From NCBI GenBank assembly GCA_903939845.1, contig CAJAIJ010000007.1, positions 1 through 64,000 on the forward strand: a stretch of DNA of 64,000 nt. Direction: 5' to 3'. Under the pieces are notes generated by a model. It worked only from the letters and a program-made list of their open reading frames with translations. It was not told the origin of the DNA and searched no databases. Made by a program: the position numbers and the translations under genes. Each line of letters opens with the position of its first letter. The stretch's first letter is position 1. Origin of the DNA: an uncultured Solirubrobacterales bacterium. GTDB lineage: Bacteria > Actinomycetota > Thermoleophilia > Solirubrobacterales > 70-9. Positions 1-64,000 of the stretch are shown here, in pieces.

Positions 1-53
1 ACGGACGTGCGTCGAGGTGGTTCTCCGGCCGAGCAGGGCCAGGAGTCGCGGTT

Positions 54-78
54 CCCGGAATAGCAGCGCTATTTCGGG
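54..78. terminator. Stem-loop downstream of the acyl-CoA carboxylase gene
   Basis: CCCGGAATAGC-AGC-GCTATTTCGGG, 11-bp stem with one G.T wobble, about 70 bp past the minus-strand stop at 148; no clear U-tract. Confidence 0.4.
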
Positions 79-147
79 GTTCCGACGACGAAGCGATGCG
101 ACTGCCGGAGGGCCTCCGCGACGTGCGGGCGATGCAGGGGGGATGGC

Positions 148-1734
148 TCATACAGGCATGACCCCATGCTTCTTCCAGGGCTTTTCGACCTTCTTGTCCT
201 TCGCCATCTCGAGCGCCTGGATCACGGTCTGACGGGTCTCGCGGGGATCGATGATGTCGTCGATCATCGCGTTGCCGGCAGCGATGTAGGGGTCGATCTG
301 CTCGCGGACTGCGTTCAGCATCGCCTCACGGGTCGCTTCGGGATCGTCGGACGCCTCGATCGCCGAGCGGCCGATGATGTTGACCGCACCCTCGGCACCC
401 ATCACCGAGACCTCGGCCCCGGGCCAGGCCACGATCAGATCGGGTTCGTAGGCCCGGCCACACATCACGTAGTAGCCGGCCCCGTAGGCCTTTCTGACCA
501 GGACCGTGATCTTCGGGACGGTCGCCCGGGAGACTGCGTAGAGCATCTTCGCTCCGTGGCGGATGATGCCCTCCTGCTCGACCTTCGAGCCGACCATGAA
601 GCCGGGGACGTCCTGAAGGAAGAGGAGCGGGATTCCGAAGGCGTCACAGAGGTTGATGAAGCGGGCCGCCTTGTCGGCCGAGTCGACATCGAGAATCCCC
701 CCCAGATGCTTGGGCTGGTTGGCGACGATCCCGACCGGCCGTCCCCCGAACCTGGCCAGGCAGGTGATCAGAGACTTAGCGAACTTCGGCTTGATGTCGA
801 AATAGTCGCCGTCGTCGACGGTCTCGGAGATGACCTCGTACATGTCGTACGGCTGGCGCGGGGATTCGGGGATGATCTCCAGGAGGCGGTCGGAGCCCCG
901 ATCGACAGGGTCGTCTGACTCGATGACCGGCGGCTTCTGCTCGCAGTTGGAGGGAAAGAAGGAGAGGTACTTCTTGACCGACTCGATGCACTCGGGATCG
1001 TCTTTGACCTCGAGATCGCCGACTCCGGACTTGCGGCAGTGGACCTTGGCCCCGCCGAGCTCTTCCATCTCGATCTCCTCGCCGGTCACGGCCTTGACCA
1101 GGTGGGGTCCGGCCAGGGCCATCGCACCCTGGCCAGAGACCATCGGGACGAAATCGGCCAGGGCCGGGATGTAGGCGGTTCCGGCAGCGCAGGGACCCAT
1201 CATCGCCGCCACCATCGGGACGACGCCCGACATCTCGACCTCTTCCCTGAACAGGTGACCCGAGCCGGCGAAGAGCGACCCGGCTGCCTCCTGGATCCGG
1301 GCCCCGGCCGAGTCGAGCAGCCAGACCAGAGGCATCCGCTTGGTCAGGGCCATCTCCCGGATCCTCGAAACCTTTGTCTCCCCGGTCTGGCCCATCGAGC
1401 CGGCCATAACGGTGAAGTCGTAGGCGACGATCGCGCAGGGTCGCCCGTCGACATCGCCCCAACCGGTGACGACGCCGTCTGCCGGGGCATCCCTGCCGGC
1501 CATGGCCGGCTGCGAGTAGTGGGGCCTGCCCTGCAGTCCGATCTCGACGAAAGTCCCCTCGTCGACCAGCAGGTCGATCCGCTCACGGGCAGTCAGTTTC
1601 CCGGCCGCGTGCTGCTTCTCGATCTTCTCCGCCCCCCCTCCGAGTCGGGCCCTTCCCCTCCGCTCGTGGAGCTGCTCGGTCAGCTCGGTCAGTGGGGCGG
1701 TCCCCGGAAGCCTGTTCTCGCTCTGCTCGCTCAT
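148..1734 (-). CDS. Acyl-CoA carboxylase carboxyltransferase (beta) subunit, propionyl/methylcrotonyl-CoA carboxylase-like
   Basis: MSEQSENRLPG start; carboxyltransferase motifs (LDSAGARIQE, ANQPKHLGGILDVDSADKAARFI, DVPGFMVG, GAGYYVMCGRAY). Confidence 0.93.
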   Translation of the reverse strand: MSEQSENRLPGTAPLTELTEQLHERRGRARLGGGAEKIEKQHAAGKLTARERIDLLVDEGTFVEIGLQGRPHYSQPAMAGRDAPADGVVTGWGDVDGRPCAIVAYDFTVMAGSMGQTGETKVSRIREMALTKRMPLVWLLDSAGARIQEAAGSLFAGSGHLFREEVEMSGVVPMVAAMMGPCAAGTAYIPALADFVPMVSGQGAMALAGPHLVKAVTGEEIEMEELGGAKVHCRKSGVGDLEVKDDPECIESVKKYLSFFPSNCEQKPPVIESDDPVDRGSDRLLEIIPESPRQPYDMYEVISETVDDGDYFDIKPKFAKSLITCLARFGGRPVGIVANQPKHLGGILDVDSADKAARFINLCDAFGIPLLFLQDVPGFMVGSKVEQEGIIRHGAKMLYAVSRATVPKITVLVRKAYGAGYYVMCGRAYEPDLIVAWPGAEVSVMGAEGAVNIIGRSAIEASDDPEATREAMLNAVREQIDPYIAAGNAMIDDIIDPRETRQTVIQALEMAKDKKVEKPWKKHGVMPV

Positions 1735-2531
1735 CAACGTCCCTTCCATTCCGGTTCGCGCTTCTCGAAGAAGGCCTTGACGCCCTCGATCGCATCTTCG
1801 GTCGAGAGTTCGATCGCCAACTGAGACCGGAGGTAGTCCAGTGCGTCGGCCAGTTCCATGTCGAGCTGCCTCCACATCGCGTCCTTGCCCAGACGCATGA
1901 TCAGCGGCGACCTCGCGGCCAACATCCCTGCCCACTCGGCCACCGCGTCATCGACCTGATCATGCGGGACGACCTTGTTGACGATGCCGGCTTCCCGCGC
2001 CTGCTCGGCATCGAGGCGCTCGCCCAGCAGGAGCATCTCGTTCGTCTTCTTTCTGGGGACGTTCCGGTAGATCAGCGCCATGATCATGAACGGGAAGAGG
2101 CCGACCGTGATCTCGGGCGTCCCGAAGGTCGCGCGGTCGGAGGCGACGATCAGGTCGCAGGCGAGGGCCAGACCGAGTGAGCCGGCCAGGACATGTCCCT
2201 TGGCAGCGACGACGGTCGGTTTGCCGAGCTCACCGATGGCCTTGAAGCAGTCGGGGAAGCGCTTGGCGCCCTCGAACTTTTCGACCGTCCCGGCGTCACC
2301 GCCGAAGGCCGAGAGGTTTCCGCCTGCCGAGAAGACCTTCTCGTGCGACGAGGCCAGAACGACGACCCGAACCTCTTCGTCGGTCTTTGCCATCGACAAC
2401 GAGCAGAGCAGTTCATCCAGCAACTGGTCCGACAGGGCATTGCGGGTGTCGGGGTCGTCGAGGGTGATCGTGGCGATGTGCCCGTCGACCTCGTAGCGGA
2501 CTTTCTCAAATTCTCCTCCGGATTCGCTCAT
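1734..2531 (-). CDS. Enoyl-CoA hydratase/isomerase family protein
   Basis: Crotonase fold: HIATITLDDPDTRNALS, AAKGHVLAGSLGLALACDLIVAS; 1-bp overlap with the carboxylase start. Confidence 0.9.
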   Translation of the reverse strand: MSESGGEFEKVRYEVDGHIATITLDDPDTRNALSDQLLDELLCSLSMAKTDEEVRVVVLASSHEKVFSAGGNLSAFGGDAGTVEKFEGAKRFPDCFKAIGELGKPTVVAAKGHVLAGSLGLALACDLIVASDRATFGTPEITVGLFPFMIMALIYRNVPRKKTNEMLLLGERLDAEQAREAGIVNKVVPHDQVDDAVAEWAGMLAARSPLIMRLGKDAMWRQLDMELADALDYLRSQLAIELSTEDAIEGVKAFFEKREPEWKGR

Positions 2532-2559
2532 GGCGCCGGACGATACCAATAAACGAGGA

Positions 2560-2596
2560 GTAGAAAGTGTTACTCTCTACTTGCCCAAACGGGCAA
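2560..2596. promoter_or_regulatory. Divergent control region with two adjacent dyads (putative operators)
   Basis: GTAGAAAG-TGTTA-CTCTCTAC (2560-2580, one mismatch) abutting perfect TTGCCC-AAAC-GGGCAA (2581-2596), between divergent acyl-CoA genes. Confidence 0.6.
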
Positions 2597-2677
2597 TCAA
2601 GGATCAGAGATTCAGACGGAGCCACCCACCACCTGCCGATACCGCAGTGCCGGGATCCAGGGAGCAAGGAGACGAGA

Positions 2678-3877
2678 GTGAGCCAGACAGTCATCAAGCC
2701 CGACTACGAGAAGGCCCAGAAGCACTTCATCTTCACCCAGGAGCACGAAGACCTCAGGGAGTCGATGGAGGAGTGGGTCAAGAAGGAGCTCTACCCCCAT
2801 CGCAACGAGTGGGAAGAGACGAAGTGGCCCGATTCGGCCATGGAGCGGGCCGGTGAGCTCGGCTACCTCGGCCTCTGCTTCCCCGAGGAGTACGGAGGAC
2901 AGGGCGGCGACTACTACTACTCGCTGGTCCGTGCCGAGGCTCTCAGCCACGCCGGATCGGGCGGGCTCGGGATGGGCTTCGCGGTCCAGACCGACATGGT
3001 CCTTCCTCCGATCGAGATGCTCGGAACCGAGGAGCAGAAGCAGCAGTATCTGGTCCCCGGAATCCAGGGCAAGCGGATCGGGTGCCTCGGGATCACCGAG
3101 CCCGGAGCCGGCTCCGATGTGGCCTCGATCAGGACCACGGCAAAGCTCGACGGCGACGAATACGTGATCAACGGGTCGAAGACCTTCATCACCAACGCGG
3201 CCCGTGCCGACTTCATCGTGCTGGTCGCCAAGACCGACCCGGATGCCGGACACGACGGGATCTCCCTGCTCCTGATCGACATCAGGGACGAGGACGGCAA
3301 CGAGCTGCCGGGATTCTCGGTCGCCCAGAACCTGGAGAAGATGGGGATGGAGGCCTCGGACACCTGCGAGATCGCCTTCGAGGACATGCGGGTCCCGGCG
3401 GACTCGATCCTCGGTGAAGTCGGAAAGGGCTTCTACCACATCACCTGGGAGCTCCAGGGCGAGCGACTGGTGGCTGCTGCCGGCTCGAACGCCGGTGCCG
3501 AGAGGCTGCTGGAAACATCGATCCAGTACGCCCAGGAGCGCGAGGCGTTCGGACGGCCGATCGGGAAGTTCCAGACGATCCGGCACAAGATCGCCGCAAT
3601 GGCGACCAAGATCGAGGCCTCCAAGCAGTTCACCTACACGGTGGCCTGGAGGTTTGCCAACGGGGAGTACCCGGTTCGCGAGATCTCGATGGCGAAGCTG
3701 CTCTCGGCCCAGATGGCCTGTGAGGTCGCCGACGAGACGATCCAGATTCACGGTGGCTGGGGATACATGAAGGAGTACGAGGTCGAGCGCCACTACCGCG
3801 ACGTCCGGTTGAACCGGATCGGAGCGGGCACCGACGAGATCATGCTCGAGGTGATCGGCCGCTCCTACGGCCTGTAG
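2678..3877 (+). CDS. Acyl-CoA dehydrogenase
   Basis: GTG start (VSQTVIKPDYEKAQKHF); GCLGITEPGAGSDVASIRTTA, YAQEREAFGRPIGKFQ, QIHGGWGYMKEYEVERHYRDVR. Confidence 0.95.
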   Translation: MSQTVIKPDYEKAQKHFIFTQEHEDLRESMEEWVKKELYPHRNEWEETKWPDSAMERAGELGYLGLCFPEEYGGQGGDYYYSLVRAEALSHAGSGGLGMGFAVQTDMVLPPIEMLGTEEQKQQYLVPGIQGKRIGCLGITEPGAGSDVASIRTTAKLDGDEYVINGSKTFITNAARADFIVLVAKTDPDAGHDGISLLLIDIRDEDGNELPGFSVAQNLEKMGMEASDTCEIAFEDMRVPADSILGEVGKGFYHITWELQGERLVAAAGSNAGAERLLETSIQYAQEREAFGRPIGKFQTIRHKIAAMATKIEASKQFTYTVAWRFANGEYPVREISMAKLLSAQMACEVADETIQIHGGWGYMKEYEVERHYRDVRLNRIGAGTDEIMLEVIGRSYGL

Positions 3878-3920
3878 GTAGTTGAGCCGCCCCAGGGCGG
3901 CGAGAGTCACGCAGCACCCA

Positions 3921-3963
3921 GAGGCCCGGGTCCAAACAGTCGGACCCGGGCCTCATTTCATTC
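3921..3963 (+). terminator. Rho-independent terminator of the acyl-CoA dehydrogenase gene
   Basis: Perfect 13-bp stem GAGGCCCGGGTCC/GGACCCGGGCCTC followed by ATTTCATTC. Confidence 0.85.
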
Positions 3964-4023
3964 AGCTCTTCCAGAGTTTCGCCCGGGCGCCCGTCTCCCG
4001 GTGGCGGCCGGGATTCGGAGCGA

Positions 4024-4443
4024 CTACTGGCCGAAGGGGTTCAGGGTGATGGCCGGAGAAGATGCGATGTCAGCGGTGTTGCGGGTGACCAGGGTCAGGT
4101 CGTGGACGATCGCGGTTGCCGCCAGAAGGCCATCGACCACAGGTAGAGGGTCGGGGACGTTGATCCGCCCCCACTCCTCGGCAACGATGACATCCACCGG
4201 CAGGATCCTGTCCTCGTACTCCCCGGCGATCCCGGCTAGCCAGCGATCGAGCACCTCGGCTGAAGCCTCGTCGCGCCGGGCGATTCGTTCGATGCCGCGC
4301 CTCAGCTCACCTATCACCAGAACACTCAGGAAGAGGCCTTCGTCGGCGACCGAGGAGATCCAATCCCGAACTCCGGGGTCGGCCCGGTTGCCCTTCCTCA
4401 GCTCCGACACGACATTCGTGTCGACCAGGTATCCGGCGGTCAC
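4024..4443 (-). CDS. PIN-domain ribonuclease toxin (VapC/FitB-like)
   Basis: GTG start VTAGYLVDTNVVSELRKG; PIN acidic residues (VDTN, GELRRG, DGLLAATA, TRNTAD). Confidence 0.88.
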   Translation of the reverse strand: MTAGYLVDTNVVSELRKGNRADPGVRDWISSVADEGLFLSVLVIGELRRGIERIARRDEASAEVLDRWLAGIAGEYEDRILPVDVIVAEEWGRINVPDPLPVVDGLLAATAIVHDLTLVTRNTADIASSPAITLNPFGQ

Positions 4444-4450
4444 GGTCAGA

Positions 4451-4681
4451 TCAGAGTGCCGGCTCTCGGCCGAGGTCCGCTGGCCGCTCGAAGTCCTCGT
4501 CCTCCCCGACCTCGGGCATCCCGGCCAGAGCGTCAGCGAGCGAGATCCGGGACTCCCCGAACAGCGCGGCCCGAAGTATCTGCCGGTGCTCCTCCTCGGC
4601 CGAGTGGCCCTTGCGGGCCGCACGGACCTTGAGTCTGGTCACCAGATCAACTTCTATGCCGCGTACGAGTAGCTGGGCCAT
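4451..4681 (-). CDS. FitA-like ribbon-helix-helix antitoxin
   Basis: MAQLLVRGIEVDLVTRLKVRAARKGHSAEEEHRQILRAAL; 7 bp upstream of the toxin gene on the same strand. Confidence 0.87.
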   Translation of the reverse strand: MAQLLVRGIEVDLVTRLKVRAARKGHSAEEEHRQILRAALFGESRISLADALAGMPEVGEDEDFERPADLGREPAL

Positions 4682-4861
4682 GGTGATATCAATGCTATCA
4701 AGACTGGTGGAGGCTCTTTTCATCCTTCCTTAGGAGTTCCCGACCGGCGTAACTCTCCCCCTCTCCCAAGGCTGGCCGAGAAGGCGCCGCCGGTGTACCT
4801 GCTGGCCATTGCTCATATAGTCCGGCCCGCAACCGAGACAAGTGACAAGGAGCTGGAACTG

Positions 4862-5692
4862 ATGGGACTTCTGAACGGAAAGAACGCGATCGTCACGGGA
4901 TCTGCAAGGGGAATCGGCCGGGCGACGGCCGAGCTCTTCGCAGCCGAGGGCGCGAACGTAATGATCAACGACCTCGACGCCGACGCGGCCGAGCAGGCCT
5001 CCTCCGAGATCGAGGGCGCGACCGCCGTCTTCGCCGGTGACCTGACCGAAGCCGACGCCGCCGACCGCATGGTCGAGGCTGCGATGGAGGCATTCGACTC
5101 GATCGACATCGTCGTCAACAACGCCGGCTACACCTGGGACGGCGTCGCTCACAAGATGACCGACGAGCAGTTCCAGGCGATGCTCGACATCCACACGATC
5201 GTCCCGTTCCGGGTCGCCAGGGCGCTCGCACCTCACTGGCGGGATGCCGCCAAGGTCGAGGCCGGCGAGGGCCGCGAGGTCTTCCGCAAGCTGATCAACG
5301 TCTCCTCGGTCTCGGGGACGATGGGCAACGCCGGACAGGCCAACTACAGCGCCGCCAAGGCCGGCGTAGTCGGCCTGACCAAGACTCTGGCCAAGGAGTG
5401 GGGTCAGTTCAAGATCAACGTCAACGCGGTCGCCTTCGGGTTCGTCGAGACACGTCTGACGGCATCGAAGGATGGCGGCGAGACAGTGACCGGTCCGGGC
5501 GGCGAGGAGATCCAGCTCGGAATCCCGGACCAGCTCAGGGCGATGGCTTCGATGATCATCCCGCTCGGCCGTCCGGCAACTCCGGATGAGGCCTCGGGCC
5601 CGGTTCTATTCCTCGCCTCGGGACTCTCCGACTACGTTCACGGCCAGGTCCTGAACGTGACCGGTGGCCAGTTCGGAGGCATGTACACCTGA
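4862..5692 (+). CDS. SDR family oxidoreductase (3-oxoacyl-ACP reductase-like)
   Basis: TGSARGIGRA Rossmann motif, NNAGY, NYSAAK active site; start at MGLLNGKN. Confidence 0.92.
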   Translation: MGLLNGKNAIVTGSARGIGRATAELFAAEGANVMINDLDADAAEQASSEIEGATAVFAGDLTEADAADRMVEAAMEAFDSIDIVVNNAGYTWDGVAHKMTDEQFQAMLDIHTIVPFRVARALAPHWRDAAKVEAGEGREVFRKLINVSSVSGTMGNAGQANYSAAKAGVVGLTKTLAKEWGQFKINVNAVAFGFVETRLTASKDGGETVTGPGGEEIQLGIPDQLRAMASMIIPLGRPATPDEASGPVLFLASGLSDYVHGQVLNVTGGQFGGMYT

Positions 5693-5729
5693 TCGGGACC
5701 CCGCCCTCGGGCGATATGCCGGCGAATCG

Positions 5730-5750
5730 GGGGCCGCAAGGCCCCTTTTT
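5730..5750 (+). terminator. Rho-independent terminator
   Basis: GGGGCC-GCAA-GGCCCC followed by TTTTT. Confidence 0.85.
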
Positions 5751-5772
5751 CGTGCCCCGGCAGGGGTCCGGG

Positions 5773-6621
5773 TCAGTCCCGGCTCTCGGCAGGGATGTCC
5801 TCGCCTCCGCCGGTGAAGGCCGGGGGCGGGAAGGGGCCGAACCAGTTGTCACGGCCCCCGTCGATCGTGATCACGGAGCCGGAGTGGAAGGCGCCGGCGT
5901 CGCTCGTCAGGAAGGCGATGATCCAGGCCATCTCCTCCTCCCTGCCGGCCCGTCCCATCGGGATCGTGCGGTCGATCGCATCGACGACCTCTTTCGGATA
6001 TTTGGTGACGAACGTGTCGGTCGTGAACTGGCCAGCTGCCAGAGCACATGTCCGGACCCCGAACCGCGCCCACTCGGTGGCGAGGGTTCGCATCATGTTC
6101 TCGACCGCGGCGCGGGCCGCTCCGGAATGGACCATCCCGGGCATTCCGTTGTGGGGCGAGAGGGTCACCGAGAGCACCGAACCGGACCCCTGCGGGATGA
6201 AGGCCCTGGTGGCGGCGGCATGGGTCATCAGCCAGGTCCCGGTCACATTGAGCTCGATCACGGTCCTGAAGCCCTTGGGGCTGATCGCCTCGGCCGGACT
6301 GAGGAACTGGCCGCCGGCGTTGTTGACGAGGGTGTCGATCCGGTCGTGGCGGGCCAGGATCTCGTCGAAGAAGGCGTCCACGGCCTCTTCCTCCCGGATG
6401 TCGAGAGTCGAGAACTCGAAGGTTCCGGGAAGCCCTTCCGCCAGCGAGGCGGTCTCCTCCAGCGGCTCGGACCGCCTGCCACACCCGATCACGGTGGCGC
6501 CGAGCCGGATCATCTCGAGCGATGCCGCTCTGCCCAGTCCGGTTCCGGCACCCGAGACCACGACGACCCTGCCTTCGAGGAGGCCGTCGCGGAAAATCTC
6601 CGATCGTGAACTGGGTCCCAT
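5773..6621 (-). CDS. SDR family oxidoreductase, peroxisomal trans-2-enoyl-CoA reductase-like
   Basis: SGAGTGLGRA, NNAGGQFLSPAE, and HSGAARAAVENMMRTLATEWA in place of YxxxK. Confidence 0.82.
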   Translation of the reverse strand: MGPSSRSEIFRDGLLEGRVVVVSGAGTGLGRAASLEMIRLGATVIGCGRRSEPLEETASLAEGLPGTFEFSTLDIREEEAVDAFFDEILARHDRIDTLVNNAGGQFLSPAEAISPKGFRTVIELNVTGTWLMTHAAATRAFIPQGSGSVLSVTLSPHNGMPGMVHSGAARAAVENMMRTLATEWARFGVRTCALAAGQFTTDTFVTKYPKEVVDAIDRTIPMGRAGREEEMAWIIAFLTSDAGAFHSGSVITIDGGRDNWFGPFPPPAFTGGGEDIPAESRD

Positions 6622-6669
6622 TAGACCCGACAACCCTACTGTCACCCCGGTCGACTGTATCTTCGGGTC

Positions 6670-7575
6670 ATGGCAGTTCAGGCGCTACCGACTCCGTTGA
6701 CCTCGCCGCTTCCCGGCGGCTCCGCGGATGCCCATGTCGTAGTCGAGCCGATCATCACCGGTGAGGTGGGCGTCGTTCAGGAGATCCAGTCCAGCCCGTC
6801 GGGCGAGATGGGCTTCCTGAAGGCACTGAGAAAGATGCGCGGTCCGACCGTTGCGGTGCCGGTTCCGGCCTTTCTGGTCAGGCATCCGACCGCCGGGCTG
6901 GTCCTGATCGATACCGGGCTGCACCCCTCGATCGCGAGCGATCCCGAAGCCAACCTCGGCCGTCTGGCGGCCTCGTTCACGGAGTGGACCGTCCGTCCCG
7001 GAGAAGACGTCGCATCCCGCCTCAGGGCCAACGACACCGACCCTTCCGAAGTCGGGACGGTGATCATGACCCACCTCCACCTCGACCACGCGTCCGGCAT
7101 CTCGGAGTTCCCCGGGGCGACCTTCGTCGTTTCCTCGAAGGAATGGGACGACGCATGCTCAGGCCTCTTTCCGCTCCTCAAGTACTACCGTCGACAGCAG
7201 TTCGATCATGCCTTCGATTTCCGCACCGTCGACTACTCGTCCGACTCGACCAACTCCTTCTCGACCTTCGGTCGCTCCTTCGACCTTTTCGGGGACGGCT
7301 CGGTCGTCCTGGTCTCGACCCCCGGGCACTCGGCCGGGCACCAGTCGGTGGTGCTTCGACTCGCTGACCGCCCGATGCTCATCGCCGGAGATGCGATCTT
7401 CCTGGCCGGGCAGCTCGAGCCGGGGGCCGACCTCGCAGCCCGACCTGAAGACCGGCACGAGTACGAACGAAGCATTCGGGAGATGCAGCTTTTCCGACGC
7501 GAAAACCCGTCGGCGATCATCACCCCCGGACACGACCCCGAGTTCTACGACCGGCTCCCCGACCGGCTCGGCTGA
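6670..7575 (+). CDS. Metallo-beta-lactamase-fold hydrolase, AHL lactonase-like
   Basis: HLHLDH metal motif, STPGHSAGHQS, IAGDAI, TPGHDPEF. Confidence 0.8.
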   Translation: MAVQALPTPLTSPLPGGSADAHVVVEPIITGEVGVVQEIQSSPSGEMGFLKALRKMRGPTVAVPVPAFLVRHPTAGLVLIDTGLHPSIASDPEANLGRLAASFTEWTVRPGEDVASRLRANDTDPSEVGTVIMTHLHLDHASGISEFPGATFVVSSKEWDDACSGLFPLLKYYRRQQFDHAFDFRTVDYSSDSTNSFSTFGRSFDLFGDGSVVLVSTPGHSAGHQSVVLRLADRPMLIAGDAIFLAGQLEPGADLAARPEDRHEYERSIREMQLFRRENPSAIITPGHDPEFYDRLPDRLG

Positions 7576-7586
7576 GCGGCCTCAGC

Positions 7587-8336
7587 TCAGTACGGTTCGC
7601 CCTCGGCCTCGAGCCGTGCGACCACACCCTCCCGGCCCTTCTCGCCCAGCTCCGTGTACATCTCCTTGACCCGGTCGAAGATCGCGTTCGAGGCCTCGAG
7701 CTGCCTCTCCCTGGTAGTGCCCTCTTCGATCTCGAACTGGAGCGGTCTTCCGTACTGGACCGTCACGCTCGGAAACCTGAACTTCCTCCACTTCCGGACG
7801 CCGGCCGAGCCGAAGATTGCGACCGGGACCACCGGGATTCCCGACTCCAGGGCCATCCGTCCGACTCCGGGCCGCGGCTTGCCGAGTTCCGAACTCCGCG
7901 ACCTGCCGCCCTCGGCATAGACCATCACGGCGCCCCCCTGATCGAAGATCGTCCGGACGGTCTCGAAGGCCTCCTCGTCCTGAACGCCTCGGCGGACCGG
8001 GAAGATCCCGCCGTGGAAGAGGATCCAGGTCAGCACCGGGGGTCCGAAAAGCTGCGACTTGGCCATGATCCGGAGTTTCCTCCAGGTGTAGATCCCGGCG
8101 AAGAAATGGTCCATCTGGCTGAAGTGGTTCGGGACCAGCAGGACCGGACCGGTGCGGGGAATGTTCTGGGTCGCGATCGCCCGGGTCCTGTAGAGGAAGA
8201 GGGCGATCGGGGTGACCACGGTCCTGACCAGCGTGTACATGTAACCGGGCCGACGGTTCCGTGCCCTCTCGTGAAACTTCTCGAAGAACTCGGCCGGACG
8301 CTCGTCCTTGTAGACCTGTGGCTTGATGTCAGGCAT
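7587..8336 (-). CDS. 1-acyl-sn-glycerol-3-phosphate acyltransferase (PlsC family)
   Basis: NHFSQMDHFF (NHxxxxD motif), FPVRRGVQDEEAF, YAEGGRSRS. Confidence 0.9.
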   Translation of the reverse strand: MPDIKPQVYKDERPAEFFEKFHERARNRRPGYMYTLVRTVVTPIALFLYRTRAIATQNIPRTGPVLLVPNHFSQMDHFFAGIYTWRKLRIMAKSQLFGPPVLTWILFHGGIFPVRRGVQDEEAFETVRTIFDQGGAVMVYAEGGRSRSSELGKPRPGVGRMALESGIPVVPVAIFGSAGVRKWRKFRFPSVTVQYGRPLQFEIEEGTTRERQLEASNAIFDRVKEMYTELGEKGREGVVARLEAEGEPY

Positions 8337-8471
8337 TCGTTCTGGTCTCTCTGAAGGATTCGCCTCCGGGCGGTCGGACCTGCCGCCACACCGGTGAGCG
8401 AATCGAGTCGAAGGTGAAGTCGGCCCCGATCCTATTGGCCGGGGCGGATTCGGGGTTCGCCCGCGTCCGAC

Positions 8472-9935
8472 TCAGGGGCCGGCCTGGCCCCTCGATCGCC
8501 CGACCGCCGCATGCCACCCTTCCAGCAGGGACTCTGCCTCGTCCCGGGAGATCGACGGATGCCATTCGCGCTTCGCGGTCCAGCCCTGCCCGAGACTGTC
8601 GATCGTGGTCGCGCCGATACCGAGTGCGGCCAGGTCTGCCGCCCCTTTCGCGGTGGTCTCGATCGTCGCCGGAGCCGTGACGGGGACCCCGAGCACGTCG
8701 GCCTGAAACTGCATGAGCCAGTCGTTCGCGACCGCCCCGCCGTCCACTCTGAGGGCCTCGAGATCCCGACCGGAAGCTCTCTGCTGGGCATCGACCGCAT
8801 CGGCCGTCTGGTAGGCGATTGCCTCGAGGGTGGCCCTGGCGATCTGCGCCCTGCCGGTGCCCCGCGTCAAACCCGTGATCGTGCCGCGAGCGTAAGGATC
8901 CCACCAGGGCGAACCGAGTCCGGTCAATGCCGGGACGAAGTAGACCCCGTCATTGGAATCCAGCGAGGAGGCGAGCCCCTCGGTCTCCGAAGCCTCCCCG
9001 ATGATCCCGAGACCGTCTCTGAGCCATTGAACCGCAGACCCGGTTACGAAGATCGAAGCCTCGGAGGCATATGAAGCCTTGCCGTCGATGCCCCAGGCGA
9101 TGGTCGAGAGGGTCTCGCCCCTGCCCCTGGGTATCGCATCGCCGGCATTTTGGAGTACGAAGCTCCCGGTTCCGTAGGTGTTCTTGGTCATACCCGGCAG
9201 GAAGCAGGCTTGACCGAAAAGAGCGGCCTGCTGGTCACCGGCGACCCCGGCCACCGGGACCTCGCCCCCGAACTCAGTGGTAGTCCCGAAGATGCCGGCC
9301 GAGTCCCGAACGTCGGGGAGCGCCGCCGTGTCCACCCCGAAGATCGAGCAGAGCTCGTCGCTCCACTCGAGAGATTCGATGTCGAAAAGCATCGTCCGCG
9401 ACGCGTTCGACGGATCGGTGACGTGCTCGCCACAGAGCCTGTGGATCAGCCACGAATCGATCGTGCCGAAGACGGCCCCTGCGGCTTCAGGCACGTTCTC
9501 GATCAGCCACTCGATCTTGGTCGCCGAGAAGTAGGGATCGAGCAGGAGCCCGGTGGTCGACTCGACCACCTCCCCGAGTCCCTCGGACCTCAGCTGGTCG
9601 CACCGCGCTGCTCCCCGCCGGTCCTGCCAGACCAGCGCCCGATGCACCGGCCGACCGGTTCGGGGATCCCAGGCAACGACCGTCTCGCGCTGGTTGGTGA
9701 TCCCGATCGCATCGAGGTCCCTGCCGTCGATGGCGGCTTCATCGAGGGCCCGACCGGCGACGGCTCTGGTCGCCTCCCATATCTCGTCGGGGTCATGCTC
9801 CACCAGTCCGGGCTCCGGGAAGTACTGGGTGAACTCGGCGTAAGCCCTGCCCTTCACCTCGCCGTCGCCGTCGAAGACGAGACAGGTCGAACCGGTCGTG
9901 CCCTGGTCGATGGCGAGGATCATCGCCTCGACCAC
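8472..9935 (-). CDS. glpK: Glycerol kinase
   Basis: MILAIDQGTTGSTCLVFDGDGEVKG, GITNQRETVVAWD, TGLLLDPYFSATKIEW, DGGAVANDWLMQFQAD. Confidence 0.95.
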   Translation of the reverse strand: MVEAMILAIDQGTTGSTCLVFDGDGEVKGRAYAEFTQYFPEPGLVEHDPDEIWEATRAVAGRALDEAAIDGRDLDAIGITNQRETVVAWDPRTGRPVHRALVWQDRRGAARCDQLRSEGLGEVVESTTGLLLDPYFSATKIEWLIENVPEAAGAVFGTIDSWLIHRLCGEHVTDPSNASRTMLFDIESLEWSDELCSIFGVDTAALPDVRDSAGIFGTTTEFGGEVPVAGVAGDQQAALFGQACFLPGMTKNTYGTGSFVLQNAGDAIPRGRGETLSTIAWGIDGKASYASEASIFVTGSAVQWLRDGLGIIGEASETEGLASSLDSNDGVYFVPALTGLGSPWWDPYARGTITGLTRGTGRAQIARATLEAIAYQTADAVDAQQRASGRDLEALRVDGGAVANDWLMQFQADVLGVPVTAPATIETTAKGAADLAALGIGATTIDSLGQGWTAKREWHPSISRDEAESLLEGWHAAVGRSRGQAGP

Positions 9936-10648
9936 CAGGTGCTGATGAAGGAGAGGAGCTGCCTGAACCTGTGGATGAACCCGGCGGCCGTCCGGCCGGT
10001 GGAGCGATGAGACAGGTCGAGGCGCACCTCCGTGACCGTGAAGCCGGCCCGGACCGCATCTATCGTCATCCCGGTCTCCATCCCCCAGACAGGTGCGAAG
10101 GGGAGGACCGAGGAAAGGGCGTCCCGGGTGATCGCACGCTGACCCGAGATCGGTGCATTCGCCTCGAAACCACAGCGATTCCGGATCGCCCAGGCAGAGA
10201 ATCCCAGTGCGAGCCCGAACCCGCCACCGACACGGCGGGAGAAGTCGGCAACGGCAAGGTCGCTCCTTCCGGCCATGACTTCATCGACCAGCGCCACCAG
10301 CTCGGCCGCACTGGTGCCGAGATCGGCATCACAGAGCAGGAAGACCGAGGCTTCTTCCTCTCCGGAGAGAGCCTGTCGCGCGCACTCGGTCACGTTGCCG
10401 CCCTTGCCTACGGCCTTGGGCCGGGTGACGACCGTGGCCCCGGCCTCGCGGGCGACCTCTGCCGTGGCATCCCGGGAGGCATCGTCGGCAACCCAGATCG
10501 ATGCGCCCGGAAAGGCTGCCGCGAGCGCCTCGAGGGTCGACCCGATCCGATCGGCCTCGTCCCTGGCCGCGACCAGCACGACCGGGACTCCCCCCCGGTA
10601 GCCAGCGGGTCCGCCCGGACCGGGGTCCTGTTCGAGGTCGGCTCCCAT
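9920..10648 (-). CDS. Family 2 glycosyltransferase
   Basis: VPVVLVAARDEADRI, ADDASRDATAEVAREAG, DADLGTS; overlaps the glpK start by 16 bp. Confidence 0.82.
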   Translation of the reverse strand: MGADLEQDPGPGGPAGYRGGVPVVLVAARDEADRIGSTLEALAAAFPGASIWVADDASRDATAEVAREAGATVVTRPKAVGKGGNVTECARQALSGEEEASVFLLCDADLGTSAAELVALVDEVMAGRSDLAVADFSRRVGGGFGLALGFSAWAIRNRCGFEANAPISGQRAITRDALSSVLPFAPVWGMETGMTIDAVRAGFTVTEVRLDLSHRSTGRTAAGFIHRFRQLLSFISTWWSRR

Positions 10649-10717
10649 TCCGGTCTGACCCTACATCCGTCGGGCGACCGGTGAACCGTGTGTCGGTTCG
10701 GTTAGGGTTCCCGGTCG

Positions 10718-10930
10718 ATGGCCGATATCGAAGCCCACATAACCGGAAACGTCTGGAAGATCCAGGTGGCGGTCGGAGACTCCGTCGCCGACGGGGACGA
10801 AGTAATCATCCTCGAGTCGATGAAGATGGAGATCCCGGTCGAGTCCGAGGACGATGGCGTCGTCAAGGAGATCCGCTGCGAGGAAGGCCAGTCGGTGACC
10901 GAGGGCGACGTCCTGATCGTCCTCGAATAG
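10718..10930 (+). CDS. Stand-alone biotin/lipoyl carrier protein
   Basis: 70 aa with biotinylation motif ESMKMEIPVESEDDGVV. Confidence 0.92.
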   Translation: MADIEAHITGNVWKIQVAVGDSVADGDEVIILESMKMEIPVESEDDGVVKEIRCEEGQSVTEGDVLIVLE

Positions 10931-10936
10931 ACGACC

Positions 10937-11794
10937 ATGGGGCCGGATCCACAGGATCCACCTGATTCTCCTGCCGCTTCCCCTGTTTCGAAGGTCGAGA
11001 CCGGGACCGAAAAGCTGCTGCTCGACTTCCCGGCCGAGGCCGTTGCCCGTCTGACGATCTCCAACCCGGATCGCCGCAATGCCCTCGACCACGAGATCCT
11101 CGATGCGATCTCGACGACCATTCCACGCCTCGACTCCGGAATAGATGTCCGGTGCCTGCTCCTGACCGGTGCCGATCCGGTCTTCTCGGCCGGCTATGAC
11201 ATCGGCTCGATCCCGGACGAGAGCTTCGAGCGCGACGCCGAGGCCCTGGTGGCACACCCCTTCCATGAGGCGCTCGAGGCCGTTGCGGCCTTCCCCTGGC
11301 CGACGGTTGCGGCGATAAACGGTCACTGCCTCGGAGGCGGCCTCGAGCTGGCCGTCACCTGTGACCTCAGGATCGCGGCCGAAGGCGCCCTGATGGGGAT
11401 GCCTCCGGCGAAGCTCGGCCTGATCTACAGCCACACCGGAATCGCCAAGTTCATCGACGTGATCGGATCGGCGCGCACCCGGGAGCTGTTCCTGACCGGT
11501 GATCGCTTCCCGGCCGATCGGGCCGAGTCGTTCGGCCTGGTCAACCGGGTCGCCCCGGACCGGGACCTGTCGGTCGAAGCGGTCGGGTTGGCGGCGGCGA
11601 TCGCAGCCAACGCACCTCTTTCGATGAAGGGAAACAAGAAGGTGATCAACGCCTTGATCGCCAATCCCGTGATCGACGAGGAGCTCGAACGTCAGCTGGT
11701 CGAGCTTCGGGAGTCCTGCTTTTCATCGGAGGATTTCCGCGAAGGGATCAGGGCATTCGGCGAGAAGCGACGTCCCGACTGGACCGGCCGGTAG
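10937..11794 (+). CDS. Enoyl-CoA hydratase/isomerase family protein
   Basis: AAINGHCLGGGLELAVTCDLRIAA, LTGDRFPADRAESFGLVNRV. Confidence 0.92.
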   Translation: MGPDPQDPPDSPAASPVSKVETGTEKLLLDFPAEAVARLTISNPDRRNALDHEILDAISTTIPRLDSGIDVRCLLLTGADPVFSAGYDIGSIPDESFERDAEALVAHPFHEALEAVAAFPWPTVAAINGHCLGGGLELAVTCDLRIAAEGALMGMPPAKLGLIYSHTGIAKFIDVIGSARTRELFLTGDRFPADRAESFGLVNRVAPDRDLSVEAVGLAAAIAANAPLSMKGNKKVINALIANPVIDEELERQLVELRESCFSSEDFREGIRAFGEKRRPDWTGR

Positions 11795-11814
11795 GCCGGG
11801 ACCCCCGTCGGCTT

Positions 11815-12579
11815 TCAGGCCGACTCGATCACATCGAGGAAGCCGTCGGCCAGCTCGACACGGTGGCCGCCGCCCTCGACGAGTTCGGCCAGACCGGCCG
11901 GGTCCGAGGGCGGGTCTGATTCCTCGAGGGCGATCCGGGCGACCTCGCCCCGAACTGCCTTGGCCATGTGGGAGACGGGCTTCCTCTTGCCGTCCTTCTC
12001 GGTGAAAGCCCGCACCGAAACGAGCTCGGCCGCCTTCGGCTTCCAGGCAGCCGAGTAGGCGCCGGAGCGGAGATCGATGACGAGCTCTCCTTCCCGGTCG
12101 ATGTCGGCAGACTCGAGGGCCTCGCGAACTGCCGGTCTCCAGAGGGCAGCCAGACCGCCGACGCCCGGCAGCTTCGCCTTCATCGCACACCGGTACCAGG
12201 GGATTCGATCGGTCGGCCTCAACACTCCCCAGAGAGCGCTTGCGATCAGGAGGCTCGAGTCGGCCCTCTTCTTCGCCCCTACGGACATCGTTGAGTAATC
12301 GAGGCGGTCGTAGAGAACGCCTGAGTAGACCTCTATCGCCGGCCCGGCCGGTGCCTCGACCAGGTCGGCATTCCGGTCGACGTCCCCGGCCTGTCCGGCC
12401 GAGATGCCGAGCATCCGAATGGCTTCTTCCCGGTCGGTGGTGGCGATCTCCGCAAGTGCCGAAAGGACCGTCCTGCGCACCTCGCCGAGAGTGTCCGGAA
12501 AGGCAAGGGAGTCGAGCTCGACCGGGTCACCCTGGGCCGGTTCGGTCTTGCCTTCTGAAGGCGGCAGAAAGAGGATCAT
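11815..12579 (-). CDS. yaaA: YaaA (UPF0246) family protein, peroxide stress-associated
   Basis: MILFLPPSEGKT, YSGVLYDRLDYSTM, IASALWGVLRPTDRIPWYR, IDLRSGAYSAAW. Confidence 0.88.
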   Translation of the reverse strand: MILFLPPSEGKTEPAQGDPVELDSLAFPDTLGEVRRTVLSALAEIATTDREEAIRMLGISAGQAGDVDRNADLVEAPAGPAIEVYSGVLYDRLDYSTMSVGAKKRADSSLLIASALWGVLRPTDRIPWYRCAMKAKLPGVGGLAALWRPAVREALESADIDREGELVIDLRSGAYSAAWKPKAAELVSVRAFTEKDGKRKPVSHMAKAVRGEVARIALEESDPPSDPAGLAELVEGGGHRVELADGFLDVIESA

Positions 12580-12615
12580 CGGGCGAGATTATCCCTGCCC
12601 GGGGCGGCCGGTCCG

Positions 12616-13641
12616 TCAGTCGAACGCGGCCGGGTCCGGGAGACCCCGGGCAGCTGCATCGCCGGGCCAGGCCCGGAAGGCGTTGCCGAACAGATAGATC
12701 GGCTGACCGATCTTGGTCAGTTCGTAGATCCTCGGCTGGTCGGCGATGAATGTCCTCAGGCAGCCGTGGCTCGCCGGGTAGTCCGGGACCGACTTGTAGC
12801 CGTGGATCGCGTAGCCCCGGATGAAGTAGGAGGAGTAGTACATCCCCTTGGCGTTGTAGCCAGGGTCTTTCCAGTAGAAGGAGTAGGTCCCGAGGATCGT
12901 CGGGGTCGCCGGGGCTCCACTGGCGATTGGGAAGATCGCATACGGCTTCTTGCCTCTGGCAAAGACCATGACCTGGCGCGAGAGTGGCGCCTCGACGTGG
13001 TCACCCAGCTCGGGGCGTCGAACCCGGTAGCGCCCGGTGCGCGAGTAGACCTTCTTCACGATCCGACTCCCGGCCCGGGCGCTCCTGCCGAGCTGGTTGA
13101 GCTTGCGGTAGGCGAGCACCGCCCTCTCCATCTTGCCGTTGAAACAGCGCGACTTCGAGGGGACGAATGCCATCTCGTTGAGTGCCTTGCGGAAGCCCTC
13201 CACGACCGGTCCGCACTCGCCCTTCGTGAGGGTCGGAAAGCTGACGCCCCAGTGCTTGCGAACGGTCGAGTCCGGAGCTACGGGTTCGATCCCTCCCCGA
13301 CCGTAATACCGAACCTGAACCGCGTGGCGACCGGGCCGGCGAACGGTCGTCTTCACCCTGTAGGTACCCCAGTCGCCGCTGCCCTTGGTGACCGGGACCA
13401 GCTTCGAGAACAGGGGCTTGGTATCCCGATAGAAGAAGACCCGGACCTTCTGATCCGGCCTCCATGGCTCGAGGCTCCCGGCCGCCGTGACACGCCCCAG
13501 GATCGGGGCGTCTCCGCCCTGCGTTCCCCAGACCTTCACCTTGACCCTGGAAGGTTCAGGCGCCGCAGTCGCAGCCTCCGCACCTATCAGCGAAACGATC
13601 GCTGCCAAGGCCACGAGCCCGACTGTCGACATCCTTGCCAT
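12616..13641 (-). CDS. L,D-transpeptidase (YkuD) with PG-binding-like domain and signal peptide
   Basis: MARMSTVGLVALAAIVSLIGAEAATAA signal; catalytic AIHGYKSVPDYPASHGCLRT. Confidence 0.9.
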   Translation of the reverse strand: MARMSTVGLVALAAIVSLIGAEAATAAPEPSRVKVKVWGTQGGDAPILGRVTAAGSLEPWRPDQKVRVFFYRDTKPLFSKLVPVTKGSGDWGTYRVKTTVRRPGRHAVQVRYYGRGGIEPVAPDSTVRKHWGVSFPTLTKGECGPVVEGFRKALNEMAFVPSKSRCFNGKMERAVLAYRKLNQLGRSARAGSRIVKKVYSRTGRYRVRRPELGDHVEAPLSRQVMVFARGKKPYAIFPIASGAPATPTILGTYSFYWKDPGYNAKGMYYSSYFIRGYAIHGYKSVPDYPASHGCLRTFIADQPRIYELTKIGQPIYLFGNAFRAWPGDAAARGLPDPAAFD

Positions 13642-13693
13642 GGGGAAGAGGATAGTGGTCGCGAGCCGGGGAACTGCACCCCGAGGCGCCAGA

Positions 13694-13879
13694 TCAGTCC
13701 TCGTAGATCGAGAAGTCCGACTTGCGGGCGCCGCAGACCGGACAGAACCAGTCTTCGGGGATCTCCTCGAACGAGGTGCCGGCGGGAATACCACCGTCGG
13801 GATCACCGATGGCCGGGTCGTAGATCCAGCCGCAGGCTTCACAGATCCACTTGGTCTCGGAAGTCGCTGAGTCGCTCAT
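13694..13879 (-). CDS. Rubredoxin
   Basis: [46 protein letters not shown], two CxxC. Confidence 0.97.
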
Positions 13880-13947
13880 CGGGGCTGAGGATAGCCGAGC
13901 CGCCCGGCAGGGCGACCTCTGGCGAGGGGTATCGCTACGGTACCCCG

Positions 13948-14595
13948 GTGAGTCCGTTTCCCGAGCCCGGCGAAGCCGAGGCGGTCAACCTGGGCACCCC
14001 CACCGTTCCGAGGCCGGCCGCCACCGTCGTCCTGATGAGAGACAGCGCCGACGGGGGCACCCTCGAGGTCCTCCTGCTCAGAAGGTCGGCCGAATCGAAG
14101 TTCATGCCGAACGTCTGGGTGTTCCCGGGCGGATCGCTCGACGCCGAGGACGGCGAGGGTGAGGAGGGCCTGAGGGCCTGCGCCAGGCGAGAGCTGGCCG
14201 AGGAGGCCGGTGTCGAACTCCACCCCGAGGCCGAGATCGTCACGCTCTCGCGCTGGGTAACTCCCGAGGTCGTCCAGACCCGTTTCGACACCTGGTTCTT
14301 CCTCGCCCAGGCCCCGCACGGAGCCTCGGTCCAGCCCGACGGATATGAGATGACTGCGGCGATGTGGATCAACCCGGCCGCCGCTGTCGAACAGAGCGAG
14401 CGGGAGGAGCTCGCGATCGTGTTCCCGACCCTCAGACAGCTCGAAGCCCTGGCTCACCATCCTCACTCACAGGCAGCCCTCGATGCCGCCCTCGCCGACC
14501 GGGCGGCCGCGACGCCGATACTGCCCAAGGTGATCGGCGATCTCGAAGAGTGGCGCGTCGTCCTGCCGGACGACCCGGATTATCCGGCCGGCTGA
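13948..14595 (+). CDS. Nudix hydrolase
   Basis: GTG start ([13 protein letters not shown]); Nudix-like box [29 protein letters not shown]. Confidence 0.88.
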
Positions 14596-15281
14596 GTCCC
14601 GCCCTCGAATCGCCTTTCCGGGAAGGACTCGAGTCCGGCGTTCCACGGTCCGGGCCGGTAGTAGTCGGCTCCGTTCTCCTGCATCTCCCACTGGAGGCGC
14701 CTGAAGAGCTCGGCCGCATTCGAGAGTGCCATGCCGAGTTCCTCGGCCGTGCGCTCCCTCATGCGCCACAGGAACCAGAGTTGACGGTCATTGATCCCGA
14801 AGTCGACCTCGCGATCTATCCCGTTCGCCCAGTCGAGAAAACCGGGTGAGAAGAGCTCCCTCAGGGCGATCGGGTCGTACTCGTCCGGGACCGTCGCGAG
14901 GAAGTTCCGGTTGAACGCGATCGACTCGAACTCGACCCGGTTGGAGGTTCGCTGCCTCACGAAGTCCTCGGGCCGGGCCTCGATCGACTCGACGTTGAAG
15001 GCCCCGACGACTTCGGCGAGATCCGGCATGTGGGCCTTGACGATCACGGCGGTCGGCACCACTGAGCGCCGGAAGATTCCGCCCTCTTCCACTTCGTCGG
15101 CATCACAACTCGCACCCCAGAAGCCCTCGACGAGCTCACCGGTCAGCCGGTTGCGTCCTCCGACGCAGAGTGCCACCGGTCCGTCGGCCGGGTTTATCCC
15201 GCCGACCGGCTCGTAGCGCACCTCTCCACCGCCCCCGAAGGACTTCACGATCTCCGCCCATCGATCGGCCTCGCTCGCCAT
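14580..15281 (-). CDS. Hypothetical protein, divergent from lemA
   Basis: Full-length ORF with consistent codon bias, start at MASEADRW; no family recognised. Confidence 0.7.
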   Translation of the reverse strand: MASEADRWAEIVKSFGGGGEVRYEPVGGINPADGPVALCVGGRNRLTGELVEGFWGASCDADEVEEGGIFRRSVVPTAVIVKAHMPDLAEVVGAFNVESIEARPEDFVRQRTSNRVEFESIAFNRNFLATVPDEYDPIALRELFSPGFLDWANGIDREVDFGINDRQLWFLWRMRERTAEELGMALSNAAELFRRLQWEMQENGADYYRPGPWNAGLESFPERRFEGGTQPAG

Positions 15282-15385
15282 GTCGGTGAGCCTATCGGTG
15301 GCCGGCCAGCCCGCACCCCCCTTCCCACTCACTGCGCAGTCGCTAGGGTTGGAATCGGTCATCCCGACATGAAGGAGGAGTTGCC

Positions 15386-15958
15386 TTGAGTGGTGTTCTG
15401 ATCGCAGTGGTCGTCCTGGTCGTACTGGTGGTCGCTGTCGCGATCTGGTGGATCGCCACCCGCAACGGGATCATCGCCTCACGTAACCGGGTCGACGAAT
15501 CCTGGAGCGGTATCGACGTCCAGCTGAAGAGACGCCACGATCTCGTCCCGAATCTGGTCGAGACCGTCAAGGGTTACGCCACCCACGAGTCGAAGGTGTT
15601 CGAGAACGTGACCAAGGCCCGGTCCGAAGCGATGAGCTCGCAGGGAGTCGAGCAGACGGCCAAGGCCGAGGGCCAGCTCGACCGGGCGATGGCCGAGCTC
15701 AAGGCCGTTGCCGAGAACTACCCGGACCTGAAGGCGACCGAGAATTTCCAGCAATTGAGCGCCAACCTGACGCAGCTCGAGGATGAGATCCAGGCCTCTC
15801 GCAGGATCTACAACTCGAACGTCCAGAGCTACAACACGACGATCCAGCAGTTCCCGACCTCGGTCATCGCCAATCAGGGCGGATTCGGAGACAGGGAGTT
15901 CTTCGAGCTAGACGACGTAAGCGAGCGTCAGGCACCCTCGGTCAGCTTCGGCTCCTGA
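15386..15958 (+). CDS. lemA: LemA family protein
   Basis: TTG start with GAAGGAGGAG RBS; N-terminal TM; RNRVDESWSGIDVQLKRRHDLVPNLVETVKGYATHE. Confidence 0.95.
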   Translation: MSGVLIAVVVLVVLVVAVAIWWIATRNGIIASRNRVDESWSGIDVQLKRRHDLVPNLVETVKGYATHESKVFENVTKARSEAMSSQGVEQTAKAEGQLDRAMAELKAVAENYPDLKATENFQQLSANLTQLEDEIQASRRIYNSNVQSYNTTIQQFPTSVIANQGGFGDREFFELDDVSERQAPSVSFGS

Positions 15959-15990
15959 GGCCAGCCGGAGCTCCGGCGGCAGACGTTCCC

Positions 15991-16779
15991 CTACCGGACG
16001 GCGGTCGGGGAAGCGATCTCGAAGCGGAAGGTGACCGGTCCGGCAATGTTGCCCGACTCGTCCGTAGCCCTGAGCAAACCGACGTAGCGTCCGGGCGTGG
16101 CCGGGAAGGTCTCTGACTCGATTCCGTAATCGACGATGTTGTAGCCGATGAAGGTCTGCCACTCGGAGTAACCGGCGTAACGCCGGACCCAGCGGGGCCG
16201 CTTCCTGGGCCCGGTCTTGACCACCCGGTAGTACTCGACGTCCGCCAGAGCCTTCTCGTTGATCCCGAACCTGAGCTCCCCGGAGGAACCGTCGATCAGG
16301 CGGGTGTCGAGCGGTCGAACCTCCTCGAGCTGAGGGGCCTCGTCATCCCAGAAGACCTCGGGGGCCGGCCCCGGGTCCGAGCCGGGATCCCCGGGCGTGT
16401 CCGAAACGGTGACCGTGCCCCCCACAGAGGCATGGACCTTGCAGGCGAATGTGAAGGTGCCGGGCTCCTCGAAGGTGTAATCGAAGGTGTCGCCGATTGG
16501 ATGGCTCGGGTAAGCGGTCAGCGGATCGGAATCGACACGGACTCCGCCGGGTCCGGTTCCGGTGATCGAGTGGGCCGTGTCGGGCCCGATCCAGTCCCAG
16601 ATCACCTTCTCGCCCAGGTCGATCCCGGGGTCCTTCGACCAGACGAAGTTCCCGACCGATACCCGGGTATTGGCCGCATCTGCACCACCGGCGAAGACCG
16701 AGAGTCCGACCACGGTCAGGACCAGAGCGACCACGCCCGGGCAGACAGCGAGTCCGAATCTGTTGCCTCGCCCCGTCAC
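15991..16779 (-). CDS. Secreted cupredoxin (plastocyanin-like) with C-terminal Ig-like region
   Basis: GTG start overlapping the MCO stop (GTGA); AHSITG and FACKVHASVGGTV copper-site elements. Confidence 0.82.
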   Translation of the reverse strand: MTGRGNRFGLAVCPGVVALVLTVVGLSVFAGGADAANTRVSVGNFVWSKDPGIDLGEKVIWDWIGPDTAHSITGTGPGGVRVDSDPLTAYPSHPIGDTFDYTFEEPGTFTFACKVHASVGGTVTVSDTPGDPGSDPGPAPEVFWDDEAPQLEEVRPLDTRLIDGSSGELRFGINEKALADVEYYRVVKTGPRKRPRWVRRYAGYSEWQTFIGYNIVDYGIESETFPATPGRYVGLLRATDESGNIAGPVTFRFEIASPTAVR

Positions 16780-17810
16780 TCGACGATGTACCAACCGCTC
16801 ATCCCGTTGTGCAGGTGAGAGAACACATGGCAGTGGTAGAGCCACCGCCCGGGGTTGTCCTCGGTGAACCTGACCCCGAACGAGTCTCCCGGCCCGAAGG
16901 TCTTGTTGTCGACGACGTTGCCTGCCGGCTCGGCCCATTTGTGGCCGTGCAGATGGAAGGTATGGAAGTTGTCGTCGACTCCGATCACGTGGATCTGGAC
17001 GTCGTCGCCGATGGTGGCCTGGAGGTTGGGGGTCACTCCCGTGTAGGCCCTGCCGTTCACGCAGGAGTAAGCGGTCCTCAGTCCGGTTGCCGGAGGGAGG
17101 AAGTCGTGGAAGGCGAGCACGTATTCCCGGTCCGGAAGGGGCTCGTCGGCCGTCCTGACGATGAGTCCGCCGAACAGGCCCTTGTAGATCGGAAGCGGAT
17201 CGAGCGGGCCGTGGTCATGGTAGAACCAGGAACCGGCCGTTCCCTCCGGGCACTCCCAGAGGTAGGTGACGGTCCGGCCACGCTGCACGAAGCCCCCGGG
17301 ATCGGTGTGAATGCCCTTGTAGGAGCCGTCCATCTCGTTCGAATAGAAGACTCCATGCGGATGCATGGTGACCGGAACCGGGCACTGGTTGCGGAAGTGG
17401 ACCACGAGGGTCTCTCCCTCGCGTGCCTCCAGGGTCGGACCGGGGATCGATGCCGGACCGAGCGGCTGCCCGAAGTTGGCCGAGTAGGCGCGGTAGGCAT
17501 ATGCCGTGAACTTCGTCGGCCCCTTCTTGACCTTCTGGGCCATCATCTCGTCGGTCTTGGTCGGCATGATGTCCCAGGGCGTCGGCTCGGCCTGGATCCA
17601 GTACTCGCGCCTGGTACCCGAAGTCGAGAACCTGGTCAGTCTCGGGTTGTCGCGGGAGGCGGCCACCTTCGGCGGGACGGGAACTCCTCCGGCCAGCTTC
17701 TTCATGTTCGCCTGTCGGTCCATGCGGACCTCCTGACCGGCGATCGTGCAGAGGAGCGCTCCGCCGGTCAGGCCGAGAAATCCTCTTCTGTCCATCGATT
17801 CGAAATCCAT
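16776..17810 (-). CDS. Two-domain multicopper oxidase, Tat-type signal
   Basis: MDRRGFLGLTGG; copper motifs HPHGV, WFYHDH, HTFHLHGH, YHCHVFSHLHNGM. Confidence 0.92.
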   Translation of the reverse strand: MDFESMDRRGFLGLTGGALLCTIAGQEVRMDRQANMKKLAGGVPVPPKVAASRDNPRLTRFSTSGTRREYWIQAEPTPWDIMPTKTDEMMAQKVKKGPTKFTAYAYRAYSANFGQPLGPASIPGPTLEAREGETLVVHFRNQCPVPVTMHPHGVFYSNEMDGSYKGIHTDPGGFVQRGRTVTYLWECPEGTAGSWFYHDHGPLDPLPIYKGLFGGLIVRTADEPLPDREYVLAFHDFLPPATGLRTAYSCVNGRAYTGVTPNLQATIGDDVQIHVIGVDDNFHTFHLHGHKWAEPAGNVVDNKTFGPGDSFGVRFTEDNPGRWLYHCHVFSHLHNGMSGWYIVE

Positions 17811-17814
17811 GTTT

Positions 17815-18369
17815 CTAGCCTCCGACCTCGACCGTCATCTCCATCAGGTGATGGAGTGAACAGGCGAAACGGTATGTGCCCGGAACCTCGAACCTCCTCT
17901 TGAACGTGTAGTTCACCGAAGGCGAGAGGGGCGTCTCGAAATCATAGGGAGAGACCCCTTTCGGTCCGCCCAGGAGAGTCACGTTGTGGGCGTCGACATT
18001 CTGGTTGCCCCAGAGCCAGAGCACCGATCCGCCCTTCGGAATTCCTACCTCGGTCGGGAAGAAGTACTTGTCCCTCACCAGGACCTCCTCGACCGGACCG
18101 GTCGGCGGGGTCACCGGGTTAGTAGAGGGCTGTCCGTATTTGCGGTTCACCTTCCGGACGCAGGCCTTCCTCTTCGAAACAGCATCGATCTTCCGGCACC
18201 TGGCCAGCGCCCGTGCCCGTGCCTTCTTCTGAGCCGGTCCGAGACTCCTCGTTGCCGACCCTGCCTCGGCCGGAGTGGCTCCGGCCGGGATCCCGGAGGA
18301 CGGCCAGAGCGATGGGGCCGCGACCAGCGCCACGGTGATCACCAGGGCTGTGGCGAGTGGCCGGTGCAC
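17815..18369 (-). CDS. Secreted cupredoxin with N-terminal Lys/Arg/Ala/Cys module
   Basis: LGPAQKKARARALARCRKIDAVSKRKACVRKVNRKYG, then DAHNVTLL...FACSLHHLMEMTVEV. Confidence 0.87.
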   Translation of the reverse strand: MHRPLATALVITVALVAAPSLWPSSGIPAGATPAEAGSATRSLGPAQKKARARALARCRKIDAVSKRKACVRKVNRKYGQPSTNPVTPPTGPVEEVLVRDKYFFPTEVGIPKGGSVLWLWGNQNVDAHNVTLLGGPKGVSPYDFETPLSPSVNYTFKRRFEVPGTYRFACSLHHLMEMTVEVGG

Positions 18370-18378
18370 GAAGCGGGC

Positions 18379-18933
18379 CTACTTCCGGGCGTTGACCTGC
18401 ATCTGCATCCCGGCGTGGAGGCTGCAGAAGAAGGTGTAGGTGCCGGCGACCTTGATCTGTCGCTTGAACTTGCTCCCGTCGTCATAGATGACCCTGGACT
18501 CGAAGTCGTAGGGCGACACGCCCCTCGGACCTTCGAGAAGGCTGACGTTGTGGCCCTCCCTGCTGTCTTCCTTCCAGACCCACTCGATCGCGTCGTTGAC
18601 CTCGACGTCGAGGATGCCGGGCGCGTAGTAGTTGTCCCAGACGTCGACCGTCCAGGTCCTGCCGACGGCCGGACCGCTGGGCGCGAACTTCTTGTTCACC
18701 TGCTTGATGCAGGCGTTTCGCTTCGCCTTGGACTTGATCTGCTTGCACTTGGCCATGGCCCTTGCCTTGGCCTTCTTCTGGGCCGGGGTGAGAGACCTCA
18801 ACTCGGTGCCGCCGACCGATCCCGAGAAAGAGGAAGCCGGCATGAAGAGCGCCACGCCGAGAATCGCGATCGAGGTGATCATCGCCGCCTTCAGTCGCGC
18901 TCCAGGCGCCCTATTTCTTCTGGTCATCTCCAT
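18379..18933 (-). CDS. Secreted cupredoxin with N-terminal Lys/Arg/Ala/Cys module (paralogue)
   Basis: LTPAQKKAKARAMAKCKQIKSKAKRNACIKQVNKKF, then EGHNVSLLEGPRGVSPYDFES...FFCSLHAGMQMQV. Confidence 0.87.
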   Translation of the reverse strand: MEMTRRNRAPGARLKAAMITSIAILGVALFMPASSFSGSVGGTELRSLTPAQKKAKARAMAKCKQIKSKAKRNACIKQVNKKFAPSGPAVGRTWTVDVWDNYYAPGILDVEVNDAIEWVWKEDSREGHNVSLLEGPRGVSPYDFESRVIYDDGSKFKRQIKVAGTYTFFCSLHAGMQMQVNARK

Positions 18934-18978
18934 CGCCTTCTTTCCCCTGCCCGATGGTTACAACCCGTCGGGGTCCCC

Positions 18979-20724
18979 TCAGTTGCGCGGAGGCAGCTGA
19001 GGATCCCCGCTTCGGCCATAGAGCTCGTCACAGTCGGCCCCGGAGACCGGGTCTGCCCTGAGCTCGGTGAAGCCCGGGTAAGCCGGGTGCGGAGTCTGGA
19101 TGTCCCAGGCGCACTCCTGGAGCTTCGAGGGCCTGACCTCGGCGACGCCGAAGATCGTGGTCAGGTCCTTCCAGGCCTTGTTCTCGAAGTCAGTGAGCGA
19201 GGCGTTGGCCTGGAGTCCGGCGAACAGATCGACCGAGAGAACGTCGACCCAGTTGACTTCGCTGGCCGGACAGTTCGGGTAGACCGAGGACAGCGATACG
19301 GAGCCGTTGCCCGGGGCGAAGGTGACTTCGCCGGAGGCCGTGTTGCCCTGCCAGCAGTTGCCGCCTCCCGAGTTGTCGTTGAAGAAGTCGATCGCGTTCG
19401 GGTCGACACCGTTTCGGCCCATCTTGTTGCCGATGAAGCTGTTGTTCATGTTCCTCGCGTCGTCACCTGTGTTGACGCCGAAGAGCTCCGGACCCGAGAA
19501 CGAGGCGGCGCCCCACTTCTCGTTGCCGAAGATCTCGTTGTTGCGGACGGTGACGCCATCGGTCCCGTAGAGCAGGATGCCTGCGCCGATCGGGTTACCG
19601 TTGCCGATCACGGTCTCGATCGGGGAACCGGTCGAGTAGTAGTTGAGGTTGTTCCAGAAAATCTTGTTGTTCTCGATGATCAGGTCACCGCTCGGCTCGT
19701 ACCTCTCGGAGTCGAGCGTGTTCGGGACCAGACCGGCACCGTTGTTGTAGAAGGCCGAGTTCGTGATCTTCACGTACTTGGAGTTGGTGCCCGAGTAGCC
19801 GAGCGAACCCTGGTGGCTCTTGATTCCCGAGACCAGCGTCCACTTCGGGTTCGCCTGGCAGGGCCCGTTAGCCGGGTTCCTGTTGTTCCAGTCGTCGCTG
19901 TCACAGGGCGTCTCGCCGATGTAGATGGCGGAGTCGCCGTGGTTCCAGCCTTCCGAGTTCAGCATCTTGCCGCCGTAGCAGTTGCGGGCGAAGAGTCCGT
20001 AGGACCTGGTGTCGGAGCTGGCCAGGTTGTCCATCACATATCCGTCGCACCGCTCGTCGAAGGCCGGGTTCGTGGAGGCCCAGACGAAGAAGGTGTTGTT
20101 CGAGTAGTTCCTCGCCCACATGTTCTTCATGACGAGGTCGTTGACGCTCCTGCCCTCGATCGCGTTGTTGGCCGGAACGCTGGCCGGATCGCCCTCCTGC
20201 CAGCCGGGGTTACCGCTGACGATGGTCTGGGCATCGGTTCCGTCGAGGATCACGGCGCGGGAGTTGGGGTTCGGCTTCTTCGCCGCGGTGACGCCCATGA
20301 TCGTGAGGCCGTCGAAGTCGTGGCCCGCCTTCTTGCCGTGGAGCAGGACACCCTCGCTGTAGGTGCCGGGCTGGATCCGGACGGTCGCCCTCTCCTTGGT
20401 GCCGTCCTGCCACTTGCCGGCCGCCATCGCTCCCTCGTGGATGGTGCGGTACTTGCAGCCCCTCTTGCAGACGTCGAAGTAGCCGGAGGCGGCCTTCGAA
20501 CGGGCCTTGCGGGCGTCGGCCTTCGCCTTGTTGCAGGCGACTCTGGCCTTGGCCTTCGCCGAGCCCTTTGCCTTCTGGACCTTGGCGCAGGTGGCCTTCG
20601 CCTTCTTGTCGGCCTTGTCGGCCTTGGCGGCGAGAGTGTTGGCCTGGGCCGGACCGGCCATGGCGAGGACTCCGAAGAGCATTGCGATTACGAGACCTGC
20701 GGCAGTAGCAAGACGAAGACGCAT
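18979..20724 (-). CDS. Secreted right-handed parallel beta-helix repeat protein
   Basis: Signal peptide (MRLRLATAAGLVIAMLFGVLAMAGPAQA); Lys/Ala/Cys-rich N-terminus; ITNSAFYNNGAG, LIIENNKIFWNN, VTVRNNEIFGNE, NNSFIGNKMG coils. Confidence 0.85.
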   Translation of the reverse strand: MRLRLATAAGLVIAMLFGVLAMAGPAQANTLAAKADKADKKAKATCAKVQKAKGSAKAKARVACNKAKADARKARSKAASGYFDVCKRGCKYRTIHEGAMAAGKWQDGTKERATVRIQPGTYSEGVLLHGKKAGHDFDGLTIMGVTAAKKPNPNSRAVILDGTDAQTIVSGNPGWQEGDPASVPANNAIEGRSVNDLVMKNMWARNYSNNTFFVWASTNPAFDERCDGYVMDNLASSDTRSYGLFARNCYGGKMLNSEGWNHGDSAIYIGETPCDSDDWNNRNPANGPCQANPKWTLVSGIKSHQGSLGYSGTNSKYVKITNSAFYNNGAGLVPNTLDSERYEPSGDLIIENNKIFWNNLNYYSTGSPIETVIGNGNPIGAGILLYGTDGVTVRNNEIFGNEKWGAASFSGPELFGVNTGDDARNMNNSFIGNKMGRNGVDPNAIDFFNDNSGGGNCWQGNTASGEVTFAPGNGSVSLSSVYPNCPASEVNWVDVLSVDLFAGLQANASLTDFENKAWKDLTTIFGVAEVRPSKLQECAWDIQTPHPAYPGFTELRADPVSGADCDELYGRSGDPQLPPRN

Positions 20725-20929
20725 AAGGTGGTGATCCCTTCCTCTGGTCGGTCGGCCATCCCCTACGGAGACCGCTCCCTAGTTCCGTGAATACTAAAAC
20801 ATCGCGTTGGCGGGGGTTGCGGTCCGGGCCGAAGGATGTGATCCGGTCGGACAGCAACCCGGGTGACCCGAGGTCGGATCGCGACCGATCCGGCTTGCAC
20901 GGGCCGCCGGTCTGGCTACACTCGGCTTC

Positions 20930-22675
20930 ATGGACGGCGAGCAGGTTTCGACTTCGAACGGAGGGCTGCCGGGCCGAAGCGAGGACTTCGACTTCGACTG
21001 GGTCATCGTCGGATCGGGATTCGGCGGCAGCGTCTCGGCCCTCAGGCTGGCCGAGAAGGGCTACCGGGTCGCCGTGATCGAAGTCGGTCGCAGGTTCCGG
21101 GACGACGACTTCGCGAAGACGGCCTGGAACATGCGCCGCTACTTCTGGATGCCGAGGCTGGGCCTCCGCGGGATCATGAGGATGACGACCTTCAAGGATC
21201 TCTTCGTGGTTTCCGGGAGCGGGGTCGGGGGCGGAAGTCTCGGGTACGCGAACACGCTTTATCGCCCGAGACCGGCCTTCTACACCGCCGACCAGTGGGG
21301 TCACATGGCCGACTGGGCAGCCGAACTGGGCCCCCACTACGACACCGCCGAGCGGATGCTCGGCGTCGAGCAGTATCCGGATCAAGGTCCGGCCGACGCC
21401 CTGCTCGAGGAATATGCGAGAGAGGTCGGCGTCGGCGACAGCTACGCCAACACACGAGTCGGCGTCCACATCGGTACGCCCGGCGTGACCGTGGAAGACC
21501 CCTACTTCGGCGGCGAGGGCCCGGATCGAACCGGCTGCATGCGTTGCGGCTCCTGCATGGTCGGCTGCCGTCACGGTGCCAAGAACACCCTGGTGAAGAA
21601 CTACCTCTGGTTTGCCGAGAAGCTGGGTGTCGAGGTCCGGCCCGGTCGCCAGGTCACGGCGATCCGACCGATCGGTGAGAGCGACGGCTCGGGTGGCTAC
21701 CGGCTCCTCACCCAGCGGTCCGGGTCGATCTTCCGGAAGCAGAAAAACGAGATCACGGCGAGGGGCATCGTCGTGTCAGCCGGAGCACTCGGCACCAACG
21801 CGCTGCTCGCCAACTGCCGCCACAACGGCGACCTGCCGAGGCTCTCGAGCCGGGTCGGACACGTGGTCAGGTCGAACTCCGAGTCGATCCAGGCCGTCAC
21901 CGTGCCCGACGACTCCTACGACTTCAGCGAGTCGATCGCGATCACCTCGAGCATCTACCCCGACCCCGACACCCACATCGAGGTCGTGACCTATGGCGAG
22001 GCCGGAGACATCATGAGTCGGCTGTTCTCGGTGATGACGGGTGACGGCACCCGACTGACCCGGCCGGTCAAGTGGATCGGAGCGATGCTCAGGCATCCCC
22101 TCCAGACCGCCCGCCTCATCTTCCTTCCGAAGAACTGGTCGCGCCGGACCGTGATCCTGCTGGTCATGCAGAGCCTCGACTCGGCGATGCGCCTGAAGCC
22201 GAAGCGCAAACTCTTCGGCCGCGGAGTGAAACTCCAGACCGAGCAGGATCCGGAGAGGCCAAACCCGACTTACATCGAGGCGGCCGAGAAGGTGACGAGA
22301 TGGTTTGCCGACCGGACCGGTGGCATACCCCAGAGCGGTATCACCGAGTCGACCCTCAACATCCCGACCACCGCCCACATCCTCGGCGGCGCAGTCGTGG
22401 GCGACGGTCCGGAGTCCGGTGTGATCGACGCCGACAACCGGGCCTTCGGCTATCTCAATCTGCTCGTATGCGACGGCTCTGCCGTCCCGGCCAACCCCGG
22501 AGTCAATCCGAGCCTGACGATCACGGCGATGACCGAGAGGGCGATGAGCAAGGTGCCGATGGCCGAAGGATCCGAGGATCTGCTCCACCTCCCCACTCAG
22601 GCCCGTGCGGCCGATGGTCCTCCGCCGATCACGATCTCGTCCACCGGTGCCGTTACCGAGACCTGGTCGCCCTGA
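20930..22675 (+). CDS. GMC-family FAD oxidoreductase (cholesterol oxidase-like)
   Basis: VIVGSGFGGSVSALRLAEKGYRVAVIE, GCMRCGSCMVGCRHGAKNTL, C-terminal NPGVNPSLTITAMTERAM. Confidence 0.9.
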   Translation: MDGEQVSTSNGGLPGRSEDFDFDWVIVGSGFGGSVSALRLAEKGYRVAVIEVGRRFRDDDFAKTAWNMRRYFWMPRLGLRGIMRMTTFKDLFVVSGSGVGGGSLGYANTLYRPRPAFYTADQWGHMADWAAELGPHYDTAERMLGVEQYPDQGPADALLEEYAREVGVGDSYANTRVGVHIGTPGVTVEDPYFGGEGPDRTGCMRCGSCMVGCRHGAKNTLVKNYLWFAEKLGVEVRPGRQVTAIRPIGESDGSGGYRLLTQRSGSIFRKQKNEITARGIVVSAGALGTNALLANCRHNGDLPRLSSRVGHVVRSNSESIQAVTVPDDSYDFSESIAITSSIYPDPDTHIEVVTYGEAGDIMSRLFSVMTGDGTRLTRPVKWIGAMLRHPLQTARLIFLPKNWSRRTVILLVMQSLDSAMRLKPKRKLFGRGVKLQTEQDPERPNPTYIEAAEKVTRWFADRTGGIPQSGITESTLNIPTTAHILGGAVVGDGPESGVIDADNRAFGYLNLLVCDGSAVPANPGVNPSLTITAMTERAMSKVPMAEGSEDLLHLPTQARAADGPPPITISSTGAVTETWSP

Positions 22676-22699
22676 CCCGGCACTCGGCCCGCGTCACTC

Positions 22700-23671
22700 T
22701 CAGGAGTCGTTCTTCTTCAGTCTGAGGACGGCGGCCCGGAGGTCCTCGACCCCGAAGGCACCTTCGATCCGCTCTTCGACCCGGCCGTCCCTGCCGATCA
22801 GGAAGACCCAGGGCTCGGTCGGCAGTCCGAACGCCTCTACCTGGGGCCGGAAGCCCTTGCCCGGATCGTTGTCTTCGTAGATCTCCATGAAGATGAATTC
22901 GACTCCGTCGCCGACCTCGTCCTTGACCTGCTCGGCCGCATCGACGACCGGCCCGCAGACCCTGCTCTGGCAGAAGGCCGGAGTCGCGAAGAGGAGAACC
23001 ACTGGCTTCTTTCCGACAACGTCCTGGAAGTCGGCCTCGTGCATGGTCGACGGCGGCTGACGGGTGTCGATCTTCGCGAGGTTCCCACCGACGCTATCGG
23101 CCGTCGGGGTGCTGATGATCGGGGCCTTCTGACCGACCGCGGCGACGAGCGGGAACTTGCCGACCACGGGACTCGGTATCCGGGTGGACTCCGGCCCGTC
23201 CTCACCCAGGACCACTGCGATCGCCAGCCACGGTCCGGCCCGGTCGAACCGGACGTCCTCCACCACGTAGTAGGACCTCGGCTCGCCCGGAGCGCCGGCA
23301 TTCTGGGCCCTGTAGGCAGGCTTGGTCTCCAGCGATCTGACCGTCGCCGGTAGTGGTCCCTCGACCGGGGTGGTCGGGCTCTTGGCGAAGTAGAGGGCGA
23401 CCTCGGCGTCATCGACCGGCGTTCCGTCCAGCTCGAAGACACCGAACGCGTAACGGTTGACGCCGGTCTCGAAGGTCAGGCCTGCCGGGGAGACCACGTA
23501 CTGGCTCTCCTGCTGGGCCTCGAAGATCTCCTCGATCGTCTGGCCCTCGACCTGGGGAAAGTCGGATGCCGAAGGAGTGAAGCTATCCGTCGCCCCTCCA
23601 CCATCACCGCCACCGCAGGCCGTGATCCAGGCGACCCCGAACAGGAGCGCGACAGCAATCGCCACCCGCAT
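22700..23671 (-). CDS. Lipoprotein with C-terminal thioredoxin-like domain
   Basis: Lipobox AWITACGGG; VVLLFATPAFCQSRVCGPVVDAAEQV. Confidence 0.8.
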   Translation of the reverse strand: MRVAIAVALLFGVAWITACGGGDGGGATDSFTPSASDFPQVEGQTIEEIFEAQQESQYVVSPAGLTFETGVNRYAFGVFELDGTPVDDAEVALYFAKSPTTPVEGPLPATVRSLETKPAYRAQNAGAPGEPRSYYVVEDVRFDRAGPWLAIAVVLGEDGPESTRIPSPVVGKFPLVAAVGQKAPIISTPTADSVGGNLAKIDTRQPPSTMHEADFQDVVGKKPVVLLFATPAFCQSRVCGPVVDAAEQVKDEVGDGVEFIFMEIYEDNDPGKGFRPQVEAFGLPTEPWVFLIGRDGRVEERIEGAFGVEDLRAAVLRLKKNDS

Positions 23672-23787
23672 CGGATCGAAACGGTTCGCGGTGGATCGAG
23701 GGCGAAGTCTGGTGTTCGGAGTCACGGGCCGGTCAGGCTACCGGACCGGATCACCACCGCCGCCACCGCGTCGGGGCACGACGACGA

Positions 23788-23809
23788 GGGGCCGCCCGAA
23801 GGCGGCCCC
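23788..23809 (-). terminator. Hairpin downstream of the SOD gene
   Basis: Perfect GGGGCCGCC-CGAA-GGCGGCCCC; no U-tract. Confidence 0.5.
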
Positions 23810-23849
23810 TGCCGAACGACGATGCCGCGGCGAGACGCGGCAGGCCTGC

Positions 23850-24458
23850 TCAGCCCCTGGCCTCGGCCAGTCGGGAGGCGACGTAGTCCCAGTTGACCAC
23901 GTTCCAGAAGGCGTCCAGGTAGTCCGGACGGCGGTTCTGGTACTTGAGGTAGTAGGCGTGTTCCCAGACGTCGGCTCCCAGCAGTGGAACCTGACCGTCC
24001 GAGACCGGCGAGTCCTGGTTGGCGGTCGAGACAACGGCGAGGCCGGAGCCGTCCCAGACCAGCCAGGCCCAGCCCGAGCCGAACCGGGTGATCCCGGCGT
24101 TGTTGAACTCATCCTTGAAGGCGTCGAACGATCCGAAGGCCTCGTCGATGGCTGCCCCGAGGTCGCCCTCCGGAGCCCCACCGCCGTCCGGGCTCAACAT
24201 CTCCCAGAAGAGGGAGTGGTTGTAATGGCCGCCAGCGTTGTTCCGGACCGGGCCCTGCTTGTCGGCCGGCAGCGAATCGAGACTCTTGAGGACGTCCTCG
24301 ACGTCAGCGTCTGCCCACTCCGTACCTTCGAGGGCGGCATTCGCCTTGTCGACATATGCCTGGTGGTGCTTGTCGTGGTGGACCTTCATCGTCGCCTCGT
24401 CGATGTGCGGCTCGAGAGCGTCGTAGGCGTAAGGCAGGTCGGGTACTTCGTAGGCCAT
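23850..24458 (-). CDS. Superoxide dismutase (Fe/Mn)
   Basis: [78 protein letters not shown]. Confidence 0.97.
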
Positions 24459-24521
24459 CAGTGGCTCCTTTGTTCTCGTTGCTCGTGGTTTTCGGATACC
24501 GGGGCCGTCATTGAGGGAAGC

Positions 24522-24552
24522 GAGTTCCGACTCCGGTGGAAACTCGAGTTCC
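24522..24552. promoter_or_regulatory. Repeated GAGTTCC / palindromic AACTCGAGTT element upstream of sod
   Basis: GAGTTCC at 24522 and 24546 (24-bp spacing); AACTCGAGTT perfect palindrome at 24541-24550. Confidence 0.4.
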
Positions 24553-24663
24553 AACTCTAAGGAAATCCCCCGGCATTCGTCGGGATTGGTGCCTGATCAC
24601 TGTTATCCTCGGCCCCGACGTGTTACGGAGAACGGGTCAGGGAGACACCGGGAGTTCGGGTCC

Positions 24664-27600
24664 GTGCTGATCGGACGGACCTCCGGCCGGCTGCGCCCGA
24701 TCCTGCTCTCCCGTCTGCCTGCGGTTCTGACCGCCGGTCTCCTCACCTCACTGATTCTCGTGGCTGTCGTGGCCCCTCTGTCGGAGGCCGCACCGGGGAC
24801 GCAGTCGGCCAGGCCGGGCCTTCCAAACCGGATCGCGGTGGTCGGTGACTCGATCTCGGCCGGGACCGGGACCGAGGGTCTCAACATCCTCGATCCGGAC
24901 CAGACCCATCCGAACAACTCCTGGTCGACCGGCACCAACAACAACTCGCTGTACCTTCGCCTGCTCGCAATCAACCCTTCCATCAACGGCAATCGCCAGA
25001 ACGCCTCCGACAACGGAAAGCAGATGACCGATGCCGATGACCAGGCGAACACGCTGAGTACCGGGACCGACCTGGTCACGATCCAGATGGGCGGGAACGA
25101 TCTCTGCAAGGACTCGGTAGGCCAGATGACCTCGGTTTCCACCTACCGCAACCAGTTCGTACAGTTCCTCAACGCGGTCCGAAACCGCATGCCGAACGCC
25201 CTGATCCTGGTCGCCTCGGTCCCTGACATCTTCAACCTCTGGTACGTCAGGGGTGCGCCGGGCTCGGTCAATGGCCGGGAGAGCTCCCGAGCGGGGACTG
25301 CCCGGACCTTCTGGGACAACATCTTCGGGGGCTTCGTCCCCTGTCGGTCCCTGATCACCAACCCGACCAGTACCTCGGCCTCGGACACCCTGAGGCGAAA
25401 CCAGGTCCGGCAGCGCAACATCGAGTTCAACTACGTCCTCGAGGAGGAGTGCGCCAAGGTCATCAGGTGCAGGTTCGACGACTGGGCGGCCTTCGACCTG
25501 AGCTCGAACCGGGACATTTCGACAGAGGCCAATCGCCAGAGGTACAACCGCTCCACCAACATCGCCGACTGGGGCAACTACGAGGGCATCGTGCAACCGC
25601 CCCAGTGGGGTTTCGTGGACGACGACGTCAGCACGGCCGACCACTTCCACCCGTCGAACTCGGGCCACCGGAAGCTGGCCGAAGGCGCCTGGGAGACCGG
25701 CTACGACTTCGACGACCGGACCTACCCCCAGCTCTCCTCGGCCACGCTCTCGCCCGCCGCGATGTCCAACGGGATCAGTCGCATCAAGCCGACGGTGACC
25801 GTCAACTGGTCGGACGCTGCAGGGATCAGGGGGGTCGAATACCGGGTCCGGACCGACTCCGACGGAGGGGGCGGATCCTGGTCGGAGGCCAGGAACACGG
25901 CCACGGTCTCGGTCCCGATGTCGGGCAACGGCGTCTCCTATCTGGAGAGTCGGGCATTCGACATGAATGGCAACCGCTCGGCCTCGACGATGACCAGGGT
26001 CGAATATGACCCGGCAGGGATTCCCAGCCTGATCCTTTCCGGTGTGCCTCCGCGAAACTCGAACCTGACCAACGCGACGATCCAGACCAGTATCGAGGCC
26101 GGCCTGACGCTCGAGTGCTCCCTGAACGGAGCGTCCTTCTCGGCCTGTCCGAACCCGATCGCCTTCCAGAACATGACCGAGGGCAACTACGACCTGCTGG
26201 TCAGGCAGACCGACGGTCAGGGCAACCGGAGCGCGGCCACCTCGGCCTCCTGGACGATCAACCTCAGCGCACCCCCGGCACCGATCCTCAGTGGCATCCC
26301 GGCGGCGATCACCAATGCCCGGTCGGCCTCAGTGGCGATCTCGAGCACACCCGGCCATATCGTCGAGTGCAGCTACAACGAGGGGGCCTTTCAGGAATGC
26401 GCCTCGCCCTGGAACCTCGGGCCCCTCGCCCCGGGTGAGCACCGGATCGCAGTAAGGGAAAAAGACCTGGCTGGCAACATCGGAGCGGTGACCTCGAGAT
26501 CGTGGGTGGTCGATATCGATCCTCCCGGTATCGCACAGATCACCAACGGCCCGCCCGCCGTGACCAACCGGGACAACCCGACCTTCGAGTTCACCGGTGA
26601 GGACTCGGCCGCCTTCGAGTGCCGGCTGGACCGGGGCAGCACCACGGGGTCCTGGCAGGCCTGCACGAGCCCCTGGACGGTCTCGAACGCGACCACCAAC
26701 GGCTTCCAGTACGTATTCAGGGTTCGCCAGACCGACGAGGCCGGCAACAAGAGCATCGTTGAGGCCCAACAGACCTGGCGTCTGGACAGGACATCGCCGG
26801 TTGCACCGCAGGCTTCCGGTGCCCCAGACGGTCTGGTGCCCACCAATCAGGCGACACTCGCCTTCCAGGTCACCGGCAACGAGACCGGGTCCAGTTTCGA
26901 GTGCTCGACCAACGAGTCGGCCTGGGCTGTCTGTCAGTCGCCGCTCGAGCTGACCGACCTGCCCCAGGGTCCCAATTCCTTCTCGGTCAGACAGGTCGAC
27001 TGGGCCGGCAACCAGGGGCCCGCAACGTCTTTCTCCTGGCAGGTCAAGTCCGTCACCGATTCACCACTGATCACCACGGCGCCCGCAGCCCAGACCAACG
27101 CCCGGGATGCCTCGATCACCTTCATCGGCGAGCCGCTCGGTGAGTTCGCATGCTCCCTCGACGGCGGGCCATTCACTCTCTGCTCGAGCCCCTGGACCAC
27201 ATCCGGGCTGCCGGATGGCGAGCACACCATGCGAGTCAGGCAGACCGATGCGCTCGGGACGGCCAGCACGGTCGCTTTCGTGACCTGGGAGGTCGATGGC
27301 ACCCCGCCCGCTGCCCCGACTGTGCCAACGAAGCCGGGTGCCGCGACCAATGTCGCATCCCAGACGATCACCTTCTCTGGTGAGTCCGGCGGAACGTTCT
27401 CCTGCCGGTTCGGCGGCGGTGAGTGGACTTCCTGCGCTTCGCCATTTGCAACCGGCTCCCTGACGGACGGCAACCACCGGTTCGAGGTCAGGCAGACCGA
27501 TGGCGCAGGCAACACCGGCCCGGCGACGGTGGCCGAGTGGCAGCTGAAGACCACGAAGCCGGAGCCGCCAACGGTGAGCGGTGCCCCTACCGGGACCGTC

Positions 27601-28071
27601 CGCTCGAAGGTCGCGACCATGACCGTGAACGGTGAGGCCGGTGCCAGGATCGAGTGTCGCCTGAACGGTGCGACCTGGGCATCCTGCCCCTCCCCGATGT
27701 CGGTCACCGGTCTGGCCGAGGGGACCAACCGGATGGAGGTCCGACAGGTCGATCTGGCTGGCAACGTGAGCGACATCGTCTCGGCTGTCTGGGCCGTGGA
27801 CACGATCGGACCGAAGCTGAAGGGACAGGTCACGGCGTCCCGATCGAAGAAGGCCACCGTGATCCGATCCGGCTTCGAAGCCTCGGCCGGACGGCCGGCG
27901 CGGGCCGAGTACTCGACGGCGAGCAAATCACCTCCGACCGCCCCGGGGCCTGCCTCCTCCCGATCACTGGCGTGGGCGCCCTCGATGACTGTCAAGGGCT
28001 CCATGAAGGTGACCTGGCTGAGGGTCTTCGATCCGGTCGGAAACGCCTCACCCTGGTATCCGGTCCGGTAG
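24664..28071 (+). CDS. Large secreted SGNH/GDSL hydrolase with C-terminal tandem Ig-like repeats
   Basis: GTG start; signal TM; GDSISAGTG, QMGGNDLC, DHFHPSNSGH catalytic blocks; seven repeats of C-x(n)-C-[PS]...VRQTD.AGN...W. Confidence 0.88.
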   Translation: MLIGRTSGRLRPILLSRLPAVLTAGLLTSLILVAVVAPLSEAAPGTQSARPGLPNRIAVVGDSISAGTGTEGLNILDPDQTHPNNSWSTGTNNNSLYLRLLAINPSINGNRQNASDNGKQMTDADDQANTLSTGTDLVTIQMGGNDLCKDSVGQMTSVSTYRNQFVQFLNAVRNRMPNALILVASVPDIFNLWYVRGAPGSVNGRESSRAGTARTFWDNIFGGFVPCRSLITNPTSTSASDTLRRNQVRQRNIEFNYVLEEECAKVIRCRFDDWAAFDLSSNRDISTEANRQRYNRSTNIADWGNYEGIVQPPQWGFVDDDVSTADHFHPSNSGHRKLAEGAWETGYDFDDRTYPQLSSATLSPAAMSNGISRIKPTVTVNWSDAAGIRGVEYRVRTDSDGGGGSWSEARNTATVSVPMSGNGVSYLESRAFDMNGNRSASTMTRVEYDPAGIPSLILSGVPPRNSNLTNATIQTSIEAGLTLECSLNGASFSACPNPIAFQNMTEGNYDLLVRQTDGQGNRSAATSASWTINLSAPPAPILSGIPAAITNARSASVAISSTPGHIVECSYNEGAFQECASPWNLGPLAPGEHRIAVREKDLAGNIGAVTSRSWVVDIDPPGIAQITNGPPAVTNRDNPTFEFTGEDSAAFECRLDRGSTTGSWQACTSPWTVSNATTNGFQYVFRVRQTDEAGNKSIVEAQQTWRLDRTSPVAPQASGAPDGLVPTNQATLAFQVTGNETGSSFECSTNESAWAVCQSPLELTDLPQGPNSFSVRQVDWAGNQGPATSFSWQVKSVTDSPLITTAPAAQTNARDASITFIGEPLGEFACSLDGGPFTLCSSPWTTSGLPDGEHTMRVRQTDALGTASTVAFVTWEVDGTPPAAPTVPTKPGAATNVASQTITFSGESGGTFSCRFGGGEWTSCASPFATGSLTDGNHRFEVRQTDGAGNTGPATVAEWQLKTTKPEPPTVSGAPTGTVRSKVATMTVNGEAGARIECRLNGATWASCPSPMSVTGLAEGTNRMEVRQVDLAGNVSDIVSAVWAVDTIGPKLKGQVTASRSKKATVIRSGFEASAGRPARAEYSTASKSPPTAPGPASSRSLAWAPSMTVKGSMKVTWLRVFDPVGNASPWYPVR

Positions 28072-28194
28072 ACCCGTCCAGACCGCCCGACGCCGTCCGG
28101 CTTCGACCTCTCCGGCCGGGAGTAGGATCGAACGATGGCGATCTGGGTCAACGAATTCGGCCGGGAACCGGCTTCCGGTCGTGAGTAGAGCCGG

Positions 28195-29277
28195 ATGAAG
28201 GTCCTCTGTGCATCCGACTCGCCGACCTGGCAGCTGCTTTTGCAGAGGTCGGTCGAGGCGCTCGGGCACGAACCGACCCTGGCCTCGGACGGAGACGAGG
28301 CCTGGGACCGGATCCTCACCGACGAAGAGATCGATGCCTGCATCACCGACCGCCAGATGCCGGGACTGAGCGGAGACGAGCTGGTGGCCCGGATCAGGAC
28401 CGAACTAGGGAATCGCTACGTCTACACGGTCCTCCTGACCGCTCAGGACAGCTCTGAGGAAGTGATCGACGGCATGGAGGGTGGGGCCGACGACTACCTG
28501 ATCAAACCCCTCGATCAGGTGGCACTCGCGACCCGTCTGATCGCGGCCGAACGGGTGACCGGACTGCACCGGACGATCGCCGAGCAGCAGGAAGAAATCG
28601 AGCGTCTGTACGGCAAGCTCAAGGATGCCTTCAAGCGGTTCGTGCCGGAATCGGTCGCCGAACAGATCATCACTCGATCCGATGAGGGCGTGCGCCTCGG
28701 TGGGGTCTCCCGGACCGCGACCGTCATGTTCACCGACCTCAGGGGCTTCACCCAGTTCTCCGAGCACCAGGAACCGGAGAAGGTCATCGACGTCGTCAAT
28801 CGTTACCTCGGCGAGATGTCCGAGGCGATCCTGAACGAAGAGGGGACCATCGTCGCCTACATGGGCGACGGGATCATGGCTGTCTTCGGGGCCCCGATCG
28901 AGCAGGAGGACCACGCCGACCGGGCGCTCAGGGCAGCAAGGGCGATGCTCGACACCCACCTGCCGAGGTTCGGCGAGTGGATGAAGGAACAGGGCTACGG
29001 GGAGGGGTTCCGGATGGGGATCGGGCTGAACTCCGGAGGGGTGGTCTCGGGCAACGTCGGATCCGAGAAGCGTCTGGAATACACGGCCCTCGGGGACACG
29101 ACCAACACCGCAGCGAGGCTCGAGGGAATGACCAAGGGCACCGCACATCAGCTCTACTGCTCCGAGACGACCAGAGAGATGCTCCAGGATCCTCCCCCGG
29201 ATCTGGTCTTCGTCGACGAAGTCGACATCCGGGGCCGCGACCAGCCGCTCGGGGTCTGGTCGCTCGACGGGGATTGA
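28195..29277 (+). CDS. Response regulator receiver domain fused to class III adenylate/guanylate cyclase
   Basis: REC ([33 protein letters not shown]) plus cyclase ([49 protein letters not shown]). Confidence 0.93.
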
Positions 29278-29311
29278 GGGTCGGGGACCAGCAGCGATAG
29301 AGTCTCACTCG

Positions 29312-31306
29312 ATGTTCAGACCGGGCGACCCAACCCCGGAGGGGGCGAGCGAAGAACAGGAGGCCGAACCCGGCGCACCGCGTCGCAGCTGGCTGCTTGC
29401 CTCATCCGGCCGCCTGCCGGCGCTGTTGGTCGCACTGGCCGTCATCCCGGCCGCGGTGATCGCTCTCATCTCCTGGAACCAGAGCCGGATGCTGCTGGAG
29501 AGGGGAGCAGGTGACAGCCTGGCCAACACGGCATCCTCGCTGGTCGGATACACCGAAGCATCCTTCGAGAACTTCCTCAAGGAGACAGAAGCGGTCTCGC
29601 AATACCCGGAGATCAGGGCGATGAATCCGACCAGATCAACTGCCCTCCTGACCAACGAGGTCGAGGCGTTCTCCCCCCTCTACCGTCAGGCGCTCCTGGC
29701 AGACCCCCGGGGAAGGGTGATCGCCGCTGCAACGAGGCCACCAGACGTCCGTGAAGAGATAGCTCTGTCTGATTTCCGCGGGGTCGATGTTCGGGGGGAG
29801 GACTGGTTCCGGGATGCTCTCGAGGGATTCGACGGCAGCCGTGCAAAGGCCAACCTCGAAACGGTCGAGTACCGGCCGATCATCGGGAAGGTCGAGGGCT
29901 CCGGTTCGAAACCGCCGGCCCCGGTGGTCTCGATCGCCGTCCTCGAAGGGCCGTCCGGCGACCGTCGAGTGACGGGAGTCCTCGCGCTGTTTCCCAACTG
30001 GCCGGTGCTCGCCGTGGAGTTCTCGGAGGACGTCTCCGAGCAGGCCCGCCGTGCCGGCAAAGAGGGGGTCGCGGGGCTGCTCGTCGATCGCAAGGGCCGC
30101 ACCCTGGCCGGCCCCGACGGAACGGTCGCACTCGACACCGACTTCAGCAAGGACGGCGTGATCCAGAAGGCCTTCGAGGAAAAGACGGCCGGATGGGTGA
30201 AGTACTACGACGACCCGAACGACGGCGGCTGGCTCGGTGGCGAGACGATCGGGGCCTACGACACCTTCAGCCAGAGCTTCATCGATCAGGGCATCGACTG
30301 GGCCTGGATTATCGGTCAGGAGGAAAAGGATGCCCTTGCCGACACAAAGGGGCTCCGGACCAATCTGATCCTGCTGACCCTGGCGATCGCGATTGCGGCA
30401 GGGCTGATCGCACTCCTCGTCGGCAGGGGCCTGGCCAGCCGTGCCGGGCGGCTGCGCTCCAGTGCCCGGGAAGTAGAGGAGGGTGCCGTCTCGCTGAAGG
30501 GAAGCGCCGAGAAGGGTCGGGGTCGGGCCCAAAGGACGGCCGAGCTCGCCTCGGACCAGGTCCTGGGACTCGAGGACATGCGAAGGCGCGTCGAGGACAT
30601 GCGGGAGACCGGGCTCAGGATCGGCGACAGCGCCAAGCTGGTCGCCGAACAGGCCGGTCGGGCAGCCGCAGCCGGAGAAGAGGGCCGGACGGCAGCGATC
30701 GAGGTAGACAGGTCGATGGCCGAAATCGACGAAAGGGTCAGGACCCTGGCCTCGGAGATCGGTGCCCTGACCCGCCAGACGGACCAGATCGGAGAGATCA
30801 TCGCGACCGTTTCGAGCATCGCCGACCAGTCGAATCTGCTGGCCTTCAACGCGACCATCGAGGCGGCCAAGGCCGGTGAGCACGGGGCAGGCTTCAGCGT
30901 CGTGGCAGAAGAGGTCCGGACCCTTGCCGAGCAGTCGAAACGGGCGACCGCCCAGATCCGTTCGATCCTGAGCGAGATTGATCGTGCCACCCAGGAGGCC
31001 CAGAGGTCTGCGGTCGAAGGCATCGAGGCGGTCGAATCCGGCAGAGAGCGTGCCGAGAGTGCCGCCCGCACGATCGAACAGCTGGCAGAGGCGAATCAGG
31101 AGGCCGAGAAGACGACCTCTGAGATCGCGGGCCTTGCTCCGGCCCAGCAGGAGGAAAGCGCGAGGGTCATCTCCGCGGCCGAGAAGTCACTGGAGAGGGC
31201 TACCAAGGTCCGGTCCGAGGCCGAGGAATCGGCCCACTCGACCGCGGAGCTAGATCGCCTCGCCGAACGTCTCCGGGAGCTTTCCTCGACCCTGACCGGT
31301 GGGTAG
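29312..31306 (+). CDS. Methyl-accepting chemotaxis protein with large extracytoplasmic sensor
   Basis: Two TM segments flanking a ~300-aa sensor; signalling tip [43 protein letters not shown]. Confidence 0.94.
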
Positions 31307-31734
31307 TGGAACTCGACGAAGTCCAGGTCGGCGACCTGATCGAACTTTCCCCGGGCGGCCGGGCGTTCAGGCAGTCCGACCTGATCCACATCGTCAGTGA
31401 CCCCTCGATCGCACCGCTGGTCGGTGCCGGTGAAGCCTGGGTCGGACTCGCGAACCTCTCGGGAAACCTGATCCCGGTCGCAGACCTCGGAATCCTCGAT
31501 TCGGGGAGGCCGGGCGAGGGGAAAACGATGCTCGCGATCAGGGCCGACGGGGTCTCCTTCGGCCTGCTCTGCGAAGGGGTGCTCCGGACCTGCGCCTCGC
31601 CACCGAACGATGCGCTTGCCGACGAGCCGCTGCCTGACGACCCTGCCTGGCTGCTCGCTTCACCTCCGGGAGAGCCGCGACTGATCGAACCTCGGCTCCT
31701 GCTCGAAGATCCCAGGCTGGGCCCGATCAGGTGA
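31306..31734 (+). CDS. CheW-like scaffold protein
   Basis: GTG start overlapping the MCP stop; VGLANLSGNLIPVADLGIL CheW-like core. Confidence 0.82.
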   Translation: MELDEVQVGDLIELSPGGRAFRQSDLIHIVSDPSIAPLVGAGEAWVGLANLSGNLIPVADLGILDSGRPGEGKTMLAIRADGVSFGLLCEGVLRTCASPPNDALADEPLPDDPAWLLASPPGEPRLIEPRLLLEDPRLGPIR

Positions 31735-33821
31735 CCCGAGCGTTCAGACCTGATGACGAGCTGAGGAGGGAGCTCCTGCAGCTGTTCGCCGCCGAATCGC
31801 GGGATGAGGTCGAGGTGATCTCCAGCGGGCTGGTGGCGCTGGAGTCCGATGCCGCAGGTGCGATCGGGGCCGGCAGGACCGACGAGATGATGAGGGCGGC
31901 ACACAGCCTCAAGGGAGGGGCCCGGGCGGTCGAACTCGAGTCGGTAGATCGGCTGGCGCACGCCCTCGAGGGGCTTCTCAAGGCGGCCGGTGACCGGGGC
32001 GCCTTCGACGGCGAGACGGTCGACCTCGCCTACCGTGCCCTGGATGGAATCGAAGCGATAATCGCGGCCGCCACCGGTGGTCCTCCGGCCGAAGTCAACG
32101 TCACGGGCCTCACCGACGAGCTCCAGACAGCCATCACCGGCCTGCCGGGAGAAAGGCCGGCTCCGACCGAACCTTCGCCCCGCTCGACTGCCCCTGCTCC
32201 CGCACCGGCGCCCGAAGCCCTTCCCGAGCCGACCGGGCCCTCTCCCCTCGGCCAGCCCGATGCCACCGTCAGGGTCAGGGTTTCGAAACTCGACGGCCTG
32301 ATGGCGGCCGTCAGGGAGCTCGAGGCCGCCCGGGTCGGGGTAGAGCACGCGACCGGCATTCTCACCGAGCGGGCCGAGGCCGACGACCTCAAGGCGAGGG
32401 AATACGACGTTCGCGCGGGGAACATAAGAGAGACGACTGCCGCCCCTCTGACCCGGCTCGAGAGGGCCGCTCGCGAGGTCGCGGGAGAGGTCTCCGAAGC
32501 CCGGACCGTCCCCCTTTCGCTGGCATTCGACCCGCTCCCGAGGACGGTTCGTGACCTTGGGCGCGACCTCGGACGGGAGGTCGAGCTAACGACCTCGGGC
32601 GGCGAGGTGGACGTCGACCGGGCCGTGATGGAGGTCCTGAGGCCCGCCTTCGTCCACGTGATCAGAAACGCGATCGACCACGGGATCGAGTCGCCTGCCG
32701 CACGAGCAGCAGGAGGCAAGGACGAAAAGGGACGGGTGACGGTCACGGGCAGAACATCGGCGGGACTGCTCGAGATCGAGGTGGCAGACGACGGCGCAGG
32801 AATCGACGCCGATGCCATCCGTCGCTCTGCCATCTCCAGGGAGCTGATCACGGCCGAAGAGGCCGACGCCCTTCCCTACGCGGAGTTGATCGAGTTCGTG
32901 ACGAGGCCTGGATTCAGTACTCGGGACAAGGTGACCGAGATCTCGGGACGGGGAGTCGGACTCGACGCAGTCAACGAGGGGCTCGGCTCGATTCAGGGCA
33001 CCCTCGGGATCACCTCGATCCCCGGATCGGGCTCGAAGGTCACCATGACGGTTCCCCTTGCGATCGCCGCCACTGAGGTGATCGTGGCCGAGCTCGGAGG
33101 CCTGCCGATCGGGATATCTCTGAGCGATGCAGCCCGGATAGTGGCGCTCGAAGGCCCCTCGGACGAGGCGATCGAGGTCGATGGTGCTCCGGTCCCCTTC
33201 TGCTCGGACACGACCCTCGAGGCTCTCGCTCCTCACGGTCGTGGCGAAGCGACCTGTGCGATCGCCGTCGAGGTGGGAGGTCGACGGATCGCTCTGCCTG
33301 TGGAGCGGCTCCGCACCGTCCAGAGACTCTCGACCATGCCACTTCCCGAACCCCTGCCAAGGGTCAGCCTGATCAGGTCCGCTGCGATTCTCCCGGACGG
33401 AGACGTGCTCAGGGTTATCGAGGTCCGGACCCTGATCGAGGATCTCCCTCCCCCACCCGTAGTCCTGATCGCCGACGACTCGGCCGCCTGGCTGGAGAGA
33501 GCGAGACGCCATCTGGCGAACCACGGCTGGCGGGTCGAGACGGCCCCCGACGGTCGAGTCGCCCTCGCGATGCTCGGGGAAGGGAATTTCGACGCCCTCC
33601 TGACCGATGTCGAGATGCCGGGGCACGATGGGATCGAGCTCACCGACATGGTCAGGAAGGACTCCGAACTGGCCGACATCCGGGTTGTCGTCTGGTCAGC
33701 CTCTGCCGAAGACGCCGGGCCGGCTGCGCTGGCTGCAGGTGCCGACGCCTTCCTGATCAAGGAACCCGGGGCCGAGGATGACGCCGCAGCGGCCCTCAGG
33801 CCGGACGATCCGGAGGACTGA
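31731..33821 (+). CDS. CheA-type histidine kinase with C-terminal receiver domain
   Basis: Hpt (AAHSLKGGAR), HVIRNAIDHGIE, VADDGAGID, ISGRGVGLDAV, CheW-like domain, REC (ALLTDVEMPGHDG, DAFLIKE). Confidence 0.94.
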   Translation: MTRAFRPDDELRRELLQLFAAESRDEVEVISSGLVALESDAAGAIGAGRTDEMMRAAHSLKGGARAVELESVDRLAHALEGLLKAAGDRGAFDGETVDLAYRALDGIEAIIAAATGGPPAEVNVTGLTDELQTAITGLPGERPAPTEPSPRSTAPAPAPAPEALPEPTGPSPLGQPDATVRVRVSKLDGLMAAVRELEAARVGVEHATGILTERAEADDLKAREYDVRAGNIRETTAAPLTRLERAAREVAGEVSEARTVPLSLAFDPLPRTVRDLGRDLGREVELTTSGGEVDVDRAVMEVLRPAFVHVIRNAIDHGIESPAARAAGGKDEKGRVTVTGRTSAGLLEIEVADDGAGIDADAIRRSAISRELITAEEADALPYAELIEFVTRPGFSTRDKVTEISGRGVGLDAVNEGLGSIQGTLGITSIPGSGSKVTMTVPLAIAATEVIVAELGGLPIGISLSDAARIVALEGPSDEAIEVDGAPVPFCSDTTLEALAPHGRGEATCAIAVEVGGRRIALPVERLRTVQRLSTMPLPEPLPRVSLIRSAAILPDGDVLRVIEVRTLIEDLPPPPVVLIADDSAAWLERARRHLANHGWRVETAPDGRVALAMLGEGNFDALLTDVEMPGHDGIELTDMVRKDSELADIRVVVWSASAEDAGPAALAAGADAFLIKEPGAEDDAAAALRPDDPED

Positions 33822-35526
33822 CCAGGTCCCGGACCCGTTCCAGGGCGGCCTCCCCGGCCGCCCGCCCGATCTCGATCGCACGATCGAAGTCCCCGAACGC
33901 GAGCATCTTCAGCTCCGCCACCTCGGGTTCGATCACCAGATCGGCCCTTCCGGTTGCGGTCTCGCCGGCTGCGGCCGAGCCCAGCATCACGGAACGCATC
34001 AAGGTCTCCCCGATGGCCGGCAGGGTCGGCAGGCCGTCGGGGTCGGTCTCGGCCCGGAACTTCCCTCCGACCTCGACCGCCACTACAGGCCCCTCGACCA
34101 TGTCGGCCATAACGTCGACCGGCAGGTTCCTGATCAGGCCGCCGTCTACCAGGAGCCTGCCTTCGGAGCGACCCGGCGGCAAGAAGGCCGGAATCCGGGC
34201 CGTATTCATCGCCGCCTCGGCCACCGGCCCGGTCCTCTGGACGACCATCTCGGCCCTGACCATGTCTGCCGCGATCGTGAACAGGTCGACCGGAAGGGTC
34301 TCGATCGCCCGATCTCCAAAGATCCTGTCGAGAACCCGCTCGGCCCCTTCGGTGCGGGCCATGGCACTCCTGGGAGGGAGCTGGTAGCGATGTCTGACCC
34401 TGCCGCTGAAGACGGCCTTCAGGGCCCTCCGCCGCGACGGGGCATCGAGTCCTGCCGCGAATGCCGATGCCGCGACCCCGCCCATGCTGGTGCCACCGAT
34501 CCGGTCGATCGCGATCCCGTTCTCCTCGAACACTTCGATCAGGCCGAGATGGGCGAACCCCCTCGCTCCGCCACCGCCGAGGACGAGCCCCAGGGAAGAG
34601 CCGGTGAGCCTCCGGGCGGTCCGGGCGAGGTCTGCTTCACGCTCGGCACCCGCACGGATCCTGTGGCGAGCCCGGGGCTTCAGCCTCTCGATCCAGGCCA
34701 TCGCGATCCCGGGTGGATGATCGGCACCGGCCAGGACGAGGTCGCACCCCTTGAGCCTCGGCATCTCCTTGCCGGGAGGAGGCCTCCGGGGCGGGGCGAC
34801 ACAGACCAGGCGATCGGCCTGGCGAACGCAGAACTTCCGCCACTCCCCCTCGTTTCGGTCGGCGACGAGCATCACCCGTTCGTGCCGGCGCTCCGACTCG
34901 TCGAGCAGGTGACCCCACGAAATCGGATCGCCGGACTCGGCAGTGGAGGGATCGAGGACCGTCACGCCCCCGAGGTCGGCGAAGGCCCTCCTGACGCCAT
35001 CGGCCAGGACGGCGACGTCCATGCCGTCGAGGAGCGGCACGACCGCGAAGGTCGAGGCTTCGGGAAGATCGTCGGGGAGGCCTCCACTGGCCTGTAGCTG
35101 ACGGCCGAGTGCCGAAACCAGGGCGCTGGTGAAACTCGGCACCGTGGTCATCAGCTCCCGGAAGTCTTCGAACGTGAGCCTGAGAAGGCTCGAGTCCCGA
35201 CTCGCCCTGACCGAGGCCGAACGCACGTCGCCCGTGACCAGCGCGAGCTCACCGACGGTTGCGCCCGGACCGAGGACCCGGAGGACCTCAATCCCCTGGT
35301 CGTCCAGACCGGACTCCGGCCCGTCGCCCCGGACCACCTCGAGCCTCCCGGTCTCGACCAGGTAGAGGGCGTCGCCGGGATCGCCCTTCCTCATGAGCCA
35401 GTCTCCCGACTCGATCCGGACCGGTTCGAGCCGGCCGAGGATCAGTTCACGGGCATCGTCAGGGAGGATCCCGAAGAGCGGGCTGTGGGCCAGAATGGCC
35501 TCGATCTGTCTTCCGTTGCCTTCCAA
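33796..35526 (-). CDS. Cyclic-nucleotide-binding domain fused to patatin-like phospholipase (NTE-like)
   Basis: TTG start; CNB domain (GDPGDALYLVETGRLEVVRG, VGELALVTGDVRSASVRA); patatin LGGGGARGFAHLG, GTSMGG, DGGLIRN. Confidence 0.93.
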   Translation of the reverse strand: MEGNGRQIEAILAHSPLFGILPDDARELILGRLEPVRIESGDWLMRKGDPGDALYLVETGRLEVVRGDGPESGLDDQGIEVLRVLGPGATVGELALVTGDVRSASVRASRDSSLLRLTFEDFRELMTTVPSFTSALVSALGRQLQASGGLPDDLPEASTFAVVPLLDGMDVAVLADGVRRAFADLGGVTVLDPSTAESGDPISWGHLLDESERRHERVMLVADRNEGEWRKFCVRQADRLVCVAPPRRPPPGKEMPRLKGCDLVLAGADHPPGIAMAWIERLKPRARHRIRAGAEREADLARTARRLTGSSLGLVLGGGGARGFAHLGLIEVFEENGIAIDRIGGTSMGGVAASAFAAGLDAPSRRRALKAVFSGRVRHRYQLPPRSAMARTEGAERVLDRIFGDRAIETLPVDLFTIAADMVRAEMVVQRTGPVAEAAMNTARIPAFLPPGRSEGRLLVDGGLIRNLPVDVMADMVEGPVVAVEVGGKFRAETDPDGLPTLPAIGETLMRSVMLGSAAAGETATGRADLVIEPEVAELKMLAFGDFDRAIEIGRAAGEAALERVRDLVSPPDRPA

Positions 35527-35634
35527 GGCTGGGCAGTCTACGGCGAACCCGGCCAACCGCCCTCCGGGCGCTACTGTGGCATCTTGCGATTCGGCTCCTC
35601 CAGGCCCGAAGCCGCGCGATCGAAGTTCCGCCTG

Positions 35635-36462
35635 ATGAAACCGGATGAAAAAAGACCTGACGCCTGGCTCTGCTCCTACCCCAAGAGCGGCCGCACCTGG
35701 ATGCGCTTCGCTCTCTCGAATCTGATCGAGGAGACCTTCGACCTCGGGGTCGACATCGATACGGCCAACATGTTCGGCCTCATTCCCAACGATGACGGGC
35801 CCGACCACACCAGGCCCTGGAAGACGATCGACAACTTCTCTTACGGGGACCACCAGGGCCTGCCGCTCATCGCGATGAGTCACCTTCCCCGGGACGACCG
35901 ATTCGCCTCGATCCCGGTCGTCCTCCTGATCAGGAACCCGGCTGCCTCGCTCGTGTCCCGGTTCTTCCACATGTCCAGACACGCCGGACAGTTCGAGGGC
36001 GGTCTGCCCGAGTTCGCCCGCGACGAGTTCTACGGGGTGCCCGGAATCGTCCATTACTTCTCCTCATGGGAGCCCCATCTCGACGATCCGAACGTCGAGG
36101 TCGTCTCCTACGAGGAGCTGAGGTCCGAGCCGCTCGAACCCTTTGGGAGAATCGCCCGTCAGCTTGGCATCCAGGCCGATGATGCAGCGCTCGAGAAGGC
36201 TCTGGACGCAGCCCGGGTGGACAGGATGAGGGCCGTGGAGAAGAAGTCCGGCGTCGGCCAGCCGAACGAGTACGACCGCAACGACCCCGGAGCCCTGAGG
36301 GTCAGGAAGGCGAGCGCCACCGGATGGCGGGACGAGATCGACGAGGAGACGCTCGAGTTCCTGATCCGTTCCCTCGAGGAGGATCGGGCCGCGCGCTCGC
36401 TGCTCGAGCGCTTTGGACTGATGCCCGACAGCCCTGCGGTCGAACCCTGTCCCAACCGGTAG
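35635..36462 (+). CDS. Sulfotransferase (PAPS-dependent)
   Basis: AWLCSYPKSGRTWMRFAL 5'-PSB loop; VVLLIRNPAASLVSRFFHM 3'-PB motif. Confidence 0.87.
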   Translation: MKPDEKRPDAWLCSYPKSGRTWMRFALSNLIEETFDLGVDIDTANMFGLIPNDDGPDHTRPWKTIDNFSYGDHQGLPLIAMSHLPRDDRFASIPVVLLIRNPAASLVSRFFHMSRHAGQFEGGLPEFARDEFYGVPGIVHYFSSWEPHLDDPNVEVVSYEELRSEPLEPFGRIARQLGIQADDAALEKALDAARVDRMRAVEKKSGVGQPNEYDRNDPGALRVRKASATGWRDEIDEETLEFLIRSLEEDRAARSLLERFGLMPDSPAVEPCPNR

Positions 36463-36472
36463 ATTGCGGCGA

Positions 36473-38302
36473 ATGAGCGAGCAAGGCCAGCAGACGATCG
36501 AGAGGCTCGGCCCCGCCGATGCGTCGAACCTGGGCGGCGGGATCAACCATCTGGTGATCGGCCTCTGCCGCCTCGATCGCCGCTCCGATGGATCCATCCC
36601 CTCCTTCGACGAAGTCCGTGACCTCGTCTCGGAGAGGCTTGAGAGATCGCCTCGATTCCGCCAGTTTCCCTACCTCCCCGAAGGAGCATCGGGTCTACCC
36701 GTTTGGGCGGACGCACAGGACTTCGACATCGACGATCACCTCATCGAGGCGACGGTCGATGGTCCGGTGGACCGGCATGAGCTCGACGTCCTGCTTGCCG
36801 AATGGATGACGACGCCGATCGACGAGTCGAAGCCGCTCTGGATGGTGCAGTACGTCCCGACCACGGAGGGAACGGCCCTGATGGTCAAGTCGAGCCACGC
36901 CCTCGCCGACGGCCTCGGCTCGATCGCACTCTTCGCGATGCTCCTCTTCGACATCTCGGAGGACTCGGAGCGAAGCGAGGCGTCCCCCTGGACGTCAGGC
37001 CCCCTTCCCGACGCCGCCGACCTGAAGGCCGCCCACGGGCCGGGCGACTCCGAGTCCGGGGATGCCGCCGAGACGCCTCTCCAGAAGGCCATCTCGCTCG
37101 TCTCGAGTCCGACGGCCCTGAGGGAGACCGCATCGAATACCGCCGACATCAGCGGCTACCTGATCCGGAAGGCGAGGACCGAGGTTCCTGCGAGTCCGCT
37201 GGCCGATGGTTCCGGCGCTCCGCTCGAACTCCACACGCTCGAATACCCGCTCGACCGCCTCAAGCTCCTCGGGCGGGGCCTCGGTACCGGGGCGACGATG
37301 AACGACGTGATCCTCGGACTGACCGCAGGTGGGTTGAGGCAGTGGTGCATCGAAAACGGCCATCAACTCGACGACCTCATGGTCAGGGTCCCGGTGGCAC
37401 TGAAGAAGGAGCGCAAGGAGGGCGAGGGCGGCAACCCCGGCGTCGCTCCGATGATCGTGCCCCTCCCCATGGCCGAGGAGGACCCGGTCCGGCGGGTCCG
37501 ACTCCTGCGGGAGCGGACCGAGGCGATCAAGGCCGCAGGTGAGCCGGCGCTGAACCTCGCCGTCAGGAACCTCTCGAGGGAGGCCCCGGGAGCCGTCGGT
37601 GACCGGATGCTGAAGCTGATCACCGGCCGTGGCCAGGCGAACATCGCGATCCACAACCTTCCCGGGCCGCCCCTGAAGCTCTTCGTGCTCGGAGCGCCGA
37701 CCGCCTCTTTCCACAGCTTCACCCTGCCCCGCCCGGGCCTCGCGATCCATCTCAACGTGGTCTCGGTGGGAGGTGTCGTATCGATTGGTCTCGCGGCAGA
37801 CCAGGGCGTCGTCGGAGAACTCGACTCATTCGTGCGTGGGGTCGAGGAGACCGAGAAGGCCCTTGCCGGCGGAGTCTCGAAGCTGGACCTCGTCAGGCGC
37901 GTTCCGATGCTCGCACCGCTCGACGACGAAATGCAGGAAGACCTCGCTTCACGGATGGTCGAGCGAAAGGTGGAGGCAGGCGAGACGCTCGTCGCAGAAG
38001 GCGATCCGGCCGAGGAGTTCTTCCTGATCGTCGAAGGAACGTTCGACACCCTGATTCAGGGTGATCCCGTCCGGACGATGCAGCCCGGTGACTCGTTCGG
38101 AGAGATCGGTCTCCTGAGGGATTCCGAGAGAACGGCGACCGTGGTGGCACGCGACGACGGAGCCGTGATGGTCCTCGGCCGCGACGACTTCCTGGGGGCC
38201 GTCGCGGCGGATCCTTCGAGCATGGTCGTGGCGGACGCGATCATCAACACCCGCCTCGGAGACCTCGGTCGCTACCAGGTCTTCGGCGACCCGGAAGCCT
38301 GA
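36473..38302 (+). CDS. WS/DGAT acyltransferase fused to C-terminal cyclic-nucleotide-binding domain
   Basis: SSHALADGLGS (HHxxxDG variant), GATMNDVILGLTAGGLR, NLPGPPLKLFVLGAP; then CNB domain (EGDPAEEFFLIVEGTFDTL, FGEIGLLRDSERTATVVA). Confidence 0.92.
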   Translation: MSEQGQQTIERLGPADASNLGGGINHLVIGLCRLDRRSDGSIPSFDEVRDLVSERLERSPRFRQFPYLPEGASGLPVWADAQDFDIDDHLIEATVDGPVDRHELDVLLAEWMTTPIDESKPLWMVQYVPTTEGTALMVKSSHALADGLGSIALFAMLLFDISEDSERSEASPWTSGPLPDAADLKAAHGPGDSESGDAAETPLQKAISLVSSPTALRETASNTADISGYLIRKARTEVPASPLADGSGAPLELHTLEYPLDRLKLLGRGLGTGATMNDVILGLTAGGLRQWCIENGHQLDDLMVRVPVALKKERKEGEGGNPGVAPMIVPLPMAEEDPVRRVRLLRERTEAIKAAGEPALNLAVRNLSREAPGAVGDRMLKLITGRGQANIAIHNLPGPPLKLFVLGAPTASFHSFTLPRPGLAIHLNVVSVGGVVSIGLAADQGVVGELDSFVRGVEETEKALAGGVSKLDLVRRVPMLAPLDDEMQEDLASRMVERKVEAGETLVAEGDPAEEFFLIVEGTFDTLIQGDPVRTMQPGDSFGEIGLLRDSERTATVVARDDGAVMVLGRDDFLGAVAADPSSMVVADAIINTRLGDLGRYQVFGDPEA

Positions 38303-38317
38303 TCCTCCGGGGGGATC

Positions 38318-39118
38318 GTGGCCGACTCGCCGACCGCCTGGCTCTGTTCCTACCCGAAGAGCGGCAGGACCTGGATGAGGTTCGCCCTGGTCGACCTGCT
38401 CGACCGCAGGCACGACCTCGGCGGGGAGTTCGACATGGAAAACATGTTCGGCCTTGTCCCGAACAGCGACGGCGAAGGAAAGACGCAGCCGTGGAAGACG
38501 CCGGAGAACTACCGGTTCCGCGACCGGTCCGACGTCCCGTTCGTCATTGCGAGCCACCTGAGATGGGAGCCGGCCTTCTCAGAGCTTCCAAACGTCTTCC
38601 TGGTTCGTAACCCGGGTGACGTGGTCGTCTCCCGCTTCCACCACATGCGCCGCCACGAAGGGAAGTTCTCGGGGTCGCTCGCCGAGTTCGTCGGTGACCG
38701 GGAATGGGGGCTTCCGGACCTTCTCGGCTACCTCGAGTCCTGGCAGCCGCACATCGGTGATCCCGGCACGACCGTCGTCACCTACGAGGCCCTGAAGGCC
38801 GATCCGGTCACGTCCTTCGGGCGACTTGTCGGGGGACTCGGCATCGAGGCTTCCCGAGAGGAACTCGAGACAGCTCTGGAGTCGGCCTCGGTGGATCGGA
38901 TGCGAAAGGTCGAGGCCAGCAGCGGAGTTGGTCAGCCGCAGGCCTACGACTTCGACGACCCCGACGCAAGGCGAGTCCGAAAGGCCAAGGTGGGAAGCTG
39001 GCGCGAGGAGATGGACGACGACACGATCGCGATGATGCTCGCCGAGATCGAGACCTCACCCGCAGTTCGGGAGATGCTCGAGAAACTGGGCATCATGCCC
39101 GGGCCCGAAGCCGTCTGA
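38318..39118 (+). CDS. Sulfotransferase, paralogue of 35635-36462
   Basis: GTG start; AWLCSYPKSGRTWMRFAL, VFLVRNPGDVVVSRFHHM; SGVGQPQAYDFDDPDARRVRKA shared with the paralogue. Confidence 0.87.
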   Translation: MADSPTAWLCSYPKSGRTWMRFALVDLLDRRHDLGGEFDMENMFGLVPNSDGEGKTQPWKTPENYRFRDRSDVPFVIASHLRWEPAFSELPNVFLVRNPGDVVVSRFHHMRRHEGKFSGSLAEFVGDREWGLPDLLGYLESWQPHIGDPGTTVVTYEALKADPVTSFGRLVGGLGIEASREELETALESASVDRMRKVEASSGVGQPQAYDFDDPDARRVRKAKVGSWREEMDDDTIAMMLAEIETSPAVREMLEKLGIMPGPEAV

Positions 39119-39123
39119 ACTGC

Positions 39124-40530
39124 TCAGGCCTGCGCCAGGGACTCGTCTTCGCCGGTCTCCTCGACGTCCAGGCCCCCTTCGCCCGGACCGGGGCCCCTGA
39201 ACATCCTCATTGCCCAGGCTGCTGCGAGCGCGAGCACGATGATTCCGGCCCCGATCAGGGCCGCCTCGGACATGCTGTCGGCAAACACCTGAAGGCCTTC
39301 ATTCAGCTCGGCCACGGGGAGAGTGGAGGAATCCGCCGGGTGCTGGATCTGCTGGTAGATCTGTTCGGCCTTGTCGGCAGCGTAGGTCGCTCCGAGCGAT
39401 CCCAGGATCAGGGCGTTGGTGATCGCACCCAGTATCAGCGAACCGACCACGTTCCCGGCCTGGGATGCGACCGTCATGGTGCCCGAGATCATTCCCCGCT
39501 GGACCGGGTCGGCGTCGGCGATCGCATGGACGTTGACCGGGGTGGTCGCGAGGTTGACGGCGATCCCGAGGACGAACATCGGAATCACGATCAGGGCATA
39601 GGACTCGACCGTCAGGGCGAACGCGATGAACCCCAGACAGACGGCAACCAGCAGGAAGCCGACGATGGTCGGTGGACGCCACCCGATCTTGTCCTTCAGA
39701 CGCCCCGAAAGAACACCACCGATCGCGATCCCGAGGATCCCGGGGAGCATCGCCAGGCCGGCCTGTATGGGGCTGAAGCCGAGCACGCTCTGGAAGTAGA
39801 TCCCGGAGTAGATGAAGACCCAGATCAAGGGGAGCCGGATCCAGAAGATGAGGAAGATCCCGGCCCTCAGCGACGGCCTCTTCAGCATCTCCATCGTGAC
39901 CAGTCGCTTCTTGTTGCGGTCGACGCCCTCCCCGGCCGATCTGAGGAAGACGTGGTTCATGATCAGGAGCGGCGCGATGATGATCGGGTTCACCAGGAAG
40001 ATCCATTCCCAGGCGACCAGGTCCACGATCGCGCCGCCGAGCAGTGGGCCGATCGCAAGGCCGACCGCGCTGACCGCGGCGTAGACGCCGAACGCCGTCC
40101 CGGTCTTGCCCTCGGGCGCGACCCTGGTCACGAGTGCCTGGATGCAGGGCATCAGGATCGCGGCGCCGATTCCCTGAACGACGCGTCCCCCGATGATCAT
40201 CGGTGCATCGGCGGCCAGCCCGCACATCAATGAACCGATCCCGAAGATGACCAGCCCGACGTTCATGCCCCTCAACTGCCCGATCCGGTCGCCGAACATC
40301 CCGCCCGGAATCAGAAGGAAGGTGAAGGAGAGAAGGTAGGCGTTGACGACCCACTGGCCCTGGGCGGGGGACAGCCCGAGATCCTCCTCGACCGTCGGCA
40401 GGGCGACCGAGATGATCGTGAGATCGATGGCAGTGACCAGGCTCGCCATTGCCAGGACGAAGATCGAGACCTTCCAGCCACGCGCCGAAAGGCCCCCGCC
40501 GCCTCCCTGGTTTGTCTCAGGCATAGCCAT
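39124..40530 (-). CDS. MFS transporter, DHA2/EmrB-QacA-like
   Basis: Multiple TM helices; MFGDRIGQLRGMNVGLVIFGIGSLMCGLA, VQGIGAAILMPC, GKTGTAFGVYAAVSAVGLAIGPLLGG. Confidence 0.92.
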   Translation of the reverse strand: MAMPETNQGGGGGLSARGWKVSIFVLAMASLVTAIDLTIISVALPTVEEDLGLSPAQGQWVVNAYLLSFTFLLIPGGMFGDRIGQLRGMNVGLVIFGIGSLMCGLAADAPMIIGGRVVQGIGAAILMPCIQALVTRVAPEGKTGTAFGVYAAVSAVGLAIGPLLGGAIVDLVAWEWIFLVNPIIIAPLLIMNHVFLRSAGEGVDRNKKRLVTMEMLKRPSLRAGIFLIFWIRLPLIWVFIYSGIYFQSVLGFSPIQAGLAMLPGILGIAIGGVLSGRLKDKIGWRPPTIVGFLLVAVCLGFIAFALTVESYALIVIPMFVLGIAVNLATTPVNVHAIADADPVQRGMISGTMTVASQAGNVVGSLILGAITNALILGSLGATYAADKAEQIYQQIQHPADSSTLPVAELNEGLQVFADSMSEAALIGAGIIVLALAAAWAMRMFRGPGPGEGGLDVEETGEDESLAQA

Positions 40531-41395
40531 CTGCGACGAGCCTATCCCCCAGCACGGCCTCCATCGCAGTCACTTCCTCGGGCGTGAGGTTTTCCTGCCA
40601 GGTCCCGGGCTTTGCGAAACGGATCTCGTGACCGGGTCCCTTCCGGTCCTGCGGGACGTTCCGGTGGGCCTCGGCCTCGACCAGATCACCGACCAGCTTC
40701 GGGTCGGCATCGAGTTCGAGGGTCTCGAGGATCGCACCCAGGTGGCGAACCGGCTCGGAGAGGAGATCCTCGTAACGGACCTTGATCCGGCGAGCGGGAT
40801 CGTGTGCGTCGTAGGCGGCCTGGACGGCCTCGGTCCGGTACTTCCAGACCGCCGCCTGCCACCGGATGAACCCGACCCGGCCTTCCTGTCCAACCGCGTA
40901 GGCGCCGTCGTTGGAGGCCCAGGTTCCCTCCCGGTAGGCGTCGAGCCAGGAGTCGACGACATCCCTGCCATCCCTGAGCAGGAAGACGAGGCGCGAGCCC
41001 GGAGTGATCGAGACCAGCTCGGAAGCCATGTGGGAGCCGCCGGGCTCCTTGATGACCACCCGCTTCGAATCTTCCCTCCAGCCCGGCTCGGAGTTATCCA
41101 ACTGATGCTCGAGCCTCTCCCGGAAGAGTCTCTCGAGTCCGGGCCTCCAGACGTGCTCGTACTCCTCATTGAAGAAGTAGTCCTTACGTTCTTCCTTGAT
41201 CTTCTTGAAGGTGGTCAGCTCAGGCGGACCGGGCGACTGCCACGCGAGCGCGATGGGCCTCCAGACCCCGAGGTGGTGACCGAGGCCGGTCTCGTCGATC
41301 CCGACCACGTCGGGGTGGTGCCGGAGCATCCTGAGCAACCAGGTCGATCCGCTTCGGGAAGATCCGAAGATCCAGGTCAGGTCGGGCGAGGCCAA
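40517..41395 (-). CDS. Sulfotransferase family protein
   Basis: WIFGSSRSGSTWLLRML 5'-PSB loop; RLVFLLRDGRDVVDSWLDA; overlaps the MFS gene start. Confidence 0.86.
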   Translation of the reverse strand: MASPDLTWIFGSSRSGSTWLLRMLRHHPDVVGIDETGLGHHLGVWRPIALAWQSPGPPELTTFKKIKEERKDYFFNEEYEHVWRPGLERLFRERLEHQLDNSEPGWREDSKRVVIKEPGGSHMASELVSITPGSRLVFLLRDGRDVVDSWLDAYREGTWASNDGAYAVGQEGRVGFIRWQAAVWKYRTEAVQAAYDAHDPARRIKVRYEDLLSEPVRHLGAILETLELDADPKLVGDLVEAEAHRNVPQDRKGPGHEIRFAKPGTWQENLTPEEVTAMEAVLGDRLVADGYA

Positions 41396-41477
41396 GGCGG
41401 GAGGATCCTACCCCGAAATCACCGGCCCCGTGCGGGCCGGACATTCGGGCCTCCCGGTCGGTGAGGGAGGCAATACG

Positions 41478-41496
41478 CCCTGCCGCTTCGGCAGGG
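41478..41496 (-). terminator. Hairpin downstream of tRNA-Pro
   Basis: Perfect CCCTGCCG-CTT-CGGCAGGG; no strong U-tract. Confidence 0.5.
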
Positions 41497-41505
41497 ACTC
41501 GATAA

Positions 41506-41579
41506 TCGGGGCGCCCGGATTTGAACCGGGGACCTCACCGTCCCGAACGGTGCGCGCTACCAAGCTGCGCCACGCCCCG
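41506..41579 (-). tRNA. tRNA-Pro (anticodon CGG)
   Basis: Minus-strand cloverleaf CGGGGCG TG GCGC AGCTTGGTA GCGC G CACCG TTCGGGA CGGTG AGGTC CCCGG TTCAAAT CCGGG CGCCCCG A. Confidence 0.95.
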
Positions 41580-41592
41580 AGAGATCCGGACC

Positions 41593-42339
41593 CTACCGGA
41601 CGGTATTGATCGCCTGTCGGACCGTTGCGAGGTCGGGCGAGTCCTGGAGGACCTTGGTTCCGGACTGCCCGGCCACGACCATGGCTGGGGCGGCCCTCAG
41701 CCCCAGGTCGATCGCGACCTTGTCGTAGTCCTCGAGCCGCTGGGTCACCTCGCTGTCGGGCTCCAGGCCGGCTCTGTAGTCACGGCGCCAGATCGGGAGC
41801 TCCACTCGTTCGATCGCCTCGGCCAGCAACGCCAGGAACTCTTCGTCGATCCCGTCCTTCTCGGCGAGGTCGAGGTTCTGGGTCATCAACCAGGCGTAGT
41901 TCCAGCCGGCGTCCTGTGCGGCAGCGGCCTCGATCCCGAAGAAGCTCAGCTGGGTCGCGTTCCGGGTGAGGGACCGGTTGCGGAGCAGGAGTTTGACCTC
42001 TCCCTGCCGGGCTTCTTCATTGGCAAGCGGTGCCACCACCTCGACGAAGTCCTCTGCGGCCCCGACGCTCTGGACGTCGGTGAAGACCTGAATCTGGACG
42101 GGGGCATCCTCTTTTCCGAGCCGATCCCCGAGTTGCCTCACCCCGCCGAAGATCCGCTGGCCGTCGTTGACCCCGGAAATCCGGGTGTACTCGTCGCCCG
42201 GCTCCCTGGTCGAGATCCCGGCGATCGCGATCAGGAGCGCCCCGGCTCCGATTGCAAGCAGGATGATCACCCGCAGGCGCCCGGGCCGAATTCCGGCCGA
42301 AGTCCCGTTCGGGGATCCGTTCGATCCCTTCTTGCTCAT
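41593..42339 (-). CDS. Membrane-anchored DsbA-like thioredoxin-fold protein lacking CxxC
   Basis: N-terminal TM; GKEDAPVQIQVFTDVQSVGAAEDF resembles DsbA_4-type entry with the CxxC position occupied by SVGA. Confidence 0.65.
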   Translation of the reverse strand: MSKKGSNGSPNGTSAGIRPGRLRVIILLAIGAGALLIAIAGISTREPGDEYTRISGVNDGQRIFGGVRQLGDRLGKEDAPVQIQVFTDVQSVGAAEDFVEVVAPLANEEARQGEVKLLLRNRSLTRNATQLSFFGIEAAAAQDAGWNYAWLMTQNLDLAEKDGIDEEFLALLAEAIERVELPIWRRDYRAGLEPDSEVTQRLEDYDKVAIDLGLRAAPAMVVAGQSGTKVLQDSPDLATVRQAINTVR

Positions 42340-42608
42340 CCCGCCACCGACTTGTAATAACGCACCGCCAGGCCGGTCAAGAGCGTCCGAAAGGCCTCCT
42401 CGATGTCTACCCCCTCCTCGCTGGACCAGGCCCTGAGTCCCCTCTCCTCGATCTCGATGCTGCGGGCGATCAACTCATCCACCAGCTCGGGGTTGGTATC
42501 GGAAAACCAGGCCCCCATCGAGTAGAGGTCTGTGTCCATCAGGGACTCGATGAACGAGTCGCCGGCTTCGGAGTCGGGTGCTGGTTCGGGCTCGGCCACT
42601 TTCGACAT
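42336..42608 (-). CDS. Small acidic hypothetical protein (90 aa)
   Basis: Overlaps the downstream ORF start by 4 bp (ATGA); start MSKVAEPEP. Confidence 0.6.
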   Translation of the reverse strand: MSKVAEPEPAPDSEAGDSFIESLMDTDLYSMGAWFSDTNPELVDELIARSIEIEERGLRAWSSEEGVDIEEAFRTLLTGLAVRYYKSVAG

Positions 42609-42674
42609 CCTACGACCACCGGGACCCCGTCCGGCACCGTGGGAAACCCCGGGAGATCGCTGTATCGTCACGTC

Positions 42675-43436
42675 ATGGCTTCGCGCGACGCGATCATCGC
42701 CTTCTGCGACGACCTCCTCGAAGTCTCCGCGTTCGGGGACTGGTGCCCCAACGGCCTCCAGGTTCCGGGGGCGGATGAGGTCGGGAAGGTCGCGACTGCG
42801 GTCTCGGCGCACCAGGCCTCGATCGAGGCCGCGATCGAGAGCGGTGCGGAGATGCTGATCACCCACCACGGGCTGTTCTGGGACTTCCACGAAAGGGCGC
42901 TGACGGAAGCGATGGCGTCGCGACTTCGGACCGCACTCATTGCCGACCTCTCCCTGGTCGGCTACCACCTGCCGCTGGACGCCCACCCCGGAATCGGGAA
43001 CAACGCGGTCCTCTGCACCGAGCTCGGTCTGAAACCGGCCCCGGAGAGGATGGGCGAGGCCAAGGGGAGTCGGGTCGGCGTCGTCGGCATCTCCGACCCC
43101 CCGATCCCGGCAGCGGAGCTGTTCGATCGGGTCCGAAAGGTGACGGACCGCGAGCCGCTGGTCTTCGATTCCGGCCCCTCTGAGGTGGCCAGAGTCGGGA
43201 TCGTGAGCGGCGCGGCGGCGTCCTCGATCCACGAGGCGATCGCCCTCGACCTCGATGCCTTCATCACCGGGGAGCCGGCCGAACATGTGATGGCCGACTC
43301 CACCGAAGGCCTAATACACTTCATCGCGGCCGGTCATTACGCGACCGAAGTGGGCGGCATCAAGAGTCTTGGTGAAGCGGTCGCGGGGGAGTTCGGGGTC
43401 GAAACTGAGTTTCTCGACATCCCGAATCCGATTTGA
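42675..43436 (+). CDS. Nif3-like dinuclear metal centre hexameric protein
   Basis: DWCPNGLQVPG, MLITHHGLFW, YHLPLDAHPGIGNNAVL, GHYATEVGG. Confidence 0.93.
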   Translation: MASRDAIIAFCDDLLEVSAFGDWCPNGLQVPGADEVGKVATAVSAHQASIEAAIESGAEMLITHHGLFWDFHERALTEAMASRLRTALIADLSLVGYHLPLDAHPGIGNNAVLCTELGLKPAPERMGEAKGSRVGVVGISDPPIPAAELFDRVRKVTDREPLVFDSGPSEVARVGIVSGAAASSIHEAIALDLDAFITGEPAEHVMADSTEGLIHFIAAGHYATEVGGIKSLGEAVAGEFGVETEFLDIPNPI

Positions 43437-43476
43437 GGCATGGAATCCAGAAGATCGACGGAAAGGGAAGACTGAA

Positions 43477-45255
43477 ATGAGTGAGACCACCGGCACGCTG
43501 GCAGGGCTTCTTTCGGCCGCAGCAGCCGACCACGGCACGGCAGACGCCTTCATGTGGAAGAACGGCGCCGGCTCCTGGGTAACGGCCTCTTATGCGGACG
43601 TTGATTCCAGGGTGGACGCGCTCGCGCTCGGCCTGATCGATCTCGGCCTCGAAGCCGGCGACAAGGTCGCGATCATCGGCAACACCCGCCCGGAGTGGAC
43701 GATCTCCGACCTGGCCGCGATGTCGGCCGGTGCGACCGTGGTGCCGATCTACCAGACCAACTCCCCCACGGAGTGTCATTACGTCCTCGAACACTCCGAA
43801 TCCCGCTTCGTGATCGTCGAGAACGAGGCACAGATGGACAAGATCCGTGAGATCCGGGACCGCCTGCCCAACCTCGAGCACGTGATCATCATGCTCGGCA
43901 CGACCGACGGCGCCACCTCGATGGACGAACTCGAGGCAAAGGGTGCCGGGATGGATCGGGCAGCCCTCGTGTCCAGGCGAGAGGCCGTGACGCCTGATGT
44001 TCTCTGCAAGATCGTCTACACGTCGGGAACGACCGGCCCGCCGAAGGGCTGCATGATCAGCCACGGGAACTACCGGTCGATGCTCGACATGGCCGATGAG
44101 GTCAGCATCCTCGGCACCGGCGAGAAGACCTACCTCTATCTCCCGCTGGCACATGTCTTCGCCCTGCTGCTCCAGTACGGCGTCCTGGACGTCGGCGGGT
44201 GTCTTGCCTACTGGGAGTGCGACCAGACCAAGATCGTCCCGAACCTCTCCGAGGTCAAGCCCGAGAACTTCCCCTCGGTGCCCCGGATCTTCGAGAAGGT
44301 CCATGACGCCGCCCGGGCCAGCGCGACCGAATCCGGAGGCCTGAAGGCGAAGATCTTCGACTGGGCGATCGGCGTAGGCGCCAAGTACGACGAGACCGTC
44401 AAGGCCGGCAGGAAGCCGGGGCTCCTGCTCGAGAAGAAGCACGGCCTGGCCGACAAGCTCGTGCTCTCCAAGGTCAGGGACATCTTCGGCGGGAACGTCA
44501 AGCTCGCCCTGACGGGCGCGGCCCCGATCGACCCCGAGATCATCCGCTTCTTCCACGCGGCCGGAGTGCCGGTGTACGAAGCCTGGGGGATGACCGAGAC
44601 CTCGACCGGTGGCTCCACCAACCTCCCCGGCGCCTCGAAGGTCGGCTCGGTCGGCCGTGCTCTCCCGGGTGTCGAGCTGAAGCTGTCCGACCAGGGCGAG
44701 CTCCTGGTCAAGGGTCCGAACGTCTTCAAGGGCTACTACAAGAACCAGGAAGCGACCGACGAGACGGTCCGGGACGGCTGGCTCCACACCGGTGACATCG
44801 CCACGATCGACGACGATGGCTACGTCAGCATCACCGGCCGGATCAAGGAGATCATCATCACGGCCGGCGGCAAGAACATCACTCCGGTCAACATCGAGGC
44901 CGAGATCAAGCGCCACCCGCTGGTTGCCCAGTGCGTCGTGATCGGTGATCGTCGTCCCTACCTGGTCGCCCTCGTCACGCTCGATCCCGAGGCCCTCTCG
45001 GCATACGCGGCGAAGAACCAGAAGCTCGACGAGATCGATGAGCTGTACATGGATCCCGCGATCAAGAAGTCGATCGACGACCATCTGGCCGAGGTCAACC
45101 AGAACCTCGCCCCGGTCCAGCAGGTCAAGAAGATCACGATCCTGCCGAAGGATCTGAGCCAGGAGGGCGGCGAGCTGACTCCGACTCTGAAGCTCAAGCG
45201 TCCGGTCATCGCCGAGAAGTACTCGGCCGAGATCGACGAGCTCTACGCGAAGTAG
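43477..45255 (+). CDS. fadD: Long-chain acyl-CoA synthetase (AMP-dependent)
   Basis: YTSGTTGPPKGCMISHGNY, AWGMTETSTGG, DGWLHTGDIATIDDDGYVSITGRIKEIIITAGGKNI. Confidence 0.95.
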   Translation: MSETTGTLAGLLSAAAADHGTADAFMWKNGAGSWVTASYADVDSRVDALALGLIDLGLEAGDKVAIIGNTRPEWTISDLAAMSAGATVVPIYQTNSPTECHYVLEHSESRFVIVENEAQMDKIREIRDRLPNLEHVIIMLGTTDGATSMDELEAKGAGMDRAALVSRREAVTPDVLCKIVYTSGTTGPPKGCMISHGNYRSMLDMADEVSILGTGEKTYLYLPLAHVFALLLQYGVLDVGGCLAYWECDQTKIVPNLSEVKPENFPSVPRIFEKVHDAARASATESGGLKAKIFDWAIGVGAKYDETVKAGRKPGLLLEKKHGLADKLVLSKVRDIFGGNVKLALTGAAPIDPEIIRFFHAAGVPVYEAWGMTETSTGGSTNLPGASKVGSVGRALPGVELKLSDQGELLVKGPNVFKGYYKNQEATDETVRDGWLHTGDIATIDDDGYVSITGRIKEIIITAGGKNITPVNIEAEIKRHPLVAQCVVIGDRRPYLVALVTLDPEALSAYAAKNQKLDEIDELYMDPAIKKSIDDHLAEVNQNLAPVQQVKKITILPKDLSQEGGELTPTLKLKRPVIAEKYSAEIDELYAK

Positions 45256-45269
45256 GAGTCAGGCCGAAC

Positions 45270-45293
45270 GGCGCGTCCCGCAAGGGGCGCGCC
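45270..45293. terminator. Bidirectional hairpin between convergent fadD and patatin genes
   Basis: GGCGCGTCCC-GCAA-GGGGCGCGCC, 10-bp stem with one T.G wobble. Confidence 0.6.
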
Positions 45294-45296
45294 CGG

Positions 45297-46589
45297 TCAG
45301 CCCCGCCCCGAGCCTGCCCGGCCGGTCTCGTCGCCGCTTGCGGCGCCGGTCTGCCTGAGCAGGGAGCCCGTGGTCTGGTCGAAGATCCGGCGCCAGACAG
45401 AGGCCTCGGAGGCCTCCTGTTCCTTGACCTTCCTGACCACTTTGCGCAGCCGGGTGGCCGAGATTTCGAGACCGTGCTTCTCCGTGATCGCCTTGAACTC
45501 GTCGTAGTCCTTCGCGAGGCGAGCCGTGATCGACTCGAAGCCGTGGCCCGCGATCTCGAGCCGTCGTGAGTAATCCATGATCGAGGTGCCGAACATCAAC
45601 TCGTCGTCGAGTTCGGGCTCGATCAGGAGGATGTCCACGCCGGGATACTTCTCCTTCCAGACCTCGACCGCCCTGTGGAGCCGGTTGTGGAGCAGCAGCC
45701 TGAAGGTCTGATTGCCGATCGCCGGCAGGCCCATGTCGGCAATCCGTCTGACCCGGTTGCCGGCCACCGTCTCGATTCCTCCGGCCCGATCCCCGATGTA
45801 GGGGACCAGGGGGTTGACCACGACGATGAACTCGGCGCCCCGCTCTACGGCTACGTCGACGTTGGTGGTCGAGTGGATCCCGCCATCGATCAGCGAACGG
45901 CCATTGACCTCGACCGGCTCGTAGACCATCGGCAGGGCGGTCGAGCACTCGACCGCCTTCGAGACCGGAACGTCGGCCCACTCGGTCCCCTCTTCCCCGA
46001 GAACGATCCTCTCGCCGGAGTCGAGGTCGGTCGCGGTGATGAACAGGTCCTTCTCGACCGCCCGGAAGTCATCGGTGATTCCCTGGGTGGCGAGTGCCTC
46101 CTTCACATAGGCCCCTATCCCTTCGTTCGAGTAGAGACCGTTCGGGAGGTGCTCGGCAAGGCCCCAGCCGACATCGATCACCGAAATGTCACGGAATCTC
46201 GGAAGCATGCTCCGAGCCATCCCGGCAACGTGGAAGGGAAGCGAGACGGTTCGCCGTGCGAACTCGGTCAGGCTGGGCTTGAGCATCGTGTCCTGTGTCA
46301 TCCGATCGATCGGGGCGTCCTCGTCGTCGGTCAGGACGCGCATCATCTCGTCCGGAGTCACGCCGGCCGCCAGCATCGAGCCGACGAACGATCCGGCGCT
46401 GGTCCCGACGAACATGTCGAAGTCGTTCACTCCGGCATTGACCGCCAGCAGGTCGAGTGCCCTCAACGCTCCGATCTCGTAGACCCCGCCGGTGAACCCG
46501 CCGCCGCCGAGCACGAGTGCCGTCTTGGACGGCCTCTTCGCCTGCTTCGACCTCCTGCCCTTGCGGTCGATGTCGACTACTTTCCCCAT
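45297..46589 (-). CDS. Patatin-like phospholipase family protein
   Basis: LVLGGGGFTGGVYEIGALRAL, VGTSAGSFVGS, LIDGGIHSTTN. Confidence 0.9.
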   Translation of the reverse strand: MGKVVDIDRKGRRSKQAKRPSKTALVLGGGGFTGGVYEIGALRALDLLAVNAGVNDFDMFVGTSAGSFVGSMLAAGVTPDEMMRVLTDDEDAPIDRMTQDTMLKPSLTEFARRTVSLPFHVAGMARSMLPRFRDISVIDVGWGLAEHLPNGLYSNEGIGAYVKEALATQGITDDFRAVEKDLFITATDLDSGERIVLGEEGTEWADVPVSKAVECSTALPMVYEPVEVNGRSLIDGGIHSTTNVDVAVERGAEFIVVVNPLVPYIGDRAGGIETVAGNRVRRIADMGLPAIGNQTFRLLLHNRLHRAVEVWKEKYPGVDILLIEPELDDELMFGTSIMDYSRRLEIAGHGFESITARLAKDYDEFKAITEKHGLEISATRLRKVVRKVKEQEASEASVWRRIFDQTTGSLLRQTGAASGDETGRAGSGRG

Positions 46590-46747
46590 GTGTCAAGTAT
46601 GGCACCGGCCGATGACGGGGCAGCCCGATAAAACCTGCTCCCGGGTGCGAAATCGACGGTGGGGATACTCCCGAAGGCGGGGAAAGGGGAGATTCCGGAA
46701 CTCCCGCTACCGGGAGTACGGGCCGATGACAGGTAGCGTGTATCGGG

Positions 46748-48085
46748 ATGGCAGGCAGGCTCAGGCATCTTCCCCTCATCGCCGTCCTGGTCTGGCTCCA
46801 GGCGGCCCAGGGTGCCGCGGCGTCCCCTCCCGTACCGCTCCCGAACCCGGACTCCCCCGCCTTCACGCCGGTCGTCGGGCCTCCCGGTCCGGCCGTCCGT
46901 GCGGTCGGACCGACTTCAGATTCCTGCCAGCGGATGCGCAAGCAGGTTCGTACCGGGAACTCACGTCCTGCCCTGATGGTGAGGGATCTCGCGACCGGAA
47001 AGCGGATCTGCTCCCTGAACCCGAAGGCGACCCGATCGCTCGCCTCGAACACCAAGCTGTTCACGACCTCTACCGCCTTCGGCCGACTCGGCAAGGAACA
47101 CCGGATGAGGACCAGACTCCTCGCTGACGCCCCGATCGGGCCCGATGGCGTACTCGACGGCAACCTGTTCCTGAAAGGTGGAGGGGACCCCAGCCTCGGG
47201 GTCGAGTCCTTCCTCGGCGTCTACTTCGGCGGTGGTGGGACCGACATAGCCGATCTCGCGATCAAGGCCAGGAAGGCCGGCCTGAAGGAGGTCACCGGTC
47301 GTCTCTATGCGGACGAGTCGGTGTTCGACTCGCTCCGGGGGGTGGCCGACTCCGGTTTTGCCACGAGCCCTTACATCGGACCGCTCTCGGGCCTTTCGAT
47401 CAACACCGGCTACACCAGCTCGAAGCTCTCCTCCTTCAGCGGGAACCCGGCCCGACTGGCCGCGCGAAGCCTGGTTCGGGAGCTGCGCAGCCGTAGCGTC
47501 GCGATCCGACCGGAGATCGCACTGAGGAAGGCTCCGCGATCGATCCGCTCCAGGGTGGTGGCCGAGCTGAAGTCGCCCGGGACCTTCTGGATGTCGCGGA
47601 TCACCAACGTCTACTCGAACAACTTCTTCGCCGAGATGATGCTCAAGGCGATCGGAGCCCACGTCTCAGGCAAGGGGAGCACCTCTGGCGGAGCCGACGT
47701 GGTTCGGGCCTACTCGGCCTCACTGGGCTCCAAGGTATCGCCCGTCGACGGCTCCGGCCTCACGGTCTCGAACCGATCGACCGCGGAAGAGGTGGTCGAC
47801 CTGTTGTCCGGGATCCGGAGGAAGCCCTGGTACGGCTCCTTCAGGGCCTCCCTGCCTCTGGCCGGCCGGGAAGGGACCGTCGCCGGACGTATGCGTGGCA
47901 GCACGGCCGAGGGCAGGTGCAGGCTGAAGACCGGAACGCTCACCGGTGTCAGCGCGCTCTCGGGCTACTGTCGGACCCGCTCCGGCAGGCAGCTGGCATT
48001 CTCGGTCCTGATGAACGGGGTCTCCGACACCTACGCCGCCCGGGCGGCCCAGGACCGGATTGCGGCGATCGTGGCCGGACCCTGA
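46748..48085 (+). CDS. dacB: D-alanyl-D-alanine carboxypeptidase/endopeptidase (PBP4 family, S13)
   Basis: SLASNTKLFTTSTA (SxxK), SNNFFAEMMLK (SxN), LKTGTLTGVSALSGY (KTG). Confidence 0.93.
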   Translation: MAGRLRHLPLIAVLVWLQAAQGAAASPPVPLPNPDSPAFTPVVGPPGPAVRAVGPTSDSCQRMRKQVRTGNSRPALMVRDLATGKRICSLNPKATRSLASNTKLFTTSTAFGRLGKEHRMRTRLLADAPIGPDGVLDGNLFLKGGGDPSLGVESFLGVYFGGGGTDIADLAIKARKAGLKEVTGRLYADESVFDSLRGVADSGFATSPYIGPLSGLSINTGYTSSKLSSFSGNPARLAARSLVRELRSRSVAIRPEIALRKAPRSIRSRVVAELKSPGTFWMSRITNVYSNNFFAEMMLKAIGAHVSGKGSTSGGADVVRAYSASLGSKVSPVDGSGLTVSNRSTAEEVVDLLSGIRRKPWYGSFRASLPLAGREGTVAGRMRGSTAEGRCRLKTGTLTGVSALSGYCRTRSGRQLAFSVLMNGVSDTYAARAAQDRIAAIVAGP

Positions 48086-48104
48086 CGAGACTCCCGCCCC
48101 TCGG

Positions 48105-50141
<2,037 letters not shown>

Positions 50142-50954
50142 CTACCCGACCGAGGCCCGCAATACCCGCTCGAAGTCGCGCTGCCTGAGGCCGTCGAGGC
50201 TGCCGTGATGAGTCAGGTCGAGGTGTAGCGGCGTCACCGAGATCCTCGATCGCGCGATCGATCCGACGTCGGTTCCTTCCTCGTCGTCGAGGCCGGGTTC
50301 GTAGCCGTAGATCCGGTATTGCCGCCGACCGGAACCGGGGTCGCCACCATCGACCAGCTCGAGCTCGTCCCGGTAGAGCCGTCTGCCGAGCCGGGTCACG
50401 TCGACCCCCTCGGGGGTCCCACCAGGGACGTTGATGTTCAGCAGGGTGCCCTCCGGCAGGGGGTGATCGATGATCTCGCGGACCGTTGCGGCCGTGAACC
50501 GGGCTCCGACATCGAAGTCGTAGGCCCGCTGTGGCCGATAGTCCATCTCGAGTTCGATCGACTGCTGAGAGACGGCCACGGCAGGCAGCCCCAGGACGAC
50601 ACCCTCCAGGGCGGCAGCGACCGTGCCAGAGTAGGTGACATCGTCGCCGAGGTTCAGTCCGTGGTTGATGCCCGACACGATCAGGTCCGGTCTCTCCCCC
50701 AGCAGGCCTACGTCTGCGAACCGGACGCAGTCGACCGGCGTCCCGTCGGTCGCGTGGCCGAGCTCACCGTCGTCGAACCTGATCTCCTCGACCGTGAGCG
50801 GGGAGCGGGTGGTGATGCTCCGGGCGGAGGCACTCCGGTTCGAGTCCGGTGCGATCAGATCGACCCGAACCCCCTCGATCTTTCGAAGCTCACGCCTCAG
50901 GGCCTGTATTCCCTGGGCACCTATGCCGTCGTCATTGGTAAGGAGGATTCTCAC
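50142..50954 (-). CDS. surE: 5'-nucleotidase SurE
   Basis: MRILLTNDDGIGAQGIQAL, GTPVDCVRF, SGINHGLNLGDDVTYSGTVAAALEG. Confidence 0.97.
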   Translation of the reverse strand: MRILLTNDDGIGAQGIQALRRELRKIEGVRVDLIAPDSNRSASARSITTRSPLTVEEIRFDDGELGHATDGTPVDCVRFADVGLLGERPDLIVSGINHGLNLGDDVTYSGTVAAALEGVVLGLPAVAVSQQSIELEMDYRPQRAYDFDVGARFTAATVREIIDHPLPEGTLLNINVPGGTPEGVDVTRLGRRLYRDELELVDGGDPGSGRRQYRIYGYEPGLDDEEGTDVGSIARSRISVTPLHLDLTHHGSLDGLRQRDFERVLRASVG

Positions 50955-50984
50955 CGGTCAAGGATATGGCAGAGAGCGGGCGTC

Positions 50985-51767
50985 TCAGGAAGGCGGTCGG
51001 TAGCCGACCTCGACCAGATACAGCCCCTCGGGTGGGGCCGTCTGACCGGCATCGCTGCGGTCGGCTCCGTCGAGCAGTCGCCGGAAGTCCTCGATGTTCC
51101 TGCTCCCGTCTGCAACCTCGACCATCGTGCCGACCAGAATCCGGACCATGTTGCGCATGAAGCTGTCGGCCGTAATCCAGAACTGGAGGAAATCGGCCCC
51201 CGCCGGTCGATCGCCGTCCGGCCGGAAGAACGTCCCTTCGTCCCGCCAGGAGGCAGCCTCGACCACACGCTCGAACCTGCGGTGGTAGGTATCGGTCGGG
51301 GTGAAGGCCGTGAAGTCGTGCTCCCCGATCAGGCACCGGGCCGCCTCTTCGAGCAGCGCCCGATCGAGGTCTCTGGTCACTGACCACGCGCGACCGCGGG
51401 CGAGGGGACTCGGGGGCCGAGCGGCATTGACCCGGTAGCAGTAGGTCCTGCTGATCGCGTCGCGACGGGCATCGAACCCTCCCGGGGCCGGCTCGACCGC
51501 GAGGATCGCAATCTCGGGCGGAGTCAGTCCGTTCAGACTGCGGACGATGTCGGGTGGCATCTCGCCCCCGAAATCGAAACTCGCCACCTGCCGGAGGGCG
51601 TGGACTCCACCATCGGTTCGTCCGGCCACGGTCAGGACGATCGGATCCGGGCCGAGCACGACCCCGAGAGCGTGTTCGATCTCGCCCTGAACGGTGCGCT
51701 GGTCATCCTGGCGGGCCCAGCCCTTGAACGGGCCACCGTCGTAGGCGATGGTCAGTCTGAAGTCCAT
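50985..51767 (-). CDS. truA: tRNA pseudouridine synthase A
   Basis: RLTIAYDGGPFKGWARQ, AGRTDGGVHALRQVASF, FMRNMVRILVGTMVEV. Confidence 0.96.
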   Translation of the reverse strand: MDFRLTIAYDGGPFKGWARQDDQRTVQGEIEHALGVVLGPDPIVLTVAGRTDGGVHALRQVASFDFGGEMPPDIVRSLNGLTPPEIAILAVEPAPGGFDARRDAISRTYCYRVNAARPPSPLARGRAWSVTRDLDRALLEEAARCLIGEHDFTAFTPTDTYHRRFERVVEAASWRDEGTFFRPDGDRPAGADFLQFWITADSFMRNMVRILVGTMVEVADGSRNIEDFRRLLDGADRSDAGQTAPPEGLYLVEVGYRPPS

Positions 51768-51777
51768 CCCGCAGAGT

Positions 51778-52617
51778 TCAGCCCGGAACGACCTCGTCGC
51801 CCGGCGGGTCGCCTCGGCGTCCGGTCGCGGTCGGTCGCCAGAGGCCTGCCCTCTGGGCCGCGAGGAAGGCGAGGTAAAGGGGGTTCAGGAAGAGGAAGCG
51901 CCTCCACAACCGCCGGGGCTCCGACTGGAGCCTGAAGACCCACTCCAAGCCCGACCGCTTCATCCAGTCCGGTGCCGATGGCTTGGTACCGGCGATGAAC
52001 TCGAAGGAACCGCCGACCCCGGCCATGGCGACGCCCGATCGGGGGGCCATGACATCGATGAAGTTCTCCTGGCGCGGGCAGCCGAGCCCTACGAGACAGA
52101 TCGACGCTCCCGAGCCGGCGATCTCGGCCGCGATCTCATCCTGCTCGGCCTCGGAGATCGGTCGGAAGGTCGAAGCCCTCCTGCCGGCGATCACCAGGCC
52201 GGGGAAGCGTCCTGAAAGCTCCTCCGCCAGACGATCGAGCACCGTCTGGCTGCTCCCGTAGAGGAATATCTTGAGTCCCTCCCGAGCGGCGGCTTCGGAG
52301 ATGGCGAGGGTGAAGTCGGGTCCATAGACCCGGGTGCGCAGGTCAGCGGAGTCGAGGAGATTGAGGGCCCACCGCACCGGCTGGCCACAGGTGAGATTCA
52401 GCTCGAACCGATTCAGGAGTCGCCGGCGCTGGCCGTGTAGCGCTCCTCCCATCACTCCGTGGACGGCCAGCAGCGAGATCCGCCAGGGCATCTTTTGACG
52501 CATTGCGGCGAGCGCGAGCTCGACCGCCTCTCGATGTTCGAGCCGGTCTACTCCGACGCCGAGAACATTCCCGCGAATCGGTTCTTCGAGTGGAGCGTGA
52601 TCCGGCGCGCCCGCCAT
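51778..52617 (-). CDS. WecG/TagA/CpsF family glycosyltransferase
   Basis: VGLGCPRQENFIDVMAPRSG, GVGGSFEFIAGTKPSAPDWMKRSGLEWVFRLQSEPRRL. Confidence 0.93.
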   Translation of the reverse strand: MAGAPDHAPLEEPIRGNVLGVGVDRLEHREAVELALAAMRQKMPWRISLLAVHGVMGGALHGQRRRLLNRFELNLTCGQPVRWALNLLDSADLRTRVYGPDFTLAISEAAAREGLKIFLYGSSQTVLDRLAEELSGRFPGLVIAGRRASTFRPISEAEQDEIAAEIAGSGASICLVGLGCPRQENFIDVMAPRSGVAMAGVGGSFEFIAGTKPSAPDWMKRSGLEWVFRLQSEPRRLWRRFLFLNPLYLAFLAAQRAGLWRPTATGRRGDPPGDEVVPG

Positions 52618-52624
52618 ATCGGAC

Positions 52625-52978
52625 TCAGACCAACTCGAGGAAGACCATCTCGGTCGAGTCCGACCGGCGCGGTCCGAGCTTGACGATCCGGGTGTAGCCG
52701 CCTTCGCGCTCGGCATACCGCGGTGCGATCTCCTCGAAAAGCTTGTGGACGAGGAACTTGTCCTGCCTCAAGGTCGCCAGTGCCTGGCGTCGGGCATGCA
52801 GATCTCCACGCTTTGCCAGAGTGATCAGCTTCTCGATCTCCGGCTTCGCGGCCTTTGCCTTGACCTGGCTGGTCTTGATCCGCTCGTGCTCGATCAGTTC
52901 CTTCGAGAGGTTCATCAGGAGGGCCTTGCGGTGGGCCGAGTCCCTTCCCAGCTTGTTTCTCTTCTTCTGGTGACGCAT
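52625..52978 (-). CDS. rplQ: 50S ribosomal protein L17
   Basis: MRHQKKRNKLGRDSAHRKALLMNLSKELIEHERIKTS. Confidence 0.97.
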   Translation of the reverse strand: MRHQKKRNKLGRDSAHRKALLMNLSKELIEHERIKTSQVKAKAAKPEIEKLITLAKRGDLHARRQALATLRQDKFLVHKLFEEIAPRYAEREGGYTRIVKLGPRRSDSTEMVFLELV

Positions 52979-53007
52979 GGTCTCTCTCCGTCCGCGATAC
53001 CGGTCCC

Positions 53008-53964
53008 TCAGGCCCGGAGGTCGTATCCCCGCTCTTGAAGGGTCTCGATCACTTCTTCGATCGACTTCTGACCAAAGTTCGGGATCGCCGAGAGCTCGGA
53101 TTCCGACTTCGTCAGGAGCTGGCCGATCGTCTCGACGCCGGCCCTCTTGAGGCAGTTGTAGGACCTCACGCTGAGCTCGAGTTCGTCGATCAGGATCTCG
53201 CCCTCGGGACCGTCGACGACGACGGTCTCCTCGATCACGCCGACCGGCACCGGCTCACGAGCGGTCAGCTCCTCGACCCGGTCCGGGTCGCTGAAGATGG
53301 CCAGGGTCTTGATCAGGATCTCGGAAGCCTCACGGAGCGCCGTCTTCGGCTCGATCGAGCCGTCGGTCTCCATCTCGAGCGTGAGCTTGTCGAAGTCGGT
53401 GCGCTGTCCGACACGTGCAGCCTCGACCTTGTAGGAGGCGCGCCTGATCGGGGAGAAGATCGAATCGATCGGGATCACGCCGATCGGCTGGTCGTCGTCC
53501 TTGTTCTCCTCGGCCGGCCTGTATCCCCTGCCCCTGCCGATGGTCAGGTAGACCTCGAGCTTGACCTTCTTCTCGAGGGTCGCGATCGGGGCCTTCGGGT
53601 TGAGGATCTCGACTCCGGCCGGGAGGTCGATGTCGGCGGCCGTGACGTTGCCCGGGCCGGTGACGACCAATGGGGCCTCGACCGCGTCGGCATCGGTGTG
53701 CATCTTGATGACGAGGTCCTTCAGGTTCAGGACGATGTCGGTCACGTCCTCTTTGACGCCCGAGATGCTCGAGAACTCATGGGAGACGCCTTCGATCCGG
53801 ACGCTGATGATGGCGGCGCCCCCGAGGGACGAGAGCAGGACTCGCCTCAGGCTCGATCCGAAGGTGTAGCCGAAGCCCTTGTCGAGAGGCTCGACCGTGA
53901 ACACGCCCCTGGTGTCGTCGATCTGCTCGGCGGTGATTCTCGGTACCTGAAAGTCTGTGCTCAT
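53008..53964 (-). CDS. rpoA: DNA-directed RNA polymerase alpha subunit
   Basis: EPLDKGFGYTFGSSLRRVLLSSLGGAAI, GRGRGYRPAEEN, LELSVRSYNCLKRAGVETIGQLL. Confidence 0.98.
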   Translation of the reverse strand: MSTDFQVPRITAEQIDDTRGVFTVEPLDKGFGYTFGSSLRRVLLSSLGGAAIISVRIEGVSHEFSSISGVKEDVTDIVLNLKDLVIKMHTDADAVEAPLVVTGPGNVTAADIDLPAGVEILNPKAPIATLEKKVKLEVYLTIGRGRGYRPAEENKDDDQPIGVIPIDSIFSPIRRASYKVEAARVGQRTDFDKLTLEMETDGSIEPKTALREASEILIKTLAIFSDPDRVEELTAREPVPVGVIEETVVVDGPEGEILIDELELSVRSYNCLKRAGVETIGQLLTKSESELSAIPNFGQKSIEEVIETLQERGYDLRA

Positions 53965-54043
53965 CTGTTCCTTGGTCTGTCGTTGACTGGGGGCGAAAGC
54001 CGCCCGTTTCCATGATCGGCCCTGGGGCCGCCGCTAACTCTTC

Positions 54044-54442
54044 TCAGACGCGACGCCGCTTGCGGGGGCGGCATCCGTTGTGCGCCTGCGGAGTCACATC
54101 CCTGACCGCACTTACCTCGAGTCCGGCAGCCTGAAGAGACCTCACGGCCGTGTCCCTGCCGGATCCTGCCCCCTTGGCGAACACTTCCACCTTCTGGAGA
54201 CCGTGCTCCATCCCCTTGCGGGCAGCAGCATCTGCCGTGACCTGGGCGGCGAACGGAGTCGACTTGCGCGACCCCTTGAACCCCGCGCTCCCGGCCGACT
54301 CCCAGGCAATCACGTTGCCTTCGAGGTCGGTGAGGGTGACGATCGTGTTGTTGAACGAAGTCTTGATGTGGGCCTGCCCGATGGCGACGTTCTTCTTCGC
54401 CTTGCGGCGTCCCTTGGTCTTTGCCGGTTTCTTCGGTGCCAT
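54044..54442 (-). CDS. rpsK: 30S ribosomal protein S11
   Basis: [60 protein letters not shown]. Confidence 0.98.
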
Positions 54443-54461
54443 GACTAGTTGCTGACGCTCC

Positions 54462-54845
54462 TCACTTCGGTCCCGGCGCCTTCTTGCGGCCGGTCACGCT
54501 GGTCCTCTTCGGTCCCTTGCGGCTACGGGCATTGGTCTTGGTCCTCTGACCGCGAACCGGCAGCCCCCTTCGATGCCTGAGTCCCCGATAGGCGCCGATC
54601 TCCATCAGGCGCTTGACGTTCTGGGAACGCTCCCTGCGAAGGTCTCCCTCGACCTCCAGCGACTCGATCGCGTCCCTGAGCCTGACGATTTCGTCCTCGG
54701 TCAGGTCCTTGATCTGGGTGTCACGGTCGATCCCGGCATCGTCGAGCAGCTGGGCGGCAGTCGTCCTGCCGATTCCGTAGACATAGGTCAGGCCGACCTC
54801 TGCCCGCTTGTTGACCGGAAGGTTGACTCCAGCGATTCGTGCCAT
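54462..54845 (-). CDS. rpsM: 30S ribosomal protein S13
   Basis: [58 protein letters not shown]. Confidence 0.98.
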
Positions 54846-54847
54846 TG

Positions 54848-54961
54848 CTAGCCCTGCCTCTGCTTGTGACGAGGGTTTTCGCAGATGACCATGACCCGGC
54901 CGCGTCGCCGGATTATCTTGCACTTTTCACACATCGGTTTTACCGAGGCTCGGACCTTCAT
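54848..54961 (-). CDS. rpmJ: 50S ribosomal protein L36
   Basis: [37 protein letters not shown] (37 aa, zinc-type), read from the sequence; not in the supplied ORF track. Confidence 0.97.
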
Positions 54962-54990
54962 CGTTCCTGAATTCCTTTGGAAGAGATCTC

Positions 54991-55018
54991 CCTGAAGCCC
55001 CAGTAGACGGGCTTCGGG
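54991..55018. terminator. Stem-loop between map and rpmJ
   Basis: CCTGAAGCCC-CAGTAGAC-GGGCTTCGGG, 10-bp stem with one wobble. Confidence 0.5.
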
Positions 55019-55065
55019 CGCGAAAATCTGCCCCTGAGGGCGAATGAGAACGATAGCAGGAAGAT

Positions 55066-55821
55066 TCAGTCCTCGTCCCAGGGGGTGAGCACGCGAGGGC
55101 CTTCCCGCGTTGCAGCCACCGTGTACTCGAAGTGAGTAGCCATCGATCCGTCTTCGGAATAGACCGACCAGCCGTCCTCATCCATCACGATGCCCGGCCC
55201 GCCGGCATTGACCATGGGTTCGATCGCGAACACCATTCCGACCTCGATCTCGGCGCCCCGGCCAGGTGGGCCGTAGTTCGGGATCTGGGGCTCTTCGTGC
55301 ATCGCCTGGCCGATTCCGTGACCGACCAGGGACCTGATCACCGAGAATCCCTCGGCCTCGACCCTGGTCTGGACCGCATGGGAGATGTCGCTCACCCGGT
55401 TGCCAGGGATCATCTGGGCGGCCCCGACCCGGAGTGCGTCGTGGGTTACCTCGAGCAGCCTCTCGGTCTCGGGATCGATCTCGCTGACCGGGAAGGTTGC
55501 AGCGCCATCGGCGATCCAGCCGTCGAGCGTGACGCCGACGTCGATCGAGAGGATGTCGCCCTTCTCGAGCTCGTACGGCCCCGGAATCCCGTGGACGACC
55601 AGGGAGTTGGGAGAGGCACAGATGGATGCCGGGAAGCCCCGGTAACCCTTGAAGGTCGGTATCGCACCCTGAGAGAGGATGAACTTCTCGGCTGCCTCGT
55701 CGAGCTCGGCCGTGGTCACGCCCGGCCTGACCTTCGACCCGAGCATCTTCAGGCAGCGGGCATGGACGTCCCCGGCCCGCGCCATGGCCTCGATCTGCTC
55801 CTCGGTCCTGCGATGGATCAT
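55066..55821 (-). CDS. map: Type I methionine aminopeptidase
   Basis: [54 protein letters not shown]. Confidence 0.97.
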
Positions 55822-55846
55822 CCGTCAGATGCCGCTCGGACCCGGC

Positions 55847-56521
55847 TCAGGTTCCCTCTTCGAGACTCAAGGTCGAAACCAGAGTCCTGATCGCCTCGCC
55901 GACGCGGTCCGGATCCATCGAGCCGTCGACTCTGTTCAGCAGCGCCTGTCCATCGTAGAAGTCGACCAGAGGCGCAGTCTTGTCGTGGTACTGGACGAGC
56001 CTGTTCCTGATCACTTCGGCGTTGTCGTCGTCCCGGACGATCAGCTCCGAGCCGTCGATGTCGCAGACGCCCTCCTGCTCGGGCGGACTGAAGTCGACGT
56101 GGTAGACGTGATTGCCTTCGGTGCAGACGCGGCGGCCCGAAAGACGGCGCACGATCTCGTCGTCGGGGACGTCGATCAGGATCACGGCGGTCAACTGCCT
56201 CGAGATCTCCCCGAGCTTCTGGTCCAGCGCCTCGGCCTGGGGCACGGTCCTGGGAAAGCCATCGAGGATGAAGCCGTGGTCGGCCTCACCGCTCTCGAGT
56301 CGATCGGCGATCACTCCGATGATCACCTCGTCCGGGACGAGGTCACCTCTGTCCATGTACTCCTTCGCCTTCAGGCCGACATCGGTGCCGTCCTTGACGG
56401 CCCCGCGCAGGATGTCACCGGTGGCGTAGTAGGGCAGCTCCAGATCCTCCTGGAGGCGTTCGCCCTGAGTGCCCTTGCCGGAGCCGGGTGGGCCGAGGAG
56501 TATCAGGTTCAGGTCAGCCAT
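55847..56521 (-). CDS. adk: Adenylate kinase
   Basis: LILLGPPGSGKGTQGERL, GFILDGFPRTVPQAEAL, RLSGRRVCTEGNHVYHVDFSPP. Confidence 0.97.
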   Translation of the reverse strand: MADLNLILLGPPGSGKGTQGERLQEDLELPYYATGDILRGAVKDGTDVGLKAKEYMDRGDLVPDEVIIGVIADRLESGEADHGFILDGFPRTVPQAEALDQKLGEISRQLTAVILIDVPDDEIVRRLSGRRVCTEGNHVYHVDFSPPEQEGVCDIDGSELIVRDDDNAEVIRNRLVQYHDKTAPLVDFYDGQALLNRVDGSMDPDRVGEAIRTLVSTLSLEEGT

Positions 56522-56608
56522 CGTGTGGAGTCCGGTCCGGGTGACACCGGGACGAGATCAGACCGGGGTCAGGAGGGTAGCGCAGCGAGCCGGGCCGGAG
56601 GGTTCCTG

Positions 56609-57880
56609 TTACTTGAGGAAGCCTTCGTAGTTCCGCATCATCAGCTGGGCTTCGAGCTGCTTGACGAAGTCCAGGGCGACGCCGACCACGATCAGGATCG
56701 AGGTTCCGGCGAAGAAGAATCCGCCGCCGACGTTGTTGAAGAGGATCGTCGGGAAGGCCGCTACGGCGCCGAGGTAGAGGGCGCCGGGGAAGGTCAACCG
56801 TGACAGGACCCGGTCGAGGTACTCGGCCGTCGGTCTGCCTGGCCGCACGCCGGGAATGAATCCGCCGTACTTCTTGAGGTTGTCGGCCTGGTCCACCGGA
56901 TTGAAGGTGACGGCCGTGTAGAAGTAGGTGAAGATGATGATGAAGAAGACCTCTCCGACCACGTAGGCCCAGCCGCCCGGGTTGAGGAAGGCGGCCACGT
57001 CCAGAGCCCACGGCGTGTTGATCAACTGGCCGACCGTCGGGGGAAGGGCCATGATCGATGCCGCGAAGATGACCGGGATCACTCCGGCCATGTTCACCCT
57101 CAGGGGCAGGTAGGTGGAGCCGCCGGAGGTCATCTTCCTGCCGACCACGCGCTTTGCGTACTGGACCGGGATCCGTCGCTGCCCTTCCTGGACGAAGACG
57201 ATCGCCACGATCACGCCGAGGATCACGAAAGGCAGAAGTACGACGAAGACCTGATCCGGGTTGGTCCACCACTGCTGGATGCCCGGCAGGACGCCGGAGA
57301 CGATGGAGGCGAAGATCAGGAGCGATATTCCGTTGCCGACCCCGCGCTGGGTGATCAGCTCGCCCATCCACATCAGGAGCGTCGTGCCGGCTGTCAGGCA
57401 GATGACGATCAGGAACACGTTCGGGGCGTTCAGGCTCTCGACGACGCTCTCGCCGCCGGCCGGAGCCAGCGAGTTGAAGAGGAATACGTAGGCGAACGAC
57501 TGCATCGCGGCGAGGCCGACGGTCAGATACCGGGTGTACTGGGTGATCTTCTGCTGACCGACCTCGCCCTCCTTCTGGAGCTTCTCGAGCGACGGCAGCA
57601 CCACGGTCAACAGCTGCAGGATGATCGAGGCCGTGATGTAGGGCATGATCCCGAGCGCGAAGAGCGACAGTCGGGACAGGCTTCCGCCCGAGAACAGGTT
57701 CAGGAAGCCGAGGATGTTGGAGCCGGTCAGCTGACTTTCCAGCTGCTCGATCGCATCGATGTTGACCCCGGGAACCGGTATGTAGGCACCGAGCCGGTAG
57801 AGGGCGAGGATCGCCGCGACGAAGAGCAGCTTGCGCCGGATCTCCGGGACCGAGAAGGCCTTGGCGATGGTTGCGATCAT
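56609..57880 (-). CDS. secY: Preprotein translocase subunit SecY
   Basis: YRLGAYIPVPGVNIDAIEQL, FALGIMPYITASIILQLLTVVLP, EGQRRIPVQYAKRVVG, KKYGGFIPGVRPGRPTAEYLDRVLSRLTFPGALYLGAVA. Confidence 0.98.
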   Translation of the reverse strand: MIATIAKAFSVPEIRRKLLFVAAILALYRLGAYIPVPGVNIDAIEQLESQLTGSNILGFLNLFSGGSLSRLSLFALGIMPYITASIILQLLTVVLPSLEKLQKEGEVGQQKITQYTRYLTVGLAAMQSFAYVFLFNSLAPAGGESVVESLNAPNVFLIVICLTAGTTLLMWMGELITQRGVGNGISLLIFASIVSGVLPGIQQWWTNPDQVFVVLLPFVILGVIVAIVFVQEGQRRIPVQYAKRVVGRKMTSGGSTYLPLRVNMAGVIPVIFAASIMALPPTVGQLINTPWALDVAAFLNPGGWAYVVGEVFFIIIFTYFYTAVTFNPVDQADNLKKYGGFIPGVRPGRPTAEYLDRVLSRLTFPGALYLGAVAAFPTILFNNVGGGFFFAGTSILIVVGVALDFVKQLEAQLMMRNYEGFLK

Positions 57881-58398
57881 CAGTCTTCGATCAGCTCACA
57901 GCTTCCGCCGGCGGCCTCGATCTTCTCGCGCGCGGTGGCGCTGAATCCGTGAGCCGTGACCTTGAGTGCCTTGGTGACTTCGCCCCTGGCCAGAATCTTG
58001 ACCGGATCGGATCGCTTGGCCAGGCCGACTTCCCTGAGCGTCTCCGGGTTCACCTCTGCTCCGGCGTCGAATCGCGCCTCGAGATCCGACAGGTTGACCG
58101 GCTGGGTCGAGGTTCGGAAGTTCTCGAACGGCATCGACTTCTTCATGTGGGGTCCGCGCAGCTTGCGCATCCGCATCTGGATCGGGTTCTGGCCGCCTTC
58201 GAGATTGACCTTCTGCTTGTTGCCCGAGCGCTGTCCCTGGCCGCCGTGTCCGCGGCCGGAGGTCTTGCCGACCCCGGAGCCCTCGCCCCTGCCGACCCGC
58301 TTGCGCGGACGCCGGGAACCGGGCTTCGGCCTGAGGTTGTGCAGGCCGATCTCCTCGGACCTGCCGCCTGTGGTCTCTTTCTTCTCGTTCTCGGCCAT
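57880..58398 (-). CDS. rplO: 50S ribosomal protein L15
   Basis: GLHNLRPKPGSRRPRKRVGRGEGSGVGKTSGRGHGGQGQRSG. Confidence 0.97.
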   Translation of the reverse strand: MAENEKKETTGGRSEEIGLHNLRPKPGSRRPRKRVGRGEGSGVGKTSGRGHGGQGQRSGNKQKVNLEGGQNPIQMRMRKLRGPHMKKSMPFENFRTSTQPVNLSDLEARFDAGAEVNPETLREVGLAKRSDPVKILARGEVTKALKVTAHGFSATAREKIEAAGGSCELIED

Positions 58399-58577
58399 CA
58401 GGAACCCTCGACCTCGACCAGGTGGGACACGATCCTGAGCTGACCCTGCAGCTGTGGGCCGTCTTCACGTTCGACGGTCGAGCCGATCTTGCTGAGTCCG
58501 AGCGCCTCCAGAGTCTTCCTCTGGTGCGGGTTGGTCTTGATGTTCGACCGGATCTGCCGGATCTTGACCTTGGCCAT
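58398..58577 (-). CDS. rpmD: 50S ribosomal protein L30
   Basis: [59 protein letters not shown] (59 aa), read from the sequence; not in the supplied ORF track. Confidence 0.96.
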   Translation of the reverse strand: MAKVKIRQIRSNIKTNPHQRKTLEALGLSKIGSTVEREDGPQLQGQLRIVSHLVEVEGS

Positions 58578-59419
58578 CAGGAGCCCTCCTCCTGCTGCTC
58601 GACTTCTGCCTGCTCCTCTGCCACCTCGGCAGCTGCCGGCTCCTCTGAAGCGCCCTCTGCCAGCTCTTCCTCGGCCTTTACCTCGGCCTCGACTTCGGAC
58701 GGCGCGACGGTCCCGGAATCATCCGCGACGACCGTCTGGTCGGCATGGGACTCCTGGGCTGCCTTCTCCTCGATGCCTTCGACATCGGCAGGGGTCGCCT
58801 CGGCAGCGGCGTCGGCTGCCTGTTCGACTGCGGCTGCACTCTCGGCGTCGTCCTCGCCGCCGTCGCCGGCGGGCTTGGCGTCATGATCGATGCCGAGCAC
58901 CTCGGATACGGAAAGGCCGCGCATCTTGGCCACTTCCTCCGGGCGACGGAGGCGCATGATGCCGTCCATCGTCGCCTTGACGAGGTTGATCGGGTTCTGG
59001 GTGCCGATGCTCTTGGTCAGGACGTCGCGGACGCCACCGAGCTCGAGCACGGCACGGACGCCGCCTCCGGCGATCACGCCAGTTCCGGGGCTGGCCGGCC
59101 TCAGCACCACATGACCGGCGCCGTAGCGGCCGATGATCTTGTGGGTGATGGTGTCGCCGTACTTCGGGATCTGGATCAGGTTCTTGCGGGCGTTCTCGAC
59201 CGCCTTCTGGATCGCAAGGGGAACTTCCTGGGCCTTGCCGTAGCCGATCCCGACGACCGAGTCCTCGTCGCCCACGGCGACGAGCGCGGTGAACTGGAAT
59301 CTCCGTCCGCCCTTGACGACCTTGGCCACGCGGTTGATCTCCACGACCCGCTCCTGGAGCTCGCCCTTGACGTCCTTGGGGCTGACATTCTCGACGTAAG
59401 CTGTGTTCATGCCTTTCAT
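58577..59419 (-). CDS. rpsE: 30S ribosomal protein S5 with ~100-aa acidic C-terminal extension
   Basis: [47 protein letters not shown]; Glu/Ala-rich C-terminus. Confidence 0.97.
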
Positions 59420-59447
59420 TTCTTCGTTCGCACCGTAGCGGAGAGCC

Positions 59448-59801
59448 TCAGAACTCCAGTCCGCCCTCTCTCGCTCCCTCGGCCAGGGCCTTCACCCTGC
59501 CGTGGTAGCGGTAGCCGCTCCGATCGAACACACAGGTCCCGATCCCGGCGTCTTTCGCCCGGGCAGCGATCAACTCGCCTGCCTTGCGGGCCTGCTCCAT
59601 CTTGCCGAGCGCCTTGAGTTCCGGCTCGGTCCAGTTGGCCGAGGCAAGCGTCTTGCCCTCGACGTCGTCGATCAGCTGGGCAAAGATTCCGCGGTTCGAT
59701 CGGTAGACCGAGAGCCGGGGCCGCTCGGCGCTGCCGGAGACCTTTGCCCGCACTCGATAGCGGCGCCTCTGCCTGCGCTGTCTGCTGGTCATCACCGTCA
59801 T
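59448..59801 (-). CDS. rplR: 50S ribosomal protein L18
   Basis: [60 protein letters not shown]. Confidence 0.97.
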
Positions 59802-60331
59802 ACGCGCTTGCCGACCTTCCTCGCGACGTGCTCGCCGCGGTAACGGATCCCCTTGCCCTTGTAGGGCTCGGGCGGCCGCTTCTCGCGAATGTTGGCCGCC
59901 ACCTGACCGACCTTCTGCTTGTCGATGCCACGGACCACGATCGCGGTCGGCTCGGGGACTTCCAGCTCGATGCCCTCGACCGCTTCGATCGGGACCGGGT
60001 GGGAGTAGCCCAGGGCCAACTCGATTCCCTTGCCCTTCGACTGGGCGCGGTAGCCAACGCCCTGAATCTCGAGATGCTTCTCGTAGCCATCGGTCACTCC
60101 GGTGACCATGTTCTGGACCAGGCTCCTGGTCAAGCCATGCAGGGCACGGTGAGGACCGCGGTCGGTCGGACGCGAGACCTTGATGATCCCGTCGTCGAGC
60201 TCGACCGTGATGTCGCGGGAGATCTCCTGCGAGAGCTCGCCCTTGGGCCCCTTGACCTTGACCATGCCGGGCGTGATCTCGATCTCGACTCCCGAGGGTA
60301 CGTCGATCGGCTTGTTTCCGATTCTGCTCAT
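59798..60331 (-). CDS. rplF: 50S ribosomal protein L6
   Basis: [45 protein letters not shown]. Confidence 0.98.
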
Positions 60332-60356
60332 GTTCTCTTCCTCGCGGTCGTCCGGG

Positions 60357-60752
60357 TCACCAGACGTATGCGAGGACCTCCCCCCCGATTCCTTCCTTCT
60401 TGGCCTCGTGGCCGGTCATCACGCCCTTCGAGGTCGTGACGATCGCGGTCCCGGTGCCACCCTGAACCCTGGGAACGGAGCCCCTGTCCACGTAGCGACG
60501 ACGGCCGGGGCGGGAGACGCGCTCGATGCCGGTGATCACCGGGCGACGGTCGTCGGTGTACTTGAGCTGGACGGTGATCTTCTCGCCCACCTCTGCCGGC
60601 TCGCGCTCGAACCCGACGATGTATCCCTGCTCGACGAGAATCCTCGAGATCTCCAGCTTCAGGCGCGACGACGGAACCTCGATCGTCATCAGGCCAGCGG
60701 TGAGACCGTTGCGGATCCTGGTCAGGTAATCGGCTATCGGATCGGTAAGCAT
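60357..60752 (-). CDS. rpsH: 30S ribosomal protein S8
   Basis: [66 protein letters not shown]. Confidence 0.97.
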
Positions 60753-60759
60753 CTGGTCC

Positions 60760-60945
60760 CTACCAGCTCGACTTGGTCATTCCGGGGACGTACCCCTCGT
60801 GAGCGGCTTCGCGCAGGCAGATCCGGCAGAGGCCGAACTTGCGGTAGTAGGCGCGCGGCCTGCCGCAACGACGGCACCGGTTGTAGGCGCGTGTCTTGTA
60901 CTTGGGCTTGCGCTGCTGGCGAACCCTCTGGGAAGTCTTGGCCAT
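60760..60945 (-). CDS. rpsN: 30S ribosomal protein S14, zinc-binding type Z
   Basis: 61 aa; [41 protein letters not shown]. Confidence 0.98.
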
Positions 60946-60951
60946 CTCGGA

Positions 60952-61791
60952 CTAGCCCTCCTGCTCCTGGTCGTTTGCCACTTCCGGGGATCCCTCCCCC
61001 TCCTTGTCCTTCTCGGCCTCTTCGGCCCCTGCTTCGGACTCATCCGCAGCACCCTCTTCGCCCTCGGGCGCAGCAGGTGCTGCCGACTGCGGTGCAATCT
61101 CGGCCGCCTGGGCCTTGAGGGCTTCGGCCTGTTCGGCCTTCTCGGCCGCCTCGGCCGCCGCAGCGGCTTCGGCTGCCTCGCGCTCCGCCCTGCCCTCGGC
61201 AGTCGGCCTTCCCTCCTTGGCGAACGGCATTCCGAGCGCCAGGAGGAGCTCGAAGGCCTCCTCATCGGTAGGAGCGGTAGTGGTGATGGTGATGTCGAAG
61301 CCCCGTGTCTCGTCGACCGTGTCGTAGTCGATCTCGGGGAAGATCAGCTGCTCGCGAACGCCCATCGAGTAGTTGCCCCGACCGTCGAAGGATGTCGCCT
61401 TGAGGCCGCGGAAGTCCCGGATCCGGGGAATAGCGACCGAGCAGAGGCGGTCGAGGAACTCCCACATCCGGGCGCTCCTCAGGGTGACCGATGCTCCGAC
61501 CGGCATTCCCTCCCGCACCTTGAAGGATGCGATCGACTTCCTGGCGATCCTGATGTTCGGCTGCTGGCCGGCGATCAGGGCGAGTTCGCCGATCGCCTTC
61601 TCCCGGCCCTTGGTGTCGGTGCCGGCATCGAGCCCCATGTTCAGGGTGATCTTGACCAGGCGCGGTGCCCGCATCGTGTTCGGGTAGTCGAACTTCTCCA
61701 TCAGCATCGGGAGGATCTCGGCGCGATACCTGTCACGCAGCCTCGGCGGCGGCGCCGGCTGCTGTGTGGCTGTCTCGGTCGTTGCTTCCAT
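60952..61791 (-). CDS. rplE: 50S ribosomal protein L5 with ~85-aa Ala/Glu-rich C-terminal extension
   Basis: [71 protein letters not shown]. Confidence 0.97.
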
Positions 61792-62123
61792 CAGACCGTC
61801 TCCCCCGTCCGCTTCGAGAAGCGCTGGCGCTTGCCGTCGTCGGTCACCCGGATTCCCACCCGGGTCGGCTTGTTGTCGGTCGGGTCGAGGAGCATCACGT
61901 TGGAGATGTGGATCGGACCCTCCATCTCGATGATGCCGCCCTCCTTGCCCGGGCCCTGACCACTCGGCGAGGGCATGGCACGCTGGTGACGCTTGACCAT
62001 GTTCGCGTTCTCGACGAACACGACCGACTTCTTCGGGTCGGTCCTGAGCACCTGGCCCTGCTTGCCCTTGTCCTTGCCCGAGATCACCTCGACCTGATCA
62101 CCGCTCTTGATCTTCATGGCCAT
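61791..62123 (-). CDS. rplX: 50S ribosomal protein L24
   Basis: [45 protein letters not shown]. Confidence 0.97.
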
Positions 62124-62124
62124 C

Positions 62125-62493
62125 TCAGAGCACCTCCGGGGCGAGCGAAATGATCTTCATGAAGTCGCGGTCGCGAAGCTCGCGGGCGACCGGGCCGAAG
62201 ATGCGGGTTCCACGCGGGTTCTTCTGATCGTCGATCAGGACGGCCGCGTTCTCGTCGAAGGCGATGTAGGTGCCGTCGGCACGGCCCAGTTCCTTGCGGG
62301 TCCTCACGATCACGGCCTGGACGACCTCGCCCTTGCGGACGTTGCCCTGGGGGCTGGCCGACTTGACGGTCGCCGTGATCACGTCGCCGATCGATCCGTA
62401 CTTGCGGTGGGAGCCACCCTTGACCCTGATGCAGAGGATTTCCCTCGCACCGGAGTTGTCGGCGACGGTGAGTCTGGATTCCTGCTGGATCAT
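62125..62493 (-). CDS. rplN: 50S ribosomal protein L14
   Basis: [39 protein letters not shown]. Confidence 0.98.
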
Positions 62494-62497
62494 CCCT

Positions 62498-63172
62498 CTA
62501 CCTCGCCTTCTCCACGATCTCGATCAGTCGCCAGTGCTTGGTGCGTGAGAGCTTGCGGGTCTCGATCACCCTGACCACGTCTCCCTCGCCGGCCTCGTTC
62601 GTCTCGTCGTGCGCGTAGATCTTGTGGCTCTGACGGACGATCTTCTCGTAGACCGGATGGCGGCGGGCCGTATCGATCCGGACCGTGATCGTCTTGTCTG
62701 CCTTGCTGGAGACGACCACGCCCTGGCGTTCCTTCGGCTTGCCGGTCCTGACCTTTTCGGCCGGGGGCGTTCCGCCCTTTCCGTCGGCGGAGGGCTTCTT
62801 CTCGGCCTTTGCCTTCTCGCGGCGGGTGCGACGGACCTTGGCCGTCTTCGCCCGGTCGGCTTCGCGCTCGGCATTCCGCTCCTCGGGGGACATCTGCGGC
62901 TTGGCCTCGACCGGCTCCCGGGACTTCAGAAGTCTCGCCCGGTCCTTCCAGGACATGTCGCCGAATTCGTCTTCACCCTCGTCCGAATCGCCTTCGGATG
63001 CGGGGGCTTCGCCGGCCTCGTCAGACCCGGAATCCTCGGCAGGGGCCTCTTCGGCCGCAGGCTCCTCGGCCGGAGTCTCCTCTACCGGGGTCTCTTCGGC
63101 TGCAGGCTCCTCGGCCGGAGTCTCCTCCACCGGGGCCTCTTCGACCGTCTCTTCCTTTTCTTCTTCAGACAT
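62498..63172 (-). CDS. rpsQ: 30S ribosomal protein S17 with ~146-aa charged N-terminal extension
   Basis: C-terminal core [74 protein letters not shown]. Confidence 0.93.
63057..63146 (-). repeat. 45-bp tandem repeat (2 units) encoding EE[AT][12 protein letters not shown] in the S17 extension
   Basis: gcaggctcctcggccggagtctcct[c/t]taccggggtctcttcggct-like units start at 63057 and 63102 with few differences. Confidence 0.85.
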
Positions 63173-63188
63173 TGCTTGCTGCTTTCAC

Positions 63189-63404
63189 CTAGTTGGAACG
63201 CTGCTCGCGCTCGATGTCGATGTTCCTCGCTCTGGCCACGGTCAGGAGCCTGGCCACGTCGCGCTTGGCCTGCCTCAGTCCGGCCGTGTTCTCGAGCTCG
63301 CCCGTCGCGTGTCGGAGGCGGAGGTTGAAGAACTCGACCCGTGCCTCACCCAGTTTCTCGACCAGTTCGACGTCGCTCATGCTGTTGACCTCGCCGCCCT
63401 TCAC
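63189..63404 (-). CDS. rpmC: 50S ribosomal protein L29
   Basis: GTG start overlapping the L16 stop (GTGA); [62 protein letters not shown]. Confidence 0.95.
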
Positions 63405-63820
63405 TCGCCCGCTCCTTCGCGCTTGACGAACTTGGTCCTGATCGGCAGCTTGTGGCCTGCGACCCTCATCGCCTCCCGGGCCAGTTCCTCGTCGACGCCG
63501 GCCAGTTCGAACATCACCCTTCCGGGCTTGACCACGGCGACCCACGCTTCGGGGTTGCCCTTGCCGGATCCCATCCGGGTCTCGGCCGGCTTCTTGGTCA
63601 CGGGCTTGTCGGGGAAGATGTTGATCCAGACCTTGCCGCCACGCTTGATCTTCCTGGTCATCGCGACTCGAGCGGCCTCGATCTGACGGTTGGTCAGCCA
63701 GCCACGGTCGAGCGCCTTCAGGCCGTACTCGCCGAAGTTCACCTCGGTGCCGCCCTTGGAGTTGCCCTTGCGGCGGCCGCGCATCACCTTGCGGTGCTTG
63801 ACCCTCTTCGGCATCAACAT
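63401..63820 (-). CDS. rplP: 50S ribosomal protein L16
   Basis: [86 protein letters not shown]. Confidence 0.98.
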
Positions 63821-64000
63821 CAGCGACCACCACCCCTCGGCGGACGACCGCCCGGGAGCTCCTGCTCATCGTCGGCGTTGTCGCGGTTGAAACCTTCCGG
63901 CATGACCTCGCCCTTGTTGATCCAGCACTTGACCCCGATCCGGCCGGTGCCGGTCTTGGCCTCGACGAATCCGTAGTCGATGTCGGCCCTGAGGGTGTGC
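63820..64000 (-). CDS. rpsC: 30S ribosomal protein S3, C-terminal fragment (runs off the window)
   Basis: [63 protein letters not shown] overlap with rplP. Confidence 0.93.

What the first reader, a model, noticed from the sequence alone, without database searches (positions are those of the whole stretch)
36473..38302. WS/DGAT acyltransferase fused to a cyclic-nucleotide-binding domain
The C-terminal ~130 aa form a CNB domain with a phosphate-binding cassette (FGEIGLLRDSERTATV) that keeps the Glu and Arg. The N-terminal part is a WS/DGAT with SHALADG in place of HHxxxDG: the first His is Ser and the catalytic second His is kept. Direct second-messenger gating of storage-lipid synthesis would be unusual.
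Basis: partly seen in the sequence, partly recalled or inferred. Interest (0 to 1): 0.8.

Follow-up and report, generated by a model that had tools for sequence, protein, structure and literature searches.

The report
Cyclic-nucleotide-gated lipid acyltransferase in signalling cluster
In a few small-genome bacteria, several named from lake samples, an oil- or wax-making type of enzyme is permanently joined to a cyclic-nucleotide sensor and sits in a conserved gene block that also encodes a receptor, a signalling relay, a cyclic-nucleotide-making enzyme and sulfate-transferring enzymes, which suggests that an outside signal may directly switch the building of a cell-surface lipid.

Summary
The fusion is real. 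ORF 36473-38302(+) encodes 609 aa: WS_DGAT_cat, WS_DGAT_C, then a cyclic-nucleotide-binding (CNB) domain, all above Pfam cut-offs. It is conserved at 64-86% identity in nine of 232 Solirubrobacterales genomes from two families, both domains under purifying selection, so it is no frameshift. His142 and the CNB Glu544/Arg553 are kept throughout. The lost first histidine is ordinary: a Ser variant is active in vitro (TrWSD4). More telling is the surroundings. A conserved block encodes a receiver-class III cyclase fusion, the genome's only detected chemoreceptor, CheW, CheA, a divergent CNB-patatin, this enzyme, PAPS-type sulfotransferases and an MFS transporter; some loci add cysD/cysNC. Cyclase, CNB-patatin and WS-CNB co-occur exactly in 42 compared genomes. 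Best reading: a chemosensory relay makes a cyclic nucleotide that directly gates two lipid enzymes. 'Storage lipid' is not supported: the enzyme is divergent (below the TIGR02946 cut-off), and its context suggests a sulfated, exported lipid, as in mycobacterial SL-1. Ligand binding, nucleotide identity and product are untested; the cyclase's base-selecting Lys is Ala/Ser. New architecture of known parts; interest about 0.62.

The parts
36473..38302 (+). WS/DGAT-like acyltransferase fused to a C-terminal cyclic-nucleotide-binding domain (609 aa; catalytic H142/D146; PLW 121-123; NDVILG 277-282; CNB about 470-600 with E544 and R553)
   Evidence: Pfam, alignment of relatives, AlphaFold2 and Foldseek
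28195..29277 (+). Response-regulator receiver fused to a class III nucleotidyl cyclase; both metal Asp kept; base-specifying position Ala (Ser in one relative) plus Thr instead of Lys
   Evidence: Pfam, alignment to 6fht and 2w01, motif scan of relatives
29312..31306 (+). Methyl-accepting chemoreceptor with weak dCache_1 match; the only MCP signalling domain detected in the genome
   Evidence: Pfam, own-genome search
31306..31734 (+). CheW-like coupling protein (just below Pfam gathering score)
   Evidence: Pfam 22.5 bits vs 23.5; conserved in place in relatives
31731..33821 (+). CheA-type kinase: Hpt, HATPase, CheW domain, C-terminal receiver
   Evidence: Pfam
33796..35520 (-). CNB domain plus patatin lipase (GTSMG and DGG motifs, GGGGARG); the listed ORF runs on to 36054, but relatives start near 35520
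   Evidence: Pfam, motif scan
35635..36462 (+). PAPS-type sulfotransferase ST1 (Sulfotransfer_1); start set by homology
   Evidence: Pfam; YPKSGRTW motif in the sequence
38318..39118 (+). PAPS-type sulfotransferase ST2 (Sulfotransfer_1)
   Evidence: Pfam
39124..40530 (-). MFS transporter (DHA2/EmrB-like), candidate exporter
   Evidence: Pfam and NCBIfam; conserved near WS-CNB
40517..41395 (-). Sulfotransferase ST3 (Sulfotransfer_3)
   Evidence: Pfam
41505..41580 (-). tRNA-Pro(CGG) bordering the block
   Evidence: ARAGORN

Best explanation
The protein is a condensation-fold (WS/DGAT-like) acyltransferase with its own cyclic-nucleotide switch. The neighbouring genes supply the rest of a dedicated pathway: an outside ligand is sensed by the single chemoreceptor; CheW and CheA pass phosphate to the receiver of the receiver-cyclase; the cyclase makes a cyclic nucleotide; this binds the CNB domains of the acyltransferase and of the divergently encoded patatin lipase and changes their activity. 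Acyl transfer, hydrolysis, sulfation (ST1-ST3) and export (MFS) would together build or remodel a sulfated envelope lipid. Shown: domains, motifs, synteny, co-occurrence, purifying selection. Inferred: phosphotransfer, ligand binding, direction of control, acceptor and product.
For: Fusion conserved and constrained. CNB cassette intact in the fused relatives. REC-cyclase, MCP, CheW, CheA, CNB-patatin and WS-CNB are syntenic in both families wherever the contig is long enough. Among 42 genomes the full-length REC-cyclase, the CNB-patatin at 60% or more and WS-CNB are present in exactly the same seven. Two of only three CNB domains found in the genome lie here, and the only detected MCP is here. 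Sulfotransferase and MFS genes are adjacent, with cysD/cysNC in the other family. The extra copy in G271 keeps an MFS neighbour and has GC3 about 0.92 against about 0.70 in its flanks, as if acquired as a two-gene unit. Precedents: the P. aeruginosa Pil-Chp system raises cAMP through CyaB (PMC10896506); in M. tuberculosis Stf0, PapA1/PapA2 and MmpL8 make and export SL-1 (PMC4183827).
Against: No binding, activity or lipid data exist. The cyclase's base-selecting Lys is Ala or Ser, so the product could be cAMP, cGMP, another nucleotide, or little at all. Syntenic genes are inherited together, so co-occurrence is not independent evidence for a pathway. Three other cyclase-family frames exist in the genome. 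The sulfotransferases may act on something other than the acylated product; the contig holds a second, six-gene sulfotransferase cluster.
Confidence: 0.55

Rival explanations
1. cNMP-gated storage lipid synthesis: the enzyme makes triacylglycerol or wax esters and the CNB-patatin breaks them down.
For: WS/DGAT fold and motifs PLW, NDVILG, HxxxDG; a lipase with a CNB domain next to it.
Against: Very divergent clade, below the TIGR02946 cut-off; sulfotransferases, transporter and PAPS genes in the block; an ordinary HHxxxDG WS/DGAT exists elsewhere in the genome.
Confidence: 0.2
2. The CNB domain is structural or a relic: it holds the enzyme in place or helps it oligomerise, without ligand control.
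For: Some CNB-fold domains do not respond to cyclic nucleotides (general knowledge); between the two families the CNB part is 55-70% identical against 68-73% for the enzyme part.
Against: Glu and Arg of the cassette kept throughout, purifying selection on the domain, exact co-occurrence with a cyclase.
Confidence: 0.2
3. A Pycsar-like anti-phage module: the cyclase makes a cyclic pyrimidine nucleotide that triggers the CNB lipase.
For: PADLOC profiles of PycC match the cyclase and PycTIR profiles match the CNB domains; unusual base-selecting residue.
Against: These matches lie in the shared cyclase and CNB domains only; no TIR or transmembrane effector; receptor, CheA, sulfotransferases and transporter do not fit.
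Confidence: 0.05

Closest known systems
Bacterial WS/DGAT O-acyltransferases (6chj of Marinobacter, 7nxg AbWSD1; TIGR02946)
   Same: Fold, both Pfam domains, PLW, HxxxDG, NDV motifs
   Different: C-terminal CNB domain; first His is Ser/Gly; IHNLPGP in place of (S/T)NVPGP; below the subfamily cut-off; long separate branch
Mycobacterial acetyltransferase Pat (CNB-GNAT, 4onu)
   Same: CNB domain fused to an acyl-transferring enzyme; its CNB is a relative
   Different: Different enzyme fold, order of domains and substrate
CNB-patatin proteins (NTE/Rv2565 type)
   Same: The neighbouring gene is of this kind; cNMP-linked lipid enzyme
   Different: Hydrolase rather than acyltransferase
Pil-Chp/CyaB chemosensory cAMP control in P. 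aeruginosa (PMC10896506)
   Same: MCP, CheW, CheA-type kinase controlling a class III cyclase
   Different: There a separate regulator PilG acts on CyaB and cAMP acts through transcription factor Vfr; here the receiver is fused to the cyclase and the effectors are enzymes
M. tuberculosis SL-1 locus (Stf0, PapA1/PapA2, MmpL8; PMC4183827)
   Same: Sulfotransferase, condensation-fold acyltransferase and transporter together
   Different: MFS instead of MmpL; no PKS in the block; CNB domain added; product here unknown

Membership tests
WS/DGAT O-acyltransferase | WS_DGAT_cat and WS_DGAT_C domains above Pfam cut-off | tested here: met
   92.7 vs 23.6 and 63 vs 20.7 bits
WS/DGAT O-acyltransferase | Catalytic second His of HHxxxDG | tested here: met
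   H142 invariant in the fused family
WS/DGAT O-acyltransferase | First His of HHxxxDG | tested here: not met
   Ser or Gly in fused proteins, His in all unfused ones compared; Ser compatible with activity in TrWSD4
NCBIfam TIGR02946 subfamily | Score above curated cut-off 309.95 | tested here: not met
   216.9 bits; relative in G271 250.5
WS/DGAT O-acyltransferase | Makes wax ester or triacylglycerol | not testable with these tools
   no assay
CNB domain | Phosphate-binding cassette with Glu and Arg | tested here: met
   E544, R553
CNB domain | Binds a cyclic nucleotide | not testable with these tools
   no assay
Class III nucleotidyl cyclase | Two metal-binding Asp and transition-state Asn/Arg | tested here: met
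   [25 protein letters not shown]
Class III adenylyl cyclase | Base-specifying Lys | tested here: not met
   Ala, or Ser in L064
Pil-Chp-like chemosensory cyclase control | MCP, CheW, CheA and cyclase encoded together | tested here: met
Pycsar | CNB effector with TIR or transmembrane part | tested here: not met
   CNB proteins here are patatin and WS/DGAT
SL-1-type sulfolipid locus | Sulfated acylated product | not testable with these tools
   only gene content seen

The most novel reading that the evidence does not exclude
A complete receptor-to-product chemosensory pathway in which CheA phosphorylates a receiver-cyclase whose nucleotide, possibly not cAMP, directly and oppositely switches a fused acyltransferase and a fused lipase to build or erase a sulfated surface lipid.
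Probability: 0.25. Interest if true: 0.85.

Novelty: new variant of a known kind. Interest (0 to 1): 0.62.

Why it matters
Bacterial cyclic nucleotides are best known for acting through transcription factors; direct gating of a lipid-making enzyme would be a rare post-translational route. The block encodes candidates for every step from receptor to enzyme, so the idea can be tested with purified proteins. I found no description of this fusion in the open-access library searched.

Tried and rejected
Frameshift or misassembly: rejected by conservation and dN/dS. Weak fusion candidates in G002, G050, G039, G048, G045 and G057, suggested by long match ranges or frames, contain no CNB domain. No relative in viral contigs or plasmids. 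No fused match outside the order in 397 genomes of the phylum at E<=1e-48; this would miss independent WS/DGAT-CNB fusions. A first structure model from 7 sequences was too poor (pLDDT 47.8). The YN00 dN/dS run mostly failed and was replaced by a Nei-Gojobori count. Literature searches gave nothing on such a fusion. His394 in IHNLPGP as a compensating residue for the lost first His is only an idea: distances in the model could not be measured.

Full report
Observation. The ORF at 36473-38302(+) encodes 609 residues in a single frame. Pfam finds WS_DGAT_cat (32-280), WS_DGAT_C (325-459) and cNMP_binding (498-578), all above gathering scores. The model built from 49 sequences is good (mean pLDDT 79, pTM 0.76), and its best structural matches are the two solved WS/DGATs, 6chj and 7nxg. 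The CNB cassette FGEIGLLRDSERTATV holds E544 and R553.

Not an artefact. The same fusion is found in nine of 232 Solirubrobacterales genomes, in two genera of two families, at 64-86% identity. Named records are metagenome-assembled genomes, several with lake or reservoir style isolate names (habitat is my reading of the names). In the pairs counted, dN/dS is 0.07-0.19 for the enzyme part and 0.06-0.26 for the CNB part (dS is near saturation in the wider pairs). Fused proteins form one side of a branch with 100% support and a very long stem (3.07 changes per column), so one origin is enough.

Active site. PLW, H142-xxx-DG and NDV are kept. The first His is Ser in most fused proteins and Gly in L059 and the second G271 copy; all unfused relatives compared have HH. 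This is compatible with activity: TrWSD4 has Ser there and was active as purified enzyme (PMC5513132), although the title of a paper cited in PMC5407786 says both His are essential for catalysis in this family. The fused family also has IHN(L/V)PGP where most relatives have TNVPGP. Its score for TIGR02946 is below the curated cut-off, while ordinary paralogues are well above. I therefore call it WS/DGAT-like and do not infer its acceptor.

Surroundings. From left to right: receiver-cyclase (28195-29277), chemoreceptor (29312-31306), CheW (31306-31734), CheA with receiver (31731-33821), CNB-patatin (33796-about 35520, minus), sulfotransferase ST1, WS-CNB, sulfotransferase ST2, MFS (minus), sulfotransferase ST3 (minus), tRNA-Pro. 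The order cyclase-MCP-CheW-CheA-patatin-WS is kept in both families; sulfotransferase and MFS genes follow; in the second family cysNC and cysD lie between WS-CNB and the sulfotransferase. G007 and G016 lack a separate ST1. In 42 genomes searched with each protein, full-length REC-cyclase, CNB-patatin at 60% or more and WS-CNB occur in the same seven and in no other; because the genes are linked this shows a unit, not independent events. The genome has one detected MCP domain, three CNB domains of which two are here (the third is in a 231-aa ORF, L110), and three other cyclase-family frames.

Cyclase. It aligns best with a bacteriophytochrome-adenylate cyclase chain (6fht) and with 2w01. The metal-binding and transition-state residues are present, but the position that is Lys in 6fht and Glu in 2w01 is Ala, or Ser in L064. 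Lys there is typical of adenylate and Glu of guanylate cyclases (PMC4886424). The nucleotide made is therefore open.

Mechanism. The simplest reading is receptor to CheW/CheA to receiver-cyclase to cyclic nucleotide to two CNB enzymes. The relay resembles Pil-Chp and CyaB, but with enzymes instead of a transcription factor at the end. The sulfotransferases, PAPS genes and transporter suggest a sulfated, exported lipid, as in SL-1. Every step after gene content is inference.

Spread. A second copy in G271 (L049) groups with the other family's proteins and, with its MFS neighbour, has GC3 0.91-0.93 against 0.68-0.77 in the flanks, consistent with transfer of a two-gene unit, although a chimeric contig cannot be excluded. 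The left border of the block differs between genomes of the same genus, while the right border by tRNA-Pro is shared in G000, G007 and G008.

Limits. The named-genome scan used two short peptide patterns and the phylum scan a strict threshold; independent WS/DGAT-CNB fusions elsewhere are not excluded. The paper library is open-access only.

Noticed in passing
G000:C7:91615-96858 (L109): A run of six further sulfotransferase-family matches on the same contig, about 50 kb from the finding, beside ORFs that look like polysaccharide genes.
   Followed up: partly
L049:8085-11283 (G271:C6): Second WS-CNB copy plus MFS with GC3 about 0.92 in a region of about 0.70, next to an elongation factor P gene; possible two-gene acquisition.
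   Followed up: partly
L107 (G026:C28): Two CNB-patatin genes close together, about 40% identical to the one here, with no WS/DGAT nearby.
   Followed up: partly
L063, L064: Records titled Bifidobacterium breve carry this Solirubrobacterales block; the titles look wrong.
   Followed up: no
window 28195-29277: Class III cyclase with Ala (Ser in L064) at the base-selecting Lys position; nucleotide specificity unknown.
   Followed up: partly
genomes of genus g1 and g17: Genomes with the block are all small (1.5-2.0 Mb); most relatives in g1 without it are larger.
   Followed up: no
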